Positions 1-64,000 of a stretch of 64,000 bases of DNA are shown here, piece by piece; the first letter of the stretch is position 1; every line of letters begins with the position of its first letter. The notes below the pieces were generated by a model. It did no database searches. It was not told the DNA's origin and saw only the letters and a list, made by a program, of their open reading frames with translations. The translations under genes were made by a program, and so were the position numbers. The stretch is from Lentisphaera profundi (GTDB taxonomy: Bacteria > Verrucomicrobiota > Lentisphaeria > Lentisphaerales > Lentisphaeraceae): positions 2,294,001 through 2,358,000 of the forward strand of contig NZ_CP117811.1 in the NCBI RefSeq assembly GCF_028728065.1. The letters run 5' to 3'.

Positions 1-1
1 T

Positions 2-715
2 CATGGCTTCACTCAATTGAGTAGTAATTTTTTACAGGCTGAATTTGAATACTACAGTACCATCAGACCCAAGCCAAACCCCAAGAACCCACGACGCCCA
101 CTCGTCGCTTTAAAACAAGATGGCGTCGAATACATCGAAGTTCGTACTCTGGATATAAACCCCTTTGAACCTCTTGGCATCTGCAAAGCACAAATTGACT
201 TCATGGAAGTTTTCCTCTACTACTTACTTTCTAAAAATAGCCCTCTAGAAAATGATAAATCCCGCGAATGTGCCCGTGAGAATCTCATGACGGTCACTCT
301 CCAAGGACGCCAAGAAAACTTGCGTTTACGCTGTCCGCAAAACAACGAATTTGATCTTACCAAAGCTTGCTCAAAAATATTCACCAATCTCAAAAAAGTC
401 GCTAAAATCCTCGATCATAGTCGTCAAACCAGTGACTTCTCCACGGCGATCACCTTTGTCGAACAACGTCTGAACAAGCATGAATTATTACCTTCCCATA
501 AACTCATGCAGGCCTTAAAAGACCAGAGTTTCCTAGCTTATACCAAAGAACTTTCACAGCAACATCAACAGACCTTATTAGACTTTGTACCGGATGAACA
601 ACTCCAAAATGACTTTGCTCAAAGTTCTAGAAAATCTCTCATAGATCAACAAAAAGTAGAACGAGAAGGACCTGATTATCAACAGTTCCTAAGTAACTTT
701 CTACGAATGGACTAA
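2..715 (+). CDS. gshA: Glutamate-cysteine ligase, C-terminal part (5' end outside window)
   Basis: The frame is open to the left edge, so only the C-terminal ~238 residues are seen; a TTG at 17 is an in-frame codon, not a convincing start. The stretch around YIEVRTLDINPFEPLG matches, from my knowledge of the family, the E. coli-type GshA signature that ends the catalytic core. It is followed by the helical C-terminal region (ECARENLMTV, GRQENL, KKVAKILD), which also lines up with that family. The enzyme makes gamma-glutamylcysteine from glutamate and cysteine with ATP, the first step of glutathione synthesis, in the cytoplasm. The next gene starts one base after its stop, suggesting cotranscription. 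A phytochelatin-synthase-like gene and a gamma-glutamyltransferase lie 25 kb downstream, consistent with an organism that uses glutathione. The active-site half lies outside the window and was not checked. Confidence 0.85.
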   Translation, partial: HGFTQLSSNFLQAEFEYYSTIRPKPNPKNPRRPLVALKQDGVEYIEVRTLDINPFEPLGICKAQIDFMEVFLYYLLSKNSPLENDKSRECARENLMTVTLQGRQENLRLRCPQNNEFDLTKACSKIFTNLKKVAKILDHSRQTSDFSTAITFVEQRLNKHELLPSHKLMQALKDQSFLAYTKELSQQHQQTLLDFVPDEQLQNDFAQSSRKSLIDQQKVEREGPDYQQFLSNFLRMD

Positions 716-716
716 T

Positions 717-971
717 ATGAACTGTAAACAACATCCCAATAATGATCAGACCATTCCTTGCCTAGCGTGCAAGCAAGATATTTGCGCACTCTGCAAAAAC
801 TCCCCGGGTAAAGTTCAAAAACTTTGCACGACTTGCCTACAACAAGAACTCTCTGCTCATGATCAACAGCTAAATACAAAAGTAAAAGCCAAGCTTAGTT
901 TAAGCTTAGCCCTACTCATTGGCATTTTAGTTATGGCCTACTACTACGCAGAATTATCCAGTCACTTTTAG
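717..971 (+). CDS. Small zinc-ribbon/B-box-like membrane protein
   Basis: An 84-residue protein. The first 40 residues hold four metal-ligand pairs (C3/H6, C15/C18, C23/C26, C37/C40), the pattern of a B-box or zinc-ribbon fold. Residues ~60-80 form one hydrophobic helix, so it is probably a small membrane protein with a cytoplasmic zinc module. Its ATG is one base past the gshA stop, pointing to cotranscription. Its last four bases overlap convergently with the 3' end of xth on the other strand. The function is not known to me; partner binding or a role next to glutathione synthesis would be speculation. Confidence 0.65.
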   Translation: MNCKQHPNNDQTIPCLACKQDICALCKNSPGKVQKLCTTCLQQELSAHDQQLNTKVKAKLSLSLALLIGILVMAYYYAELSSHF

Positions 972-1744
972 CTCTGAGAACTCTCCAACTCTAAACTTAC
1001 TGGACAGTGATCTGAACCTAAAACTTCTTGCATAATCCCTGCATCTAAAACACGATCACGGGCGTCTTCACTGACACAGAAATAATCAATTCTCCAGCCC
1101 ACATTTCGACTACGTGCACCACCGCGGTACGACCACCAGCTATATTCCTCTGGCTTTTCATTAAACATACGAAAAGTATCCACGTAGCCCGAATCAATGA
1201 ATTTATCCATCCAGTCACGTTCTTGAATCGAATAACCAGGGTTCTTTACATTGGGTTTTGGATTCTTTAAATCAATGGCTTTGTGTGCCACATTAAAATC
1301 ACCGCATAAGACACAGGCCTTATCACTATATTTTTCTTTCAGTAAGTCAATTAAGCTATCACCAAAATCCAAACGATACTCAATGCGCTTTAATTCCGCC
1401 TGAGCATTAGGAAAATAAATCCCAAAGAGATAAAAATCGCTGAACTCAGCAATAATGACCCGTCCCTCGCGATCAAATTCCTCAATCCCCATCCCTTCAA
1501 TAACTCGGATAGGCTCAATGCGACTATAAATAGCCACACTCGAATAACCTTTTTTCTCACCTGAGTGCCAATACGATTTATAGTCTCCAATATTGATCAA
1601 CTCATCGCTCAACTGCTCTTTATGAGCCTTGGTTTCTTGCAGACAAATCACATCCGCATCCCAAGTCTGCATTAAGTCAATAAAACCTTTTTTCTCTACC
1701 GCACGTATCCCGTTTACATTCCAGGAAATCAGTTTAACACTCAT
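968..1744 (-). CDS. xth: Exodeoxyribonuclease III / AP endonuclease
   Basis: 258 residues, the usual length for the ExoIII/ExoA family of the endonuclease-exonuclease-phosphatase superfamily. Motifs in order are SWNVNGIRA near the N-terminus, LQETK (metal-binding Glu), CGDFNVAH (catalytic Asp/Asn), GWRIDYF and the C-terminal GSDHCPV with the catalytic Asp-His. It cuts DNA 5' of abasic sites in base excision repair. ATG at 1744 is chosen over the in-frame TTG one codon upstream because a purine-rich AGAGGTG lies 5-6 bases before it. The gene is convergent with the zinc-ribbon gene and overlaps it by four bases; no terminator hairpin is visible between them. Confidence 0.93.
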   Translation of the reverse strand: MSVKLISWNVNGIRAVEKKGFIDLMQTWDADVICLQETKAHKEQLSDELINIGDYKSYWHSGEKKGYSSVAIYSRIEPIRVIEGMGIEEFDREGRVIIAEFSDFYLFGIYFPNAQAELKRIEYRLDFGDSLIDLLKEKYSDKACVLCGDFNVAHKAIDLKNPKPNVKNPGYSIQERDWMDKFIDSGYVDTFRMFNEKPEEYSWWSYRGGARSRNVGWRIDYFCVSEDARDRVLDAGIMQEVLGSDHCPVSLELESSQS

Positions 1745-1965
1745 CAATTCACCTCTTAGCTTCTTTTTATTATATAAGTCTCAAAATAAGAGCTTTGGAC
1801 AATTCTGCTTCATCTCGCTTATAAAAAAAGAGTTTTTTTAATGCTTTTCACATTTCCACCCCATTAAATACTTTAAACTTTTGACTAGCTAAGTCTATTA
1901 AACCCTATCTGGATAGAATATCTAAAAACTGAATCATTACCCAGTATGACAATAGGAGCTCAACC

Positions 1966-3675
1966 ATGACGGATGAAAGTCAAGAATATGCCTCAGATGC
2001 TTTTTTAAGCGATATCAAAACTGCTATCAATGTAATCACTGTAGACAAACTCAAACACAACATACTTTCTTTCGCTAGCGGAATGCCCGTCGACAAACGT
2101 CTCGAATTTTTTCAGGCCATTGCATTTGAAGATATTGATGAAATGAATGAAAGTGAAGTCGACTTTGACGACGACTTGCAGCTCATTGATGATGTTGAAT
2201 CTTTTTACAAAAAAATATCTATGGGTTTCTACGATCATTCTCTCGATATTGAAAACCCCAAGGAACTTCCGGCTTGGGTAGATGACATGGATGTTCTTTT
2301 TTCTCGTACCAACGATGCCTTCATCAACGCCGAGTACAGCAAAGCCGCTCGCGCCTACTCTTTCCTTTTCTCAGCTTTACACGTCGCCGAAGACATTGCC
2401 GTAGAGCATCAACTCTATTCAGCTCAAGATATCGTCATTACAGATATCACTGCAGCCAAATCGTCCTACCTCCGTAGCGCTTTTGAAATTACTGAATTTG
2501 AGAGTCGCCCTGCTGAAATCTACGATATCCTACAAGAAAACTTAGCCCTGGGCGAAAGTCGCTGTGGCCTCACACTCATCAATGATTCCTTTCCTTTTTC
2601 TGATGAAGAACTCGAAGACTTCCTCCCTGAGTGGCTCAAATACCTCAAGCAGCACGCTGTTAATGAACCTGATTTTGAATCCCTCCGCCTCTGGCTTGTA
2701 CGCGAAGCCTTATTCCTGCTCCAAGGTGTTGAAGGCATGGAACAAGAAGCCGAACAGCATGGCGCTAAACACCCCGAGCTTTTCTTTGATATCGTCACTC
2801 ACTACCTCGAAGATAACGATTTACTTAAAGCAGAAGAAACTTGCATGAAAGGCATCAAAGTCGTTAAAGCTCCTCACAAGCGCGCCGTACTTGCCGACTG
2901 GCTAGCCGAAATCGCAGAACGCGATGGCGACACCCTACTTGCTCTCAAATACCGCCACGAAGCTTGGCGCATGGAACCCGATCAACGTCGCCTCGTTACT
3001 TGGTGTAACACCGTTCATCAAGCTCCCGACGATGGTGCTTTACAGGATGAAATTGATTACCTCGAGAATATCGGTGGACATGGTCGACTTATGGCCATGT
3101 TGCAAGCTTTGACAGGTGACTACGAAGCCATCAATAAACGCTTATTAAACTGTGATCCATTAGGATGGAAATCTGCACGTCACCCAGGCAATTTCTTACT
3201 CCCATTCACACTTATTCTCATTGCTGACTTAAAAAGCATTCCTGATCACTCACAAATCAAAGTCATTGCCGAAGATATGAAAGGAATCTTTGTTCGTTGG
3301 TCACAAGAAATGGATATCGATAACAACCAAGATCTTCACACTTACATGGATTACCTCTTCCCAGCTTTAGAGCGCCATCCCATTAGTGAAGAAATGCGCA
3401 TCACTTTGACCCGTTCAGTTCACTCAGTCCTACTCAAACGAATTCGCGTCATTAGCAAAGATCAACTTCGCTATGCTTACAATCGTATTGCTATTCAAGC
3501 AACCGCCTTTGTCGAAACCGCTGTAATATCTTCTCGAGAAGCTCTTGCCGAGACTTTTCTTAGTACTGTTCGCAGTCGGATTTTACGCAACAAAACTCTG
3601 CGCGCTGAGCTTAAAGTCTCCATGACTTACTCCAAAGTTATCTCAGATGACTTCACCAAAGGCGTCAGTATTTAA
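1966..3675 (+). CDS. Large acidic TPR-like protein of unknown function
   Basis: 569 residues without signal peptide or membrane segment, so probably cytoplasmic. The N-terminal ~110 residues are very acidic. The middle (about residues 290-360) shows paired helices such as AEETCMKG, DWLAEIAERDGD and ALKYRHEAWRMEPD, which look like TPR-type repeats. I do not recognise a catalytic motif. The start is supported by AGGAG seven bases upstream of ATG 1966. The last ~8 codons are duplicated at 8194-8219, so an island appears to have inserted exactly at the 3' end while leaving this copy intact. A scaffold or adaptor role would be inference only. Confidence 0.7.
   Translation: MTDESQEYASDAFLSDIKTAINVITVDKLKHNILSFASGMPVDKRLEFFQAIAFEDIDEMNESEVDFDDDLQLIDDVESFYKKISMGFYDHSLDIENPKELPAWVDDMDVLFSRTNDAFINAEYSKAARAYSFLFSALHVAEDIAVEHQLYSAQDIVITDITAAKSSYLRSAFEITEFESRPAEIYDILQENLALGESRCGLTLINDSFPFSDEELEDFLPEWLKYLKQHAVNEPDFESLRLWLVREALFLLQGVEGMEQEAEQHGAKHPELFFDIVTHYLEDNDLLKAEETCMKGIKVVKAPHKRAVLADWLAEIAERDGDTLLALKYRHEAWRMEPDQRRLVTWCNTVHQAPDDGALQDEIDYLENIGGHGRLMAMLQALTGDYEAINKRLLNCDPLGWKSARHPGNFLLPFTLILIADLKSIPDHSQIKVIAEDMKGIFVRWSQEMDIDNNQDLHTYMDYLFPALERHPISEEMRITLTRSVHSVLLKRIRVISKDQLRYAYNRIAIQATAFVETAVISSREALAETFLSTVRSRILRNKTLRAELKVSMTYSKVISDDFTKGVSI
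3650..3675 (+). repeat. Direct repeat, left copy (island boundary)
   Basis: Twenty-six bases beginning ACTTCACCAAAGG and ending in the TAA stop of the upstream gene recur at 8194-8219 with a single T/C difference. The two copies flank the RHS/recombinase/transposase segment. This is the arrangement of attL/attR sites, or of a target duplicated on insertion, at the 3' end of a gene. Confidence 0.75.
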
Positions 3676-3710
3676 GCCTCCATCTTGATCAAGAAAACTC
3701 ACTTATAATA

Positions 3711-4703
3711 ATGACCACCTATATCTACGGTGGTCATCACCTACTTGCCGAAATCACGACCCGCACTGCGACTTCCGCAAAACACCCCATCGACGAAACC
3801 TACACATGGGGCACATACATCGATGAACTGCTATCTTACACTGACCATTCAGACTCAATCAATCCCGATACCTACTATGTGACTACGGATCGCCAGTTCT
3901 CTGTAAGAACAGTAGTAGACTCTGATGGCAACATCGTGGAAGAAAGAAACTACTCACCGATGGGTGTTGACCTAGAAGGCAATGCCGAGACCAGTGATCT
4001 TACTTATGGATTTACAGGTAGAAGATATGATGTCGAGTCAGACTTGTATTACTTCCGAGCCCGTTACTACTCAACTGAATTAGGTCAGTTCATCTCACGT
4101 GATCCACTTGAATACGTGGATGGAATGAATATGTACAGTGGGTATTTTGCGAGGGTGTTTGCAATGGATTCGCAAGGTACTTTTTGTGAGTATTGTAAAA
4201 TCACTCTTTTTGTTGCAACTCCACATCTTTCTGCAATTTCTAAAGATGGGTTGAATCTGGCGATAGATCGTGGTCATGTATGGCTAGAATTAGAAGAAGA
4301 TGGAGCCGTAACGGATGTTTTATCGGTAGGACCATATGGACAAATTAATCAGCAGAACTTTCATCGAATTTTGGATGGTTCGTGGCGAGGTATAACAAAC
4401 TTTCCAACATCTAGTTATAAAAGAGTGTTATCAAAGTCGTGGGATTTAGATCAGCAACAATGTGTAGATGCTAGAGAAATGATAGAAAGATTACATAAAA
4501 ACCCTAAAAACTACACGCAATTTTATACGTGCACTACGGCATCTCTTAGAGTTTTAAATAAATTAGAATTAAAGCGTGTCCCAAGAGGTCGTGGGAAGGT
4601 ACATATAAGTCCTAATAAGTACTATACTACTTGGTCGGGAGTTAGAGAAAATCCACATGATTTAAGTAAAGAATTAGGCTATGGTTCGACTGGTAGCTGG
4701 TAG
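3711..4703 (+). CDS. Orphan RHS-repeat tip with papain-like C-terminal toxin domain
   Basis: 330 residues. Residues 1-155 are the end of an RHS core: TYIYGGHHLLAE, then FTGRRYDVESDLYYFRARYY, GQFISRDPLEY and a degenerate MDSQG junction. Only the last part of an RHS shell is present, so this is a truncated or orphan tip rather than a full ~1500-residue protein. After the junction (156-330) the sequence becomes visibly AT-richer, as is usual for swapped RHS C-terminal toxins. In that domain H189 (RGHVWLEL) precedes C274 (YTCTTASLRVLN), with a VGPYG turn between them. This is the order and spacing expected of circularly permuted NlpC/P60-LRAT papain-like enzymes, which makes a peptidase, amidase or acyltransferase toxin plausible. 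A small lipoprotein gene follows and is the candidate immunity gene. Confidence 0.75.
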   Translation: MTTYIYGGHHLLAEITTRTATSAKHPIDETYTWGTYIDELLSYTDHSDSINPDTYYVTTDRQFSVRTVVDSDGNIVEERNYSPMGVDLEGNAETSDLTYGFTGRRYDVESDLYYFRARYYSTELGQFISRDPLEYVDGMNMYSGYFARVFAMDSQGTFCEYCKITLFVATPHLSAISKDGLNLAIDRGHVWLELEEDGAVTDVLSVGPYGQINQQNFHRILDGSWRGITNFPTSSYKRVLSKSWDLDQQQCVDAREMIERLHKNPKNYTQFYTCTTASLRVLNKLELKRVPRGRGKVHISPNKYYTTWSGVRENPHDLSKELGYGSTGSW

Positions 4704-4713
4704 AGGTGAAGTT

Positions 4714-4770
4714 ATGAGGAAGTATACTAAAGAACTAAATAAGTACTCAAAAAATTTGGGGTTTGAATAA
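4714..4770 (+). CDS. Possible 18-codon leader/coupling peptide
   Basis: A short frame starts at ATG 4714, just after the RHS-tip stop, with a purine-rich AGAGGTGAAG before it. It ends TAATG, its stop sharing one base with the start of the following lipoprotein gene. The layout suggests translational coupling to the lipoprotein, or a relic of the toxin's 3' end. Coding potential is too short to judge. Confidence 0.2.
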   Translation: MRKYTKELNKYSKNLGFE

Positions 4771-5183
4771 TGAAGAAACTAGTTATTTATATTAGTTTAT
4801 TAGCGCATCTTACATATAGTTGTAAACATGAGGAGAGTTTGAAAGATTTCTCGAATTTAGATAGTGCCTTAAACATGAAAAAAGAAGCAGAAGCAAATTC
4901 CGCTTTTTATAAAGGTTCGGTGGGGATGTTATATAAAGATTTTTATATACTGCGAGAGGATAAAAAAAATCGAATATATCAAAATGAGAGAGTTGTTTTT
5001 GAGGGGGGAAGTGGAAAAGAAATTGTTGAGTTTATATCGAACGGAGATACAGATGAGATTAAAGAGACTTCTATTATTAGTGACAAAAATAATAATGTAG
5101 TAATTTACTTTACTCAATCTAAAATTTATATTTTCAACTTTGCTATTAAGGAATATTCGACATATATAAGAGGGCCTTTATAA
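4770..5183 (+). CDS. Small putative lipoprotein, candidate immunity protein
   Basis: 137 residues with a hydrophobic N-terminal signal (residues 4-17) ending at C18 (LTYSC), a loose lipobox. The rest is hydrophilic and beta-rich in appearance, and I do not recognise a family. It follows the RHS tip by 66 bases, has the same low GC as the toxin half, and lies in the position where polymorphic-toxin immunity genes normally sit. If it is the immunity protein, its predicted export would mean the toxin acts in the periplasm or on the envelope. That role is inferred from position only. Confidence 0.5.
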   Translation: MKKLVIYISLLAHLTYSCKHEESLKDFSNLDSALNMKKEAEANSAFYKGSVGMLYKDFYILREDKKNRIYQNERVVFEGGSGKEIVEFISNGDTDEIKETSIISDKNNNVVIYFTQSKIYIFNFAIKEYSTYIRGPL

Positions 5184-5804
5184 ACAAGGGAAGGTGAGCC
5201 CCGTACTGTCAATTAATTCATTTAAACATAAAACCTTCATCTGTACCAAAGAATCACTTAGGTATCTTACGCTGAAGGGCTAAGTCTGAATTCTTAAAAA
5301 AGTACGATTCTAATTTTAGCTAGAAACAGCTCAAAAACTGTGAATCAATAAGCAAGGCTGATCTAATCCTGAAATGGATATATAAGCTGTTATTAGGCAT
5401 CCTAAGAAGCCTTAAGTGAATTTACTGTAACCAGTCAGTGATTATCAACTAAGTGCCTATAAGGATGCTCTAAACGCACCAGAAGGATTGTTAGACTTCA
5501 TTCATTAGATGAACCAGCATATCAATATAATTCATGTGGTCCCTATGGGTAGTCACTTTATCTTCCCAGCTCACACAGGATACTGTAAAGGCTCAATAAA
5601 CTGTCGTTGTAGTGGAACTTCTAACCACGCTCACCTTACAAGAGACTAATCTCTGATAGTCTGTACACCTAGAGCTTTTTAATGGTGATTAAGTAACGAA
5701 CTAAATATGCGGTGCTTAATGACAATGCTTTTTATTGTCTAGAAGACAGAACCCTGCATTCAGTTCCGTATAATACCTATCGATGAAAGTGAATAGGTGG
5801 GAGC
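5184..5804 (+). other. Island spacer with no recognisable gene
   Basis: No frame of 60 codons or more on either strand. A 46-codon frame (5509-5649, + strand) reads HVVPMGSHFIFPAH and then CKGSINCRCS. This looks like real protein, but it has no ribosome-binding site and stops flank it, so it may be a decayed toxin or phage-type fragment. A TATAAT at 5769-5774 precedes the small peptide ORF that follows. Confidence 0.4.
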
Positions 5805-5876
5805 ATGTTTATATTTTTAGTGAGTGTGATTAGTTTGATACTTGTTAGTGTTATTGTGGAGTGTTTGAAGGGGTAG
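5805..5876 (+). CDS. 23-residue hydrophobic peptide, type I toxin-like candidate
   Basis: The frame ATG 5805 to TAG 5874 encodes a peptide that is almost one membrane helix (FIFLVSVISLILVSVIV), ending in ECLKG. AGGTGG lies 4-5 bases before the ATG, and a perfect -10 (TATAAT, 5769-5774) lies 30 bases upstream, though no good -35 is seen. Size, hydrophobicity and charged tail resemble Ldr/Fst/TisB-like membrane peptides. No antisense RNA promoter was identified. It could also be a chance frame in decayed island DNA. Confidence 0.3.
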   Translation: MFIFLVSVISLILVSVIVECLKG

Positions 5877-5948
5877 ATTTGAAATGGTTAGTATCTGAAT
5901 GGGTACTGGCTATTTTTATGAAGTTTCAAACTAAAAAACAATCATTAT

Positions 5949-5976
5949 GGGCGCCTTTGGCGCGCCAAAGGCGCCC
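5949..5976. repeat. Perfect 28-bp GC-rich palindrome
   Basis: Two 14-base arms meet without a loop (GGGCGCCTTTGGCG followed by its exact complement). The centre is GGCGCGCC, and a GGCGCC lies on each side. It stands out in a very AT-rich stretch and extends with weak pairs to about 5944-5981. It could form a cruciform or an RNA hairpin, or be a binding or recombination site for the nearby mobile genes. Confidence 0.8.
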
Positions 5977-6264
5977 GTGATTAAAGGTCAAAAATCAACT
6001 AGTTTCAGATACTCGATATTAAACGGATCAACTTTCATGGTAGATAATAAAAATATTTTTCGAGGGTCGGATTTTTAATAAAATCGTACTTATGCCTTTG
6101 TGATATGAATCATATCCAAGACGTACGAGGAGGGTTTTTTGTATAAGCAAGGTACCATCACCTAATATAATAATGCCTATTGGATTTTGGACGTACACCA
6201 ATCGTACGAGGCGCTTCTACGAAGGTGTTTGGCGTGGGAGGGGCTAGCTCCCAGAGTTGTTAAA
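5977..6264. other. Non-coding stretch next to recombinase with short repeats
   Basis: No gene seen. An interrupted palindrome GATATGA-A-TCATATC lies at 6102-6116. ACGTACGAGG occurs near 6121 and CGTACGAGG recurs near 6202, with related ATCGTAC words nearby. Clustered inverted and direct words beside a small serine recombinase are what a res/crossover site looks like, but no site is proven. Confidence 0.35.
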
Positions 6265-6891
6265 TTAGGCGGTTAGAGCTTCCGCTTTGATGTAGTCGTG
6301 TAAGCCTGTAGGATTCTTCAACTCAAGCTCAGGTAAGTGTTGTAAAGCGATCTTACGAACAGAAACACCTTCAGTAAGAAGAGCTTGAATACGACTTTTA
6401 TATTCGGTGTATTTACTTTTACCTTTAGTACCTTTAGGTCTTCCGAGTACCATACCAGCACGTTTACGCATGGCGAGAGCTTCCTTGGTACGAAGACTAA
6501 CGAAATCTCTTTCTAGTTCAGCGAATAGTGAGAACATTGTGACCATGATCTTACTGCTCATATCATTATCACGAATGTCCATACCTTGTTTAATAAGGAT
6601 GACACGTACGCCTTTAGCAACTAACTCGTTGATCAGTACAATAACGGATGCGGTATTTCTTCCGAGCCTCGACAATTCTGAACATATTAATATGGAACCA
6701 CTGGTGAGATTTTCTTTTAAAGTATCAATACCACGTTCAGTGTCAGACTTACGACTTGAGATTTCCAACTCCATTTCTTGATCAACACGAAGCCCGTTAG
6801 ATTCACAGTAACGTTGGATCTCGTCACGCTGGTTAGCGACAGTTTGTTTATCCGTGGATACTCTAATATAGCGAAAATTAAGGGACAGGCC
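6265..6891 (-). CDS. Serine recombinase (resolvase/invertase type), start codon unclear
   Basis: From 6774 the frame has an ATG, but that start would drop the catalytic serine. Read upstream, the same frame continues to a stop at 6892-6894 and encodes FRYIRVSTDKQTVANQRDE, the classical N-terminus with the nucleophilic Ser (codon 6856-6858). Further motifs are SELSRLGRN, the long E-helix with FSLFAELERDFVSLRTKEAL, and GRPKGTKGKSKY leading into a C-terminal helix-turn-helix. No ATG, GTG or TTG lies between the stop and the serine motif; CTG or ATT would have to serve. Either a rare start is used or the 5' end has been lost at an insertion junction. It probably resolves or inverts DNA of the island. 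The length (about 200 residues) fits a small resolvase, not a large serine integrase. Confidence 0.75.
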   Translation of the reverse strand, partial: GLSLNFRYIRVSTDKQTVANQRDEIQRYCESNGLRVDQEMELEISSRKSDTERGIDTLKENLTSGSILICSELSRLGRNTASVIVLINELVAKGVRVILIKQGMDIRDNDMSSKIMVTMFSLFAELERDFVSLRTKEALAMRKRAGMVLGRPKGTKGKSKYTEYKSRIQALLTEGVSVRKIALQHLPELELKNPTGLHDYIKAEALTA

Positions 6892-6909
6892 TTAGCAAAG
6901 AGCTGATTT

Positions 6910-6938
6910 AAAAGAGTCTCAAATCGAGGCTCTTTTTT
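6910..6938. terminator. Hairpin with T-run, probable terminator
   Basis: AAAAGAGTCTC pairs with GAGGCTCTTTT across a five-base loop (one G-T pair), followed by T residues on the + strand. On the - strand it could stop transcripts coming from the Y1 transposase before the recombinase. No + strand gene precedes it. Confidence 0.5.
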
Positions 6939-7127
6939 CGTTTTTAGAGGGTTAAAATGAATGTAAAAACCAACTTTTTCTTTTAGCTGCTAATGGGAGA
7001 AGAAAACTGATCAAATTATTAGTCGATTGAGTACAAAATCCGCTAAAAGAAAAACTAAGAATTCAAGACAGTTGGAAAGCTATCTTGAGTTCATTTTATG
7101 TTTTGTAGAATTCCGAGTTTGTTAGGC

Positions 7128-8087
7128 TCAACCCGAAGGGGCTCGTCGTTTGGGCTTGAGGGAATAAATATCATTCCATTCATCTTCAGTGTAAGGCTCA
7201 TGAATTCTCTTCCATTGCATCTTCCCTGAGAACTTAAGCAACTTCTCCCGAACAAAAGCTTCTGAGCCAATGACCAAACATTTAGTGAAGAATCGACATT
7301 TGTGAATAAAAAGATCATCCCAGGCTAATTCCTCGGATAAATTCACTTCCCTGAAGAATTCGGCCAGAGTCTGTGAATCTGCATTCTTATAACGCCGTAA
7401 ACCGAGCATGTAAGCCCTAAAAACCTCTCTGAAATGCTTTTGCTTGTCCCTGAGACTACCTGCCTCAATAGCATGACAAAAGAGATCAAAGAAGTCATGA
7501 TCTGAATTCCCAACACTTCCTCCAGCTAAGCGATCAGCATATCCACAGAAAAAGAAATCTTGGGGATCAGTAACAATCCCCGCTCTCACAGGATTAAGAC
7601 TAATGTAAGCCATTACCCGAAGTAAAGAATCCGATTGAGCTGAAACCTCAATCATTTCTGAATCAAATCGCTGACCAAAGAGACGACCCCAAGAATTATG
7701 TTCACGGTTAAACCACTGAACGAACCGTTGCTCAAAGTTTCCGATAATGAAGGAGATATCATGGACTTTCTCTCTGAAATCATTCCTTTGTTCTTTGCTA
7801 ATGAAATTAATTTCATCGTTTTGCTTATGAACTCGATAACGCTGTAAAAGCGCCACGTCATCCATCTGAGAAGTTGGCGGAATCTTAATCAATAAATGAA
7901 AATGATTGTCCATAAAAACATAATCAATCACCTGATAACTGAGCTTAGCACAGCCCGTAAATAAGAGCTCCTTGAGCTTATGTTTTTCCTGATCTCGAAA
8001 CAAGATGCGACCACCAGCAATACGATTTGTCACAAGATAATAAACGGATTGATCCGAACAACTTTCTTTAACTCGATTATGAGCCAT
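7128..8087 (-). CDS. REP-associated tyrosine (Y1/HUH) transposase
   Basis: 319 residues of the IS200-like Y1 transposase superfamily, RAYT branch. Visible motifs are YYLVTNRIAGGRILF at the N-terminus, the HUH motif in DNHFHLLIKIP, and YISLNPVRAGIV, whose tyrosine region is typical of RAYT proteins. Such enzymes nick single-stranded DNA at palindromes and are usually single-copy, domesticated and linked to REP elements. ATG 8087 is chosen because AAAGGAG lies eight bases upstream; the longer frame adds 13 unlikely residues. No terminal repeats of an IS200 element were recognised around it. It forms the right end of the island, just inside the right direct repeat. Confidence 0.85.
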   Translation of the reverse strand: MAHNRVKESCSDQSVYYLVTNRIAGGRILFRDQEKHKLKELLFTGCAKLSYQVIDYVFMDNHFHLLIKIPPTSQMDDVALLQRYRVHKQNDEINFISKEQRNDFREKVHDISFIIGNFEQRFVQWFNREHNSWGRLFGQRFDSEMIEVSAQSDSLLRVMAYISLNPVRAGIVTDPQDFFFCGYADRLAGGSVGNSDHDFFDLFCHAIEAGSLRDKQKHFREVFRAYMLGLRRYKNADSQTLAEFFREVNLSEELAWDDLFIHKCRFFTKCLVIGSEAFVREKLLKFSGKMQWKRIHEPYTEDEWNDIYSLKPKRRAPSG

Positions 8088-8193
8088 GATTTTTCTCCTT
8101 TCCAAAGTACAGAGAATATAAAACACAAGCCAAGCAAAAGCAAAATGTAGATTCTGAAACTAATGATAAGGTCACAAATCAAGTATTCTAACT

Positions 8194-8219
8194 ACTTCAC
8201 CAAAGGCGTCAGTATCTAA
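8194..8219 (+). repeat. Direct repeat, right copy (island boundary)
   Basis: Same 26 bases as 3650-3675 with one mismatch (T to C before TAA). This copy is not attached to any reading frame, so it is the displaced end of the interrupted target, 4.5 kb from the intact copy. Confidence 0.75.
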
Positions 8220-8276
8220 AAAATTGACACTCCCTATCAAAAACATGGGCTTCAGAAGCAATGCATGATTTAATAT

Positions 8277-8312
8277 TAAATTGGTCTCAAAACTTATTTC
8301 GAGACCAATTTA
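8277..8312 (-). terminator. Hairpin downstream of metE
   Basis: TAAATTGGTCTC pairs perfectly with GAGACCAATTTA around a 12-base loop, just beyond the metE stop. The T-run on the - strand is weak, so it may stop transcription inefficiently or protect the 3' end. Confidence 0.5.
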
Positions 8313-8320
8313 AATTTAGT

Positions 8321-10618
8321 TTATGCTAATTGTAGCAAGCCTGCACGTACGGACTCTGTTGCCAACTGCATATTTTGCAATGCCGCCTCGACCTCCACTA
8401 AGCCGCGGGTCTTTAAACCACAGTCAGGATTAATCCAAACCTGTTCAATGGCTACGTAATCAAGAATGCTTTTAATCTTCAGTGATATCTCTTCAACACT
8501 AGGAACGCGAGGTGAATGAATATCGTAAACACCCGGTCCTATCTCATTAGGATAACATTGCTCTTTAAAGACTTCGAGTAATTCCATATCTGAACGCGAA
8601 GCCTCAATGGAAATAACATCTGCATCCATACGTCCGACTGAATCCATAATTTCATTAAAATCAGAATAGCACATATGAGTATGAATTTGTGTGGAACTCT
8701 GTACACCCGCTGCCGATAAGCGAAACGCATCGACTGCCCATTTCAAATAAAGTGCTTTTTGCTGATCACGCAGTGGCAAGCCCTCTCTAATCGCAGGTTC
8801 ATCTATTTGAATAATAGGTATCCCTGCATGCTCAAGATCTATAGTCTCCTCACGAATTGCCAGCGCTATCTGACGTGTCACTTCTTCACGACTCAAGTCT
8901 TCACGAACGAAACTCCATTGCAGAATTGTCACGGGACCTGTTAACATGCCTTTCATTGGTTTAGTCGTTAAACTAGCGGCATACTGCGTCCATTGCACGG
9001 TCATTGCTACTTTTCGTGAGACGTCACCAAATAATATTGGTGGTTTTACACAGCGACTACCGTAACTTTGAACCCACGCTTTTTTACTAAAAGCAAAACC
9101 TTCTAATTTTTCGCCGAAATACTCAACCATATCATTTCGTTCCGCTTCGCCATGTACCAATACATCTAAGCCAATTTTTTCTTGTAAAGCGACATCTTTT
9201 GCTATTTGTCCTGCAATAAAAGAATCGTATTGCTCATGGTTAATTATACCTTTTTTAAACAAAGCACGCTGGCGACGCAATTCTTTATCTTGGGGAAAAG
9301 AACCAATTGTTGTCGTCGGTAAGAGAGGTAGCTTTAAGCTTTTATTTTGCTGAATAATACGCTCTTTAAATGGTGAACGTGTCAAAAATTCTTCGCCACG
9401 ACTCTCTTCGCTAGCAATTCTTACTTGTTTATTAAACAAGCGTTCATTCTGCTTTTTCGATTCATGGAGCTCACGATTTGCTATGAGTAACGCATTTCCT
9501 TTGCCACTGAGAATCAATTTTAAATCTTGTAGTTCCTGAAGTTTTTCTTCGGAAAAGGCTAACCAGCTCTTGAGTTCTTCATCTAAATCATCCTCAGGCC
9601 TCAATGAATAGGGACTATGAAGCAATGAACAGGAAGGAGATAAACACAGCTGATTTTTTAGATGCTTAAATTGATCTATAATTTCAAGTGTATCGGTATA
9701 ATTATTCTTCCAAATATTACGCCCATTCACTACACCGAGAGAAATGAGTTTGGTATCATCTACTGATTTAAAAAAAGTGCTTACATCCTTTACTCCACGC
9801 ACTAAGTCCACATGTAAACCATCAACTGGCAAACTCACAAATTCTTCTAGATTACTATCCAGATCACCAAAGTAATTGGCTACTAAAAGTTTAGTTTGAC
9901 TTACTTGAGTCGATAAATACTCATAAGATTTTTTCAATAATCTTTTTGTATTTTCATCTAAATCCATACTAAAAATAGGTTCATCGAGCTGAATCCACTC
10001 AGCTCCTTTTTGCTCAAGCCTTTGTAATATTTCACCATAGACTGGCAATAGTTTTTCGAGTAAACTAAAGCGATCACTGCCATCAAAGCTTTTACTTAAA
10101 AACAAAAAAGTAACTGGACCAATCAAAACAGGTTTAGTTTTAATTCCCAAATCTAATGCCTCTTGATACTCATCAAAAATTTTGGTCGACCTAATCGAAA
10201 ATTCTGTCGTTTCATTTAGTTCAGGTACCAAGTAATGATAATTACTATCAAACCACTTAGTCATCTCCAGAGCTCTCGTTCCCTCACTGAGATCTGAGCC
10301 ACAGCAATGTTGACCACGTGCCATTTCAAAATAGGTATCCAAACCCACTGGCCCTGCTTCTTTAAATCTCTCAGGTACACAACCCAAGAGACATATCATA
10401 TCCAATACCTGATCATAATAAGAGAAGTCGTTACTAGGAATCAAATCAACTCCTGCTTCTTGTTGAATTACCCAATGCTGCTCCCGTAACAAAGCCGATT
10501 TGGACTTCAGTTCTATTTCTGTTATGGATCCACTCCAGAATAACTCCAAAGCTTTTTTTAATTCGCGATCTGCTCCAATTCTTGGGAAGCCTAAGTTATT
10601 TATTTTATAATCTTTCAT
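8321..10618 (-). CDS. metE: Cobalamin-independent methionine synthase
   Basis: 765 residues, full length for MetE. It transfers the methyl group of 5-methyltetrahydrofolate (polyglutamate) to homocysteine without B12. The N-terminal half begins with NLGFPRIGADRELKKALE. The C-terminal catalytic barrel shows TTIGSFPQ, HGEAERNDMVEYFGE, GPVTILQWSF, IQIDEPAIREGLP, THMCYSDF and the zinc ligand cysteine in WINPDCGLKTR. The start ATG 10618 has AAGGA about eight bases upstream. The gene is preceded by a B12 riboswitch, so it is expected to be off when cobalamin is available, which implies a B12-dependent MetH elsewhere in the genome. Confidence 0.97.
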   Translation of the reverse strand: MKDYKINNLGFPRIGADRELKKALELFWSGSITEIELKSKSALLREQHWVIQQEAGVDLIPSNDFSYYDQVLDMICLLGCVPERFKEAGPVGLDTYFEMARGQHCCGSDLSEGTRALEMTKWFDSNYHYLVPELNETTEFSIRSTKIFDEYQEALDLGIKTKPVLIGPVTFLFLSKSFDGSDRFSLLEKLLPVYGEILQRLEQKGAEWIQLDEPIFSMDLDENTKRLLKKSYEYLSTQVSQTKLLVANYFGDLDSNLEEFVSLPVDGLHVDLVRGVKDVSTFFKSVDDTKLISLGVVNGRNIWKNNYTDTLEIIDQFKHLKNQLCLSPSCSLLHSPYSLRPEDDLDEELKSWLAFSEEKLQELQDLKLILSGKGNALLIANRELHESKKQNERLFNKQVRIASEESRGEEFLTRSPFKERIIQQNKSLKLPLLPTTTIGSFPQDKELRRQRALFKKGIINHEQYDSFIAGQIAKDVALQEKIGLDVLVHGEAERNDMVEYFGEKLEGFAFSKKAWVQSYGSRCVKPPILFGDVSRKVAMTVQWTQYAASLTTKPMKGMLTGPVTILQWSFVREDLSREEVTRQIALAIREETIDLEHAGIPIIQIDEPAIREGLPLRDQQKALYLKWAVDAFRLSAAGVQSSTQIHTHMCYSDFNEIMDSVGRMDADVISIEASRSDMELLEVFKEQCYPNEIGPGVYDIHSPRVPSVEEISLKIKSILDYVAIEQVWINPDCGLKTRGLVEVEAALQNMQLATESVRAGLLQLA

Positions 10619-10633
10619 CTTTTATTTCCTTTT

Positions 10634-10650
10634 CGTATTTATTAAATACG
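10634..10650 (-). promoter_or_regulatory. Hairpin before the metE ribosome-binding site
   Basis: CGTATTT and AAATACG pair across three bases, directly before the AAGGA of metE. Its position between the aptamer and the ribosome-binding site suggests it belongs to the riboswitch expression platform and acts on translation initiation; no T-run follows it. Confidence 0.4.
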
Positions 10651-10689
10651 ACTCCTGGGAAATCCTGCTTTTCAGCTCAATGAACAACA

Positions 10690-10815
10690 TATTCGCGTAT
10701 TGTTTCATCAGGGAAGATCTGGCTTCTCAACACCATGTCGAGTTACAGTTGCGCGTCAGCTTGGGATTTACACCCAATTCCACCCAGAGGTCATATATCT
10801 ATATATCCGGATATT
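10690..10815 (-). promoter_or_regulatory. Cobalamin riboswitch upstream of metE
   Basis: Read on the - strand, the leader contains GGGTGGAATTGGGTGTAAAT, then GACGCGCAACTGTAAC and GAAGCCAGATCTTCC, in that order. GCAACTGTA and GAAGCCAGA are the hallmark conserved blocks of the B12 aptamer (Rfam Cobalamin family, by recognition). The element lies 70-200 bases before metE, in the orientation to control it. Outer boundaries are approximate because the P1 stem was not folded. Confidence 0.85.
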
Positions 10816-10985
10816 GAGATGTATCAAGCTAAGTATTCTCTTATTCAGAAAAAATTATTACATTAGCCAGACCAGAAAAATAACTAAACCTTCGGCAATG
10901 CCCACGGAATAAAAAATTGCGCTTCGGCTTTGTTGGTTTTGAAATAATCTTCGACCACCAACAGTCAATATGTGATAATCGTCAT

Positions 10986-11018
10986 AAAGCCCACAGCTCT
11001 AGGAACTGTGGGCTTTAT
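10986..11018 (-). terminator. Terminator after the SDR gene
   Basis: TAAAGCCCACAG pairs perfectly with CTGTGGGCTTTA around a nine-base loop, 38 bases beyond the SDR stop. The GC-rich lower stem ending in a short T-rich strand is typical of an intrinsic terminator and could work in both directions. Confidence 0.7.
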
Positions 11019-11055
11019 TGCTTATTTAAAAGCTAGCTCTTCGATAATCGAATAA

Positions 11056-11829
11056 CTAAAGGCTGCGGATAATACCGCCCTCTACACGCAGGGCACTACC
11101 ATTAACTGCTTTATTGGTGGCTAAGAAAAGCGTCGCATCCGCAACTTCCTTAACATCGACAAAACGCTTGATGAGTGATGTTGGTTCATGGTCATCAAAA
11201 TAAGAAGATATGACTTCCTGCATATCTTTGCCCTCTTCTTCCGCTAAACCTGCAAAATATTTTTCAACACCATCAGTCCATGTCGGACCAGGAAGTAGAC
11301 TATTGACAGTCACTGCCGTACCTTTAGTAATCTCTGCCAAACCTCGTGAAAGACTAATAAGAGCTGTTTTTGAAACTGAATAATGAATCATTTGTGGAAG
11401 TGGTTTAAAGCCAGCTTCACTAGCTATATTAATTACCGATCCCGAATTTCTTTCAAGCATCCCTTTCATAAACTGACGATTCAAGCGAACTGCACTCATC
11501 ACATTAAGTTGAAAATAGTTTTCCCATTCCTCATCCGTGCTTTCAAAAAAATCTTTGACGCCAAAAATGCCCGTATTATTGATAAGTATTTCTACTGGGC
11601 CAATTTTATCAACTTGCTCAATAAGGCTGTTACAACCCTCGCCACTACTCAAATCTGCCGCGACTCCGTATTTTGCCCCCATCTCAGTGCGAACTTTCTC
11701 CACTTCAGTGGCATTGCGACCATTAACAATAACATCCGCCCCTGCTTTGACGAACGCTTCTGCAATAGCTCGCCCAATCCCTTTAGTAGAACCCGTAATT
11801 AAAGCGATCTTTCCCGTCATATCTTTCAT
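11056..11829 (-). CDS. SDR-family NAD(P)-dependent oxidoreductase
   Basis: 257 residues of the classical short-chain dehydrogenase type. The cofactor motif TGSTKGIG lies at the N-terminus, INNTG in the NAG position, an active-site Ser in the [10 protein letters not shown] region and the YSVSK catalytic Tyr-Lys. The C-terminus VEGGIIRSL is typical of a subgroup of uncharacterised bacterial SDRs. ATG 11829 (KDMTGKIAL) is preferred over a start 16 codons upstream because AAAGGAAA lies just before it. The substrate is unknown. The neighbouring quinone oxidoreductase and DJ-1 family gene on the same strand suggest a carbonyl or electrophile detoxification context, which is inference. Confidence 0.85.
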
Positions 11830-12028
11830 CTTTATTTCCTTTCTATTAATAATTAAAAATAAGTTATTCCAAATCAATGCGTCTCACAGTTTCACCTGTA
11901 ATAATCTTTGCTTTATACACTTCTTACTTCTTCACATTATGTATTTAGCCTCCAAACCTTACACACATCGTTTAAATTAAAAAAATCATATCTGTAAGTG
12001 ATAGCCTGAGTGCCCTGTTCACTAAGAT

Positions 12029-13021
12029 TTAACATGTTAAAATAATTTTACCTATATGACGACTACTCTCCATCAGTTCATGCGCTTTAGATGCTTCGTT
12101 TAAGCTAAAAGTCTTATAGATAACGGGAGCCATCTTGCCTGCCTCAATAAGAGGCCAAACGTATTGCTCCAAATCATCGCGAATTTTCTTTTTAAGCTCG
12201 AGTGGTTGGGGCCGAAGAAGAGATCCGGTAAACGTAAGCCCTTTGGATAAAATGGGCATAAGGTCTATATCAACTCGACTACCATTTAAGAAGAAAATAT
12301 TGACTAAGTGACCACCTTGGGCTAATGCCGAAAAGTTTTTAGCCACATAATCGGCTCCCACCATATCCAGAATCATATTTACACCTAGACCATCAGTTTT
12401 TGTCTCTATCATTTCAACAAAATCCTGTTCTCGATAATTTATAGCAAGATCCGCACCAAGCTCAAGACAAGCCTGACACTTCTCAGCTGTCCCTGCAGTA
12501 ACATAAACACTAATACCTAAAGCCTTAGCCAGCTGAATTGCCATCGTGCCAATCCCACTGCTACCTCCATGAATTAATAAGCTCTGATTTTTGGCGAGCG
12601 CCCCCTTGATGAACAAATTATACCAGATCGTGAAGCAAACTTCTGGAAGGGCTGCCGCTTGAATAAAATCCAATCCTTTGGGAATTGTTAAAACTTGTTC
12701 ACATGGCACTATACAGTAATCGGAATAACCACCTCCCGGAGATAAGGCACAGACATGATCTCCCTTCAAAAAACCATCTACTCCTTCACCGATCTCTACA
12801 ATTTCCCCCGAAACTTCTAGTCCCGGTAGATCACTTGAGTTCTCTGGACGTTTATAAAGACCTTTCCTTTGAAGAACATCAGGGCGATTGACTCCTGCTG
12901 CCATGACTTTTATAAGAATTTCACCCTTTGTGGGTTTCGGCCGTGGACGCTCAGTTTCTTTTAACACATCGGGACCACCCATTCCCTTTATCTCAATACA
13001 GCGCATGAGCTCATCAGACAT
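12029..13021 (-). CDS. Zinc-free quinone oxidoreductase (PIG3/QOR type)
   Basis: 330 residues of the medium-chain dehydrogenase/reductase family. Motifs include AAGVNRPDVLQRKG at the substrate loop, LPGLEVSGEIVEIGEGV, the NADP-binding HGGSSGIGTMAIQLAKALG and LVNIFFLNGS. The zinc-ligand cysteines of alcohol dehydrogenases are absent, as expected for quinone reductases. The VNRPD loop is typical of the PIG3 (TP53I3) branch, which reduces ortho-quinones and other electrophiles with NADPH. Its start is nine bases from the stop of the DJ-1 family gene, so the two form an operon transcribed DJ-1 first. Confidence 0.9.
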   Translation of the reverse strand: MSDELMRCIEIKGMGGPDVLKETERPRPKPTKGEILIKVMAAGVNRPDVLQRKGLYKRPENSSDLPGLEVSGEIVEIGEGVDGFLKGDHVCALSPGGGYSDYCIVPCEQVLTIPKGLDFIQAAALPEVCFTIWYNLFIKGALAKNQSLLIHGGSSGIGTMAIQLAKALGISVYVTAGTAEKCQACLELGADLAINYREQDFVEMIETKTDGLGVNMILDMVGADYVAKNFSALAQGGHLVNIFFLNGSRVDIDLMPILSKGLTFTGSLLRPQPLELKKKIRDDLEQYVWPLIEAGKMAPVIYKTFSLNEASKAHELMESSRHIGKIILTC

Positions 13022-13030
13022 ATCGTGTAC

Positions 13031-13714
13031 CTACTTAGCCTCTAACTTTTTTAAAAGTAGCTTTGCAACAGCAATCGACGAGCCTGGATTCTGTCCTGTA
13101 ATCAATTGGCCATCTTGTAGAGTAAAAGAGCTCCAATCTTCTCTTTTTTCGTATTTTGCACCTTTAGCAAGTAATTCATCTTCAAGGAGAAATGGGACTA
13201 TATCACTCAAACCTACGGCCGCTTCTTCGCTATTACTGAAGCCGGTAAGCTTACAATCCTTGACGAAAGAAGTACCATCATTTTTACTGACCTTCAATAA
13301 AACTGCAGTCGCATGACATACCGTAGCAACTGGCTTCCCTTCTTGAAGAAAATCCTCAATTAGCTGAATAGATTTTTTATCATTAGTTAAATCCCATAAA
13401 GGACCATGGCCTCCAGGATAAAAAACAGCATCAAAATCAGATGACTTGACTTCAGAAAGTAAGCATGAATTGGCTAATATCTTCAGAGTTTTTTCATCTT
13501 TGTCGAGCCGGAGCGTCGCATCTGTTTGGGCATCGACGACTGTACTACTGGGATCGATAGGGATTTGACCTCCCTTAGGACTTGCTAGAGTAATTTTGAC
13601 ACCCGCATCCAATAGCAAATAATATGGCGCAGCAAATTCCTCCGCCCATAATCCGGTTTTTCTACCTGTATCGCCAAGTTGATCGTGAGAAGTCATTACA
13701 AATAATACATTCAT
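13031..13714 (-). CDS. DJ-1/PfpI (Hsp31-like) family protein
   Basis: 227 residues of the class I glutamine-amidotransferase-like fold. The nucleophile elbow is TVCHATAVL (Cys), with the conserved Glu in TGLWAEEFAAPY and GGHGPLWDLTND upstream. The active Cys-His pair is intact. Family members act as glyoxalase III, deglycase or holding chaperone; the long N-terminal DQLGDTGRKTG motif places it in the Hsp31/YhbO-like 'type 1 glutamine amidotransferase domain' group. It is first gene of the two-gene operon with the quinone oxidoreductase, consistent with reactive carbonyl stress. Confidence 0.88.
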   Translation of the reverse strand: MNVLFVMTSHDQLGDTGRKTGLWAEEFAAPYYLLLDAGVKITLASPKGGQIPIDPSSTVVDAQTDATLRLDKDEKTLKILANSCLLSEVKSSDFDAVFYPGGHGPLWDLTNDKKSIQLIEDFLQEGKPVATVCHATAVLLKVSKNDGTSFVKDCKLTGFSNSEEAAVGLSDIVPFLLEDELLAKGAKYEKREDWSSFTLQDGQLITGQNPGSSIAVAKLLLKKLEAK

Positions 13715-13904
13715 GTTATATAGCCTTGTTTAATAGTCATTTTAAGAAATTGTCAAAACCTTATGGTCTAAAAAATTCCAATGCAAGAAAATGGAGTTCA
13801 TACTTACTACAAATGCGGTTAAATATTTCCCAAGACATCAACTGAAGCCATTAGTGTGTGTTTAGCCTATCTAAGCTTTGCTCTAATTGAAATTTTTATA
13901 TAGA

Positions 13905-13937
13905 TCAAAAAAAAGCGCTTCAGTAAACTGAAGCGCT
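13905..13937 (-). terminator. Intrinsic terminator of tRNA-Tyr
   Basis: Read on the - strand, AGCGCTTCAGT and ACTGAAGCGCT form a perfect stem with a tiny loop, followed by eight T residues. It lies a few bases beyond the 3' end of the tRNA gene. Confidence 0.88.
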
Positions 13938-13940
13938 AAG

Positions 13941-14022
13941 TGGTGGGGGAAGGATTCGAACCTTCGAAGGCGTAGCCGGCAGATTTACAGTCTGCTCCCT
14001 TTGACCGCTCGGGAACCCCACC
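13941..14022 (-). tRNA. tRNA-Tyr (GTA anticodon)
   Basis: An 82-base cloverleaf read on the - strand. The 7-bp acceptor stem is GGTGGGG/CCCCACC with an A discriminator. The anticodon loop is CTGTAAA, with GTA in GACTGTAAATCTGCC. A long class II variable arm and the T-arm GGTTCGAATCC follow. The CCA end is not encoded. Confidence 0.95.
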
Positions 14023-14242
14023 GGGGTTTTGAGAGCTGAATTATAGATGAGTTTACCTATTCTTCAACTCAAAAAAACGCTTTTAAACTTTAATTTTGCT
14101 CAAAAAATCAATCCTATAAGACTCTTAAAGAAACTTCACCAAAATTTGACTTTACACATTCCTACATAAGCGATATGCGCATTACTCAAGCTATTAACAA
14201 TTTATGACTCGACATATCATTCTTTAAGGTCTAGACATAGTC

Positions 14243-14734
14243 ATGAAAATTAAAACTATCAGCCCAAATAACAAACATTTTGAATCCGTCTGTTTTCATT
14301 TAACCCTATGGATCCATCAAGAGTTTGATTACTTCTTATATTTACAACTAAAGTGGGATTTAATCGACCAATACCAACTTGCAAAAACAAGGCATAAGAA
14401 AAAGCGGAGCCGCAATCATTTCCCGAAGATTATCATTGCCACCCATAAGGGTGACTTAATTGGTTTTTGCCGGCTCGTAGCCGAGGTACTACCAGAACAA
14501 AAAAAAATTGGACCTTGGCTCAGTCAAATGTACATACTAGAAACTCAGCGTAGCAAGGGCTACGGCACAAAAATTATTGAATACGTTGGTTTAGTCGCAA
14601 AAAAATTAAAATATAAAACACTGTATCTAAGAACTGAAGATCAAGAAAAATTTTATCAAAAACTTGATTGGCAATTCTTTGAAAAACACAGCGAGAATGA
14701 CACTGAGTTCACTGTATTGAAAAAAAATCTCTAA
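14243..14734 (+). CDS. GNAT-family N-acetyltransferase
   Basis: 163 residues with the GNAT fold signature. There is a beta-strand WLSQMYILETQRSKGYGTKIIEYV, in which QRSKGYG is the acetyl-CoA pyrophosphate-binding Q/RxxGxG/A motif. A C-terminal helix-strand LYLRTEDQEKFYQKLDWQF follows, typical of motif B. The middle carries a very basic stretch (KTRHKKKRSRN). The substrate cannot be read from the sequence. It is transcribed divergently from tRNA-Tyr, as a single gene. Confidence 0.82.
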   Translation: MKIKTISPNNKHFESVCFHLTLWIHQEFDYFLYLQLKWDLIDQYQLAKTRHKKKRSRNHFPKIIIATHKGDLIGFCRLVAEVLPEQKKIGPWLSQMYILETQRSKGYGTKIIEYVGLVAKKLKYKTLYLRTEDQEKFYQKLDWQFFEKHSENDTEFTVLKKNL

Positions 14735-14987
14735 CCGGATGCTCAACACCTCAAGTAACGAACCTTCCATATTTCGCTCAATGTTAAACGATCGGGTAAG
14801 CTATCAACTTACTTGAATATTAATGCTAGAACTGGAAAAAAAACAATACTTCTTTACAATAGGTACATTCATTTTTAAGCATAGTTTTCTTAGACTACAG
14901 AGCCTAACTAAGGCTGATTAACTCTGCTTACACAAATTAAAAAACTGTCTGATTTAATTCAGAAGCAAGAACTAAAAGGATTTTTTG

Positions 14988-16358
14988 ATGAAGTACAAAA
15001 GTACACGCGGTCAAACTGAAGAACTCTCCTTCATGGATGCTATCCTCACTGGCCAAGCACCAGACGGTGGCTTGTTTTTACCTACTGAACTCCCTGATTT
15101 TTCAGATAAGCTCGAAAGCTGGAGAGGTTTAAGTTATACTGAATTAGCCTTTGAGATCATGAGCGTTTTTGCTAATGATATCCCTGAAAATGATCTCAAA
15201 GAAATCATTGAAAAAGCTTATTCTTCTTTCCGTCATGAAGATATTGCTCCCCTTGCACCTGTTGGAAAAAACTTAATCCTCGAACTATTTCACGGCCCTA
15301 CTCTGGCATTCAAGGATATCGCCCTGCAATTTCTTGGTCGTGTATTTGATTATATTTTAGAAAAACGAGACCTTAATCTCAATATCCTCGCTGCAACTTC
15401 TGGCGACACCGGAAGTGCCGCTATTTATGGTCTTAAAGATTCTGAGCGAGTACAAGTTTTTGTTATGCACCCCCATAATCGTACTAGCCGCATCCAGGCA
15501 CTTCAGATGTGCACTGTGAATCAAAATAACATTCACAACATTGCCGTTGAAGGTAGCTTCGATGATTGCCAAGCGATGATGAAAGACATTTTCAATCAAC
15601 TAGATTTCAAAAAGCAGTATGATTTAGGTGCAGTGAACTCCGTTAACTGGGGTCGCTTACTCGCCCAAACTGTTTATTATTTCTATGCTTACTTTCAAGC
15701 AACTGAGAACAATCAAGAAACACTTAGTTTCTCTGTTCCTACAGGGAATTTTGGTGATATTTTTGCTGGTTACTTAGCTTCAAAGATGGGTTTGCCGATC
15801 AAGAAACTTTATCTCGCGACAAACGAGAATGATGTTTTATGTCGCGCCTTCGACACAGGCCTCTACAAGAAAGGCACTGTTCATCACAGCGTCAGTCCAT
15901 CCATGGATATTCAATTAGCGAGTAACTTTGAACGTTACCTCTTTTATAGCTGCGGACAAGATTCTACAAAACTGAGAGAGCTCATGGGTGAATTCAAAGC
16001 AAATGGCGAACTACACTACGACCTTAGCTGTGAGCTCATCGAAGCCAAACGCTGCGATACAGACATGACTCTTGCTACTATCAAAAAATACAGCGATGAT
16101 TCCAACTACGTTTTGGATCCTCATACTGCGACCGGCGTTTATGTTGCCGATTTACTTGCACCTGAAGAACGCATTGTTTGCCTAGCTACTGCCCACTCTG
16201 GGAAATTCCCTGAATCCATCAAACTTGCTTGTGGCGAAGCTTTAGGAAACCACCCCATTTTAGATGCACTTAGCGAAAAAGATATGAAATATCAAGTAGC
16301 TGATGCTCATACAGAAACTATCAAATCAATCATCGTAAAAACTCTCGAGGATGCATAG
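14988..16358 (+). CDS. thrC: Threonine synthase
   Basis: 456 residues of the PLP-dependent fold II family. The PLP lysine is in GPTLAFKDIALQFLG, and the phosphate-binding loop is in AATSGDTGSAAIYGL. SVNWGRLLAQTVYYF and SVPTGNFGDIFAGYLA are also typical. The enzyme converts O-phosphohomoserine to threonine. ATG 14988 with AAAAGGA upstream is taken as start; a TTG one codon earlier is in frame. The homoserine dehydrogenase gene follows without any spacing, so the two late steps of threonine synthesis are cotranscribed. Confidence 0.96.
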   Translation: MKYKSTRGQTEELSFMDAILTGQAPDGGLFLPTELPDFSDKLESWRGLSYTELAFEIMSVFANDIPENDLKEIIEKAYSSFRHEDIAPLAPVGKNLILELFHGPTLAFKDIALQFLGRVFDYILEKRDLNLNILAATSGDTGSAAIYGLKDSERVQVFVMHPHNRTSRIQALQMCTVNQNNIHNIAVEGSFDDCQAMMKDIFNQLDFKKQYDLGAVNSVNWGRLLAQTVYYFYAYFQATENNQETLSFSVPTGNFGDIFAGYLASKMGLPIKKLYLATNENDVLCRAFDTGLYKKGTVHHSVSPSMDIQLASNFERYLFYSCGQDSTKLRELMGEFKANGELHYDLSCELIEAKRCDTDMTLATIKKYSDDSNYVLDPHTATGVYVADLLAPEERIVCLATAHSGKFPESIKLACGEALGNHPILDALSEKDMKYQVADAHTETIKSIIVKTLEDA

Positions 16359-17654
16359 ATGAAAGAAATTAAAATCGGTCTATTAGGCCTCGGAACTGTT
16401 GCCAGCGGCTTGGTTAATGCCATTGCTGAAACGAAAGAACTGCTCGCAAAGAGAAATAAGTACTCCCTTAGTATTGCCGGCGTAGCCGTGCGTGACCTCA
16501 ACGCACAACGTGATTGCCAAGTAGATTCATCTCTCCTTACGACTGATACATTCTCTATCGTTAATAATCCTGATATTGATATTGTCCTAGAATTAATTGG
16601 TGGAACAACTTTAGCTTATGATTTAGTGACTCAAGCACTGAAGAATGGTAAAGCAGTTGTTTCGGCAAACAAAGCTTTAATTGCCGCTCATGGTGATGAG
16701 CTCTTCGCTCTAGCTAGTCAAAACAACACCGCCATCTTCTTTGAAGCTGCCGTTGCTGGTGGTATCCCCATTATCAAAGCTCTGAAAGAAAGTTTAGCCG
16801 GCAATCATGTCACATCTATTTCTGGCATCCTTAATGGTACCTGTAACTATATCCTTACTCAAATGCAAGAAAATGATGAAGCCTTTGACGACGCCCTCCA
16901 AGGAGCCACTGATTTAGGTTATGCAGAAGCCGATCCATCTCTCGATATTGATGGTGATGACACAGCTCAAAAAACGGCGATCCTTGCAAGCTTAGCTTAT
17001 GGCACATGGTTTGGTACCGATGCTATTGAGATCAAAGGTATCCGTGGCATTAGCTTAAGTGATATACAATATGCAAAAGAATCTGGTTATAGTATTAAAC
17101 TTCTCGGATCCTATACTCTAAACTCGAAAGGGGCTGTTTCACTCACGACTGAATGTACGCTCGTACGTGAAGATAGCCTACTTGCTAATGTCAAAGGTGC
17201 TTTTAATGCCGTTGAATTAGAAGGCGATCTGCTTGGTCCTGCCATGCTTTACGGTCAAGGTGCAGGCCAAAAGCCAACCGCAAGTTCAGTTTTTGCTGAC
17301 CTCATCGAAGCAGCGAGTCAAGCCTGTAATGGAACTCTCGGACAGCAACAAGAAATGATTTTTGCCGACAAAGCAGAATTCATACCTGAAGAAGAGCAGC
17401 GCTCACAGTTTTATTTGCGTTTAATGCTCGAAGATTGCCCTGCTGTTTTTGGCAAAGTTGCCTTGATTCTCGGTAACTACGATATTTCAATGAATTCGGT
17501 AAATCAAAAAGCTGATGCGAGTGCAGAAGGTATCAAGCCTGTCGTGATCCAAACTCACCATGTTTCAGTGAAAGCTATGAAACAAGCCGTAGCTGAAATC
17601 CAAGCATCTGAATACGTAAGCCACCAGGTCATTCTTTACCCTATTAAAGGCTAA
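16359..17654 (+). CDS. hom: Homoserine dehydrogenase
   Basis: 431 residues, monofunctional (no aspartokinase domain). The N-terminal NAD(P)-binding motif is GLLGLGTVASGLVN, followed by ELIGGTTLAYDLV and SANKALIAAHG. The catalytic region has GILNGTCNYILTQM and GYAEADPSLDIDGDDTAQK. The last ~80 residues (FYLRLMLEDCPAVFGKVALIL onward) form an ACT domain, so feedback control by an amino acid, normally threonine, is likely. The ATG directly follows the thrC stop, and GAGGA within the thrC end serves as ribosome-binding site. Confidence 0.96.
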   Translation: MKEIKIGLLGLGTVASGLVNAIAETKELLAKRNKYSLSIAGVAVRDLNAQRDCQVDSSLLTTDTFSIVNNPDIDIVLELIGGTTLAYDLVTQALKNGKAVVSANKALIAAHGDELFALASQNNTAIFFEAAVAGGIPIIKALKESLAGNHVTSISGILNGTCNYILTQMQENDEAFDDALQGATDLGYAEADPSLDIDGDDTAQKTAILASLAYGTWFGTDAIEIKGIRGISLSDIQYAKESGYSIKLLGSYTLNSKGAVSLTTECTLVREDSLLANVKGAFNAVELEGDLLGPAMLYGQGAGQKPTASSVFADLIEAASQACNGTLGQQQEMIFADKAEFIPEEEQRSQFYLRLMLEDCPAVFGKVALILGNYDISMNSVNQKADASAEGIKPVVIQTHHVSVKAMKQAVAEIQASEYVSHQVILYPIKG

Positions 17655-17664
17655 AACTAAATCG

Positions 17665-17697
17665 TCTTAATAAACTGATGCTTTCAGTTTATTAAGA
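17665..17697 (+). terminator. Hairpin after hom
   Basis: A perfect AT-rich stem of about 14 bp (CTTAATAAACTGA with TCAGTTTATTAAG) around a five-base loop, 11 bases beyond the hom stop. There is no T-run, so it may be a weak or factor-assisted terminator. Confidence 0.5.
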
Positions 17698-17825
17698 GAA
17701 TCATGACTCAAAATATCTAGCAATTCTATCTAAGACACCGATATTTTCTTTTAGAAAAAAATATCCCGCATTTGATCAAAGTGCTTTTCGGACTAGGTTT
17801 CAAGCATCTTTATTATGGATTTTAC

Positions 17826-18242
17826 ATGACTCTAAAGCACAAAATATTTCTACTTTTAAGTAGCTTAATGGTTTCTTTTGTTGGCGCTATGCCGGCAAAC
17901 TCAATCATTTGTGTGTCAGAATCTGGTGAAGTGAAATTTGAATTAGGCTTCAATGGCTCATGTGATTGCGCCGAAGAAACTCAAGAGCACCAAGACCATG
18001 ATTCTTGCGAGAGTGTTGAATGTACTAATCTTCAACTAAAGTCAAACGATTGTTCTGATCAAGAAATTCAATCACTCGAATCTGATCAGAGAAATGACTT
18101 CTTGGCTCCTACCGTATTTAAGATCACTAACCATTTTGATTTTAAACTCACTGATAAAAATAATACCCAGATACCAACAACGCTCTTCTGGCCTTTACAG
18201 AAACCGAGCATCCCCCCCCACACCTTCATATTCTTGCTGTGA
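17826..18242 (+). CDS. Small exported Cys/His-rich protein preceding metal efflux genes
   Basis: About 138 residues from ATG 17826 (MTLKHKIFLLLSSLMVSF), giving a clear signal peptide; the longer frame starting at TTG 17772 adds 18 residues. The mature part is acidic, with repeated cysteines and histidines (CDCAEET, HQDHDSCESVECTN, NDCSDQE). This is followed by LFWPLQKPSIPPHTFIFLL, a hydrophobic tail at the very end. Its place just before the outer membrane, adaptor and pump genes, and the metal-ligand-rich composition, suggest a periplasmic metal sensor or chaperone. I do not know a named family. Confidence 0.6.
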   Translation: MTLKHKIFLLLSSLMVSFVGAMPANSIICVSESGEVKFELGFNGSCDCAEETQEHQDHDSCESVECTNLQLKSNDCSDQEIQSLESDQRNDFLAPTVFKITNHFDFKLTDKNNTQIPTTLFWPLQKPSIPPHTFIFLL

Positions 18243-18362
18243 CTCAAGTCCTTATTTAATACTGATACCTCTAAGCATTCTTAATGCTTAGCCAGCTCCC
18301 AATCTATTGATTTTTTCAATGGATTTTCTTACTTTATGTATAAGATAAATTGGTATCAGATT

Positions 18363-19724
18363 ATGAAAAAAACCATCTTATTCGGCGTGGCCACAGCAAC
18401 TTTGATTTCATGTCAAAGTTATCAGCCCGTTGAACTCAAGCCTCAAGATATCTTGAGCGAAATCGAAAGTCAACGAAATAAAAAAATCGACTTAGAAACA
18501 TTCACTTTTGCGCAAGCCGCAAGTGCCATGGACACAAATAACTTGCGCCTTCAGCAAATTCGTCAACAATATAAAGGCCTACAAGAAGTCGCTAACTTAA
18601 AAACCCCTTTAGCTAATCCTACAATAACTGCGGGCCCCGCAAAAGGATCTCGCCTGGAAGACACGACTTCTAGCTCCACTCAAGCTTTTATCGGCATTGC
18701 TTTTAATATCCCTCTTGGTCCACGACTACGAAGAAATGATGAACTCAATGAGCTCATTGCTCTACGAGCTTATAATGAACAAGTCCTCAATCATCGCCAA
18801 CTCTATTTCGAGCTCCGAGAAGCCTATGTTTCGTATAGCTTATCACAAAAAGCTATCAAACTACAAAACAAGATAGAAAAAACTTTAGAAACAACCGCAA
18901 ATGCGACTAAGAAACTATTTGATTTTGGCTCGACGAGCAAACTAAGCCTAACCGAAGTTAAGCTTCAACAAGGCGAAATCAGCTTAGAAAAACTTGATCA
19001 AATTATGCAATCCAAGGAGTACTTAGCGGAACTTTCAAATTTATTGGTGATCGATGAAGGGATCCTCGAAAACCTTCAACTTGAGATTTTGAACTCAGTT
19101 GATCAGAATATTGAATTTCAGAAGCTGAAACAACAATTCATACTCAATAATCCTAGTCTTGCTCGCGCCGAAATGGCTTTTCACTTAGTCGATGCGGAAC
19201 TGCGCTTAGAATTAGCTAAACAATACCCCGATCTAAGTGTGGGCTTTGATGCGGATCAAGAAGTTGGGGAACGCAAAAGAACTTATGCCATTCCCTTTTC
19301 TGTTGAGCTCCCCATTTTTGACCGCAATCAACAGGCTATTGCCCTGAGCTTAAGTCAGCGCGAACAAAAGCTCATTACTTATAAAGAGACGATGAATTCA
19401 AAAATCAGTGAACTTAAGAAGATCTACCAGCAACAAATGCTTGCGAGTCAGAAACTCGATATTCTTCAAGACGTCCTGATGCCTTTATCTAAATCTAACT
19501 TAAATGATGCTAAGCGTGCGATGGAGCTCGGAACTATTGACGCTTTACGCTACATGGACATGATCAAAGATCACCAAAAAATGCAACTACAGGTAGTGGC
19601 TCACGAAATTGAACACTGGCAAATAAAAATCCAACTAGAAATGCTTTGCGGCTTTCCTTTGAGTTCAAATAATCAAGCAGATATCAATACACTCGAAATC
19701 AAGAAAATGGAGCTTTCAAAATGA
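18363..19724 (+). CDS. TolC-family outer membrane efflux lipoprotein (CzcC/CusC-like)
   Basis: About 453 residues from ATG 18363; an ATG nine codons upstream is also possible. The signal MKKTILFGVATATLISC ends in a lipobox cysteine. The body is mostly amphipathic helix in two similar halves (LANPTITAG... and PSLARAEMAFHLVDAELRLELAKQYPDLSVGF), the TolC duplication. It would form the outer membrane channel of the metal efflux complex. Its stop overlaps the adaptor gene start (ATGA), showing a single operon. Confidence 0.88.
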   Translation: MKKTILFGVATATLISCQSYQPVELKPQDILSEIESQRNKKIDLETFTFAQAASAMDTNNLRLQQIRQQYKGLQEVANLKTPLANPTITAGPAKGSRLEDTTSSSTQAFIGIAFNIPLGPRLRRNDELNELIALRAYNEQVLNHRQLYFELREAYVSYSLSQKAIKLQNKIEKTLETTANATKKLFDFGSTSKLSLTEVKLQQGEISLEKLDQIMQSKEYLAELSNLLVIDEGILENLQLEILNSVDQNIEFQKLKQQFILNNPSLARAEMAFHLVDAELRLELAKQYPDLSVGFDADQEVGERKRTYAIPFSVELPIFDRNQQAIALSLSQREQKLITYKETMNSKISELKKIYQQQMLASQKLDILQDVLMPLSKSNLNDAKRAMELGTIDALRYMDMIKDHQKMQLQVVAHEIEHWQIKIQLEMLCGFPLSSNNQADINTLEIKKMELSK

Positions 19725-21424
19725 AAATAATTCTAATCACTTTGAGTCTACTAGGAATCTTTTTTTCTTGTGACAATAAAACAGTAAAAGCTGAAAAAAA
19801 CCTAGATCCTCATGCTGGTCATAATCACGGAGATTCAGATAATCACAATGAGTCCGCTGATGCTCATGCAGGTCACGATCACGGGGATTCTGACAATCAT
19901 GGCGAAGAGGATGATCACAAAGAAAGCGATGATGGCAATAGTTCAAAAATCTCTCCCCAAGCGATACAGAATATGGGCATAAAGATTGAAGAAATTGATT
20001 CGAGTGATTATACGATCTTCAGTCCTATCCCTGCGTATATCAGTAATCATCCTTTGAATACCCTCCCTATTTATGCGCCCTTATCGGGGCGACTCAAAAG
20101 CTTTCAGCTCGAGCCTGGACAATTCATTGAATCTGGTTCACTTCTCGTAGAAATCATACGCGATCCCATTAAGCGACCTCAATTAAACCTCGTACAAGAT
20201 ATTTTACGCCCTGCTTCAGAAGAGTACCATAATTCTATTGCGGTACTCCGTTCTTCTTTGCGCAATCTAAAGCTTTTGAATACTGAGCTCAAGAGATTAA
20301 ACAAATTCAAAGAAAGTAGTGATGGTTTATCCATTGTTCCTCAAAAAGATTTAATTGACCTACGTTATGAGATCTCTAAAGCTACACAAGAACTCGATAA
20401 CAATCGAGCCAAATTAAAACTTCACGGCTTAAGCGAAAGTGCCCTCACAAAACTTGAAGCGGGAGAGGAACTCGTCCAAAGTCCTAAGCTTTGGCTCAAT
20501 GCCTTAAAGCAAAATAATATCTGGACTAAACGTTCAGAAAAGCTTTTCTCGCAAATGAGTAAATTACAAAAAACTAATCGCTGGATTATCGCCACTATTG
20601 GAGAATTATCTGCTGAAGAAATTATTGATGACACCTTAGTGGATTTTTTCTCCAAAAATCCTAAAGCCATAGATTCATTTCTCGAGATAGCCAGCTTTCT
20701 TCAGCAAGGCCACAGTTTAACTGACATTGAAAATCTCTATCATTTAGGAGCTCTCAATAGCATCATCAAAATCAAAGCCCCTATCAATAAAAACTCATGG
20801 GATTTAAAAGAGATTAATATCAAGGCTGGACAAATAGTTAAGCGTGGAGATGTATTATTCACTTTAATTGATCCCAGTAAAATGCTCATGACTGCCAAAC
20901 CTAGTGGCTCAGAATTTAACCTCATCAATAATGCCGTTAAAAATCAATTCTCAATTAATGCGACTCCTTTAATAAAAAATAGTTCCATAGATCTAACAGG
21001 CCTCAAAATCTCTAAGATCATGGGTCAGGACCAAGGCTTACCCGTCGTATTGCTTCCTAGTGACAATAGTATTCTCAGCCAGCAAACTCTCAACAAAGTT
21101 AGCTATCGCAACTGGAACCTACGTGAGGGCATGAAGTACACCCTTAAAGTCCCAATTAAAAAAATCGAAGATGTGATTGTCCTACCTGCTAAAGCTGTGC
21201 TTGAACACGGTGCTGACAAAGTCGTTTTCGTACGTGAAAATGAAGAATTTATTCGCCGAAAAGTCATCGTTGTCTACCAAGATAATGATGTTGCCGTTAT
21301 TGGTGAAGGCTCAGAACTTCTTCCCGAAGAATCCATGGTTACTGCTGGAGCGTTTGCTTTAGAACTCGCTCTCATCTCAGGAACTCCTCAAGCAGTGGAT
21401 CCCCACGCTGGGCACAACCACTAA
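19721..21424 (+). CDS. RND efflux periplasmic adaptor with His-rich ends (CzcB/CusB-like)
   Basis: 567 residues. A lipoprotein signal ends at FFSC, followed by a His/Asp-rich metal-binding stretch (DPHAGHNHG repeated, residues ~30-75). Then come a lipoyl/barrel-sandwich half (YAPLSGRLKSFQLEPGQFIESG), a long coiled-coil hairpin, the second half-motif (IKAPINKNSWDLKEINIKAGQIVKRGD) and a beta-barrel. Uniquely, the protein ends with another DPHAGHNH. It couples the inner-membrane pump to the TolC channel, and the His-rich termini probably collect divalent metals in the periplasm. It overlaps the upstream gene by four bases and is 13 bases from the pump gene. Confidence 0.9.
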   Translation: MKIILITLSLLGIFFSCDNKTVKAEKNLDPHAGHNHGDSDNHNESADAHAGHDHGDSDNHGEEDDHKESDDGNSSKISPQAIQNMGIKIEEIDSSDYTIFSPIPAYISNHPLNTLPIYAPLSGRLKSFQLEPGQFIESGSLLVEIIRDPIKRPQLNLVQDILRPASEEYHNSIAVLRSSLRNLKLLNTELKRLNKFKESSDGLSIVPQKDLIDLRYEISKATQELDNNRAKLKLHGLSESALTKLEAGEELVQSPKLWLNALKQNNIWTKRSEKLFSQMSKLQKTNRWIIATIGELSAEEIIDDTLVDFFSKNPKAIDSFLEIASFLQQGHSLTDIENLYHLGALNSIIKIKAPINKNSWDLKEINIKAGQIVKRGDVLFTLIDPSKMLMTAKPSGSEFNLINNAVKNQFSINATPLIKNSSIDLTGLKISKIMGQDQGLPVVLLPSDNSILSQQTLNKVSYRNWNLREGMKYTLKVPIKKIEDVIVLPAKAVLEHGADKVVFVRENEEFIRRKVIVVYQDNDVAVIGEGSELLPEESMVTAGAFALELALISGTPQAVDPHAGHNH

Positions 21425-21437
21425 TAAGGAGTAAATC

Positions 21438-24400
21438 ATGTTAAACAAAATTATTTCTTTTGCCTTAAAGAACAGGATTTTTGTAGTTTGCGCTGCTTTA
21501 CTCATTTCAGGAGCAGGGTTTTTCATCGCTAAAGACATGCCCATTGATGTTCTTCCAGACCTCAATCGACCAACAGTTGTCATCATGACCGAAGCCCATG
21601 CAATGGTGCCTGAAGACGTAGAACAACTTGTCACTCTTCCCCTGGAACAGATTTTGAATGGTGCCACAGGAGTTGAGAATGTGATGTCCACTTCTGGTTT
21701 AGGTTTGTCAGTGATCAAAGTTCAATTTGCTTGGGGTACCGATATCTACCGCAACCGACAAATCGTCATGGAGAAACTCCCCCTCGCGAAATCTCGCTTG
21801 CCTGCAGGTATTGAGCCAATTATGGCTCCGATATCCTCTATCATGGGCCAGATCCAAATTATCGGTATCAATAGTAAAAGTGGCAAACACTCTCCTTCTG
21901 ATATCCGCGCATTAGCTGATTATCAAATCAAATATGATCTACTGTCTATCCCAGGAGTTTCGAAGGTTATCATTGGTGGCGGTTCAGCCAAACAATTACA
22001 AGCCATTATTGATGCGGAAAAACTACGGAGCTTTGGTGTTAGCATCTTAGATGTAGAAACAGCCATTACCAAAAACAACGCCAATAGTAGCGGAGCATTT
22101 ATTAATTTAGGGACAAAAGCCCCCGCCATTACTGTGCGCGGCTTCATTAAAAGCAAAGAAGATTTAGAGAAGGTTGTCGTCAAAGCCGATGATCTACGCC
22201 CTGTGCTTTTAAAAGATGTTGCCACAGTACAATTTGGTCCATCCGCCATAAAAATTGGCGAAGCGGGCATCAATGGCACTCCTGGTGTTTTAATGGTTAT
22301 CATGAAGCAACCAGGTTACGACACAGTCAAACTCACTGAGCAAATTGAAGAACGTCTGAAAATGCTCTCTTCAAGCCTTGATAGTGATTTGGAAATAAAC
22401 ACTGAATTATTTAAGCAATCGATCTTTATTGAACGCGCCATTGATAATGTCATGGAAGCCGTTCGTGATGGTGGCATTATGGTGGTGATTATCCTTTTTA
22501 TCTTCTTGATGAATTGGCGAATTACTTTTATTACTCTCACTGCCATTCCTTTATCCATGGCTTTGACGGTACTCGTCTTCTCCATTTTTGATGTATCAAT
22601 AAACACCATGACTCTTGGAGGTATTGCCGTTGCAATTGGCGCCTTAGTGGATGATGCCATTGTAGATGTTGAAAATGTTTTTAGAAGATTAAAAGAAAAT
22701 CACCTCAAGGATATCAGTTTACGCGAAAATGCCTTATCCGTTATTTTCAAAGCTTCATCAGAAGTCCGTAAACCGATTGTTATTGGCACCTTACTGGTCA
22801 TGGTCGTCTATCTCCCTTTATTTTTTCTAACGGGAATGGAAGGTAAATTATTTACTCCTATCGGGGCATCTTATATTATCTCTGTGCTAGCCTCTCTCTT
22901 TGTTTCTTTGACGGTTACACCTGTACTTTGTTACTTTTTACTTCCGAATTCACTTTCAAAAAGTTCGGATAAAGAGACTTTCGTGGTACGTACGCTCAAA
23001 GTAATTGTGGCGAAAGTGATTGCTGTTAGTATTCGCCGCGCAAAAACTGTTTTAGTTCTCCTCGTTATAGCGCTTGGTATCAGCATTGCTTTCCTCTTGA
23101 CGCGAGGGACTCAATTCCTACCTCCTTTTAATGAAGGTGTCGCGCAGGTTAACTTAGTTCTTCCTCCAGATACTGGTCTCGATACTTCTAATGCTTATGG
23201 TTTACGTCTAGAGAAGTTATTGACTGGAATCAATGGCATTAAAAATGTCACTCGACGTACGGGCCGATCCGAAGGAGATGAACATGCGGAGGGAGTAAAT
23301 ACCTCCGAAATCATCATCAGCTTTGATCCCAAAGTTGAACGCCAACCTGAAGATATCATTGCAGAAATCCGCCAAGAAATCGATGCTGAATTTCCTGGTG
23401 TCGCTTATGCGATTGATCAACCCTTAGCGCATTTACTTTCGGCTATGCTTTCAGGAGTCAAAGCTCAAGTCGCGGTTAAAATATTTGGCCCTGATTTAAA
23501 TATTTTACGCTCTCTCGCAAAAGATGTCGAGCAAGTATTAAAGCCCGTAGATGGCGTCAAAGACTTAATTGTAGAGCCACAAGTCTTGATCCCCAATATT
23601 TCGATAGAACCCAAACGTGATAGCCTCGCCTTACATAGCTTAAGTGTGGATGATGTGGGTAAAACTGTCGAACTATCACTAGGTGGGGAAACAGTCTCTC
23701 GCTTTATCCAAGGTCAATTTACTTACCCGATCATTTTACGACTTAAAGAAGAAAATCGACAATCCTTGGACGACATTCGCAATCTTTATGTGCGTAAAGA
23801 TAATGGTGAGCTCATTCGTTTAGCCGATTTAGCTGATGTGAAGCAAACTTTGAGTTCTAATAATATTAAGCACGAGAATGTTGGTCGACGTATTATTGTG
23901 CAACATAATGTCGCCGGGCGCTCTCTCGGTGAAGTCGTTGCAGATGTAGATGTCGCACTCGAATCGGTGCGTGAACGCATCAAGGGCTTAAAGGGTTATT
24001 CCTTAAGAATCAGTGGCCAATTCGAAGCTCAACGCAAAGCAACAAAGCGAATTTTATTGCTCAGTATTGTCTCCTTACTCTGCATGGTTTTAATTCTCTA
24101 TATGCATTTCAAGTCTATTAACCTCAGCCTACAGGTGATGATAAGTATTCCCATGGCCTTTTTGGGTGCCGTCACTTATTTAGCCATTAGCAAACAAACT
24201 CTCTCAGTTGCAACGCTAGTTGGTTTAATTTCTCTAGGGGGTATTGCGGCCCGAAATGCGATTTTACTCTTGGATCATTACATTCACTTATGTCGTAAAG
24301 AACAAATTAAATTTACTCCCGAATTAATTATCCAAGCAGGACAAGAACGTATGGTTCCAGTCATTATGACCGCGCTCACTAGTGGCATAGCACTGATTCC

Positions 24401-24587
24401 CCTCGCCTTAGCTCCTGGCCAACCTGGTAAAGAAATTCTTTATCCAGTTGCCACGGTAATTATCGGCGGACTCATCTCGAGTACCATACTCGAATTCATT
24501 GTTAGTCCTGCCGCGTTTTGGCTCTTTGGGAAAAAAGCTGCTGAAAAGACTGCCGATCCCGAAAAAATAGATTTCGATTTTAAATAA
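21438..24587 (+). CDS. Heavy-metal RND efflux pump (CzcA/CusA family)
   Basis: 1049 residues, full length for the HME-RND subfamily, with 12 expected membrane helices and two large periplasmic loops. It begins MLNKIISFALKNRIFVV. Family motifs include DVLPDLNRPTVVIMTEAHAM, VIKVQFAWGTDIYRNRQ, AIGALVDDAIVDVENVFRR (helix 4 acidic relay), GTQFLPPFNEG and ISLGGIAARNAILLLDHYIH. It uses the proton gradient to export metal ions together with the adaptor and TolC genes. Ion specificity (Zn/Co/Cd versus Cu/Ag) cannot be safely read, but His-rich partners favour divalent ions. AAGGAG lies before the ATG. Confidence 0.95.
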   Translation: MLNKIISFALKNRIFVVCAALLISGAGFFIAKDMPIDVLPDLNRPTVVIMTEAHAMVPEDVEQLVTLPLEQILNGATGVENVMSTSGLGLSVIKVQFAWGTDIYRNRQIVMEKLPLAKSRLPAGIEPIMAPISSIMGQIQIIGINSKSGKHSPSDIRALADYQIKYDLLSIPGVSKVIIGGGSAKQLQAIIDAEKLRSFGVSILDVETAITKNNANSSGAFINLGTKAPAITVRGFIKSKEDLEKVVVKADDLRPVLLKDVATVQFGPSAIKIGEAGINGTPGVLMVIMKQPGYDTVKLTEQIEERLKMLSSSLDSDLEINTELFKQSIFIERAIDNVMEAVRDGGIMVVIILFIFLMNWRITFITLTAIPLSMALTVLVFSIFDVSINTMTLGGIAVAIGALVDDAIVDVENVFRRLKENHLKDISLRENALSVIFKASSEVRKPIVIGTLLVMVVYLPLFFLTGMEGKLFTPIGASYIISVLASLFVSLTVTPVLCYFLLPNSLSKSSDKETFVVRTLKVIVAKVIAVSIRRAKTVLVLLVIALGISIAFLLTRGTQFLPPFNEGVAQVNLVLPPDTGLDTSNAYGLRLEKLLTGINGIKNVTRRTGRSEGDEHAEGVNTSEIIISFDPKVERQPEDIIAEIRQEIDAEFPGVAYAIDQPLAHLLSAMLSGVKAQVAVKIFGPDLNILRSLAKDVEQVLKPVDGVKDLIVEPQVLIPNISIEPKRDSLALHSLSVDDVGKTVELSLGGETVSRFIQGQFTYPIILRLKEENRQSLDDIRNLYVRKDNGELIRLADLADVKQTLSSNNIKHENVGRRIIVQHNVAGRSLGEVVADVDVALESVRERIKGLKGYSLRISGQFEAQRKATKRILLLSIVSLLCMVLILYMHFKSINLSLQVMISIPMAFLGAVTYLAISKQTLSVATLVGLISLGGIAARNAILLLDHYIHLCRKEQIKFTPELIIQAGQERMVPVIMTALTSGIALIPLALAPGQPGKEILYPVATVIIGGLISSTILEFIVSPAAFWLFGKKAAEKTADPEKIDFDFK

Positions 24588-24604
24588 AAACAAAAGGAAA
24601 AAAT

Positions 24605-25117
24605 ATGAAAAAATTAATCACTTGTTTAATGGTGCTTAGCTGTCTTGCGAACAATTCTTTTGCTGAGGATGATCACAAAGATCATGACCATAGCAAACAT
24701 GAAGAACATAAAGGCCATGATAAGCACAAAGGGCATGATCATGATAAGCACGAAGGACACGACGATCATGATCATGGTGAACACAAGCCTCATCCAGGCC
24801 ACGGCGGAGAAACCCTCAAGGTAGGAACTTCTGCTTTACTTTGGTATGCTCACATGGGAAAAAGTGGTGAATTCATAATCGTGCTTTTTAAAAGCGATGG
24901 CAAAACACCGAAATCCATCGAAAAGGCACCTCGTTTAAATCTCGCACTAAAATCGGGTCGCAAGCAATTAAAATTCATTGCTTTAAAAGCCGACAGCGAA
25001 GGAAAATCTTCTACTTTTGAACTCAAAAGTGATTTACTCAAAGCACATATCCACGGACAAATCTCCATCAAAGTTGATGGAAAATCCCATATATTGAATC
25101 TCATTGATCACCATTAA
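24605..25117 (+). CDS. His-rich periplasmic metal-binding protein
   Basis: 170 residues. A signal peptide (MKKLITCLMVLSCLANNSFA) is followed by about 40 residues that are mostly His, Asp, Lys and Glu (HKDHDHSKHEEHKGH and onward), an obvious metal sponge. The remaining ~100 residues look like a small beta-rich domain ending LIDHH. Seventeen bases separate it from the RND pump and a strong AAAGGAA precedes the ATG, so it is the last gene of the efflux operon. Likely role is buffering or delivering metal to the pump. Confidence 0.75.
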   Translation: MKKLITCLMVLSCLANNSFAEDDHKDHDHSKHEEHKGHDKHKGHDHDKHEGHDDHDHGEHKPHPGHGGETLKVGTSALLWYAHMGKSGEFIIVLFKSDGKTPKSIEKAPRLNLALKSGRKQLKFIALKADSEGKSSTFELKSDLLKAHIHGQISIKVDGKSHILNLIDHH

Positions 25118-25136
25118 GTAGAAACTTAAGCTTATA

Positions 25137-25176
25137 AAAGCCTAAAGCATGAAAATGTTTTGGGCTTTATTTTTTC
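25137..25176 (+). terminator. Terminator of the metal efflux operon
   Basis: A 13-bp stem with two G-T pairs (AAAGCCTAAAGCA against TGTTTTGGGCTTT) and a six-base loop, then six T residues. It lies 20 bases after the His-rich gene and overlaps the 3' end of the convergent DUF1653 gene. Confidence 0.8.
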
Positions 25177-25379
25177 TCGGAATGAAAACTAAAGCGTTGT
25201 ACAGATGCACCATCACGCTCAATGATTTCAGAAAACATCGCTAAAGGACGAATCCATAAAGCTCTTTCCCCATACATGGGTCTATAAATCACAAAGTCTT
25301 CTTCTGTTTCACTATCCTTTGCCACATCAATGACTTGATAAAAGTTCCCTTTATAATGACGGTAAATACCTTTTTTCAT
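25167..25379 (-). CDS. DUF1653-family small protein
   Basis: 70 residues. The pattern GIYRHYKGNFYQVIDVAKDSETEEDFVIYRPMYGERALWIRPLAMFSE matches, by recognition, the DUF1653 family of short SH3-like bacterial proteins. Function is unknown. It is a single gene convergent with the metal operon, and its end overlaps the operon terminator. Confidence 0.85.
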   Translation of the reverse strand: MKKGIYRHYKGNFYQVIDVAKDSETEEDFVIYRPMYGERALWIRPLAMFSEIIERDGASVQRFSFHSEKK

Positions 25380-25516
25380 TTCAGCCTTTATTTTTTATGT
25401 TAAATTTTATGTAAGATAGCTTCGAGAAAAGAGCTGTACAAGGCTCTCATTATTGTATCTCAGACAATTGCCTTCATATTCATAAGACTATTTACCAATT
25501 AATTTTAGAGTTTAAA

Positions 25517-26203
25517 ATGCCCAAAGTACTACTTACAATTTCACTCCTTTTATTTTGGGGTTGTACCAACCACACAGAACTGAGTATTCACTCTCAAGTA
25601 AAAAATGTTCACAGTATTTCTTCAAGTGAAGGTCAAGACTTATTTCAGACTATCGACCAAGAACTCTATCTGAAAACTAAAAAATACTGGCAAGCCCAAA
25701 GAAAAAATTACTGTGGTGTTTGCTCACTGACAATTGCAGGCAATACACTTAATCAAAATAACCACATTGATCAAGATAACTTTTTTGATAATATGGTAGC
25801 TGAAGAAGTTATCCTCCCTGCGACGGTCGCAAAAATGGGAATGACCCTGCGAGAACTTCATGAAGCCACCGTTCGTCGCCTTGTAAATATAAAAGTAGCA
25901 AAGCATTACGCTCACATATCTGGCTTAGATCTCTTTCGTTTGCAGCTAAAAAACTTAAATACTGATACTCAACTCATCGTCAACTTTTCTCGGCAATCAC
26001 TGAAGGGCGAGGGCATGCGCTCTGGACACTTCTCTTTAGCCACGGCTTACGATGCCAAATCGCGAAAAGTTTTAATTCTCGAAGTCCAATCAAGTCGTGA
26101 ATCCTTTTGGGTTCAAGATAAAGATCTCTACAATGCCATGCTCGCAGTAGACCCCGTCAGCAAAATCCCGCGTGGCTGGTTACTTTTAAACAAGGAAAAA
26201 TAA
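25517..26203 (+). CDS. Phytochelatin-synthase-like exported cysteine peptidase
   Basis: 228 residues with a hydrophobic N-terminus ending at C16 (LLLFWGC), so probably a lipoprotein. The core matches the PCS family (papain-like): NYCGVCSLTIAGNTL carries the nucleophile C66, KMGMTLRELHEA follows, and SGHFSLATAYDAKSRKVLILEV carries H171. The family's catalytic Asp (LILDV) is Glu here (E189), and the usual RYKYPP after it is replaced by QSSRESF. Prokaryotic PCS-like proteins hydrolyse glutathione to gamma-Glu-Cys and glycine, and some make phytochelatin. Export here suggests action on periplasmic glutathione or its metal complexes. Its stop overlaps the start of gamma-glutamyltransferase (TAATG), a tight functional link. 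Confidence 0.85.
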   Translation: MPKVLLTISLLLFWGCTNHTELSIHSQVKNVHSISSSEGQDLFQTIDQELYLKTKKYWQAQRKNYCGVCSLTIAGNTLNQNNHIDQDNFFDNMVAEEVILPATVAKMGMTLRELHEATVRRLVNIKVAKHYAHISGLDLFRLQLKNLNTDTQLIVNFSRQSLKGEGMRSGHFSLATAYDAKSRKVLILEVQSSRESFWVQDKDLYNAMLAVDPVSKIPRGWLLLNKEK

Positions 26204-27909
26204 TGCATTATTATCTTATAACTCTTTTCTTCATCAGCTCTTCTCTACTCTTAGCAGATCCTATTATTAGAGCTCCTAACATAGACTTCAAAAATAGTTC
26301 AATTAGCCGTGCCAAAAACTTAATGATTGTTTGTCAAGATGACAAAGCAGCAAGTGCTGGACTCGAAATTCTTGAAGCTGGGGGAAATGCTGCAGATGCG
26401 GGGGTTGCCATCGCCTATGCACTTGCGGTTACTCAACCCAAAGCCGGCAACCTTGGCGGTGGTGGATTCGCCCTCTATTATGATGCCGAAACTAAAAAAA
26501 CTATTGCCATAGATTTTCGTGAACGCGCTCCTGCTGCGACTACAAAAGAAGATTTCCTTAAAGCTGATGGCAGTGTTGATCATGACGCCCTACGCTTTTC
26601 ACCCAAAGCCTGTGCTGTACCAGGAACTTTGGCAGGCATCGATTTTATTAATAAAAATTTCGGTCAGCTTAAACATAAAAGCCTCATTGAACCTGCTATC
26701 ATCCTTGCTGAAGATGGCTTTGCAATCTCCGCAGGCCTCGCTTATGACCTTAAGGTAAAACGTGATTTTCTTGGGAACAAGAAGGAAGCTAAGCGTATTT
26801 TTTTTCCTGAAGGAAAACTCATGAAAGAAGGTGACATCCTTGTACAGGAGGATCTTGCTAACACACTTAGACGCTTAAAAAAATACGGTCCAAGCTATTT
26901 CTATAATAGCCACATGGGCAAAGAATTTGTCAATTGGCACAAAGAAAATGGTGGCCTCATTGCACTCTCAGATCTCAAACGTTATAAAGTTATAGGGCGA
27001 GAACCCTTAGTAGGCAACTACCGTGGTCTTAAAATATTTTCCATGCCCGCTCCTAGTTCTGGTGGAATGCACCTTATACAAATGTTAAATATTCTCGAAA
27101 ACTACAATTTAGAGAAGCTACCCAAAGACCAATATTTCCATCTCTTAGCCGAAACTATGAAACTCGCCTATGCCGATCGTAGTCATTACCCAGGCGATCC
27201 CGATTTCAATCATATTCCACAACAAGAAATCATTTCAAAAAAATACGCCAAGAAATTAAAGAAAACGATTAAGCTAAAGAAAGCTCGTCCCGCAGAAGAT
27301 ATATCACACGGAAAACCAGGACCCCACGAAAGCAATGACACCACTCACTTTTCTGTTACAGATCGTCAAGGCAATGTACTAAGTTTTACTTACACCATCA
27401 ATTATAGCTTTGGCAGTGGCATCATCATTCCTGGTTTTGGCTTTTTTCTCAATAACGAAATGGATGACTTTGCTATCCTTGAAGGAGTTCCGAATTCCTA
27501 TGGACTTCTAGGAGGCAAGGCCAACTTTATCAAAAGTGATAAGCGTCCCTTAAGTTCAATGACTCCCACTATAGTATTTAAAAATGATAAACCCTACCTC
27601 TGTACCGGAAGCCCTGGCGGAAGTCGCATCATCACCACTGTATTACAGGTTCTCGTCAATATAATCGACTTTAATATGGATTTACGAGAAGCGACTTTAC
27701 GCCCCAGAATCCACCATCAATGGCTTCCTGATCAACTTGAGTACGAAGCTGGTTTAGATGAAAACATAGTCGAAAGCCTCAAAGCAAAAGGACATAACAC
27801 AAAGGAAGTTTCCCCATTTGGTTGTACCGAAACTATTATGATTCGCTATGATGGCAAACACGGTTTTGCCGACCCAAGAAGAATCGACGGTAAGGCCCTG
27901 GGACTCTAA
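26203..27909 (+). CDS. ggt: Gamma-glutamyltransferase (glutathione hydrolase)
   Basis: 568 residues with a signal peptide (YLITLFFISSSLLLADP). Motifs are GGNAADAGVAIAYAL and GNLGGGGFALYYD at the N-terminus. The autoprocessing site follows in HESNDTTHFSVTDRQGN, with T380 as the predicted nucleophile and new N-terminus of the small subunit. GSPGGSRIITTVLQV lies later. It is a periplasmic Ntn-hydrolase that removes the gamma-glutamyl group of glutathione. It is translationally coupled to the PCS-like gene, so together they could strip glutathione from both ends. Full length, no damage seen. Confidence 0.95.
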   Translation: MHYYLITLFFISSSLLLADPIIRAPNIDFKNSSISRAKNLMIVCQDDKAASAGLEILEAGGNAADAGVAIAYALAVTQPKAGNLGGGGFALYYDAETKKTIAIDFRERAPAATTKEDFLKADGSVDHDALRFSPKACAVPGTLAGIDFINKNFGQLKHKSLIEPAIILAEDGFAISAGLAYDLKVKRDFLGNKKEAKRIFFPEGKLMKEGDILVQEDLANTLRRLKKYGPSYFYNSHMGKEFVNWHKENGGLIALSDLKRYKVIGREPLVGNYRGLKIFSMPAPSSGGMHLIQMLNILENYNLEKLPKDQYFHLLAETMKLAYADRSHYPGDPDFNHIPQQEIISKKYAKKLKKTIKLKKARPAEDISHGKPGPHESNDTTHFSVTDRQGNVLSFTYTINYSFGSGIIIPGFGFFLNNEMDDFAILEGVPNSYGLLGGKANFIKSDKRPLSSMTPTIVFKNDKPYLCTGSPGGSRIITTVLQVLVNIIDFNMDLREATLRPRIHHQWLPDQLEYEAGLDENIVESLKAKGHNTKEVSPFGCTETIMIRYDGKHGFADPRRIDGKALGL

Positions 27910-27913
27910 TTTC

Positions 27914-28291
27914 GTGCCACTAAAGCATCAAGCTCTCATCGATAAAATGCAAGATGCCTGTACCCACAAACAGATTTCTGGATTTCGCTTAAATGTGCTC
28001 TCTCAGCTATTAAAAATCCCCCCTGGCCAAGTGACTACCTATGGACTCTTGGCAAAATCTATTAATTGTCATTCTGCACAAGCCATTGGTCAAGCCTTAA
28101 AAGCCAATCCCTGGGCTCCCCATGTCCCCTGTCACCGAGTGATAAAAAGTGATTTACGCATAGGCGGCTTCTTTGGCCAAAGATCGGGTATACAAATAAA
28201 TAAAAAACTTTCTCTCTTAGATTCTGAAGGCGTTTTCTTTGACAAAGACGGCATTCTTTTAGATTCGACTGCAATCTTTAATTTTGAATAG
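27914..28291 (+). CDS. MGMT-family DNA alkyltransferase domain protein
   Basis: About 125 residues from a GTG five bases after the ggt stop; a longer frame beginning inside ggt at 27848 is open but less likely. The C-terminal domain shows IPPGQVTTYGLLAK (helix-turn-helix) and the active-site PCHRV with the acceptor cysteine retained, then IGGFFG. That is the alkyltransferase core without the N-terminal domain of Ada or Ogt. It therefore resembles short MGMT or alkyltransferase-like proteins that repair or flag O6-alkylguanine. It probably belongs to the PCS-ggt operon. Confidence 0.8.
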   Translation: MPLKHQALIDKMQDACTHKQISGFRLNVLSQLLKIPPGQVTTYGLLAKSINCHSAQAIGQALKANPWAPHVPCHRVIKSDLRIGGFFGQRSGIQINKKLSLLDSEGVFFDKDGILLDSTAIFNFE

Positions 28292-28299
28292 GATATAAC

Positions 28300-28797
28300 A
28301 TGAGTACGACAAAAGATGATAAATTAAGTGTAGACATGGCTCTACTTTTGGCACGACTAGCCTTTGGAGGATCCATGTTGATGGCTCATGGTTGGCCAAA
28401 ACTACAAAACTTCACCTTAGTAAGTGAAAAGTTCCCTTCTTTATTTGGGCTGAGTTCAAGCACTTGCCTAGGACTAGCTGTCTTTGCAGAATTTTTCTGC
28501 TCCATACTCTTAATCCTAGGTTTAACTAGCCGTTTTGCTCTCTCACAACTCATCGCTACTATGGCCGTAGGCGTTTACTTTCATACTACTGTATTAAAGC
28601 AACAACTATTTGATGCTCCTGGAAAACCCAGTGGAGAGCTCCCTTTTATCTACCTCATGATTTTTATAATACTCATGATTTTAGGCTCTGGTCGAGTTTC
28701 TTTAGATGCTGTTATTAAAACAAAAAGAGCCAATCGACCTACAAGCAAACCCTCAAGTAAGTCTAGTGATAAAAAAAAGGCCCCTAAGAAAAAATAA
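28300..28797 (+). CDS. DoxX-family membrane protein
   Basis: 165 residues with four predicted membrane helices. The typical DoxX start LLLARLAFGGSMLMAHGWPKL is followed by GLAVFAEFFCSILLILGLTSRFAL. The C-terminus is a highly basic tail (KSSDKKKAPKKK). DoxX proteins are small membrane proteins linked to thiol and oxidative stress in other bacteria. It starts eight bases after the MGMT-like gene and has GGATATAAC before ATG. Confidence 0.87.
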   Translation: MSTTKDDKLSVDMALLLARLAFGGSMLMAHGWPKLQNFTLVSEKFPSLFGLSSSTCLGLAVFAEFFCSILLILGLTSRFALSQLIATMAVGVYFHTTVLKQQLFDAPGKPSGELPFIYLMIFIILMILGSGRVSLDAVIKTKRANRPTSKPSSKSSDKKKAPKKK

Positions 28798-28909
28798 CCC
28801 TTGCTAGCCGCTACAGATCTGCAAGCATCTCAGACCTTATACCCTAAAATATTTGCTTTTACATTTTTCTTGTAATAATCTAATAGTCAGAATATATAAA
28901 GGAGAATGT

Positions 28910-30097
28910 ATGCGGTTTGTAGGATATTTATTGATGTTGTCTTGTGGCTTAGTTTTATCCGCCACAGAACTCAAAATCTATATTGATGCCGACTTCTCCA
29001 ATTATTATGAATCGAGTCGAGCCATCGAAGTGGGCATCCTTTCTTCTTTAGAACACAATAAAAAAAAGCTAGCCGGCCAAAAAATCACCGTCCACAAACT
29101 CGATCACCGGGGCAATAGTCGGCGCAGTCTCAAGAACATAAAAATGGCTGCTGCTGACCCAAAAACCTTAGCGGTTTTTTGCGGAATGCATTCTCCTCCC
29201 GTATTAGCTAACCAAAAATTCATCAACGACAATCAATTATTACTCCTAAACCCGTGGGCTGCAGCGGCTCCGATTACTCGTTCTCAATCCAAACACAATT
29301 ATATTTTTCGACTCTCATTAGACGATTCAACCGTCGGTCAATTTTTAATCACTAGCGGTATAAAAATCCATAAAATACAGCGTCCCTACCTCTTATTAGA
29401 AGATACTGCTTGGGGTAAAAACAACTGGAAAACTCTTTCCCGCGCAATTAATAAAGCTGAAATTCGTAAGTCGGGAGTCACTTGGTTCAAATGGGGCTTA
29501 TCACAATACGCAATTGATAAACTTATATTGAACCTCAAACAATCGAATGCCGACAGCATTGTTCTAGTGGGCAACGCTATGGAAAGCTCAAAAATAGTTA
29601 ACGCCATTAGTGACGCTAACTTGAAAATACCTATAATTTCCCACTGGGGAATTACAGGCGGCCGCTTCTACGATAGCTTAAATTCTAAGGCGAAAAAATA
29701 CCCACTATTATTTATTCAATCTTCCCTAGATATGTCCTCCAATTCAAATAACGAAATTATCAAAAAGTGTTCACTCTTATTCCCCGATGATTTCAACAAT
29801 AATTACATCAAATCCCCTAGTGGTTTCCTCCACGCCTATGACTTAAGCTCTTTATTAATAGAAGCGTCACAGCATGAATTTAAAAAAAGGGGCTTAGACC
29901 TAAGGGAGGCCGTGAAGCGTAAGCTTGAGACTCTAAGCACACCTGTAAAAGGCTTAATCAAAACTTATCACAAGCCTTTTCAAGCTTACTCTCCTGATGC
30001 TCCTTTTAGTCATGAAGCATTAAACAGCGCTGATTATCGCATGGCTTATTATAATGATCAAGGGCAAATTTCCCACCGAGGAACAGATCATGACTAA
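28910..30097 (+). CDS. Periplasmic binding protein (branched-chain amino acid/LivK fold)
   Basis: 395 residues from ATG 28910, which has AAAGGAG in front; the open frame further upstream is not needed. A signal peptide is present (MRFVGYLLMLSCGLVLSA). The pattern DADFSNYYESSRAIEVGILSSLE, KITVHKLDHRGNSRRSLKNIK and AVFCGMHSPPVL matches type I periplasmic binding proteins (Peripla_BP_6). No ABC permease is nearby. Instead the gene overlaps a hybrid histidine kinase by eight bases. The likely role is ligand sensing for that kinase rather than transport. Confidence 0.82.
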   Translation: MRFVGYLLMLSCGLVLSATELKIYIDADFSNYYESSRAIEVGILSSLEHNKKKLAGQKITVHKLDHRGNSRRSLKNIKMAAADPKTLAVFCGMHSPPVLANQKFINDNQLLLLNPWAAAAPITRSQSKHNYIFRLSLDDSTVGQFLITSGIKIHKIQRPYLLLEDTAWGKNNWKTLSRAINKAEIRKSGVTWFKWGLSQYAIDKLILNLKQSNADSIVLVGNAMESSKIVNAISDANLKIPIISHWGITGGRFYDSLNSKAKKYPLLFIQSSLDMSSNSNNEIIKKCSLLFPDDFNNNYIKSPSGFLHAYDLSSLLIEASQHEFKKRGLDLREAVKRKLETLSTPVKGLIKTYHKPFQAYSPDAPFSHEALNSADYRMAYYNDQGQISHRGTDHD

Positions 30098-32255
30098 GCA
30101 TTTATCTGCCTACAAAATAAGCGTTAGTGTCATGGTTTTCATTGGCCTCTCCATTATGGTGGGTACAGGCATTATCATCTGCCAAAATTTAACCAATATT
30201 TGCCATCAGAACTTTCAAAGCCAAGCCAACATTCGAAGCCAACAATTACAAAAAGAAATCACCCATTACCTGACTCAAAGAACCCGTATTTTGAATGATT
30301 TAGCTCAGCTGAGTGTTTTTTCTCAAGCCGTTCTTCAACCTGAACAAAGCGCTGAAGAAGCTCAAAGCTTAATGAATTCTTGGCAACTCCTCGGTAAACA
30401 TTACCCACTATACTTACTTGACTTTGAAGGCGATGTAATTCGCAGTAGTGAAAATAATGAGTCCGTCTTTGTGATGCATCCTACCATAAAAAGCCTTTTG
30501 AAAGAAGAGCTTGATCAAAATGTTGACTTGATCAAGCAAGCCCCTAATCCTCGAATCAGATTGAGTGTTGCAGTTAAACACAACAATCATACAGAAGGAG
30601 CTTTAATTACTGAGCTACCCATGACAGAAGCCTACGAGAGCTTGTTACAACTCCTTGGCCCTAGTGAAGGGTTACAAATTTTTCACCATAATGACGAGCT
30701 CACTTATTTGGGCCCAAATATACCACAAGCATTCCAACAAAAAATTGAATTAGGCAAAGGCTTTTGGGCAAATATCTATTTTGATTATGCGCCATTTATC
30801 AAAACACGAAATCAGGCCTTAGCTCGATATCTACTCATTGCTTTTATAGTGAGCGTTCTCATTACGACAGTAGGCTTTCTCATCATCAACTACCTCTTAA
30901 TTAAGCCCCTCAGTTCTCTAGAAACACACATGAGTCAATGCACACTCATGTCATCCATAAAAGCTCCTCCAAAACTAATTGTACAGGAGTTTTATAATTT
31001 AAAAATCCTTTTTGATAACTTGGTATCCAGCCTAGAAAGTCGCCATAAAAATTTAGAGGATGTAAACACTGAAATGGAACAGCTCGTCCAGCAGCGAACC
31101 ATAGAGCTCACTGACAAAATTCATGAGTTACAAAAAATGAGTCAGTTCAAATCACACTTTTTTGCCAATATGAGTCACGAAATTCGAACGCCAATGAATG
31201 CGATTTATGGTTACACCACCTTACTACAAGAGCTAGAATTAGATGAGCAAGCAAAAAACTATAGCGAATCCATACATCAATCAACTCAAAGTCTCTTAGC
31301 CATTATCAACGACGTTTTAGATTTTACAAAAATCCTAGAAGAAAATAGTGAGCTCAACCTTCGAGTATTTAACTTTAACGAACTTTTAAGAAACTTAGAA
31401 AAGCTATTTTCTGAATCCTGTGAATCCAAATCCTTAAAACTCAATTTCACTTTACTTGATGAGCCTAATGTATGGGTAAAAGGTGATAAAGATCGCATAC
31501 GTCAAGTTATGGTCAACCTTATTAGTAACTCAATCAAGTTCACCCCTAATGGTCATATCGATATCATTAGTCAATACCATGACGACACAAATAATGCCTT
31601 AATAAATATACAGATTAAAGATTCTGGAAGTGGTATCCCCCCTCTCAAATTAAAAAAATTGATGCATTTCCTTAATGAAAAAACTCCTCTTTCTGAAGAG
31701 AGTGGTCTTGGCTTAAAAATAAGTCAAGATTTACTTAAACAGATGGATTCAGAATTATCTATCAGATCTACAGAGAAACAAGGAAGCACCTTTGAATTTG
31801 AGCTTCGTTTAGAAAAAATAACTCAAACAGCTACTTCAAAAAAAGTCCCTATAGACTTCTCTATACTTGGATATATGCCCGACATTTTAGTTGTCGATGA
31901 TAACCGTATCAATTTAGAGCTTGTACGCGATTGCCTTAAAGACTTACCCGTCAACTGTCATCTTACAAGTAGCGGAAAAGGGGCCCTTGATTTCATCAAA
32001 TCAAATCCCACTGATTTAATTTTAATGGATTGCCAAATGCCACAGATGGATGGTTTTGAAGCCACTAATAAACTGAGGGAGCTAGGTGTAGATATCCCCA
32101 TCATCGCCTTTAGTGCCAATGCCTTTCAAGATAATATTGACGAATGCTATAAAGTTGGAATGAATGATTATATTGTCAAACCTTTTGAAAAACATATCTT
32201 CCTAGAAAAAATCCTTACGTGGCTTAAACAAACAAACACTCAAACGGATAACTAA
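30090..32255 (+). CDS. Hybrid sensor histidine kinase
   Basis: 721 residues from ATG 30090. Order: membrane helix (VSVMVFIGLSIMVGTGIII), a ~210-residue periplasmic sensor domain, a second helix (YLLIAFIVSVLITTVGFLI), a HAMP-like linker and a coiled coil. The HisKA follows with H363 (MSHEIRTPMNAI), then an HATPase with GDKDRIRQVMVNLISNSIKF and SGSGIPP and GLGLKIS. A C-terminal receiver has phospho-acceptor D647 (LILMDCQMPQMDG) and the VKPF lysine. No HPt domain or output regulator is adjacent, so a phosphorelay partner must be elsewhere. The overlapping upstream binding-protein gene probably provides the input signal. Confidence 0.95.
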   Translation: MTKHLSAYKISVSVMVFIGLSIMVGTGIIICQNLTNICHQNFQSQANIRSQQLQKEITHYLTQRTRILNDLAQLSVFSQAVLQPEQSAEEAQSLMNSWQLLGKHYPLYLLDFEGDVIRSSENNESVFVMHPTIKSLLKEELDQNVDLIKQAPNPRIRLSVAVKHNNHTEGALITELPMTEAYESLLQLLGPSEGLQIFHHNDELTYLGPNIPQAFQQKIELGKGFWANIYFDYAPFIKTRNQALARYLLIAFIVSVLITTVGFLIINYLLIKPLSSLETHMSQCTLMSSIKAPPKLIVQEFYNLKILFDNLVSSLESRHKNLEDVNTEMEQLVQQRTIELTDKIHELQKMSQFKSHFFANMSHEIRTPMNAIYGYTTLLQELELDEQAKNYSESIHQSTQSLLAIINDVLDFTKILEENSELNLRVFNFNELLRNLEKLFSESCESKSLKLNFTLLDEPNVWVKGDKDRIRQVMVNLISNSIKFTPNGHIDIISQYHDDTNNALINIQIKDSGSGIPPLKLKKLMHFLNEKTPLSEESGLGLKISQDLLKQMDSELSIRSTEKQGSTFEFELRLEKITQTATSKKVPIDFSILGYMPDILVVDDNRINLELVRDCLKDLPVNCHLTSSGKGALDFIKSNPTDLILMDCQMPQMDGFEATNKLRELGVDIPIIAFSANAFQDNIDECYKVGMNDYIVKPFEKHIFLEKILTWLKQTNTQTDN

Positions 32256-32308
32256 TAGTTCGGATATTGCATTGCCAATCCAAGCCTTTTTCCTCCATCT
32301 CTCCAAAA

Positions 32309-32336
32309 AAAAGACAGTGAAAAATCACTGTCTTTT
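32309..32336. terminator. Bidirectional terminator between kinase and trxA
   Basis: AAAAGACAGTGA and TCACTGTCTTTT form a perfect 12-bp stem with a four-base loop, flanked by A and T runs. It serves both the kinase (+) and trxA (-). Confidence 0.85.
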
Positions 32337-32354
32337 AAAGTATTGTACTACCTC

Positions 32355-32681
32355 TTAGAGGTAAGACTCAATCTTTGATACTAAATCATCTTCACGCTGA
32401 GCTGCACCCATAAGAGTATCTTTAAGCTCACCATCTTTAAAGATCATGATAGTTGGGATAGAGTTAACACCGAACTTAACTGCACTTGCGTTAGCTTCGT
32501 CAGTATTAACTTTCGCTACTTTAGCTTTACCTTCAAGACGGCCAGCAACTTTGTCAATGACTGGGGCGAGCATGCGACAAGGTCCACACCAAGGGGCCCA
32601 GAAATCTACCAGCGTTACGCCTTCGGATACAGTTGATTCGAATGAGTTATCATCTAGATTAAGTACTTGATCTGATGCCAT
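32355..32681 (-). CDS. trxA: Thioredoxin
   Basis: 108 residues, standard length. Redox motif WCGPC (C32 and C35) within VDFWAPWCGPCRMLAP, the buried Asp (D26) and the cis-Pro in NSIPTIMIF are all present. It reduces cytoplasmic protein disulfides. AGGAGATC lies before the ATG. It appears to be a single gene ending at the bidirectional terminator. Confidence 0.97.
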   Translation of the reverse strand: MASDQVLNLDDNSFESTVSEGVTLVDFWAPWCGPCRMLAPVIDKVAGRLEGKAKVAKVNTDEANASAVKFGVNSIPTIMIFKDGELKDTLMGAAQREDDLVSKIESYL

Positions 32682-32773
32682 ATTTGATCTCCTAGTTTTA
32701 GAGTTTGAATTAAGTTATTGAAATCTATTCCCCAAATGAGGGAAATCCATTCAAAAAAAGTTTTTTCGCTAAG

Positions 32774-33199
32774 CTAATTTTCTTTACTCTTCATACAGAC
32801 TAAACGAATCCGCTCCGCGGGCACTTTTAATTGCGTCATCAAATACTCCTGAAAATCTTGTGGATAGTTTAATTTTTGCAATGCTTCATTCATACAAAGC
32901 AACCATGCTTGCATTTCGTTTACATCAATATCCAAATGTGCATGGGCACGAGGAATCGCAATCGTCCCATACTTTTCTGCATAGAGCCTAGGGCCTCCCA
33001 TCCACGCACTTAAAAAGCAATAAAGTTTATCTTCGCTCTCAGTAAGGTCATTCGGATGCATTGCTCGAATAACTTTGGCTTCTTCCAAATGACTCATTTG
33101 ACGATAAAATTCAGATACTAATTTCATTAGGCCGTCCGCTTCTCCAACTGCTTTATAAGTAGCGTCCTCTTGACCGTATTTTGAATCTTGGATTTCCAT
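32774..33199 (-). CDS. Group II truncated hemoglobin
   Basis: 141 residues of the 2-on-2 globin fold. The family signature YGQEDATYKAVGEADGLMKLVSEFYRQM includes the B10 tyrosine. The proximal F8 histidine is in RAHAHLDIDVNEMQAWLLCM, which also carries the G8 tryptophan typical of group II. These proteins bind O2 and detoxify NO. The nitrobindin-like gene ends one base upstream of this start, so the pair is an operon transcribed nitrobindin first. Confidence 0.92.
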   Translation of the reverse strand: MEIQDSKYGQEDATYKAVGEADGLMKLVSEFYRQMSHLEEAKVIRAMHPNDLTESEDKLYCFLSAWMGGPRLYAEKYGTIAIPRAHAHLDIDVNEMQAWLLCMNEALQKLNYPQDFQEYLMTQLKVPAERIRLVCMKSKEN

Positions 33200-33200
33200 A

Positions 33201-33761
33201 TCAACTCTTTTTAATCAAAGAACTAGTATCTGTATGGTCAAACTTTCGCCCATAAATATCTAAAAAGGTGGTTTGTGCATACGTTAATTCATTCTCATTT
33301 AGAGTCAATTCAATTTCAAAGGCCTCGGTCTTTGCCTTCTCCAATAAAAACTTCGATTGAACGACTGAATAGGCTGTATCACCCAACTCGGCTTTCACCT
33401 TGAATTTTATAGCCTTACCCTTTTCATAGGTCCCATTTGCTAAGAGACACAAGCCACGTGGGATACTAACAGAAAACATCACTTCATCAGTCCCCTTATC
33501 CCACATCCAATAACCAGTTTGATTATGATAAACTTTTCCATCTGGTATTCTTGTAACAACTTGATGGTAGTGAACGACGACTAAATCCTGTACTTCCGCA
33601 TTGTCGACATCTCCGACAGCAGTATATGTTATCGTTTCTGAAAAATCTGTCGTTTTATCGCCTTGTGGTTTCGGTGCCCTATCCACTCCTGACCTACCTT
33701 CCCACACACCAATAAAATTAGCTAACGGTCCATAATCAACACCACCAATAATACTGCTCAT
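33201..33761 (-). CDS. Nitrobindin-like heme-binding beta-barrel protein
   Basis: 186 residues from ATG 33761, which has AAGGAAGAG upstream; the frame extends 22 codons further but without a better start. YGPLANFIGVWEGRSGVD at the N-terminus and the following strands match the FABP-like/THAP4 (DUF1794) heme-binding beta-barrel, by recognition. Nitrobindins bind ferric heme and handle NO or peroxynitrite. The pairing with a truncated hemoglobin, one base apart, supports a nitrosative-stress role. Which histidine ligates heme was not assigned. Confidence 0.75.
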   Translation of the reverse strand: MSSIIGGVDYGPLANFIGVWEGRSGVDRAPKPQGDKTTDFSETITYTAVGDVDNAEVQDLVVVHYHQVVTRIPDGKVYHNQTGYWMWDKGTDEVMFSVSIPRGLCLLANGTYEKGKAIKFKVKAELGDTAYSVVQSKFLLEKAKTEAFEIELTLNENELTYAQTTFLDIYGRKFDHTDTSSLIKKS

Positions 33762-33868
33762 AATTCTCTTCCTTGTTTTCTTATAAAATAAAGGGCGTCT
33801 GCTTTTTCTCAATGTATGCTCTATCAAACTCTTATTAATTGTTCAAAGTAAAGAAACTGGAGTGCATA

Positions 33869-34645
33869 ATGATTGATATATGTGTCAATTGGTTCAAAGC
33901 CCCTTTCGATAAGGATAGAGAAGATATTCTTTCTAGAGCACAAGATGCTGGCATAACTCATATTTTCAGTACGGGGTCAACAGTCGAGAATAGTCAGCAG
34001 TCTGCGGAAATCGCAAAACTACGCCCGGAACTATTTTCTGCTACGGCAGGTATCCATCCACATTATGCTTCGTCGTGGAACAAAAATTCACAGGATGCAA
34101 TTGAGCAACTGCTTCAATTAGATGTCGTACGTGCCCTTGGGGAATGTGGCTTAGATTTCAATAGAAACTTTTCTTCCCCAGAAGAGCAAATATTCGCTTT
34201 TGAACAACAAATTGAACTCGCAATCAAATATCAAAAGCCCTTATTCATGCACCAGCGTGATGCCCACGATAGCTTCATTAAAATCATTAAAGAAAAACGT
34301 AAAGATTTCACAAAAGGCGTGGTCCATTGTTTCACAGGCACTGAAGAAGAACTCGATGACTATCTTGAACTCGATTTACATATTGGTCTTACAGGCTGGA
34401 TTTGCGATGAACGACGAGGTTTCCACATGCATGACTTCATCCCCAAGATTCCTCTCAGTCGACTCATGATCGAAACGGATGCACCTTATCTAAGTCCTCG
34501 TACAATGAAACCACGAATCCATCGCAATGAGCCCGCTTTTCTTGTTCATCTCGTTCAACAATTAGCTGATATATATGGCTGCTCTTTTGCGGAAGTCGCA
34601 AAACAAACCGAGCAGACCACTAAGCCATTCTATAATCTTGATTAA
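33869..34645 (+). CDS. tatD: TatD-family metal-dependent DNase
   Basis: 258 residues from ATG 33869, with GGAG seven bases upstream. The sequence follows E. coli TatD itself rather than the YcfH/YjjV branch: DICVNWFKAPFDKDRED in place of DxHxH, then STAGIHPH-like ATAGIHPHYAS, ALGECGLDFNRNFSSPEEQ, MHQRDAH, VHCFTGTEEEL, GLTGWICDERRG and IETDAPYL. It is a 3'-5' exonuclease acting in DNA repair and turnover. It is a single gene divergent from the nitrobindin operon. Confidence 0.95.
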   Translation: MIDICVNWFKAPFDKDREDILSRAQDAGITHIFSTGSTVENSQQSAEIAKLRPELFSATAGIHPHYASSWNKNSQDAIEQLLQLDVVRALGECGLDFNRNFSSPEEQIFAFEQQIELAIKYQKPLFMHQRDAHDSFIKIIKEKRKDFTKGVVHCFTGTEEELDDYLELDLHIGLTGWICDERRGFHMHDFIPKIPLSRLMIETDAPYLSPRTMKPRIHRNEPAFLVHLVQQLADIYGCSFAEVAKQTEQTTKPFYNLD

Positions 34646-34664
34646 GTTGCTCAGTACGTAAAAA

Positions 34665-34689
34665 AGCCTCTGCTCAGTGAGTAGAGGCT
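34665..34689. terminator. Bidirectional terminator between tatD and porin
   Basis: AGCCTCTGCTC pairs with GAGTAGAGGCT (one G-T pair) around a three-base loop, preceded by an A-run, which makes a T-run for the - strand porin gene. Confidence 0.8.
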
Positions 34690-34715
34690 AGCTTAAATCA
34701 AACTAAACGAATTAC

Positions 34716-35930
34716 TTAGAACTTGTAAACAAGATCCAATTGTGCAAGATCGCGTTTTTCATCATCAGATGTACCTTTGATCTGCTCCGTCATGTAGTAC
34801 TTACCTTGAAGAGTCAAATTTTTAGTCATTTTGTATTTAGCAGCAATGACGGAACCTTCATAATTAGCTCCTCCAATATAATCGGAATCCATAACCATTG
34901 ATGGAACTGCATTTTCTTCCATGTGGCGCCAGTCATAACTGACTGAGAAATTACCAAAAACAGCTCTTGTTCCAATCATATAGGCCGTTTCTTCGTCATC
35001 AGCTTTATTATTGAATGAGTACTGGCCATAAGGAACAACTTTCACATCACCCACATTGAGGTAAACATCTGCAACAACATCAATCAATTGAACTTCGTGA
35101 TTCTCAAGCTCAATGAAGTCACCATTTCCACTCGCATAGTCCGTATTATTATAATGATAATATGCAACTGCCGCTTTAAAAAGATCAGTTTTCATACCTA
35201 CTTGAGCGGCATAAAGCATTGTATCATTTTCATTACGTCCGCTATTATTCTGCTGTACTGTAAATGCACCTGCAGTCGCAAATACCGTACCCATATCAAC
35301 TTGGTAAGCAATACCAGTAGGTCTGTAATCACCATCAAAGAAAGCTTTTGATGTAAAGAAAGGGTTTTTCATCTTACCGAGAATAACTGTCTGCGTACCA
35401 TCTTGCAGATCCCAGCTATGCTTTGCGTAAGCATAATCTAAGCGAAGATCTCCTGAATCCCATGTGCCTTTATCGCCGTATGTGTCGTTGGTTGAGGCTC
35501 CACCTGCATCACCCGTGGCTACACCAATACCGATATCCCATCCTTCAGAAGTCTTCCACTCAGCGCCGACACGTACGCGCTCACGGAAGCGATCGCGACT
35601 TCCACCACCTTTTGATTTTTTATTATCTTCGCTCTGGTAACGAAGTCTTAAATCACCTTTGATTTTTAGGCCTTCCACATGACTACTTAAAGAGAGCAGT
35701 GAACTCTGCTTACTAACTTCAGATTTAATTTCATCTTTGATATACTTGTGAATAGCTTCATTATGAACAGATTCGACGTCTTTAATTTGCTGACGCATAG
35801 CCTGCATTTCTTGCTGTTGTTTCACATAAGCATTCTTCAGCTCTTCTAATTGAGCCGCGACATCGTCAGCCGCTATGGCGGAAAAGGCTGCTGTCATAAG
35901 GGACGCAGCTACGATTTTTTTTACTAACAT
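34716..35930 (-). CDS. Putative outer membrane porin
   Basis: 404 residues. A signal peptide (MLVKKIVAASLMTAAFSAIA) is followed by a coiled-coil stretch (residues ~25-80, ELKNAYVKQQQEMQAMRQQIKDVE), probably periplasmic and perhaps a trimer stalk. A long beta-barrel with alternating strands follows (LRLRYQSEDNKK, VRVGAEWKTSEGWDIGIGV), ending in a C-terminal phenylalanine (LDLVYKF), the usual outer membrane assembly signal. It resembles the 'putative porin' family of PVC and proteobacterial genomes. Substrate unknown. Single gene. Confidence 0.85.
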   Translation of the reverse strand: MLVKKIVAASLMTAAFSAIAADDVAAQLEELKNAYVKQQQEMQAMRQQIKDVESVHNEAIHKYIKDEIKSEVSKQSSLLSLSSHVEGLKIKGDLRLRYQSEDNKKSKGGGSRDRFRERVRVGAEWKTSEGWDIGIGVATGDAGGASTNDTYGDKGTWDSGDLRLDYAYAKHSWDLQDGTQTVILGKMKNPFFTSKAFFDGDYRPTGIAYQVDMGTVFATAGAFTVQQNNSGRNENDTMLYAAQVGMKTDLFKAAVAYYHYNNTDYASGNGDFIELENHEVQLIDVVADVYLNVGDVKVVPYGQYSFNNKADDEETAYMIGTRAVFGNFSVSYDWRHMEENAVPSMVMDSDYIGGANYEGSVIAAKYKMTKNLTLQGKYYMTEQIKGTSDDEKRDLAQLDLVYKF

Positions 35931-36074
35931 ATTGAGTATTACCTTTTTTGTTTACGTTTGTACTAATGCATAATCCTTTTGTGTACAAGCAAATCTTAAG
36001 TCCATTATGTTTAGACTTCTTTGGTTTTTTGTTAAACTCTGGTTAACTTTTTGATTTCCGTAGAAAAAAGTTTG

Positions 36075-36103
36075 TTGATCCGAGTATACATCACCTTTAT
36101 TAT
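36075..36103 (+). promoter_or_regulatory. Sigma70-type promoter of pseudopilin gene
   Basis: TTGATC (36075-36080), 17-base spacer, TATTAT (36098-36103), about 37 bases before ATG 36141. Confidence 0.45.
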
Positions 36104-36140
36104 GATTGGAAATGGATAATGGACAGGATGACATAGTACA

Positions 36141-36842
36141 ATGAATAAACAATTCACTTTGATTGAATTAATGACTTCGATCACAATAATATCGATTATA
36201 AGCTCTCTAATAATGCCTAGCTTTAGTCGTACAAGGCAACAAGCTTACATGACTTCATGCAAGAATAACCTTAAAAATATAGCCTTAATCAACAGTATCT
36301 ATACTGACGATCATAAGGGACTTGTCATACCCGCCGACTTTGGTAATACAAACGAAGGTGAACTTCATCATTGGGCCAATTACATAGGCTTTATAAACAT
36401 AAGTGAGAATATTCTCAAATGCCCATCACTAGATGAGGATGAGCATTTTGACCCCGCTGGTCACGACCCAACAACTGGCAATATATACACACAAGCTTCC
36501 TATATAATGAATATTATTCCCAGTAATGCTTGGAATGGCTCTCCCTTTGAAATATCCGGAATGGGCTGGGCTTATGATCCCGAAACGCCCATTAATATCA
36601 ATGATGTCAGCAAACCCTTTAACACATTATATATGACTGACGTCCTTGCCGATTTAAGTAATTCACACATTGGCATCAATTCTTTTTCAAAAACTGACTG
36701 GGGTGAATTACTCACACCTCCTCTTGGCAACGTTCGACGCGTTGGAATTCATCACTTAGGGAATTTTAATGCTAGCTTTGGAGACGGCAGCGTTCATAGA
36801 ATCAAGCAAACTCACCCCGACCAATGGAATACACAACAGTAG
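36141..36842 (+). CDS. Type II pseudopilin-like protein
   Basis: 233 residues. Prepilin signal NKQFTLIELMTSITIISIISSLIMP: cleavage is expected before the Phe, with the Glu at +5 present. Then follow NNLKNIALINSIYTDDHK and a C-terminal IHHLGNFNASFGDGSVHRIK, the H-x-DG pattern typical of the many Lentisphaerae/Planctomycetes pseudopilins. No secretion ATPase, secretin or prepilin peptidase lies near, so it is a stand-alone gene. Ends next to, and convergent with, the transglutaminase-like gene. Confidence 0.85.
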   Translation: MNKQFTLIELMTSITIISIISSLIMPSFSRTRQQAYMTSCKNNLKNIALINSIYTDDHKGLVIPADFGNTNEGELHHWANYIGFINISENILKCPSLDEDEHFDPAGHDPTTGNIYTQASYIMNIIPSNAWNGSPFEISGMGWAYDPETPININDVSKPFNTLYMTDVLADLSNSHIGINSFSKTDWGELLTPPLGNVRRVGIHHLGNFNASFGDGSVHRIKQTHPDQWNTQQ

Positions 36843-37853
36843 CTACTTCACTTCATTTTTTTCAGGATAAAGCTTCCTGTAAATAAACATTCCTGTCATT
36901 AAACGGTGGGGATAATCCCAGTAAAAATAATCTTGTCCTGTAAGATAAGGCCACCGCGCAGATCTTAATTTTGGATCTTCACCAAAGCGAAACAAAATAT
37001 CTTTAGGAATTATTTTTTGTAACTTTTTTGCCAGAACTTGCTGACGTCTACTAAAATCATGAGGCATGGACGGCAATAAAATCTCAGCCTTTTTTATGTC
37101 ATCTGCAAGATAAGGGTGCTCACTCCAAATTTTAGCTGCTTTTTCTTCGTCTAAATCATTCCAATGAACATCCGCTAAAAACTTTTTATAAAGTGGATCT
37201 ATTAAATATTGGCGGCCCTGATAGGATATCTGACAAATAGTATGCTTAGAAATCCCCGTATCTTCCTCAACAAAATATATGATATAGACATCCGCACCTA
37301 ATTGATACGCTAATTCACACATCACCCAACTTTGGCGATCACATACACCAAAAGCTCTTTGCCAAATATGTAATGGAAATGCCCCCTTGTCTGAAGACGG
37401 ACCTTTGTCTTTAACCCGTTCATTCACTAAATCATAGAGTGCTTTTATCGGATCTTGATCTTTTTTTAAGCTCTGAACAACTTTATTAACTTGCTTTTTA
37501 AAAAACAAACTTTGCACCCAGTAAAATAAATCAAGCTCAGTGAACTTTGAGGCTTCGTAAAAAGTTTTATCTAAAGAAAACTCCTTAAATAGCGCATCGT
37601 ATGTTTTTTCTTGAATCGCAAAATCTTGTTCAACTAATGAAATCTCATTAACTTGAGCTAGAGCCTTATCATTTTTACCCAGTAAGAGATACTCATAAAA
37701 CTTTTGTAACTTGAGCTCTTGCTCAGTCAATACAGATTCAACGATCTCCTCAGTTTGTTGCTGCTTCGTCGTGTCAAATTTTGGCTCCACTTCCTGTTTA
37801 CAAGAAATAAATAAACTCATACAGAACAAGACCTTTAAAAATACTTTACACAT
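36843..37853 (-). CDS. Transglutaminase-like lipoprotein
   Basis: 336 residues from ATG 37853, with AAAGGGA eight bases upstream. The lipobox is LFISC. The C-terminal half has the transglutaminase/papain triad order: Cys in GVCDRQSWVMCELAYQLG, His in SKHTICQISYQG and Asp in YLIDPLY. Bacterial members are usually peptidases or unknown. It is anchored in the envelope. Its start overlaps the maf stop by eight bases, so the two are cotranscribed. Substrate is unknown. Confidence 0.75.
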   Translation of the reverse strand: MCKVFLKVLFCMSLFISCKQEVEPKFDTTKQQQTEEIVESVLTEQELKLQKFYEYLLLGKNDKALAQVNEISLVEQDFAIQEKTYDALFKEFSLDKTFYEASKFTELDLFYWVQSLFFKKQVNKVVQSLKKDQDPIKALYDLVNERVKDKGPSSDKGAFPLHIWQRAFGVCDRQSWVMCELAYQLGADVYIIYFVEEDTGISKHTICQISYQGRQYLIDPLYKKFLADVHWNDLDEEKAAKIWSEHPYLADDIKKAEILLPSMPHDFSRRQQVLAKKLQKIIPKDILFRFGEDPKLRSARWPYLTGQDYFYWDYPHRLMTGMFIYRKLYPEKNEVK

Positions 37854-38409
37854 CAACAAATCCCTTTAGCTCTTCAATTAATTCTTTAATGGGCAAACCC
37901 ATGATATTTTCATACGATCCTTCAAAAGATTCAATAATCATTTCGCCGTGCTCATTTATATTATACCCACCAGCTTTATCCAAGGGATCAACTAAAGCAT
38001 AATAAGAATCCACGACTAAATTATCAAAGATTTTAAAACGAACACAACTTTTCGCTACAAACTGGCGGATTTTATCGCCCTTAGAGAGGCATACCGCCGT
38101 ATAAACTTCATGAGTATTCCCAGAAAGTTTCAATAAGTTTTTTTTAGCCTCTACTCGATCACGAGGTTTCCCTAAAAGCTCTCCCTTAAAGCAAACGACT
38201 GTATCAGCAGCAATAATAAGTCTTTCTCTGTAATTCTGAGCCACTTTCTCTGCTTTTAAGCGCGCATTAAACGCTGCCGTTTCTAGGGGCGTCCCACCTG
38301 ACTTCTCTTCCACATCTGCAGAAATTATCTCGAGCTCAAAACCTTCCGCCCTTAATATCTCTGCTCTCCTCGGAGAAGCCGAAGCTAAAATTATTTTTTC
38401 TCTAATCAT
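37846..38409 (-). CDS. maf: Maf-like nucleoside triphosphate pyrophosphatase
   Basis: 187 residues, standard length. Signature IILASASPRRAEILRAEGF at the N-terminus, VEEKSGGTP, LIIAADTVVCFKGELLGKPRD and DPLDKAGGYNINEHGEMIIESFEGSYENIMGLP follow the Maf/YhdE family exactly. It hydrolyses non-canonical or canonical dTTP/UTP-type nucleotides and can inhibit septation in other species. It is first gene of a two-gene operon. Confidence 0.95.
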   Translation of the reverse strand: MIREKIILASASPRRAEILRAEGFELEIISADVEEKSGGTPLETAAFNARLKAEKVAQNYRERLIIAADTVVCFKGELLGKPRDRVEAKKNLLKLSGNTHEVYTAVCLSKGDKIRQFVAKSCVRFKIFDNLVVDSYYALVDPLDKAGGYNINEHGEMIIESFEGSYENIMGLPIKELIEELKGFVDV

Positions 38410-38530
38410 TACAAGTCCCTATAACTTACAAAACTAATCATCAAAGTAATGCTTTGAGGTAAGTTATGCTCAATATTTTAATACAAAATTGTAAAAGACC
38501 TCAATTCATTTACATAAACGGATGTCGCTA

Positions 38531-38558
38531 TTGAAAATTATTAATTTTAAAGTATATA
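38531..38558 (+). promoter_or_regulatory. Probable promoter of the pyruvate dehydrogenase operon
   Basis: TTGAAA (38531-38536), 16-base spacer, TATATA (38553-38558), 87 bases before pdhA. Confidence 0.4.
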
Positions 38559-38645
38559 AGATGCTGTAAAATGGGTTTATGTCTAGCTTTAAGTAGTGTC
38601 ATAAACAGCTAAAAACTTTTAATAAATATAGTAATAGGGTCAAGC

Positions 38646-39608
38646 ATGAAAAATATTGGCAAGGAAAAAGCCCTTCAGATGCTCGAACAAATGGTTCGTG
38701 TACGTCGCTTCGAAGAAGGCTGCCTTAAATCCTACCAGCAGAAATTCATCACGGGTTTCTGCCACACTTATATCGGTCAAGAGGCCGTTGCCGTTGGCGC
38801 CATGGCGCACCTAACTCCTACTGACGCATATGTCACTTCTTATCGTTGTCACGCCCAAGGCCTCATTGGTGGACTTAGCTCAAGAGAAGTCATGGCCGAA
38901 ATGTTTGGCAAAATCACTGGCTGTGTTCGCGGCAAAGGTGGCTCGATGCATGTTTTCTCTAAGAAAAACAACTACCTCGGTGGCCACGGCATTGTTGGCG
39001 GACAAATCCCTATTGGTTTAGGTGCCGCTTTTGCACTCAAATACGAAGGAAAAGAAGGCGTTGCCCTGACTTTCTTTGGTGATGGCGCTTCTATGCAAGG
39101 CACTTTCCACGAAAGTTTAAATCTCGCATCACTATGGGATGTACCTGTAGTTTTCATCTGCGAAAACAATCAATACGGCATGGGCACATCTAATGAGCGT
39201 GCACTTGCCAATCCAAAAGTATCTGATTTTGCTGCTGCTTACAAAATGAAAGGTTATGAAGTCGATGGTATGAATCTCGAAGCTTCTTACAATTCATTTG
39301 GCGAAATCATTGCTGATTGCAAGAAAAATAGTCGTCCTGCACTTGTCAATGTAACGACATACCGCTACCAAGGTCACTCCGTCTCTGACGCAGGTCTCTA
39401 CCGCACAAAAGACGAAGTGAAATGCTGGAAAGAGAAAGACCCGATCAATAGCTTCTATAAATCCATGGAAGAACAAGGCTGGATTGACGAAGAAGGCTAC
39501 AAAGCCCTCGACAAAGAAATGAAAGCGGAAGTTAAAGATGCTCTCGATTTCGCTAAAGAATCTCCATGGCCTCCAATGGATGAACTCACTAACCATGTTT
39601 ACGCTTGA
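38646..39608 (+). CDS. pdhA: Pyruvate dehydrogenase E1 component, alpha subunit
   Basis: 320 residues. The thiamine diphosphate motif runs from FFGDGASMQG to ENNQYGMGT. IGQEAVAVG at the N-terminus, GKGGSMHVFS and the loop RYQGHSVSDAGLYRTKDEV are characteristic of E1alpha of the heterotetrameric (alpha2beta2) type. With E1beta it decarboxylates pyruvate and acetylates the lipoyl group of E2. First gene of a four-gene operon in the order E1alpha, E1beta, E2, E3. Confidence 0.96.
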   Translation: MKNIGKEKALQMLEQMVRVRRFEEGCLKSYQQKFITGFCHTYIGQEAVAVGAMAHLTPTDAYVTSYRCHAQGLIGGLSSREVMAEMFGKITGCVRGKGGSMHVFSKKNNYLGGHGIVGGQIPIGLGAAFALKYEGKEGVALTFFGDGASMQGTFHESLNLASLWDVPVVFICENNQYGMGTSNERALANPKVSDFAAAYKMKGYEVDGMNLEASYNSFGEIIADCKKNSRPALVNVTTYRYQGHSVSDAGLYRTKDEVKCWKEKDPINSFYKSMEEQGWIDEEGYKALDKEMKAEVKDALDFAKESPWPPMDELTNHVYA

Positions 39609-39616
39609 GGTAACAA

Positions 39617-40594
39617 ATGCCAATTACTGAATTTAGACAAGCTTTAAATCAAGCTCTTGATGAAGAAATGATCCGTGATGAAAAAGTTTATATCATGGGT
39701 GAAGAAGTCGCCGAATACAACGGTGCTTACAAAGTAACTAAAGGTCTACTCGACAAGTTTGGTGAAAAACGTGTTCGTGATACCCCTATTACCGAAGCCG
39801 GTTTCACTGGCCTTGGTATTGGATCAGCAATGATGGGCCTACGTCCCGTTATCGAATACATGAGCTGGAACTTCTCTCTCGTTGCTATCGACCAAATCAT
39901 TTCAAATGCCGCCAAAATGCACTACATGACTGGCGGTCAATTTAGCGTGCCAATTGTTATGCGTGGTGCCTCAGGCGCTGCTGCTCAAGTTTCTTGTCAG
40001 CACTCACATAACTTAGAAAGTTTCTACGCACACATCCCTGGCCTTATCGTCATGGCCCCTTCAACTCCTTACGATGCAAAAGGCTTACTCAAAGCCGCAA
40101 TTCGCAATGATAACCCCGTTATTTTCCTAGAGAACGAAATGCTCTATGGTAACATGGGTGAAGTTCCTGAAGAGGAATACCTCATTGAAATCGGCAAGGG
40201 CGATATCAAACGTGAAGGTACTGATGTCACAATCTGTGCTCACTTACGTCAAGTCGGCTTTGCTCTTGAAGCAGCTAAGGTTCTTGCCAAAGAAGGCATC
40301 AGTGCGGAAGTTGTTGACCCCCGTACTATTAAGCCCCTTGATATTGACCTCATCGCTGAATCAGTTCGCAAAACTAAGCGCTTAGTTGTTGCTGAAGAAG
40401 GACACAAGTTTTGTGGCTTTGGTGCTGAAGTATCATCACTCATTCACGAAATGTGTTTCGATGATCTAGATCACCCCGTCATTCGTGTAAGCCAGGGCGA
40501 AACCCCTCTTCCTTATGCGAAAAATATCGAAGCAGCTTCACTCCCCGGTGTACAAGACATCGTTGCAGCTGTAAAAAAATCACTTTATAAATAG
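39617..40594 (+). CDS. pdhB: Pyruvate dehydrogenase E1 component, beta subunit
   Basis: 325 residues. ALDEEMIRDEKVYIMGEEVAEYNGAYKVTKGL, DTPITEAGFTGLGIGSAMMGLRPVIEYM and the C-terminal HKFCGFGAEVSSLI follow the transketolase central and C-terminal domains of E1beta. It completes the thiamine diphosphate active site with the alpha subunit. Eight bases separate it from pdhA; GAGGT precedes the ATG. Confidence 0.96.
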   Translation: MPITEFRQALNQALDEEMIRDEKVYIMGEEVAEYNGAYKVTKGLLDKFGEKRVRDTPITEAGFTGLGIGSAMMGLRPVIEYMSWNFSLVAIDQIISNAAKMHYMTGGQFSVPIVMRGASGAAAQVSCQHSHNLESFYAHIPGLIVMAPSTPYDAKGLLKAAIRNDNPVIFLENEMLYGNMGEVPEEEYLIEIGKGDIKREGTDVTICAHLRQVGFALEAAKVLAKEGISAEVVDPRTIKPLDIDLIAESVRKTKRLVVAEEGHKFCGFGAEVSSLIHEMCFDDLDHPVIRVSQGETPLPYAKNIEAASLPGVQDIVAAVKKSLYK

Positions 40595-40603
40595 GAGTAA
40601 GAC

Positions 40604-41932
40604 ATGTCTACTATCATGATTACCCTGCCTAGCCTTAGTCCTACTATGACTGAAGGCACTATTGCAGAATGGAAAGTTAAGCCAGGCGATGAAATCGAGT
40701 CCGGCCAAGTCATTGCGAGTATCGCCACTGACAAATCAACTGTTGATTACGAATCTCTAGAAGAAGGTTTCCTCCGCGAAATCATCCTCGAAGCTGGTGG
40801 CGCTGCCCCAGTAGGTAAAGTTATCGCTGTCTTCACTGAAGAAGCTGACGAAGATTACCAAGCAGATCTCGATGCTGCCCTTGCAGAAGAAGTCGCTAAT
40901 GAGCCTGAAGAAGAAGTAGATGAAGATGTATCCGATGATGCGCCTACTTCCTCTGCTACTAAAGCTCCCGTAAGCGGTGGTGCTGTAACGGCCACTATTG
41001 TCCCTGTCTCTGCACCTCCTGCAGAAGTACCTGGAGTCGGTTCTTTAAGTCCCTCTGCAAAAGATATCAAAGTTTCCCCTGCAGCTCGCAAGCTAGCTGA
41101 AGAAAAGCGCATCAACTTAGCGGCAGTAAAACCTGCAACAACTGGCGATCGCATTGTTCTTAACGACATCGAAACTCTTCCTAATGGTTACGGTGCTTCT
41201 GAAGCACAAAGTGGCTCTGGTTTAGTTGGTTACGTCAGTCGCGCAAGTGAATCACTGAGCGATGTCCCCATGACACAAATGCGCCAAGCCATTGCTAATC
41301 GCATGGTTCAAGCTTCTGCAGGCGTACCAGTTATTTACTTGACGACTAAGATCGAAATGGATCGTCTCATGGACCTCCGTGCACAGCTTAACTCCATGGA
41401 AGGCGTGCGCATTTCAATTAATGACTTCATCGTCAAAGCTTGTGGCCTTTCCCTTGCTAAGTTCCCTGCAATGAATGGCGCTTTCCAAGGCGACAAAATT
41501 GTTCAGTTTAACGACATCGATATTTCTGTTGCCGTTTCAATTCCCGATGGCCTCATTACGCCAATTGTACGCTCTGCAGATACCAAAGGTTTAGCGTCAA
41601 TTTCAAAAGATGTGAAGTCACTCGTGGGCAAAGCTCGCTCAAACTCATTGAGCCCTGATGAGTACCAAGGTGGTTCTTTCACTATTTCTAACCTCGGTAT
41701 GTTTGGTGCTGTAGATAGTTTCACTGCTATTCTCAATCCTCCACAATCTGCGATCCTCGCAGTTGCCGGTACTCAAGAGCAACTCAAACTCGTTAATGGC
41801 GAAGTCAAAGCAAGCAAAGTTTGCAAAATGACGATCACTTGCGATCACCGCGTTATTGATGGTGCACTCGCTGCTGAGTTCATGAATGCCTTGAAAGATT
41901 ATCTTGAAACCCCAGCTAAACTCATCGTTTAA
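40604..41932 (+). CDS. pdhC: Dihydrolipoyllysine acetyltransferase (E2)
   Basis: 442 residues. One N-terminal lipoyl domain (residues ~1-78) with the lipoylated K44 in TDKSTVDYE. An acidic then Ala/Pro-rich linker follows (~85-145), then a peripheral-subunit-binding domain (VSPAARKLAEEKRINL, ~160-195). The acetyltransferase domain ends with the catalytic CDHRVIDGALAAEF. It forms the core of the complex and passes the acetyl group to CoA. Only one lipoyl domain, as in many bacteria with alpha2beta2 E1. AGGAG precedes the ATG. Confidence 0.96.
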   Translation: MSTIMITLPSLSPTMTEGTIAEWKVKPGDEIESGQVIASIATDKSTVDYESLEEGFLREIILEAGGAAPVGKVIAVFTEEADEDYQADLDAALAEEVANEPEEEVDEDVSDDAPTSSATKAPVSGGAVTATIVPVSAPPAEVPGVGSLSPSAKDIKVSPAARKLAEEKRINLAAVKPATTGDRIVLNDIETLPNGYGASEAQSGSGLVGYVSRASESLSDVPMTQMRQAIANRMVQASAGVPVIYLTTKIEMDRLMDLRAQLNSMEGVRISINDFIVKACGLSLAKFPAMNGAFQGDKIVQFNDIDISVAVSIPDGLITPIVRSADTKGLASISKDVKSLVGKARSNSLSPDEYQGGSFTISNLGMFGAVDSFTAILNPPQSAILAVAGTQEQLKLVNGEVKASKVCKMTITCDHRVIDGALAAEFMNALKDYLETPAKLIV

Positions 41933-41943
41933 GGAGCCTTAAA

Positions 41944-43344
41944 ATGTCTGATAAATTTGACGTCGTAATTATTGGCGCTGGCCCTGGTGGTTATGTTGCT
42001 GCAATCAAAGCAGGTCAAGCAGGACTCAAAGTTGCCTGTATTGACAAAGCAGAGCTTGGCGGAATTTGCCTTAACTGGGGTTGTATCCCCACTAAAGCTT
42101 TCTTAAAATCTGCAGAAGTCCTCCAATCTATGAAGCATGCCGAAGATTTCGGTCTCTCATGTTCCAATGCAAAAGCAAGCCTAGAAGCTATTGTTAAACG
42201 CTCACGTGGTGTTTCTAGCACAATGGTAAGTGGCATTGAATTTCTTTTCAAGAAAAACAAAGTCACTCACATTAAAGGCACCGCAGAAATCATCGCTTCT
42301 AACCTTGTCCAAGTCACCGATGCCGAAGGCTCACGTAACATCGAAACGGATAAAGTGATCGTATCCACTGGTGCTTCACCAGTGAAAATTCCGATTTTTC
42401 CCGTAGATGGCGAAAATATCATTACTTATCGCCAAGCACTAGAACTCACCAAGCAGCCTAAAAAACTACTCGTCATTGGCGCAGGTGCCATCGGCGTTGA
42501 ATTCTCGTATTTCTTCAATGCTATCGGAACTGAAGTTCACTTAGTAGAGATGGCTGATCAATTGCTTCCAGTAGAAGATGCCGATAGTGCAAAAGTTCTC
42601 GAGACTGAGTTCAAAAAGCAGGGCATCAACTCTTATCTCAAGACCAAAACTAAATCTCTTGAACTCATCAAGAAAGGCAAAATCAAAGCCATTCTCGAAA
42701 ATGCTAAAGGCAAAGAAATTGAGCTTGAAGTGGATCGTGTTTTAGTCGCTGTGGGCATGTCTGCAAATACCAATGGCATTGGCCTTGAAGGTGCTGGCGT
42801 CAAACTTGACGAACGTGGCAACATTCTCGTCAACGAATTCCAACAGACTTCAAATGAAAATATTTATGCCATCGGTGATTGCGCTGGCCGTCAGATGCTC
42901 GCACACAAAGCTTCTGCTGAAGGCGAAGTCGCTGTGGATCATATTGCTGGCAAAGCAAAGCATGGCGTTGACTACGGTCAAATCCCTGGTTGCACTTACT
43001 GTCAACCACAAGTTGCAGGCGTTGGTCTTACTGAAAAAGCCGCCAAAGCAGCTGGCAAAACTATCAAGATTGGTCGTTTTCCTTTCACTGCATCAGGTAA
43101 AGCTCACGGTGTAGGTCATCCCGAAGGCATGGTTAAACTTATTTTCGATGCTGGCTCAGATCAATTACTCGGTGCCCATATCGTTGGCTATGATGCCACC
43201 GAAATGATTGCTGAACTCGGCTTAGCGATGAAGCTTGAAGCTACATGGGAAGAAATTGCTCACACTGTCCACGCTCACCCAACCCTCTCTGAGGCTGTCA
43301 TGGAATGTGCAATGGACTCACAAGGCAAAGCTATCCACATCTAG
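41944..43344 (+). CDS. lpdA: Dihydrolipoamide dehydrogenase (E3)
   Basis: 466 residues. FAD motif VVIIGAGPGGYVAAIKAGQ, redox disulfide C42/C47 in GGICLNWGCIPTKA, NAD motif VIGAGAIGVEFSYFF, YAIGDCAG, and the C-terminal HTVHAHPTLSEAVME with the catalytic His-Glu pair. It reoxidises the lipoyl groups of the complex with NAD. Eleven bases from E2 and followed by a strong terminator, so it closes the operon. Confidence 0.97.
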   Translation: MSDKFDVVIIGAGPGGYVAAIKAGQAGLKVACIDKAELGGICLNWGCIPTKAFLKSAEVLQSMKHAEDFGLSCSNAKASLEAIVKRSRGVSSTMVSGIEFLFKKNKVTHIKGTAEIIASNLVQVTDAEGSRNIETDKVIVSTGASPVKIPIFPVDGENIITYRQALELTKQPKKLLVIGAGAIGVEFSYFFNAIGTEVHLVEMADQLLPVEDADSAKVLETEFKKQGINSYLKTKTKSLELIKKGKIKAILENAKGKEIELEVDRVLVAVGMSANTNGIGLEGAGVKLDERGNILVNEFQQTSNENIYAIGDCAGRQMLAHKASAEGEVAVDHIAGKAKHGVDYGQIPGCTYCQPQVAGVGLTEKAAKAAGKTIKIGRFPFTASGKAHGVGHPEGMVKLIFDAGSDQLLGAHIVGYDATEMIAELGLAMKLEATWEEIAHTVHAHPTLSEAVMECAMDSQGKAIHI

Positions 43345-43361
43345 TCGCTTATTCAGTGCTA

Positions 43362-43396
43362 AAAAAAAAGCCTTCCAGTCATGGAAGGCTTTTTTT
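43362..43396 (+). terminator. Terminator of the pyruvate dehydrogenase operon
   Basis: AAAAGCCTTCCA pairs with TGGAAGGCTTTT around a four-base loop, followed by a T-run and preceded by an A-run, 20 bases after the E3 stop. Confidence 0.9.
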
Positions 43397-43412
43397 GTGC
43401 AAAGGTCAAAAA

Positions 43413-43452
43413 TTTGCCAAAACTTAAAACAGGCTATATACTTAGCTAAGTA
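43413..43452 (+). promoter_or_regulatory. Promoter and palindromic operator of the toxin-antitoxin pair
   Basis: A TTTGCC/TTGCCA -35 and a TATATA -10 (43435-43440) are overlapped by a perfect 14-base palindrome TACTTAGCTAAGTA (43439-43452). This is the placement expected for autorepression by the antitoxin. A further half site, ACTAAG, follows. Confidence 0.55.
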
Positions 43453-43472
43453 AATAAACTAAGTCATCCTCT

Positions 43473-43712
43473 ATGAATGTAAACATACACGAAGCAAAAA
43501 CTCAACTCTCGAAGCTACTCAAACTATGTGAGCAAGGAGAAGAAATCATTATTGCTAGAAAGGGCGAACCTATCGCAAAATTATCACCGCTAAAAACAAG
43601 CAGAAAGCTAGGCTTTTTTGACTGTGATATCGACATGAAAAACTTCGATGATCTCATACCTGGAATGGAGGATTACTTTGTCGCAGAAGATCAAAATGAA
43701 TATCCTTCTTGA
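43473..43712 (+). CDS. Phd/YefM-type antitoxin
   Basis: 79 residues. The N-terminal NIHEAKTQLSKLLKLCEQGEEIIIARKGEPIAKL is the classical Phd/YefM DNA-binding and dimerisation domain. The acidic C-terminal tail (MEDYFVAEDQNEYPS) would wrap the toxin. It overlaps the PIN toxin by 17 bases and probably represses its own promoter through the palindrome just upstream. Confidence 0.9.
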   Translation: MNVNIHEAKTQLSKLLKLCEQGEEIIIARKGEPIAKLSPLKTSRKLGFFDCDIDMKNFDDLIPGMEDYFVAEDQNEYPS

Positions 43713-44085
43713 TACACATGCCTTTATATGGCTAGGAACAAATCAAATAGATAAATTAAGCCCTGCTGCAGTTACATCTTTTTTAGATTTAAATAATGAA
43801 ATCTACATTAGCAAAGCCAGTTTATGGGAAATGGCGATAAAAATAAACATTGGCAAACTCAGTTTATCAAAAACACTTGAAGAGCTTGTCTCTGCTGCAG
43901 TAAAAAACAAAATCAAAATCTTGGATATTGAACTTCAACACATCCTTGAGTACCAAAAACTAAAACTTCATCATAGCGACCCTTTCGATAGGCTCATTAT
44001 TGCATCAGCTTATGTAGAAAAAATGAAACTCATCTCCTGTGACGAAAAATTCAAACTCTATGAAAAACTTGAAATAATTTGGTAA
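43696..44085 (+). CDS. PIN-domain toxin (VapC family)
   Basis: 129 residues from ATG 43696 (NILLDTHAFIW). PIN acidic residues are present: Asp in LLDTHA, Glu in ASLWEMAIK, and Asp in HHSDPFDRLIIASAY, plus the late SCDEKF. These chelate Mg/Mn for ribonuclease activity, typically against tRNA. A longer frame begins inside the antitoxin at 43648 but adds 16 residues with no family support. The combination with a Phd-type antitoxin is common. Confidence 0.92.
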   Translation: MNILLDTHAFIWLGTNQIDKLSPAAVTSFLDLNNEIYISKASLWEMAIKINIGKLSLSKTLEELVSAAVKNKIKILDIELQHILEYQKLKLHHSDPFDRLIIASAYVEKMKLISCDEKFKLYEKLEIIW

Positions 44086-44129
44086 TCCTTTTTTTTAGTA
44101 AGATTTCTTAAACAATCAGCTTTTATCTA

Positions 44130-44158
44130 TTGAAGCTTAGCACAAACTTAAGTATAAT
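44130..44158 (+). promoter_or_regulatory. Promoter of the SPFH/P-ATPase/ABC operon
   Basis: TTGAAG (44130-44135), a 17-base spacer and a perfect TATAAT (44153-44158), 38 bases before ATG 44197. No other convincing promoter was noticed in the very small gaps of the following 13 kb. Confidence 0.6.
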
Positions 44159-44196
44159 AGTCGAACTCAAACTCTGTGGGGATTAATTTTTCTTTC

Positions 44197-45147
44197 ATGC
44201 TCAATCTTAAGCAAATAAAAGCAGTTACTTTTAACTCAGCAAAGAATGCCGCTTCAGACCCCTTTTATTTGGTTCTGCAAATTGGCTCGCTTCTGACGAT
44301 GCTTGTCCTTGCTTGCCTCCCTAGCCTAAGCGAAGCCTCACATGTGCGTTTCGTGCGTGACCAATGCTTAAGTTTTGTTTTTATTGCTGGCTGCCTCGGC
44401 GTTGTCTTCTCTACAATCAAAACCGTAACTGATGATATCCAGCGCGGTGCAGGTGACATTATGATGAGTCGCCCGATCTCCCCAAGGACTTTTTTACTCG
44501 GCAAACTCTGCGGACTATTCTTTTCTCAATCCCTATTCTTCATATCTCTCACCTCCGCTTACATCTGGGTAAGTGAGATTGTTCACTACCCTGCTGACCT
44601 ACTTTACTCAAGTATGGCCTTATACATCATTGCAGTTATTGCGGGCCCTGCTATCGGCGCCTTTCGCCAAGCTTTTTTTAACAAGAGCTTCCCATTTTTT
44701 ACTTCTCTAGCAATCCCCGCAGTGATGCTCTTTGGTCTAATCATTAGAATCGTATTTGGTTACCGCGGAGACATGGACTTCCTCGGCCTACAAGCTTTAC
44801 TCCTGCTCTTTTTTGCGAGCCTCGCATTCGCCGGGATCCTACTTCCGAGCGCTGTGCGTTTCGACACCCCTGTAGTACTACTCTCAGGAGTCCTTATTTT
44901 CTTCTTAGGCCTTTTCAGTGCTTATGCAATAGAAAGCATCATCCCCTACGAAAAACTCAAAACGCTAAGCCTTGGCACCGTCCCCAATTGGCAGAACTAC
45001 TGGATTCTCGATCATTTAGCACTCAAAGGAAAAGTCACGGGCACCTATATTTTTTCCTGCTTATCTCAGTCACTCTTACTCTGCGGACTTTATCTTTGCC
45101 TAGCAATCAGTATTTTTGAAAAACGTGAAATCAACGGAAGCACTTAA
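44197..45147 (+). CDS. ABC-2-type transporter permease
   Basis: 316 residues from ATG 44197; GTG at 44176 is the alternative. About six to seven membrane helices. TVTDDIQRGAGDIMMSRPISPRTFLLGKLCG is the cytoplasmic coupling segment typical of ABC-2 permeases whose ATPase is a separate gene. The ATPase is probably the one at 50798. It opens a packed operon; its stop overlaps the next start by one base (TAATG). Confidence 0.75.
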   Translation: MLNLKQIKAVTFNSAKNAASDPFYLVLQIGSLLTMLVLACLPSLSEASHVRFVRDQCLSFVFIAGCLGVVFSTIKTVTDDIQRGAGDIMMSRPISPRTFLLGKLCGLFFSQSLFFISLTSAYIWVSEIVHYPADLLYSSMALYIIAVIAGPAIGAFRQAFFNKSFPFFTSLAIPAVMLFGLIIRIVFGYRGDMDFLGLQALLLLFFASLAFAGILLPSAVRFDTPVVLLSGVLIFFLGLFSAYAIESIIPYEKLKTLSLGTVPNWQNYWILDHLALKGKVTGTYIFSCLSQSLLLCGLYLCLAISIFEKREINGST

Positions 45148-47000
45148 TGACCTATAAACGTCAACAAAAACTCGCTTTATTTACAGCTATTGGCAGCTTT
45201 GTCCTACTCAGTATTTTTGCCTTGCTCATAAGCAAATCGCCAGAAAACTCCTACGGCCCTGTTCTCCAAGCGGGACTCGCCTTACTCGCCAGTGCCTTGA
45301 TTGCACTACTCTCTTATTTCCATGCTGGTGCATGTACTCGTGCCGCCATCGAGCAACAAGACTTAGAAGATCGTCCGCCCGAAGATAATATCTTTACAGA
45401 TAGCGAAGAAAAGGAATTTATTGGGCCACAACAAAGAAATCTCGTCTCATTTCGCAAGCTGATTATACCTATTTTCCTCATCCTTATCTCCGCGATTGAA
45501 TTTTCTGGTGCTATTTATTTTTTCAATCTATCTGTACCCGAAAATCTCAAACTTCCCGAGCAAGGCTCAAACCCTTTCTTACTGAATAGCTTTCTGCTCT
45601 TTGGCCTCGCTTTTATCTTTTTTGCCACAGGAAAGTACCTTGCTGGCGTAGCTTATGGCGAAAAAGCCAGCCTCATTCGTCCCTCCTCTGGTAGATTACT
45701 CTTTTTAGCCTTTGCTTCACTGATAGCAGGCTCTGCTTCCTTATTAGCCAACTACAATCACCTACAGTGGATCGATCATGCTAATAAAGCCTTAGCCTGC
45801 ATCACCCTAGTCCTGGCTTGCGAAAGACTCCTGCTATGGATCCTCGATATGTACCGCCCGCGAGAATCTGATGAAGATGAATCTCCTGTCTACGAAAGTC
45901 GCCTACTCTCTATCTTTAGTCGCCCAAGTGGCTTCATTGGCAACCTCTCCGATGTCATGGAATACCAATTTGGCTTCCGCATTTCCGAAGAAATCATCAA
46001 AGGCTTTCTCTTTAAAATTCTGTTTCCTTTTGCGAGCCTGCAATTAATCCTACTGATTCTTTTCTCAGCTATCACTTATATTCCCCCAGGTCATACGGCT
46101 ATCATTAGCGGCTCTGGAAAATCAGAAATTCGCCAATCAGGCCTGAGCTTCAGCCTTCCCTACCCACTGTCATCTGTACAGAGATTTGAAACCTCAAAAA
46201 TTCATAAATTAAACTTCACTATGGGACCTGACCTCAGAACGGATCGCGAAATAAGTAAACGTGAATTTTTAGCCGACAAATCATGGACTAATGAAGATTA
46301 CCAAGCCAGTGTATTCTTAACTGGAGCAGGCAAAAATTCTAACACCACAGGCCTAGCTGTACTAAACGCTCAAGTTCACTACAAAATCGACACTGACAAA
46401 ATCCTTGATTGGGCTCAATTTGAAGAACCCGAAAAACAAGTCAAATCCATTGCTCGACGGGCCCTGACCAAAACATTGCTCCACAATAGCTTCTCGGAGC
46501 TTTATCAACTTTCTCGTCAAGAACTTGAAGGCTCCATCGCAAACGCGATTCAAAAGACCATGAAGGAAAATAATACTTCTTTAGGCATTAAAATCATTAA
46601 TGTCGAAGTCCTCAATTTTCAGCCTCACCCGGTCATTGCAGATAGCTGGAATCAAAAGCTCGATGCCAAAGAAAAAGCGCGCCTCATTCTCGACCAGGCA
46701 AAAACTTATGCACTGAGTTCTGAGTTCTCCGCCCTGAGCGAAAAAAGTGCTATTGAGAATACTTCGAACTCCAAATTCCTTATGAGCCAAGCCCTCAGCG
46801 AAGCAGATCGTGACATCTTTGAGATTCGCCTTGCTGCTTTTCGCAAATATAAAACCCTCTACACTCAATTTGAGTATATCGAAGTGCTCACAGAACACTT
46901 AAGTAAAGTACGTAAAATTGTCTTTACGAAAGAGCAAAAGAAAATTGCGACCCTCGATTTAAAAAAACCACAACCCAATATCCTCGACATCACGGAGTAA
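45147..47000 (+). CDS. Polytopic SPFH/band-7 protein (HflK-like)
   Basis: 617 residues. The first ~310 residues contain about seven membrane helices, which is unusual, since HflK and stomatin normally have one. Then YIPPGHTAIISGSGKSEIRQSGLSFSLPYPLSSVQRFET opens a canonical SPFH domain. The rest (QVHYKIDTDKILDWAQFEEPEKQ, ALTKTLLHNSFSELY, EVLNFQPHPVIADSWNQKLDAKEKA) follows HflK. It would form large membrane rings or cages with the next two SPFH proteins. No FtsH gene is near. Five bases from the next gene. Confidence 0.82.
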   Translation: MTYKRQQKLALFTAIGSFVLLSIFALLISKSPENSYGPVLQAGLALLASALIALLSYFHAGACTRAAIEQQDLEDRPPEDNIFTDSEEKEFIGPQQRNLVSFRKLIIPIFLILISAIEFSGAIYFFNLSVPENLKLPEQGSNPFLLNSFLLFGLAFIFFATGKYLAGVAYGEKASLIRPSSGRLLFLAFASLIAGSASLLANYNHLQWIDHANKALACITLVLACERLLLWILDMYRPRESDEDESPVYESRLLSIFSRPSGFIGNLSDVMEYQFGFRISEEIIKGFLFKILFPFASLQLILLILFSAITYIPPGHTAIISGSGKSEIRQSGLSFSLPYPLSSVQRFETSKIHKLNFTMGPDLRTDREISKREFLADKSWTNEDYQASVFLTGAGKNSNTTGLAVLNAQVHYKIDTDKILDWAQFEEPEKQVKSIARRALTKTLLHNSFSELYQLSRQELEGSIANAIQKTMKENNTSLGIKIINVEVLNFQPHPVIADSWNQKLDAKEKARLILDQAKTYALSSEFSALSEKSAIENTSNSKFLMSQALSEADRDIFEIRLAAFRKYKTLYTQFEYIEVLTEHLSKVRKIVFTKEQKKIATLDLKKPQPNILDITE

Positions 47001-47004
47001 GCTC

Positions 47005-47886
47005 ATGAACAAAAGCTCTAAAACACCTCTCATTTTATCTATTATCATCTGCCTAGTGATGCTCGTCGCCATGTGCTCATACAGCGTCGGCCAAAGTGAG
47101 GCCGTGGTCATAACCTCTATGGGCAAACAAGAACTTGAGACTAAGCCCGGTCTTCATTTCAAATTCCCATGGCCCATTGCCAAATCCTCTACCATCAATA
47201 CCAAGCGCCAAATCTTCACTGGCTCAGCTCGAGATATCCCAACAAGTGACGACATCTTGCTATCCTCGCAAATCGCCGCTACTTGGCGCATTAGCGATCC
47301 AATCATTTTCCGTAACTCATTAGGCAGCCTCACTGAAGCTCAAGGCACGCTCAAATCTTTAATCGAAACAAATCAAGAGAGTGTTTTACGCTCAAAGAAT
47401 CGCAATGATCTATTTTCTAGCAAAGGCATGCAAGTAACTGAATCCGAATTACTCAATAACTTAAATGGCAAAACTGAAAAAAACTACGGTATCACTTTTG
47501 ATTTTGTCGGAATCACTAGCTTCAATGTACCTGCGACAAACTCAGAAAGTATTTTGGCACGCATGAAAGAAGAACGCACCAAAGAAGCCTCACTTATTTT
47601 ATCAAAAGCTGAATCTGAAGCCAAAGTCATGCGTGATCAAGCAGACACCAAAAAAGCAAAACTCCTTGCAGGGGCAGAAGCCGAAGCAAGGAGAAAACGA
47701 GGCACGAGCTTAGTGAGTATTACCGAACAATACGAAAAACACTTGGAATATAGCGACTTCATCCTCTTTCTCAAAAAACTCGATGCGCTCGGTGAAGTCT
47801 CACGCTACGACACCACACTCTTCCTTGGTCCCGATACGCCCATTTATGATGTCCTTCAACCGATGAAATTTCAAGAGTCTAAATAA
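47005..47886 (+). CDS. SPFH/band-7 membrane protein (HflC-like)
   Basis: 293 residues. One N-terminal helix (ILSIIICLVMLVAMCSYSVG), then the SPFH domain starting SEAVVITSMGKQELETKPGLHFKFPWPI. It continues DDILLSSQIAATWRISDPIIFRNS and a long coiled coil rich in Ala/Glu/Lys (ILSKAESEAKVMRDQADTKKAKLLAGAEAEARRK). The order and size resemble HflC. Second of three adjacent SPFH genes, with two bases to the next. Confidence 0.87.
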   Translation: MNKSSKTPLILSIIICLVMLVAMCSYSVGQSEAVVITSMGKQELETKPGLHFKFPWPIAKSSTINTKRQIFTGSARDIPTSDDILLSSQIAATWRISDPIIFRNSLGSLTEAQGTLKSLIETNQESVLRSKNRNDLFSSKGMQVTESELLNNLNGKTEKNYGITFDFVGITSFNVPATNSESILARMKEERTKEASLILSKAESEAKVMRDQADTKKAKLLAGAEAEARRKRGTSLVSITEQYEKHLEYSDFILFLKKLDALGEVSRYDTTLFLGPDTPIYDVLQPMKFQESK

Positions 47887-47887
47887 G

Positions 47888-48904
47888 ATGCCTGAAGAAA
47901 CACCAGAAAAGGGAGGACTCTCCTCTCTACAGGATGCCCTAAAGACGACCTTCTTCTTTATACGCATCACGATGTTTTTACTTGTTATTGGCTTTATCTT
48001 TAGCGGTGTGGAAAGCATCGACAAAAATGAAAAGGCACTGGTCTTGCAATTCGGTAAATTAAAAAGCACGAGCAATAATAACTCAAGCTTTGTTTTTGCT
48101 TGGCCCTACCCTTTTGATTCGGTGATCAAAATTAAGACCTCGAGTTCACGCAGCATAAAATCCAACACTTTTAGTCCTGAAATTAACGAAGCTGACAAAA
48201 TCATTCAAACAACTCCAAACAAAGCCCTTATCCCAGGCAAAGATGGCTACCTACTAACAGCTGATATGAATATCCTTCATTGTGAGTCCACCCTACGCTA
48301 TACCATCCAGGATTTGCCAAAATACCTCTTTGATAATGAGCAACTCGAAATATTACTTCACCAAGTCCTCGATAACGCGCTGTTACAGACCGTTTCAGCT
48401 CGCAATATCAAACAAGCTCGTCAGCAAAAAGAACTCCGCCAGAGTACTCAATCTCTAGTTAATAAAAGAATCTCTGATATGCAATTGGGCATCGAGATTT
48501 TATCCCTCGAGCTAAAAACCTCTTTCCCTCTACAAATGAGAAAGGAAGCCAATGCCTTGAGCCTCGCTTCAAACCAAGCTTCTAAACTCATCAATGAAGC
48601 CGAAACTTATGCCAGTAAAACGGTCGATGAAGCTGAAAGTGAATCCGCCAATATCATTTCTAGAGCCGACATTGATACCACAAGCTTAAAAGCCCGCTCA
48701 GACGCTTTACTCAAAACCTTTCTTTCACTCAAAGGCCTTTACGACAAAGCACCCCAAATGACCCGTGAATTACTCTTACGAGAAAAAATGGCCGACATTC
48801 TCCCAGACCTCGAAGCCGTCTATTTTACCGATCCCGAGAATACCGAACTGCGTCTCTCACTTCCTCGTCGTCCACTCCAAAAGAAAGGGGAGCTCAAGAA
48901 ATAA
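47888..48904 (+). CDS. SPFH/band-7 membrane protein (HflK-like)
   Basis: 338 residues. One helix at ~25-45 (FFIRITMFLLVIGFIFSGV) is followed by VESIDKNEKALVLQFGKLKST, FAWPYPFDSVIKIKT and LTADMNILHCESTLRYTIQDLPKYLF, the SPFH core of HflK. An AETYASKTVDEAESESANI coiled coil follows. It is the third SPFH protein and ends two bases before the P-type ATPase gene. Three different paralogues suggest a mixed ring. Confidence 0.87.
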   Translation: MPEETPEKGGLSSLQDALKTTFFFIRITMFLLVIGFIFSGVESIDKNEKALVLQFGKLKSTSNNNSSFVFAWPYPFDSVIKIKTSSSRSIKSNTFSPEINEADKIIQTTPNKALIPGKDGYLLTADMNILHCESTLRYTIQDLPKYLFDNEQLEILLHQVLDNALLQTVSARNIKQARQQKELRQSTQSLVNKRISDMQLGIEILSLELKTSFPLQMRKEANALSLASNQASKLINEAETYASKTVDEAESESANIISRADIDTTSLKARSDALLKTFLSLKGLYDKAPQMTRELLLREKMADILPDLEAVYFTDPENTELRLSLPRRPLQKKGELKK

Positions 48905-48906
48905 TT

Positions 48907-50805
48907 ATGTCTACTAAAGAAAACTCATCTTACCGTTACCTCATTTGGGCTGGTGCAGGACTACTCTTCATCATCAATGCCCAAGTCTTTCGTTACTTTA
49001 TCGACGATCAACTCTTCCTCACTTCTCTCAGTGGGCTCATTGCAACCATCATCATGCTCATCCCTTTGGTTGCTACTGTCTTTAAAGACTTCAGAGCTGG
49101 CGAAAGAAAAATGCATGAACTCGCGATTATTGCGGTGCTCGCAAGCTGCGTCGGCTCAGAAGATTTCACTACCCCCGCCGCCATCGCTTTTTTCTTACTC
49201 ATTTCACTCGTTATTGAAAACAAAACCGCTTCAGGCGTTAAAGCGTCCCTAGAAAAGCTTGCCAAGCTCGTCCCAGGCAAAGCCATGCGCCTGGATAAAG
49301 ATGGCAAAGTCACTGAAGTTGAACCCACTGATCTCACTGAAGGTGATATCATTCGCATCCCCCCAGGGGAAAACATCCTTGCTGATGGTGACATCATGAA
49401 AGGAAAAAGCTCAATTAACGAAGCCAATATCTCGGGTGAATCTCTCCCCGTTGATAAACAAGAAGGCGATGCCGTTTTTGCGGGTACTGTCAATCTTAAT
49501 GGACTTCTCGAAATCCGCGTTACTCGTGCCGGTAAGGACACTACTATCGGTAAAGTTCGCGACTTGATTATGAATGCCGAACAAACTAAACTGCCTTTCG
49601 TGCGCATGATCGATGAATATGTGCGTTTCTATGTTCCCATTATCTTAACTGCCACGGCTCTTATCCTCTACTTCAATCCTCATGCAAATGATACCCTCAT
49701 GCGTGTGACTGCAGCTCTGGTTATTGCCTGCCCCGTGGCCCTTATCCTCGCTACTCCCACCGCGATTGTTGCCTCCCTTTCAGCCGCTGCGCGCTCAGGT
49801 ATTTTAATCAAAGACATTAATCACATCGAATCCATGGCTCGGGCCGATGCCTTCATGTTTGATAAAACGGGTACGCTCACTTCTGGCACCCTCGCAGTTG
49901 AGCTGGTCGCGCCCCTGCAAGATGGTGATGAAATTTCACTCATAAAAGCCGCTGCGATTGCGGAGTCGGCAAGTTCTCACCCCGTGGCTCGTGCCGTCAG
50001 ACGCTTCGCAGAAGATGCCGGCTTTGAAGGAGTCCACCCTGATAACCTTCACGAAGAACCTGGTCGAGGTGTTCGTGCCGATTGGGATGGCCATACAATC
50101 CTCGCAGGTAATTTCAAGTGGATGGAAGACAATGGTATTAATACTGAATACTTTGATGCCGCACTCGATGACATTGCCCTTAGCATGAGCTTACTCTACA
50201 TCAGTATTGATGGCATCCCTGCTGGCTGGCTTGGTTTATCTGATTCCCTACGTTCTGACTCTGCTGACACTTTAAACGATTTAAAAAACCGTGGCATTCG
50301 CTATCTGGGCATTGTCTCTGGTGATCGCCAATCTGTGGTCGACATGGTAGGCTCAAAACTCGCGCTCAATGGTCGCAATGGTGGATGCTCTCCTGAAGAT
50401 AAAGTTAAACATCTACAAGCTCTCAAAGAAAAAGGCTATCACGTTGTTTTCGTAGGTGATGGTGTCAATGATGGCCCTGCACTAGCTACTGCGGACATTG
50501 GCATTGCCATGGGAGCAGCGGGCAGTGATATCGCCGTCGAATCCGCTTCAATTGCCTTAATGAATGACAACCTCAATCGCTTGCCTTTTTTGGTTCAACT
50601 TTCTAGATCCATGCGCTCCGTAGTTTTACAAAATCTTGTTTTAGGTATTTTTATAATTTTGGGTGGTATGATTCTTGCCGCCATGGGCATGTTACAGCCT
50701 GTTATCGCCGCGGCTTTTCAGGTCATTGGCTCACTTGCCGTGGTCATGAATTCAGCTCGCCTCGTTCGCCAAGGCGAAAACTTATCCGGAGATAGCCATG
50801 AGTAA
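48907..50805 (+). CDS. P1B-type ATPase with unusual CPV motif and no metal-binding domain
   Basis: 632 residues. Four helices occupy the first ~105 residues. The actuator domain has SINEANISGESLPVDKQ, the transmembrane ion motif is IACPVALILATP (C275-P-V), the phosphorylation site is D319 in DKTGTLT, then the nucleotide domain and GDGVNDGPALATADIGIAMG. The CPx position marks it as P1B, but the usual second Cys, His or Ser-Pro-Cys is replaced by Val. The N-terminal heavy-metal (GMxCxxC) domain is absent. A role other than classical Cu/Zn export is possible. It overlaps the next gene by eight bases. Confidence 0.9.
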   Translation: MSTKENSSYRYLIWAGAGLLFIINAQVFRYFIDDQLFLTSLSGLIATIIMLIPLVATVFKDFRAGERKMHELAIIAVLASCVGSEDFTTPAAIAFFLLISLVIENKTASGVKASLEKLAKLVPGKAMRLDKDGKVTEVEPTDLTEGDIIRIPPGENILADGDIMKGKSSINEANISGESLPVDKQEGDAVFAGTVNLNGLLEIRVTRAGKDTTIGKVRDLIMNAEQTKLPFVRMIDEYVRFYVPIILTATALILYFNPHANDTLMRVTAALVIACPVALILATPTAIVASLSAAARSGILIKDINHIESMARADAFMFDKTGTLTSGTLAVELVAPLQDGDEISLIKAAAIAESASSHPVARAVRRFAEDAGFEGVHPDNLHEEPGRGVRADWDGHTILAGNFKWMEDNGINTEYFDAALDDIALSMSLLYISIDGIPAGWLGLSDSLRSDSADTLNDLKNRGIRYLGIVSGDRQSVVDMVGSKLALNGRNGGCSPEDKVKHLQALKEKGYHVVFVGDGVNDGPALATADIGIAMGAAGSDIAVESASIALMNDNLNRLPFLVQLSRSMRSVVLQNLVLGIFIILGGMILAAMGMLQPVIAAAFQVIGSLAVVMNSARLVRQGENLSGDSHE

Positions 50806-52636
50806 TGAAGAATTTGTCATCAAAGGTGCTGGTCTACAAAAGACGTTTAAAGATTTCTGGGGTCGCCCCAAAGTCAAAGCGATACAGAATATTGATATTA
50901 CTGTGCCCAAAGGCAGTATTTTTGGTCTTCTAGGTCCCAATGGCGCAGGAAAATCGACTCTCCTCAAAATCATTCTTGGCCACCTCTATCCGACAGCGGG
51001 TCGCATACAGGTTTTAGGAAAAGATCCCCGTGATGTCAAAATCAAACAAAAAATGGGTTATTTACCTGAGCGATCCTACCTCTACAAGAATTTAACTGCC
51101 ACTGAAACATTGCATTATTTTGGAGAGATCTTAGGTCTTGACAAAAAACAAATCAAAAGTCGTACAGAACAGCTCCTCGAAATGGTGGGACTCAAAAATG
51201 CTATTCACCGTCAAGTGGGACAATTTTCTCATGGCATGACGCGACGCATGGGTTTAGCTCAAGCTTTGCTCAATGATCCTGAGCTGCTTATTCTTGATGA
51301 ACCCACTGCAGGTCTCGATCCCGTTGGCTGTCGTGAAGTAAAAGACCTTATCCTCACCCTTGGTCAACGGGGTAAAACTATCCTACTCACGAGTCATCTA
51401 CTTGCCGACGTCGAAGATGTTGCCGATGATTTACTGATGCTCTTTGGTGGCTCAGTCCAAGCAAGTGGCAAAGCGAAATCACTTTTACAGGACCAAGATA
51501 AAACTCGCCTTGAGTTCCCGAATGTCAGTAAGGCAACATTACAAAAAACTTTGGCTTCACTCAAAACTGAACTCCCCAGTACCAGTATCAATATTACTTC
51601 ACCGAATCAAAGCCTCGAAGATTATTTCCTCAATCTGGTTCGCACTTCCACGGCAAAAGGCGAATCCACTTCTGGCGCCTCCGCAGGTTCTGGCGTCGCT
51701 GACTACCTCAAAGATGACAGTGATCAATCATCAGAATCTCTAGTAGCAGGCGACAGGATTCAGGAATCAGGAGCTACAAAAGAACTTAATCCACAGATTT
51801 CACAGAGCAACACAGAGCAAAAAAACTCTGAACCGAATAATTCAAAACTAAACATTCAAAATTCAAAATTAGATACCCCTGGGGCCGCGGACGTCCCGTC
51901 CGCTCCAACTTCTGTCTCCACAGCTGGGAGCACCGAATTCCATTCGGCACCGAACTCAGATCTCAATTTAAAAGAAAGTAATCCACAGATTTCACAGAAC
52001 AACACAGAGCCAGAAAACTCTGCCAACTCTGACCTGAAACCTGTCCCCTCTAACACAACTGACGAGTCAAACCCTGGGACCGCGGACGTCCCGTCCGCTA
52101 CTACTTCAGTCTCCACAGCTGGGAGCACCGAATTCCATTCGGCACCGAACTCAGATCTCAATTCAAAAGAAAGTAATCCACAGATTTCACAGAATAACAC
52201 AGAGAAAGACACCTCTGCCAACTGCCAACTGCCAACTGATAACTCTGACCTGAAACCTGTTCTCTCTAACTCAACTGACGAGTCAAATCCTGGGACCGCG
52301 GACGTCCCGTCCGCTCCTACTTCAGTCTCCACAGCTGGGAGTACCGAATTCCATTCGGAACCGAATTCAAATTCAGAAAACTCTGACCTGAAAACTGTCC
52401 CCTCTGACCTGAAACCTGTTCTCTCTAACTCAACTCAAACTAAATTTCCTGACAACTGCCAACTGACAACTGAAAACTTTAATCAACAAGCTGACCAAAA
52501 TCCAACATTGCCGGAAGACACCCCAGAAGCGAAAGCTCTAGGCTCCCTCCCCCCTGTCCCCAAATTAGGCCTCAGTGAACATGAGCAAATCTCGATAAAA
52601 ATGAAGAAAATCAAAAAGCATATTCACCGCACATGA
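50798..52636 (+). CDS. ABC transporter ATP-binding protein with long repetitive tail
   Basis: 612 residues. The first ~250 are a complete ABC-2-type ATPase: Walker A GLLGPNGAGKSTLL (residues 43-56), signature FSHGMTRRMGLAQAL and Walker B ELLILDEPTAGLDPVG. From about residue 290 to 585 the protein is low-complexity, rich in Ser, Asn, Thr and Pro. It contains three copies of a ~65-residue unit with NPQISQNNTE, TADVPSAPTSVSTAGSTEFH and NSDLK. At DNA level the unit consists of hairpin and short tandem sequences of intergenic type, all kept in frame. The last ~30 residues are basic again (ISIKMKKIKKHIHRT). The tail is unlikely to be needed for ATP hydrolysis. The next gene overlaps by four bases (ATGA). 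Confidence 0.88.
   Translation: MSNEEFVIKGAGLQKTFKDFWGRPKVKAIQNIDITVPKGSIFGLLGPNGAGKSTLLKIILGHLYPTAGRIQVLGKDPRDVKIKQKMGYLPERSYLYKNLTATETLHYFGEILGLDKKQIKSRTEQLLEMVGLKNAIHRQVGQFSHGMTRRMGLAQALLNDPELLILDEPTAGLDPVGCREVKDLILTLGQRGKTILLTSHLLADVEDVADDLLMLFGGSVQASGKAKSLLQDQDKTRLEFPNVSKATLQKTLASLKTELPSTSINITSPNQSLEDYFLNLVRTSTAKGESTSGASAGSGVADYLKDDSDQSSESLVAGDRIQESGATKELNPQISQSNTEQKNSEPNNSKLNIQNSKLDTPGAADVPSAPTSVSTAGSTEFHSAPNSDLNLKESNPQISQNNTEPENSANSDLKPVPSNTTDESNPGTADVPSATTSVSTAGSTEFHSAPNSDLNSKESNPQISQNNTEKDTSANCQLPTDNSDLKPVLSNSTDESNPGTADVPSAPTSVSTAGSTEFHSEPNSNSENSDLKTVPSDLKPVLSNSTQTKFPDNCQLTTENFNQQADQNPTLPEDTPEAKALGSLPPVPKLGLSEHEQISIKMKKIKKHIHRT
51764..52470 (+). repeat. In-frame array of palindromic and short tandem repeats inside the ABC ATPase gene
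   Basis: GCGGACG-TCC-CGTCCGC hairpins lie at 51887-51903, 52082-52098 and 52298-52314. CCGAAT-TCC-ATTCGG hairpins lie at 51933-51947, 52128-52142 and 52344-52358. A 30-base AATCCACAGATTTCACAG... block lies at 51788, 51980 and 52175. A heptamer GCCAACT is repeated three times at 52217-52237. Unit periods are 195 and 216 bases, and the 21-base difference is one heptamer-rich insertion. All steps are multiples of three. Confidence 0.9.
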
Positions 52637-53076
52637 AGAAAGCCCTTACAGTTTGCAAACTCTGTTTACGCTTATTACTTCGAAAAGGCAGTAATAAAGG
52701 ACTCGCTTTATTGATAGTTGCTATTGCTTTATTCAGCTTCTTTTCAACTAAACATAATGGTGTTTTAGTGGAAGAATTAAAAGTCAGAGTTCTCTACTCA
52801 TTTAGTATTACTTATACTTTTTTAAGTATTGCGATCATCGCACTCACATGCTTCACTATTCGCCGCCAAATTGATTCGCGCAATATCCATCAACTCTGCT
52901 CCTTACCCCTCAGTCGTATTAACATCTGGCTAGGACAAGCTATGGCCTTATTTATTATCGCTTTTTTTCTGCTTTTGACTCTCTATATAAGCATTGGGGG
53001 GCAAGCTACTTTTATCAAAAAGATTTTTCACCCGAAGAAAAGCAAGTCCTCTATAAAAGTATTCAATCACCTGTAA
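52633..53076 (+). CDS. ABC-2 permease, N-terminal half (frameshifted gene)
   Basis: 147 residues with three membrane helices (LALLIVAIALFSFFST, YTFLSIAIIALTCFTI, LGQAMALFIIAFFLLLTLYISI) and the coupling segment IRRQIDSRNIHQLCSLPLSRINIWLG. After the G-run at 52996-53001 the reading turns into non-protein-like sequence and stops. One extra G would join it to the next frame through ASYFYQKDFSPEEKQVLYKS. It is therefore the first half of a ~440-residue permease working with the ATPase just upstream. The interruption may be a real mutation, a phase-variable switch or an assembly error. Confidence 0.7.
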   Translation: MKKALTVCKLCLRLLLRKGSNKGLALLIVAIALFSFFSTKHNGVLVEELKVRVLYSFSITYTFLSIAIIALTCFTIRRQIDSRNIHQLCSLPLSRINIWLGQAMALFIIAFFLLLTLYISIGGQATFIKKIFHPKKSKSSIKVFNHL

Positions 53077-53081
53077 AAGAA

Positions 53082-53954
53082 GTGAAACCCGAATTACTCA
53101 GCGACTATGATCTCATCACCAAAAAGGTGAGTGAACGTGGCGGTAAACTGCAAGCCGGTATGCCTCCTGAAATTTGGAATGCAATCCACCTCAAAGTCAT
53201 TAGCGAGGAACAAAATACCCCAAGTCAAGGTTCAAAAACCTACGAGTTTAATTTTGGTGAACGACCCAATAGCGAATTTTTTATTTTCTATTTCCGGCCC
53301 TTTTTCGGCGGTAAAAAAGCCGATTTCCAGATTGATATCCTCCCGGATAGCAATGCGCCTGCCAACTATACTTTAACTGACGAAAGCTCTCAAGCACGTA
53401 AAACTTATCTCCAAATCCCCAGCTCTGCCATCCCCGCAGATGGTCGCTTTTTCGTCAAGCTCAGTAATCTACATTCAGGAACAGTTAAGATTCAGCGCAA
53501 CAATGGCATTCATTGTTCATATGCTAGTTCCAATTTCCAAAGCAACATCATGAAAGCTTATTTTTCTCATAATATCCACCTTGCCGTTTTCATCCTCTTA
53601 GGCATGGCCTGTGGAACGGCCTTAACTTTTGCAACGGCCACTTTCACTAGCTTCTCACTTTTTCTCATATCACTCTCAAACGCCTTCTTTGAAAACATTG
53701 CCAAAGACATGCTTTTCATGTATGAACCACCAACGAGTACGATTATTGCTTCAAAGACAATTGAAACTTTACTATGGATTGCCAAAGGTTTACAAGCTCC
53801 CCCCGTGATTGAAAACCTCGCTTATCACCGTCTTATAGAAAATAATATTTTATGGGGAACTTGGTTACCTGCTACAATTATCTATGCTCTAATCATCAGC
53901 CTATTCGGCATCTACCTCTTCAATAAAAAAGAACTTTCTATCTTAGAGGTCTAA
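53082..53954 (+). CDS. ABC-2 permease, C-terminal half (frameshifted gene)
   Basis: 290 residues from GTG 53082. The frame is open further upstream to the G6 tract and joins the previous entry if one G is added. It has a ~170-residue soluble, beta-rich loop (GSKTYEFNFGERPNSEFFIFYFRPFF and onward), expected outside the membrane. Three C-terminal helices follow (HLAVFILLGMACGTALTFATATFTSF and others), ending FNKKELSILEV. On its own it lacks the N-terminal helices and is probably not functional unless frameshifting restores the full protein. The next gene starts directly after its stop. Confidence 0.65.
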   Translation: MKPELLSDYDLITKKVSERGGKLQAGMPPEIWNAIHLKVISEEQNTPSQGSKTYEFNFGERPNSEFFIFYFRPFFGGKKADFQIDILPDSNAPANYTLTDESSQARKTYLQIPSSAIPADGRFFVKLSNLHSGTVKIQRNNGIHCSYASSNFQSNIMKAYFSHNIHLAVFILLGMACGTALTFATATFTSFSLFLISLSNAFFENIAKDMLFMYEPPTSTIIASKTIETLLWIAKGLQAPPVIENLAYHRLIENNILWGTWLPATIIYALIISLFGIYLFNKKELSILEV

Positions 53955-55529
53955 ATGAAAAAACTTTTTACACTTTTGTTCATTGGGGCTCTATTCTTTA
54001 ATCAGAATTTTCTGCAGAAGAAGCAAAGCGAACAAGAAATGGTTATTCTCAATGAAGATCTGCCACCATCACTAGCGTTCACAAGTATAGCCTTAGGCCC
54101 GCTAAAGGGCATCATCACTTCTGGCTTGCTATGGCGTGCGATGGAGAAAGAAGATAAAAAAGAATACATGGAATCCTACCAACTCTCTCGCATGATCACG
54201 GCGATTCAACCACGTTACCCTTCGATCTGGACTTTCCAGGGTTTTACTCTTTCATTTAATGTAGCCGCATCCTATACCCGCCCTGATGAACGCTGGCAAT
54301 GGATTTTACGCGGTATAGAACTCATGCGTGACGAAGGCCTCAAATATAATCCCGATAATGCTGAAATCCGCCACGAGATAATGCGCACCATTAAGGATAA
54401 AATTCAGCAAACGGACCAAGAAGCGATGTTCATGAAGAATGAATGGACCAAGTTGATGCTAAGCTACTTTGATGATGGCGACTACGCAGAACTCCAACGG
54501 CTTCGCAAAGCGGCTCCTAATCTTGAAGAGTTAAAACAACGCCCTTACCTAAAAGACTTGGCGTTAGTGGCGAAATCCAATGGTATTGACCTCTATGATT
54601 TCAAAGAAAACCCTCCACAACTCAACTCCAATTATATTGGCTACCTTTTTGGTGGTAAATTCCCCAGCGAAAATCAACTCGTTGCAGTCCAAGCCGCAGT
54701 TATCAATCTCTACTTTCACGACAAACGTTTACGCATTGAACAAGATTTGAATTTTGATATAAAACGTATGATCCAAGTCGATGAAACTTATGGCCCCTTT
54801 GACTGGAGGTCCCACATTGCAACGGCTCTCTATTGGGGCGCAGAAAAAGATTTAGAAAACTATACAACTGGAGGCCTAAACTACACTCGTATGACCTTAG
54901 GACTCATGCAAGATAATTTTTATGAAGGCAAAATCATTTATAATAAATCAACTGACTCATTCATTAGAACCACCCATGTCCAAGCCCTCCCAAGCGTCCA
55001 CCATTTCTATGATGAACTTTTAGCCGTCGACTCTAGCCGTCGCAATAAAAAAGCACACGATTATTTTATTGAGCGCGCCGCCATTATTTGCTATAATATG
55101 AATCAGACTCAAGCTGCCAAGGAACTTTTCTCAATCTACAAATACGCTAGCGGGCAAAAAGACGCCACCTTTGAAGAATTTATTTTAGGCTCAATGATTA
55201 ACACGCTCAGATCAAGTACTGTAAAAGAAACTAAGTCATTAATCGAATCTTTACTTATCTCCAGTTACAAAGCTGCTGAAGCGTTAAACCACGAAATGTC
55301 GATGGGTTCACGTAATCGAGCGATGATGATGTATCGAATTTATCAAAAGCAATACAGTAAATCCTCTAAGCGTCTGCCCAAATTTGGAGAGCTTGACCAA
55401 TCCGCAAAGAAAAATCTCTATGGAGGCAATAAAAAGAAGCTTAATAATTTAGAATTACTATTCAAAACGAGTCAATCAATCAAAGCTCCCAAAGTCTCTA
55501 CTGATTGTGCTCTTCCCACTGCTGAATAA
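53955..55529 (+). CDS. Exported TPR-like protein of the SPFH/ABC operon
   Basis: 524 residues with one N-terminal hydrophobic segment (LFTLLFIGALFFNQNFL), a signal or anchor. The body is helical, with IQPRYPSIWTFQGFTLSFNVAASYTRPDERWQWILRGIELMRDEGLKYNPDN. That resembles, from memory, hypothetical proteins beside ABC transporters in Planctomycetes that read 'P..W..Q.WNL.YNVSVE..D...RY.W...GI'. TPR-like helices continue at FIERAAIICYNMNQTQAAKELF. Function is unknown. It is probably a periplasm-facing partner of the transporter. Its stop overlaps the next start by one base. Confidence 0.68.
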   Translation: MKKLFTLLFIGALFFNQNFLQKKQSEQEMVILNEDLPPSLAFTSIALGPLKGIITSGLLWRAMEKEDKKEYMESYQLSRMITAIQPRYPSIWTFQGFTLSFNVAASYTRPDERWQWILRGIELMRDEGLKYNPDNAEIRHEIMRTIKDKIQQTDQEAMFMKNEWTKLMLSYFDDGDYAELQRLRKAAPNLEELKQRPYLKDLALVAKSNGIDLYDFKENPPQLNSNYIGYLFGGKFPSENQLVAVQAAVINLYFHDKRLRIEQDLNFDIKRMIQVDETYGPFDWRSHIATALYWGAEKDLENYTTGGLNYTRMTLGLMQDNFYEGKIIYNKSTDSFIRTTHVQALPSVHHFYDELLAVDSSRRNKKAHDYFIERAAIICYNMNQTQAAKELFSIYKYASGQKDATFEEFILGSMINTLRSSTVKETKSLIESLLISSYKAAEALNHEMSMGSRNRAMMMYRIYQKQYSKSSKRLPKFGELDQSAKKNLYGGNKKKLNNLELLFKTSQSIKAPKVSTDCALPTAE

Positions 55530-57424
55530 TGAGCTTTCCATCGCTTTGTAAACTCCGTAAGCAAGTAATAATCAGCCGAGTTTTCCTATGTTTTACAAGC
55601 TTATTAGTATTCTTACAATTTCCTTTGGCACTTATCTCTCCTTTCGGATCTTCCTTAGGTGATAAAGTTCATTCCTTTGAATGCTCCCCTTCGATTGCCT
55701 TGTTCATTCTAAGTTTTGTTTATTTATGCTTTTACCCACCAAGAAACAAAGCTTTTCAATATTTTCTAGCAAGCTCATTTTCTCTTATTAGTCTGTCCGC
55801 CTATCTTAATGGCTCCGATCTCCTTTCCTCGGCCCATCTTTTCTCCTATTTTCTTTGTCCCGTGGCTCTTGCTAGTGCTTTTAAAAACTCTCCTCATTTT
55901 CCGCTGTGGATTCCTATAAGTCTATTATTAGTAATTAATGCTTTTGTCTGTTATTTTTTTAATCAAAAAGTCGGTATACATGGCAATCAAAATTGGCTGA
56001 GTGCCGTCATTGTGACTTGCTCGATTTATTTAATTCATCATATCGGAATTCATTTCAAAGATAAACACCCGTTCACGCGAAATAAAAAAATCCTGCTCAG
56101 CCTAAGTATCTTACTTATTTTCATCCTTTGCTTGGCGGTACTCTACAAAACTCAGACCCGTGCTCTTATTCCTGCCGTGGCGGTTTCTCTATTTTATTTT
56201 ATGCTGTGCCGATTTCCAAAACGTCGCATTCATCTTTGTGTCCTCAGTCTTGTCTCTATAGCTTTTTTGGCTTTCACTTTTCAAGACAAATTCTATCGCC
56301 TCAGCCTCAAAGATATTCGCCTGCCCCTGCTGAAAGATACCGCCAGCATGATTGCCGATGCCCCCTTCTTCGGCCATGGCCCAGGACAGTTCATTACCAA
56401 ATTCAGCGATTACCCTAGTGACGAACTCAATATTCGTCTCCATAGTGCGCCCATCTACGAACACCCCCATAATGAAGTCTTTCACATGGCAAGCCAAGGC
56501 GGCATTCCACTCACGATCCTTTTCCTTGGTCTCTTGATTTTTCTTCTAAAAAAATCCCTTAAGAATAAGGACTTCTCCATAGACTTGGCTACTTGTATCC
56601 TTTTATTTACTCTTGGCTTACTCGATAAAAGCCTGCAACAAGGTGCCAGCCTGCTCTTATTTTATTTCTTCTTGGCTAGGGCCTTAATTCCTTATCTAAG
56701 TACAACAAATCCGTATTCAGGCTTCAAGCTTTGGCAACATCTTGGCGCCTTATTAAGTTTAGCTTTATTAACACCTGCTTTAATACAGCAGAGTCGAGCC
56801 TCATGGCATTTTAAACAAGCCGATGAGTATTCTCATACCAACGAACAAAATAAACTTAAGCAAGCCCACTACCATTTACAAAGGGCTCATCACTTAGCTC
56901 CAGAAAAAATTAACTATGCCTACCACTGTGCTCGCTTGGAGATTCATTTGGGACAACTCGAAAATGCCTGGGATAAATTAGAACCTATTATTAATAGCTA
57001 TCCCTATTACAACCTTAGTCTCCATCAGCAGGGCAAACTTTTCGAAAATCTCGCCCTTCAACAACATGACCCCGCTAGCCGTACTCACTTACTCAAACAA
57101 GCTTTCCTTGCTTATGAAGCGAGTTGCAAAGATCGCCCATGGGATTTAACGCGCTATCCTGTATTTATTTCTTTGTCTCAAGAGCACTTTCCCGATAAAG
57201 AAAAGGAGATTAAAAGCACTGCTCTAAAATACTTTGAGAAAAAATATCAATTCCGTGATGAATTTTCAACTCCCACTCAAATTTTATACAAACAGTATTT
57301 AGCGGCGCTCAATACAAATGATTCGTCAAGAATCCAACAGACTTATGAACAACTTATTTATTATCTCAAACTCCCCAAAGATCCCAAGTGGCAGAAATTC
57401 TATTTGGATTCTCTAAAGCAATAG
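55529..57424 (+). CDS. O-antigen ligase/polymerase-like membrane protein with TPR tail
   Basis: 631 residues. About eleven helices occupy residues 15-420. A large outside loop carries GHGPGQFITKFSDYPSDELN and EHPHNEVFHMASQGGIPLTILFL. The EHPHNEVFHMASQGG segment is the H-N-x-x-L/F...G motif of the Wzy/WaaL family. A soluble TPR region follows (AHYHLQRAHHLAPEKINYAYHCARLEIHLGQLENAWDKL). Such proteins polymerise or ligate lipid-linked glycans on the periplasmic side. Last gene of the operon, which links the SPFH/ABC set to surface glycan assembly. The acceptor is unknown. Confidence 0.82.
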   Translation: MSFPSLCKLRKQVIISRVFLCFTSLLVFLQFPLALISPFGSSLGDKVHSFECSPSIALFILSFVYLCFYPPRNKAFQYFLASSFSLISLSAYLNGSDLLSSAHLFSYFLCPVALASAFKNSPHFPLWIPISLLLVINAFVCYFFNQKVGIHGNQNWLSAVIVTCSIYLIHHIGIHFKDKHPFTRNKKILLSLSILLIFILCLAVLYKTQTRALIPAVAVSLFYFMLCRFPKRRIHLCVLSLVSIAFLAFTFQDKFYRLSLKDIRLPLLKDTASMIADAPFFGHGPGQFITKFSDYPSDELNIRLHSAPIYEHPHNEVFHMASQGGIPLTILFLGLLIFLLKKSLKNKDFSIDLATCILLFTLGLLDKSLQQGASLLLFYFFLARALIPYLSTTNPYSGFKLWQHLGALLSLALLTPALIQQSRASWHFKQADEYSHTNEQNKLKQAHYHLQRAHHLAPEKINYAYHCARLEIHLGQLENAWDKLEPIINSYPYYNLSLHQQGKLFENLALQQHDPASRTHLLKQAFLAYEASCKDRPWDLTRYPVFISLSQEHFPDKEKEIKSTALKYFEKKYQFRDEFSTPTQILYKQYLAALNTNDSSRIQQTYEQLIYYLKLPKDPKWQKFYLDSLKQ

Positions 57425-58049
57425 CTTGCGCCTGCAGTTTAGGTATCGCTTTGCTGAGTCCTCACGCTCTTTAGTGTGAATTAGTGCTTTTAAATAAAAA
57501 AATGGAACCACTAATCAACACTGATCTTCACTAATGTAAATAATTACTGTGATAGTCTTAAGTCCAAGTAAGCCTTGTTACAGTATAAAACCCTAGAAAC
57601 TCTCAGCCCAATTCGTATAATTAGCGAAATTAGTTGTTCCATTCATAATTAAAAATTGCCCATCTCTCCGTGCCATTCCGTGCACTCCGTGGTTCAATTC
57701 TTTTATTCTTCTTCCTTTGTTTTTCCATTCAAAATTAAAAATTCAACATTTAAAATTACCCCTTCTCATCTTTCCTCCGTGCCTTTCCGTGCACTCCGTG
57801 GTTCAACTCTTTTATTCTTCTTCCTTTGCTTTTCCATTCAAAATTAAAAATTCACAATTTAAAATTATCTCCCCCCCCTATCTGTACTATCTGCTAGATC
57901 TGTGGTTCAATATCTTCACTCTCAGTCCAATTCGTATAATTAGCGAAATTCGCTGTTCCCATTCTTTTGCCCTTCATTTAAAATTATCTTTCTTTCCCGC
58001 TCAAAACAAAGAAAAATTAACTTTTTTTAAAAAAAATGTAATTAAGCTC
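57425..58049. repeat. Intergenic region filled with dispersed and tandem repeats
   Basis: No real gene. A 109-base unit occurs in tandem (57666-57774 and from 57775), containing CCGTGCACTCCGTGGTTCAA and CAAAATTAAAAATTCA words. A second element beginning ATTCGTATAATTAGCGAAAT occurs at 57611 and 57930 and again at 58896. In the later copies it contains the near-palindrome AGCGAA-A-TTCGCT. ACTAAT/CACTAA words (57510-57540) are a further filler type. Short frames here only read through repeats. Confidence 0.8.
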
Positions 58050-58078
58050 TTGCGGTGATTCCTTTTTCTTTCTAGAAT
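58050..58078 (+). promoter_or_regulatory. Promoter of pseudopilin gene
   Basis: TTGCGG (58050-58055), 17-base spacer, TAGAAT (58073-58078). The transcript would begin near 58085 and leave a normal leader with AAGGA before ATG 58123. Confidence 0.6.
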
Positions 58079-58122
58079 GAAAGTGTCCTAAATAACCTAA
58101 ACAAAAAACAAGGAAATAAAAA

Positions 58123-58656
58123 ATGAATAAAAAATTCACATTAATCGAACTTCTCGTTGTTGTTGCCATCATCGGTATCCTCGCAGCTATGATCCTCCCA
58201 GCTCTTGGTACGGCTCGTGATAAAGCACAGCAAAAAACTTGTACGAACAATCTCAAGCAGCTTGGTACTGCCATGGTTATGTACTTCTCTGACGGCACAG
58301 AGAATGACATCCCAACTGGTGGGACTTACATCCGTCCAGTAAACGCGGTTGCTACTGCTGGTACTATTGGTAATGTATGGGAACTCACACCCGGCACTCT
58401 TTCTTGTAACGCTAAACGTGAGGGGATAAATGACTCCGACGGAAAAGTCTACATCGACTGTGAAAATGTAAGCGGAGGTCCTTTCTCTTCACTTGAAGAC
58501 CCGCAAACTCGTATTGCTACAGACGGCCTCGTAGCTGGCGCTAGTGATGATGGCTCTGATATCCACTCTTCAGGTAAAAAAGCTAACGTTCTTGCTGGCG
58601 ACGGTCACGTAGAGCCAACAAACGGTGGCTGGCAACAAGTTGATACTGAGCTCTAA
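58123..58656 (+). CDS. Type II pseudopilin-like protein
   Basis: 177 residues. The prepilin signal [25 protein letters not shown] has the cleavage site before Phe and Glu at +5. It is followed by [31 protein letters not shown] and a C-terminal [15 protein letters not shown]. The long helix assembles into the pseudopilus or anchors the protein in the membrane; the small C-terminal domain would face outside. Own promoter, AAGGA ribosome-binding site and strong terminator make it a single-gene unit, likely well expressed. Confidence 0.92.
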
Positions 58657-58687
58657 TTCTAAAGTCATTTAGAATTTAAGTTTCAAT

Positions 58688-58720
58688 AAGCTTGTCTCTT
58701 CGGAGGCAAGCTTTTTTTTT
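58688..58720 (+). terminator. Strong terminator after pseudopilin gene
   Basis: AAGCTTGTCTC and GAGGCAAGCTT pair (one G-T) around a TTCG tetraloop and are followed by nine T residues. Confidence 0.92.
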
Positions 58721-59051
58721 GTGCCTATAACTAAGTGGACGTACTATCTACTGAGCTTACGGCTCCTGACCTGAGTTAACGCTTCGCGCTGAGTTAAAAG
58801 TTCTTTTAGTGTGTATTAGCGCCTATTAGTGGTTCCTATCTTATCCTCCTCTTATCCTCCATTTAGAATTCATAATTAAAAATTGCCCTTACTGCATTCG
58901 TATAATTAGCGAAATTCGCTGTTCCCATTCCAAATTCAGAATTAAACATTACTCCTACCCATCTGTGTAAATCCTATAAATTAGTGGACAGCTATCTTCC
59001 AGTTATCAGCACCTCTAAGTATTAATTTTCTATTAAATAACAATCTTCTCA
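58721..59051. repeat. Intergenic filler repeats between the two pseudopilin genes
   Basis: Contains another copy of the ATTCGTATAATTAGCGAAAT element (58896-58930 including GCTGTTCCCATTC). Also present are AATTCATAATTAAAAATTG and AAATTCAGAATTAAACATT words and TTAGTGTGTATTAGCGCC-type filler. No coding frame is supported. Confidence 0.7.
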
Positions 59052-59080
59052 TTGACAAGTAAGAAAAATTTCATTACAAT
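59052..59080 (+). promoter_or_regulatory. Near-consensus promoter giving a leaderless transcript
   Basis: TTGACA (59052-59057), 17-base spacer, TACAAT (59075-59080). The predicted start site, 6-8 bases downstream, coincides with the ATG at 59087, and there is no ribosome-binding site. Confidence 0.7.
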
Positions 59081-59086
59081 CAAATT

Positions 59087-59551
59087 ATGAAAAAATTAAA
59101 ATTCACACTTATTGAACTACTCGTCGTCATTGCTATTATCGGAATTTTAGCATCAATGATCCTCCCCAATCTTGCCAAAGCACGCGACAAAGCCAAGCAA
59201 GCAAATTGTAAGAATAATTTAAAAAGTTTAGGAACGGCATTTCGTATCTATTTTTCAGACCAGCCCAATGAAATGATACCCGATGTCGCTACAAAAACAA
59301 ACCTAAACTCCACTCACCTTTGGGTGACAACTTTTGATCTCCCAGAGGAATTTCTCTCTTGCGCTGCAAGTAAAAATGGCAATGGCTCCCAAAACTACCA
59401 CAATATCACCACAGGGAATAGGCAATGGGGTGATTTGCTTACTGATAATGATTCAATTATCTTTGAGGATCGTGTCACACACAAATTTGGTGATAACGTC
59501 AACAAACTCTACCCTGATGGTCATGTGGAGTCTGGAGTTGCTAGCCCCTAA
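59087..59551 (+). CDS. Type II pseudopilin-like protein, leaderless candidate
   Basis: 154 residues. Prepilin signal [25 protein letters not shown], then [31 protein letters not shown] and the C-terminal [14 protein letters not shown]. The N-terminal 60 residues are close to the pseudopilin upstream, while the C-terminal domain differs. Its ATG sits at the predicted transcription start of a near-consensus promoter, so translation probably begins on a leaderless mRNA. Convergent with the following glycosyltransferase-like gene. Confidence 0.9.
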
Positions 59552-59557
59552 TAGAAC

Positions 59558-61090
59558 TTATTCAAAAGCATATTTGAGTCGTGGCATTAATTTCAATATA
59601 CTATCACGAATAAAACCCTCTCCCAAGAGCTGTGTCCAATGGCGCTTAGGCTTATCGCAACTCTCTATATAAGTATTTATTGCATCCCTCTCTAAATCAA
59701 AGAGCTGCCTTTTCTCTACATCATATACAGTTATTTTGTCGTCTACTGTAGAAACTAAAGTATTGTAACGAATATCTATATAATCATTACCCTTAAGTCG
59801 ATAATTATGATTGAGTGGGTAAGCCGTATATTTATCTCCACAAGTCAGCTTGAGCATTGGGTTCACCACCCAATCCCCAGAGAATAGCTCTATATGATCA
59901 ATACTACCCATTTCACTATATTGATGGCCGACGAAATAGAGTGTTTTCGACCCTTGGTAATTTGCTAAAGATGACTTCATTGCCTCTAATGAATCATCTT
60001 GGATCTGAGTCCATTTCTTCCAGTGAAAACTTATCCCTACTATGCTAATAAATAGACAGGCAAAGACTAGATAAAACTTTTTATTATTTAAAAACGACAA
60101 GCCATAGACCAAGACTAAACAAGAAAATATATTGGTTCTATTTCCTAAGTTAAAGGCTATATTAGGATAACGACCCGTGATCGCAAACATGCCAAAGCTA
60201 ATGCACATAATGAGGACTAAGGCAAGAAGTAAATCCTTATCTAATTTTATTTTCATCTCTGTACAGCATGAAATTTTCTTTCGGTATTTATAAAGCACTA
60301 TACAGATTAGACTGACTAAAAGCGTTAAAATGAAGCTCTCCTGATAACTGTAATAGAGCTTCAAGAAAAACGAGGGCCCCATAAGGGCGTCTATACAACT
60401 TAAGATTTGCATCAAGACCTGCTTACACAAGTGTACGAAGCCAGTCCCTTCAGGGATCCTCTGTATTCCCACATTCATTATTTTTGTCGTATACAAGTAA
60501 TAAAGGGTATAAACAAAATTAGGCACGTACAGAATCAAGCTTTCTCGCCATGACATCTTTCTCCACGCTAAAAAGGTCAAAGCAATTGCTGGCGCTGGCG
60601 ATCCATAGCTAATAAAACTTCCCATGATTGCAAAAGCTAGGGCATAGCCCTTATGCTTTTTTTCTAATAAATAATAAGCATAGAGGTACATCGAGATCGT
60701 CACCATCAAATATTGGCTTAAAAACCAATAGACTGTCGCTTCATGCGATGGGTAGAAAATAAACAGAAAAGAAATTAAAAGAGCGCGCTTCTCTTCCATG
60801 AAAAGAGAGAAAAAACGAGCACACATATGAAGACAAGCAATGACGTAAAAAATCTTCATTACATTCAGCAACCAATAACTCTCTTCTGTACAGAAATAAT
60901 AAAAAATGACATGTGTCACTTGCTCAAAGGGTAGACTTAGAAAAGAATTACTTAATTCAAAAGCTTCAATAAATGAGGCTTTGCTTTCTTGATGCAGGAT
61001 AAAAGAATAATCATCCGAGTACACCCCTGTACCTGCAAGTAAGGCGATTATAACACAGGATAGAATAATAAATAATTTTCTAGTAGACAT
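59558..61090 (-). CDS. GT-C-like integral membrane protein
   Basis: 510 residues with about ten membrane helices and a ~100-residue soluble C-terminus. The acidic pair in GVYSDDYSFILHQ, just after the first helix, lies where GT-C glycosyltransferases hold their catalytic Asp. HEATVYWFLSQYLMVTISMYLYAYYLL is typical of such uncharacterised bacterial proteins. It probably transfers a sugar from a lipid-phosphate donor on the periplasmic side. It is the last of three - strand genes (GT2, methyltransferase, this), two bases from the methyltransferase. Confidence 0.65.
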   Translation of the reverse strand: MSTRKLFIILSCVIIALLAGTGVYSDDYSFILHQESKASFIEAFELSNSFLSLPFEQVTHVIFYYFCTEESYWLLNVMKIFYVIACLHMCARFFSLFMEEKRALLISFLFIFYPSHEATVYWFLSQYLMVTISMYLYAYYLLEKKHKGYALAFAIMGSFISYGSPAPAIALTFLAWRKMSWRESLILYVPNFVYTLYYLYTTKIMNVGIQRIPEGTGFVHLCKQVLMQILSCIDALMGPSFFLKLYYSYQESFILTLLVSLICIVLYKYRKKISCCTEMKIKLDKDLLLALVLIMCISFGMFAITGRYPNIAFNLGNRTNIFSCLVLVYGLSFLNNKKFYLVFACLFISIVGISFHWKKWTQIQDDSLEAMKSSLANYQGSKTLYFVGHQYSEMGSIDHIELFSGDWVVNPMLKLTCGDKYTAYPLNHNYRLKGNDYIDIRYNTLVSTVDDKITVYDVEKRQLFDLERDAINTYIESCDKPKRHWTQLLGEGFIRDSILKLMPRLKYAFE

Positions 61091-61092
61091 AT

Positions 61093-61818
61093 CTAAACTT
61101 TTTTCACTAGGGCGAATAAGGATAAACCAAAAGGAAAAGTCCCTTTCATTGACAAATAAGAATTTTCCAGATACAGCACTTGACTGAGTAATTTATTGAG
61201 CCATTTATGGGGAAGTTCCACATCGGATTTCATGGCGCCTCGGCGAGATTTCTTTCTAATGAGCCGAAGCATGGCCGCTAGAGGAAATAAAAAACAATTG
61301 CGGTAAGAAAGTAGCTGAATCTCGAAGCCCTCCGCTAACAATAGATTTTTTAATTCTTCTTTACGAAAACGATGTACGACATGCACCGCCTTATCATGGG
61401 AACTTTTTAAAATGGGAAAAGCGGGTAAATTTAACAACAACAATCCATCTCGGCTCATGACTCGGTATAATTCACCTAAGGCTTGGCGACGTTCTTCTTC
61501 GTCATCAAAACAATCTAACACATCACAACTTACGATTGTATCAAAAGTCTCATCGCCAAAGGGCAAGTCCCTTATATCTCCTTTCACTAAGCTATTTGCC
61601 ACCTTGGCACTTGCTAAGTCTAAGGCTTGCTCGGAAAAATCTAAGCCCACGGCATTGGCATCATTCAGTAGCTTGAGAAACTGTCCCGTCCCACAGCCCA
61701 CATCTAAAAGTTTTGCATGATTTGAGGGGATGAAATTCAACAAGCAATCATGAAGCCCTTTATACCACCAATGCTCGGCTTCCACCTGAGCCATAGTCAC
61801 ATACTCTTGCTCTTCCAT
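61093..61818 (-). CDS. Class I SAM-dependent methyltransferase
   Basis: 241 residues. The SAM motif KLLDVGCGTGQFLKLL, VGLDFSEQALDLA, GDIRDLPFGDETFDTIVSCDVLD and LLLNLPAF follow the UbiE/Methyltransf_11 type. The N-terminal EAEHWWYKGLHDCLLNFI is common in methyltransferases of polysaccharide clusters. It probably methylates a sugar or lipid intermediate. Its start overlaps the GT2 stop by one base. Confidence 0.9.
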   Translation of the reverse strand: MEEQEYVTMAQVEAEHWWYKGLHDCLLNFIPSNHAKLLDVGCGTGQFLKLLNDANAVGLDFSEQALDLASAKVANSLVKGDIRDLPFGDETFDTIVSCDVLDCFDDEEERRQALGELYRVMSRDGLLLLNLPAFPILKSSHDKAVHVVHRFRKEELKNLLLAEGFEIQLLSYRNCFLFPLAAMLRLIRKKSRRGAMKSDVELPHKWLNKLLSQVLYLENSYLSMKGTFPFGLSLFALVKKV

Positions 61819-62741
61819 TAGTTTTTATCCCAGCTTTGGCGTACAATAAACTGTGGTGTTTTATTAATAGTCATAAATAATGAACCCACATACTCTCCGA
61901 TTAGACCCAACATAAGCAATTGCACACCAGAAAAAAGCATGACTGCAATCATCAAGGACGCCCATCCCAAGGGCATACTCGGATTCACTGATTTCTCATA
62001 GAAAGTAATCAGTGAAAAAACAAGTGCACCTAAATTGATCACAAGCCCCAAATAAGTACACATTCGCAAAGGCAAGACCGAAAAATTGATAAACATATTA
62101 AGCCATAAGCGCACGAGTTTTTTCAAGGTATAACCAGACTCACCCTCACCGCGATCCGCATGATCAACTTGCACTTTTGCAATGCGCTTGGTGCTTCTTA
62201 AAACTAAGCCATCAAGATAGGGATAGGGACCATCATATTTAATGATTTCATCAATTAGAAAACGATTAATACATTTAAAGCTTGATAAATAAAGATCCTT
62301 AGGTTTTTTAAGTAAAGCACAAGCAACGAAATCATTAAATTGACTGCCTAGGTTCCTAAACCAATGATGCTTTTTTTTCTGATAATAGGAATAGACCACA
62401 TCAGCTTCACTTGCTTCCATTTTATTGACTAAAGACAAAACCGTATGTGGTGGATTCTGGAAGTCATCATCCATAATAATGGCGCAATCACCCTTAACTT
62501 GGTGCAAGCCCGCGAGAACCGCACTATGCTCGCCAAAATTACGGGCTAATTCTACATAAGTGATAATCTCGGGATTGTCTTTTTGTAAGCTCAAACAAAC
62601 TTGATGACTATTATCTGGACTACAGTCATTAACCAAGACCACTTGAAATAAACGCTCCTTAAGATGTTTACGCAATTCATCAAAGAGGCCTACAATCGAG
62701 CTCTCTCCATTGTATACTGGTATAACTATACTTATATTCAA
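61818..62741 (-). CDS. Polyprenol-phosphate glycosyltransferase-like GT2
   Basis: 307 residues. GT-A domain begins ISIVIPVYNGESSIVGLFDEL, then VLVNDCSPDNSHQVC, ARNFGEHSAVLAGL and the nucleotide-sugar DDD motif in AIIMDDDFQNPP. Two C-terminal helices (NFSVLPLRMCTYLGLVINLGALVFSL, LMIAVMLFSGVQLLMLGLIGEYVG) anchor it as in GtrB, ArnC and DPM1. It makes a lipid-phosphate-linked sugar, a natural donor for the GT-C-like protein two genes downstream. Confidence 0.92.
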   Translation of the reverse strand: MNISIVIPVYNGESSIVGLFDELRKHLKERLFQVVLVNDCSPDNSHQVCLSLQKDNPEIITYVELARNFGEHSAVLAGLHQVKGDCAIIMDDDFQNPPHTVLSLVNKMEASEADVVYSYYQKKKHHWFRNLGSQFNDFVACALLKKPKDLYLSSFKCINRFLIDEIIKYDGPYPYLDGLVLRSTKRIAKVQVDHADRGEGESGYTLKKLVRLWLNMFINFSVLPLRMCTYLGLVINLGALVFSLITFYEKSVNPSMPLGWASLMIAVMLFSGVQLLMLGLIGEYVGSLFMTINKTPQFIVRQSWDKN

Positions 62742-62813
62742 TTTTATCTACTTTTTTATTTTGACTAGAAGCCAAAATATACCACGACAAGCCACATAAA
62801 ACCCCTCCAAGTT

Positions 62814-63794
62814 ATGCCCTTTTTTGCTAAGCTTAAACAAAAAATCCATATTTTCATACTTCTCATCGTACTCTGTACCATGGGCTCTGTGATCTATAAT
62901 CATCTTGATGAACTTAAGCAACTGCCTAAACTCTCTATAGAGCTCTATTTTTTCGCAAGTTTATCTCTTTTATTGATCATTTTTAGCAATGGTTATATCT
63001 ACGATAGCCTAACACAAATTCCCTCATCTAAATTATCTTTTAAGGAATCATGGCACCTAGCCATGGGCACCTCCTTTGGGAATTTATTTGGACCTCCTAA
63101 ATCAGGTTTAGCCCTGCGTGCCTTCATCTTAAAAAAGAAAGGCTTCCCTTACCCATCCTATATAGCGCTCACTCTTGTGGTTTTAATTTTAGCGACTGCC
63201 ATACAAGTTTCTCTTGCGAGCCTAAGTTTTTGTTTTATGAAAGCTATTCCTCAAGAACTACTCAAGGTCTTTTACCTTTGCATCGCCTTGAGCAGCCTCT
63301 GCTTCATAACTCTTTGCCTTCATCGTCATATTAAAAAAATCCACTTAAAAAAATTCCCTTTTAGCCAAGAGATTAGCCAAGCTTTTAGTGATATAATTTC
63401 ACGAAAACGCCCACTACTAAAGGCAATAGCTTTCACTGTTTTCAACACTCTTGTCGGTGCCCTGTTTTTTTATATTCTTTTAGATTTTTTCAATTCCGCT
63501 CTCCCCTTCACTCATTGCCTACTTATTTTCTCTTTATCTGGCTTACTCACGGCCTTGGCCATCACCCCTGGCGCTATAGGATTTTTCGAAGCTCCCGCAC
63601 TCTTTTTTAGCCATGTTTTTCACATCCCCCAAGGCTCCATGATTGCTTGCCTGATTATCTATCGCATGTTTGAGCTTGGCCTCTCATTATTTTTTGGCGG
63701 CTTTAGCTGCACGAGATTTTATCGCCAAGGCTTTAATATCATGAAAAAGTCAGTCCCTGATAAGAAAGAAATACCTCATCAGGCTCTTGATTAG
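62814..63794 (+). CDS. Lysylphosphatidylglycerol synthase TM/flippase-like protein
   Basis: 326 residues with about eight helices. Family motifs include GTSFGNLFGPPKSGLALRAFILKKKG at the second helix pair and the C-terminal ALAITPGAIGFFEAPALFFSHVF. Both are typical of the LPG_synthase_TM (UPF0104, AglD/MprF N-terminal) family. Such proteins are thought to flip or handle charged lipids or lipid-linked sugars. It is divergent from the GT2 gene and leads into another GT2. Confidence 0.85.
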   Translation: MPFFAKLKQKIHIFILLIVLCTMGSVIYNHLDELKQLPKLSIELYFFASLSLLLIIFSNGYIYDSLTQIPSSKLSFKESWHLAMGTSFGNLFGPPKSGLALRAFILKKKGFPYPSYIALTLVVLILATAIQVSLASLSFCFMKAIPQELLKVFYLCIALSSLCFITLCLHRHIKKIHLKKFPFSQEISQAFSDIISRKRPLLKAIAFTVFNTLVGALFFYILLDFFNSALPFTHCLLIFSLSGLLTALAITPGAIGFFEAPALFFSHVFHIPQGSMIACLIIYRMFELGLSLFFGGFSCTRFYRQGFNIMKKSVPDKKEIPHQALD

Positions 63795-63885
63795 AATTAT
63801 TTAAATCAAAATCTCCTTAGCTCAAGTCGATTTTTAAGCTTTGTCCCTTTACACTAAATTATCATTATTTTTATTATCATTTATT

Positions 63886-64000
63886 ATGACTTACGATCTC
63901 ATCACCATCACCTGGAACTCAGAAAAAACACTACAGCGCACACTCGACTCCGTAGCCGCTCAGAAACAAGCGCCTCATCGCTATATTTTCATCGATGGTG
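63886..64000 (+). CDS. Family 2 glycosyltransferase, N-terminal fragment (cut by window end)
   Basis: The 38 visible codons from ATG 63886 read TYDLITITWNSEKTLQRTLDSV and then APHRYIFIDG. This is the start of a GT2 domain of the WcaA-like type, in which IDGGSTDGT normally follows. It continues the glycan cluster on the + strand. Confidence 0.75.
   Translation, partial: MTYDLITITWNSEKTLQRTLDSVAAQKQAPHRYIFIDG

Follow-up and report, generated by a model that had tools for sequence, protein, structure and literature searches.

In the window, the whole 64,000-nucleotide stretch of Lentisphaera profundi DNA that was analysed, a gene for a phytochelatin synthase (PCS)-like lipoprotein runs directly into one for a gamma-glutamyltransferase (GGT), and the two putatively exported enzymes together can probably break glutathione (GSH) down to its three constituent amino acids outside the cytoplasm. 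Judging from sequence comparison, we put the probability of a relay that dismantles extracytoplasmic glutathione and salvages its amino acids at roughly 0.6. Bacterial PCS-like proteins often hydrolyse glutathione instead of making phytochelatins, and their physiological role is poorly settled; a conserved, recurrent and apparently exported PCS–GGT pair suggests one role, glutathione turnover outside the cytoplasm. Both families are known, as are bacterial PCS and their horizontal transfer (PMC7411734). The pairing itself is apparently undescribed: a search of open-access papers found none on an exported PCS–GGT pair or on PCS in Lentisphaera. The pair and the sites discussed below are as follows.

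25517..26203, + strand: PCS-like papain-fold lipoprotein, 228 aa, with Cys66, His171 and Glu189 and a CxxC at Cys66–Cys69 (PF05023)
25712..25723, + strand: codons of catalytic Cys66 to Cys69 (CGVC), by alignment
26027..26029, + strand: codon of catalytic His171, by alignment
26081..26083, + strand: codon of Glu189, aligned with the catalytic Asp of the PCS family
26084..26110, + strand: altered B-loop 4, VQSSRESFW against VSRYKYPPVW in Nostoc, by alignment (site defined in PMC3855540)
26203..27909, + strand: GGT precursor, 568 aa, with an N-terminal signal and maturation/catalytic Thr380 (PF01019, TIGR00066)

The PCS-like frame matches the PF05023 profile at 100.7 bits (cut-off 24.9; profile positions 9–210 of 210), and its best solved relative is the Nostoc PCS (2btw, E 2e-20, residues 30–226). 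The stop of this frame and the start of the GGT frame share one base (TAATG), the overlap that an earlier note on this DNA had described. GGT is complete, matching PF01019 at 559.9 bits (profile positions 2–510 of 512) and TIGR00066 at 575.4 bits (cut-off 357.85). Its best solved relative is E. coli GGT (2e0w, E 1e-156; MEROPS T03), which it resembles over its full length with 47% identity; the light chain of the E. coli enzyme starts opposite Thr380, and both this autoprocessing Thr and the oxyanion Ser-Ser motif (RPLSSM, which contains the shared RPLSS stretch) are present. Whereas the E. coli enzyme has Cys-Gly peptidases as partners, that of Lentisphaera is paired with a PCS-like protein.

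Export signals were assigned by eye and by motif. The PCS-like protein begins with a lipoprotein-type signal with lipobox Cys16, in which Trp at −2 is unusual; the sister-genus proteins carry textbook lipoboxes (LVAC/LSAC), and motif inspection found a lipobox-like Cys in all five PCS-like proteins of the Lentisphaeraceae. The GGT N terminus is hydrophobic and of Sec type.

Active site of the PCS-like lipoprotein

We aligned the active sites of these five Lentisphaeraceae proteins, from the window genome (G000), L. marina (G001), G002, G004 and G005, with those of 13 active-type homologues from outside the family (cyanobacteria, Pantoea, Arsenophonus, Salipiger, rhizobia and other genomes of the phylum). 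Of the Cys-His-Asp triad of PF05023/C83, Cys66 and His171 are present and the third residue is Glu189, which occupies the Asp column without gaps in 5/5 Lentisphaeraceae, against Asp in 13/13 of the other homologues. The spacing of 17 residues between His171 and Glu189 is the His-to-Asp spacing reported to be stable across PCS (PMC11314372). All five likewise lack the Tyr-Pro-Pro of the second-substrate loop. The Glu substitution and the loss of the RYKYPP motif after it, both noticed earlier in the single sequence, thus recur in all five proteins and are therefore not sequence noise. By homology, Glu189 is a conservative triad variant; the protein is named PCS-like.

Cys66, His171, Arg159, Asp212 and Arg219 are all retained in the five proteins. 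Arg159 corresponds to R173 of the Nostoc enzyme (NsPCS, alr0975), and Asp212 and Arg219 match NsPCS Asp225 and Arg232, which we take to be the gamma-Glu contacts of the acyl-enzyme structure. As a point against the relay, substitution of Asp180 kills AtPCS1 (PMC11314372), and our literature search found no test of an Asp-to-Glu change in the triad of a PCS. We consider it very unlikely that the Lentisphaera protein has no catalytic activity, or senses gamma-glutamyl thiols, and leaves GGT as the sole enzyme: the D189E change and three related lipoproteins in the same genome that lack the Cys and His and lie near Peripla_BP_5-domain regulators would fit such a role, but the five residues named above are kept in every species, unlike in those paralogues. 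Moreover, in other cysteine proteases the third position of the triad can be filled by Glu.

The altered loop bears on the reaction. In NsPCS, Lys206 and Tyr207 are loop residues of a proposed second-substrate cavity (PMC3855540), and K185R in AtPCS1, the equivalent of a Lys206 change, abolishes activity (PMC3855540). Of the four residues at this site (Ns Gln64, Arg173, Lys206 and Tyr207), the PCS-like protein keeps Gln and Arg and has lost Tyr207; the Lys206 equivalent is its Arg194, with Arg throughout the genus Lentisphaera (3/5) and Lys in G004 and G005. Since the gamma-glutamyl-binding residues are kept and the acceptor Tyr-Pro-Pro is gone, the protein is predicted to be a glutathione deglycinase and not a phytochelatin synthase; the loop loss argues, at the level of sequence, for hydrolysis over transfer to a second glutathione. 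In NsPCS, hydrolysis of GSH to gamma-EC and Gly is the main reaction (PMC12065762, PMC3855540) and runs efficiently with no additives (PMC12065762), while PC2 is formed slowly (PMC3855540). A bacterial PCS from Geitlerinema with Cd yields phytochelatins up to PC4, which counts against the deglycinase reading (PMC7411734); such bacterial phytochelatin synthesis, together with PF05023 membership, is what could be said for a true phytochelatin synthase outside the cytoplasm. We regard this as extremely improbable, given that the second-substrate loop is lost in 5/5 and that the adjoining GGT would cut the N-terminal gamma-Glu bond of the product. Millimolar glutathione, besides, is unlikely in the periplasm.

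The earlier note had overlooked a further feature, a CxxC at the nucleophile. All five Lentisphaeraceae proteins have Cys69 after Cys66 (CGVC or CGIC), whereas the other homologues compared all have Ala or Gly at this position; apart from the lipobox Cys, the two are the sole cysteines in all five proteins. Because the catalytic Cys stands at the start of a helix in the papain fold, a reversible Cys66–Cys69 disulfide is geometrically plausible, which is speculation on our part. A structure model of the protein built from two sequences was set aside (mean pLDDT 38).

In sum of likeness, the Lentisphaera protein shares with NsPCS (2BTW/2BU3, MEROPS C83) the fold family, catalytic Cys and His, Arg159, the gamma-Glu-site Asp and Arg, the lack of a C-terminal domain and an expected reaction, GSH to gamma-EC and Gly. 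Unlike NsPCS, it has Glu for Asp, a CxxC at the nucleophile, no Tyr-Pro-Pro, a lipoprotein signal and a GGT partner. The Glu triad, the CxxC and the missing acceptor loop are natural variants for probing what distinguishes a glutathione hydrolase from a phytochelatin synthase.

Conservation and recurrence of the PCS–GGT pair

PCS followed by GGT on the same strand, with anything from a one-base overlap to a spacing of a few bases, is kept in three Lentisphaera species (G000, G001 and G002) and in one member of a sister genus (G004). In G005 the two genes are unlinked; its PCS keeps a TauE-family neighbour, and its sole GGT lies 5 bp before an SDF symporter gene (Na:dicarboxylate/glutamate family). 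Neither PCS nor GGT was found in G003, of the same family. Among 198 genomes of the class, PCS occurs in seven, GGT in nine and both in five (Fisher p 1e-6, uncorrected for kinship), a value that is no independent test, because all five genomes with both belong to one family. A scan of genome contigs gave one real match, L. marina. A search of 395 Bacteroidota-side genomes yielded no PCS, but its controls gave no match either, so that absence there is unproven.

The pair recurs in Pantoea. On a plasmid of Pantoea sp. JZ29 (NZ_CP045242) the order is DUF5993, DsbB-like, exported PCS-like and GGT; P. stewartii DC283 has the same arrangement with an interrupted GGT frame (plasmid pDSJ10, L045:6341-8283), which is intact in JZ29. 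As in Lentisphaera, the PCS of JZ29 is followed directly by GGT in the same orientation, both with apparent export signals, and the second-site Lys-Tyr is gone. Unlike its Lentisphaera counterpart, the JZ29 PCS has the triad Asp, no CxxC and a Sec-type signal, and its pair is preceded by the DsbB-like and DUF5993 genes. In the tree, Pantoea PCS lies outside the Lentisphaeraceae clade and clusters with the PCS of Arsenophonus, a locus without a GGT in its vicinity; among the few GGT sequences compared, that of Pantoea is closest to E. coli GGT and those of the Lentisphaeraceae form their own group. Because both trees separate Pantoea from Lentisphaeraceae, the pairing was probably assembled twice, independently, and a common origin of the two pairs is not favoured. 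A genome survey of such pairs had been proposed earlier, non-conserved pairing being the outcome that would have spoken against the idea; the survey finds the pair in four Lentisphaeraceae genomes and in Pantoea. These are the two lineages in which we found it, Pseudomonadota having been sampled through plasmid records only.

At the other plasmid PCS loci, annotation or tblastn revealed no GGT within about 5 kb. Unpaired PCS keep YKYPP in Salipiger and G254 and FKYPP on cyanobacterial plasmids, and neither motif is found in the unpaired PCS of rhizobia and G282, so that pairing and second-site loss are only partially correlated. No viral or phage relatives and no E. coli relative were found.

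Several of the unpaired loci have features of their own. In G254 (L020:1474-2901), the PCS domain carries an N-terminal extension of ~235 aa whose YGSL motif recalls gamma-glutamyl cyclotransferases; Pfam and PDB searches did not support a reading of this 475-aa protein as a fusion to such an enzyme. The insect symbiont Arsenophonus nasoniae has, on its plasmids (L044, L052), an exported-looking PCS-like gene directly behind a replication initiation gene, and G282 (L021/L054) has an Asp-type exported PCS near arsM-like methyltransferase, catalase-like and Fur-like genes. On Scytonema and Aulosira plasmids (L042, L051), a PCS with FKYPP is flanked on both sides by cation-transporting ATPase genes, and this setting points to metals more convincingly than the surroundings of the pair in the window do.

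Gene neighbourhood and metal context

Around the pair, the window holds the following features.

18336..25117, + strand: metal RND efflux operon, considered to lie outside the system, with genes for an outer-membrane component, an adaptor, a CzcA/CusA-type pump and a His-rich protein
25137..25174, + strand: terminator-like hairpin and T-run at the end of the metal-efflux operon, a 14-pair stem followed by ATTTTTT
25167..25379, − strand: DUF1653 gene between the metal operon and PCS–GGT (PF07866, 99.7 bits)
27914..28291, + strand: MGMT/Ogt-like DNA-binding domain protein with a PCHRV motif (PF01035, TIGR00589), probable GTG start
28300..28797, + strand: DoxX-family membrane protein in the same tight gene string as GGT and MGMT (PF07681)
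28910..30097, + strand: Peripla_BP_6 ligand-binding protein, probable ATG start (PF13458), syntenic in three species
30054..32255, + strand: hybrid sensor kinase with HisKA, HATPase and receiver domains and a weak dCache match

The earlier note had placed the pair directly beside a metal efflux operon. The operon does lie just upstream in all three Lentisphaera species, but the hairpin (itself 25137–25168) and the opposite-strand DUF1653 gene intervene, and both are conserved in the three species (DUF1653 protein 73–76% identical in two sister species). The sister-genus member G004 has the pair and no metal genes within the 11.4 kb read, and linkage to metal efflux is absent in G005 as well. 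By sequence, the pair and the metal efflux genes are thus predicted to belong to separate transcription units, and their linkage is not conserved; because a terminator and an opposite-strand gene intervene and G004 has the pair without the operon, the metal link is a genus-level neighbourhood and weak as evidence of function. The His-rich exported protein that closes the operon (24605–25117) gives a weak ZrgA-like match.

These observations weigh on the proposal, put forward from the window alone, of a periplasmic pathway that strips metal–glutathione complexes. In such a pathway the exported complexes would be substrates of PCS and GGT, and the metal so released would pass to the neighbouring RND pump. 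Plant PCS acts on Cd-bis-glutathionate (PMC3855540), which together with the upstream operon speaks for such a pathway. The PCS-like protein, however, lacks the metal-activation C-terminal domain and metal-binding Cys motifs, with two Cys only in its mature form, and the G005 GGT adjoins a symporter gene; with the intervening terminator and antisense gene and the metal-free surroundings in G004, we rate metal stripping as quite unlikely.

Downstream, the MGMT/Ogt-like gene begins 4 bp after GGT, and in each of the three Lentisphaera species the MGMT and DoxX genes come directly after GGT, a few bases apart, partners that amino-acid salvage leaves unexplained. They would suit the detoxification of electrophiles and alkylating agents, in which exported glutathione S-conjugates are turned into cysteine conjugates by an operon whose MGMT/Ogt product would repair alkylated DNA and whose DoxX product would shield the membrane; PCS proteins are reported to process GS-conjugates (PMC3561135). 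Both genes, however, are away from the pair in G004 and Pantoea, and the genes next to the pair included no GST or conjugate exporter; this alternative, too, is unlikely.

Probable glutathione dismantling outside the cytoplasm

Glutathione dismantling with amino-acid salvage is the reading that we prefer. The earlier suggestion of an extracytoplasmic pair acting on glutathione from opposite ends holds up as a prediction, with a pairing that is conserved and recurrent; its recurrence in Pantoea suggests glutathione recycling and not metal detoxification. Adjacency of the genes, its conservation and recurrence, and the make-up of the active site are observed; location, substrate, hydrolysis over transfer, order of steps and salvage role are what we infer for the pair. 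Cys66-His171-Glu189 of the lipoprotein would form a gamma-Glu-Cys acyl-enzyme from glutathione, with release of glycine; the acceptor pocket being crippled, water and not a second glutathione would complete the cycle, and gamma-Glu-Cys would leave. Periplasmic GGT would then strip the gamma-glutamyl group to give Glu and Cys, so that leaked or environmental glutathione could yield three free amino acids for uptake, with no need of a Cys-Gly dipeptidase. The position of the G005 GGT gene next to an SDF symporter gene speaks for this reading. GGT alone already degrades glutathione, and the need for the PCS-like protein in this relay is a predicted one. Genes of gshA and gshB type are both present; gshA at the window start, as noted previously, gives a PF04262 match, is partial and lies ~25 kb from the pair.

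We also entertain, as a tentative and rather doubtful extension, a distinct PCS subfamily that has a Cys-His-Glu triad and a CxxC redox switch and works outside the cytoplasm with GGT in full GSH breakdown without a dipeptidase, an alliance that would have evolved at least twice, and whose dead PCS-fold relatives in Lentisphaera would serve ligand-sensing regulators.

Degenerate PCS-like lipoproteins are encoded elsewhere in the window genome (L017:6883-7539, L017:9652-10476 and L018:5446-6132), with a further one in G002 (L019:7996-8775); in the alignment, the three from the window genome lack the catalytic Cys and His. The second L017 copy and the L018 and L019 copies adjoin regulators of ~1000 aa with AAA ATPase and Peripla_BP_5 domains, and the first L017 copy lies nearby, an arrangement in which a retired enzyme fold has possibly been reused for sensing.
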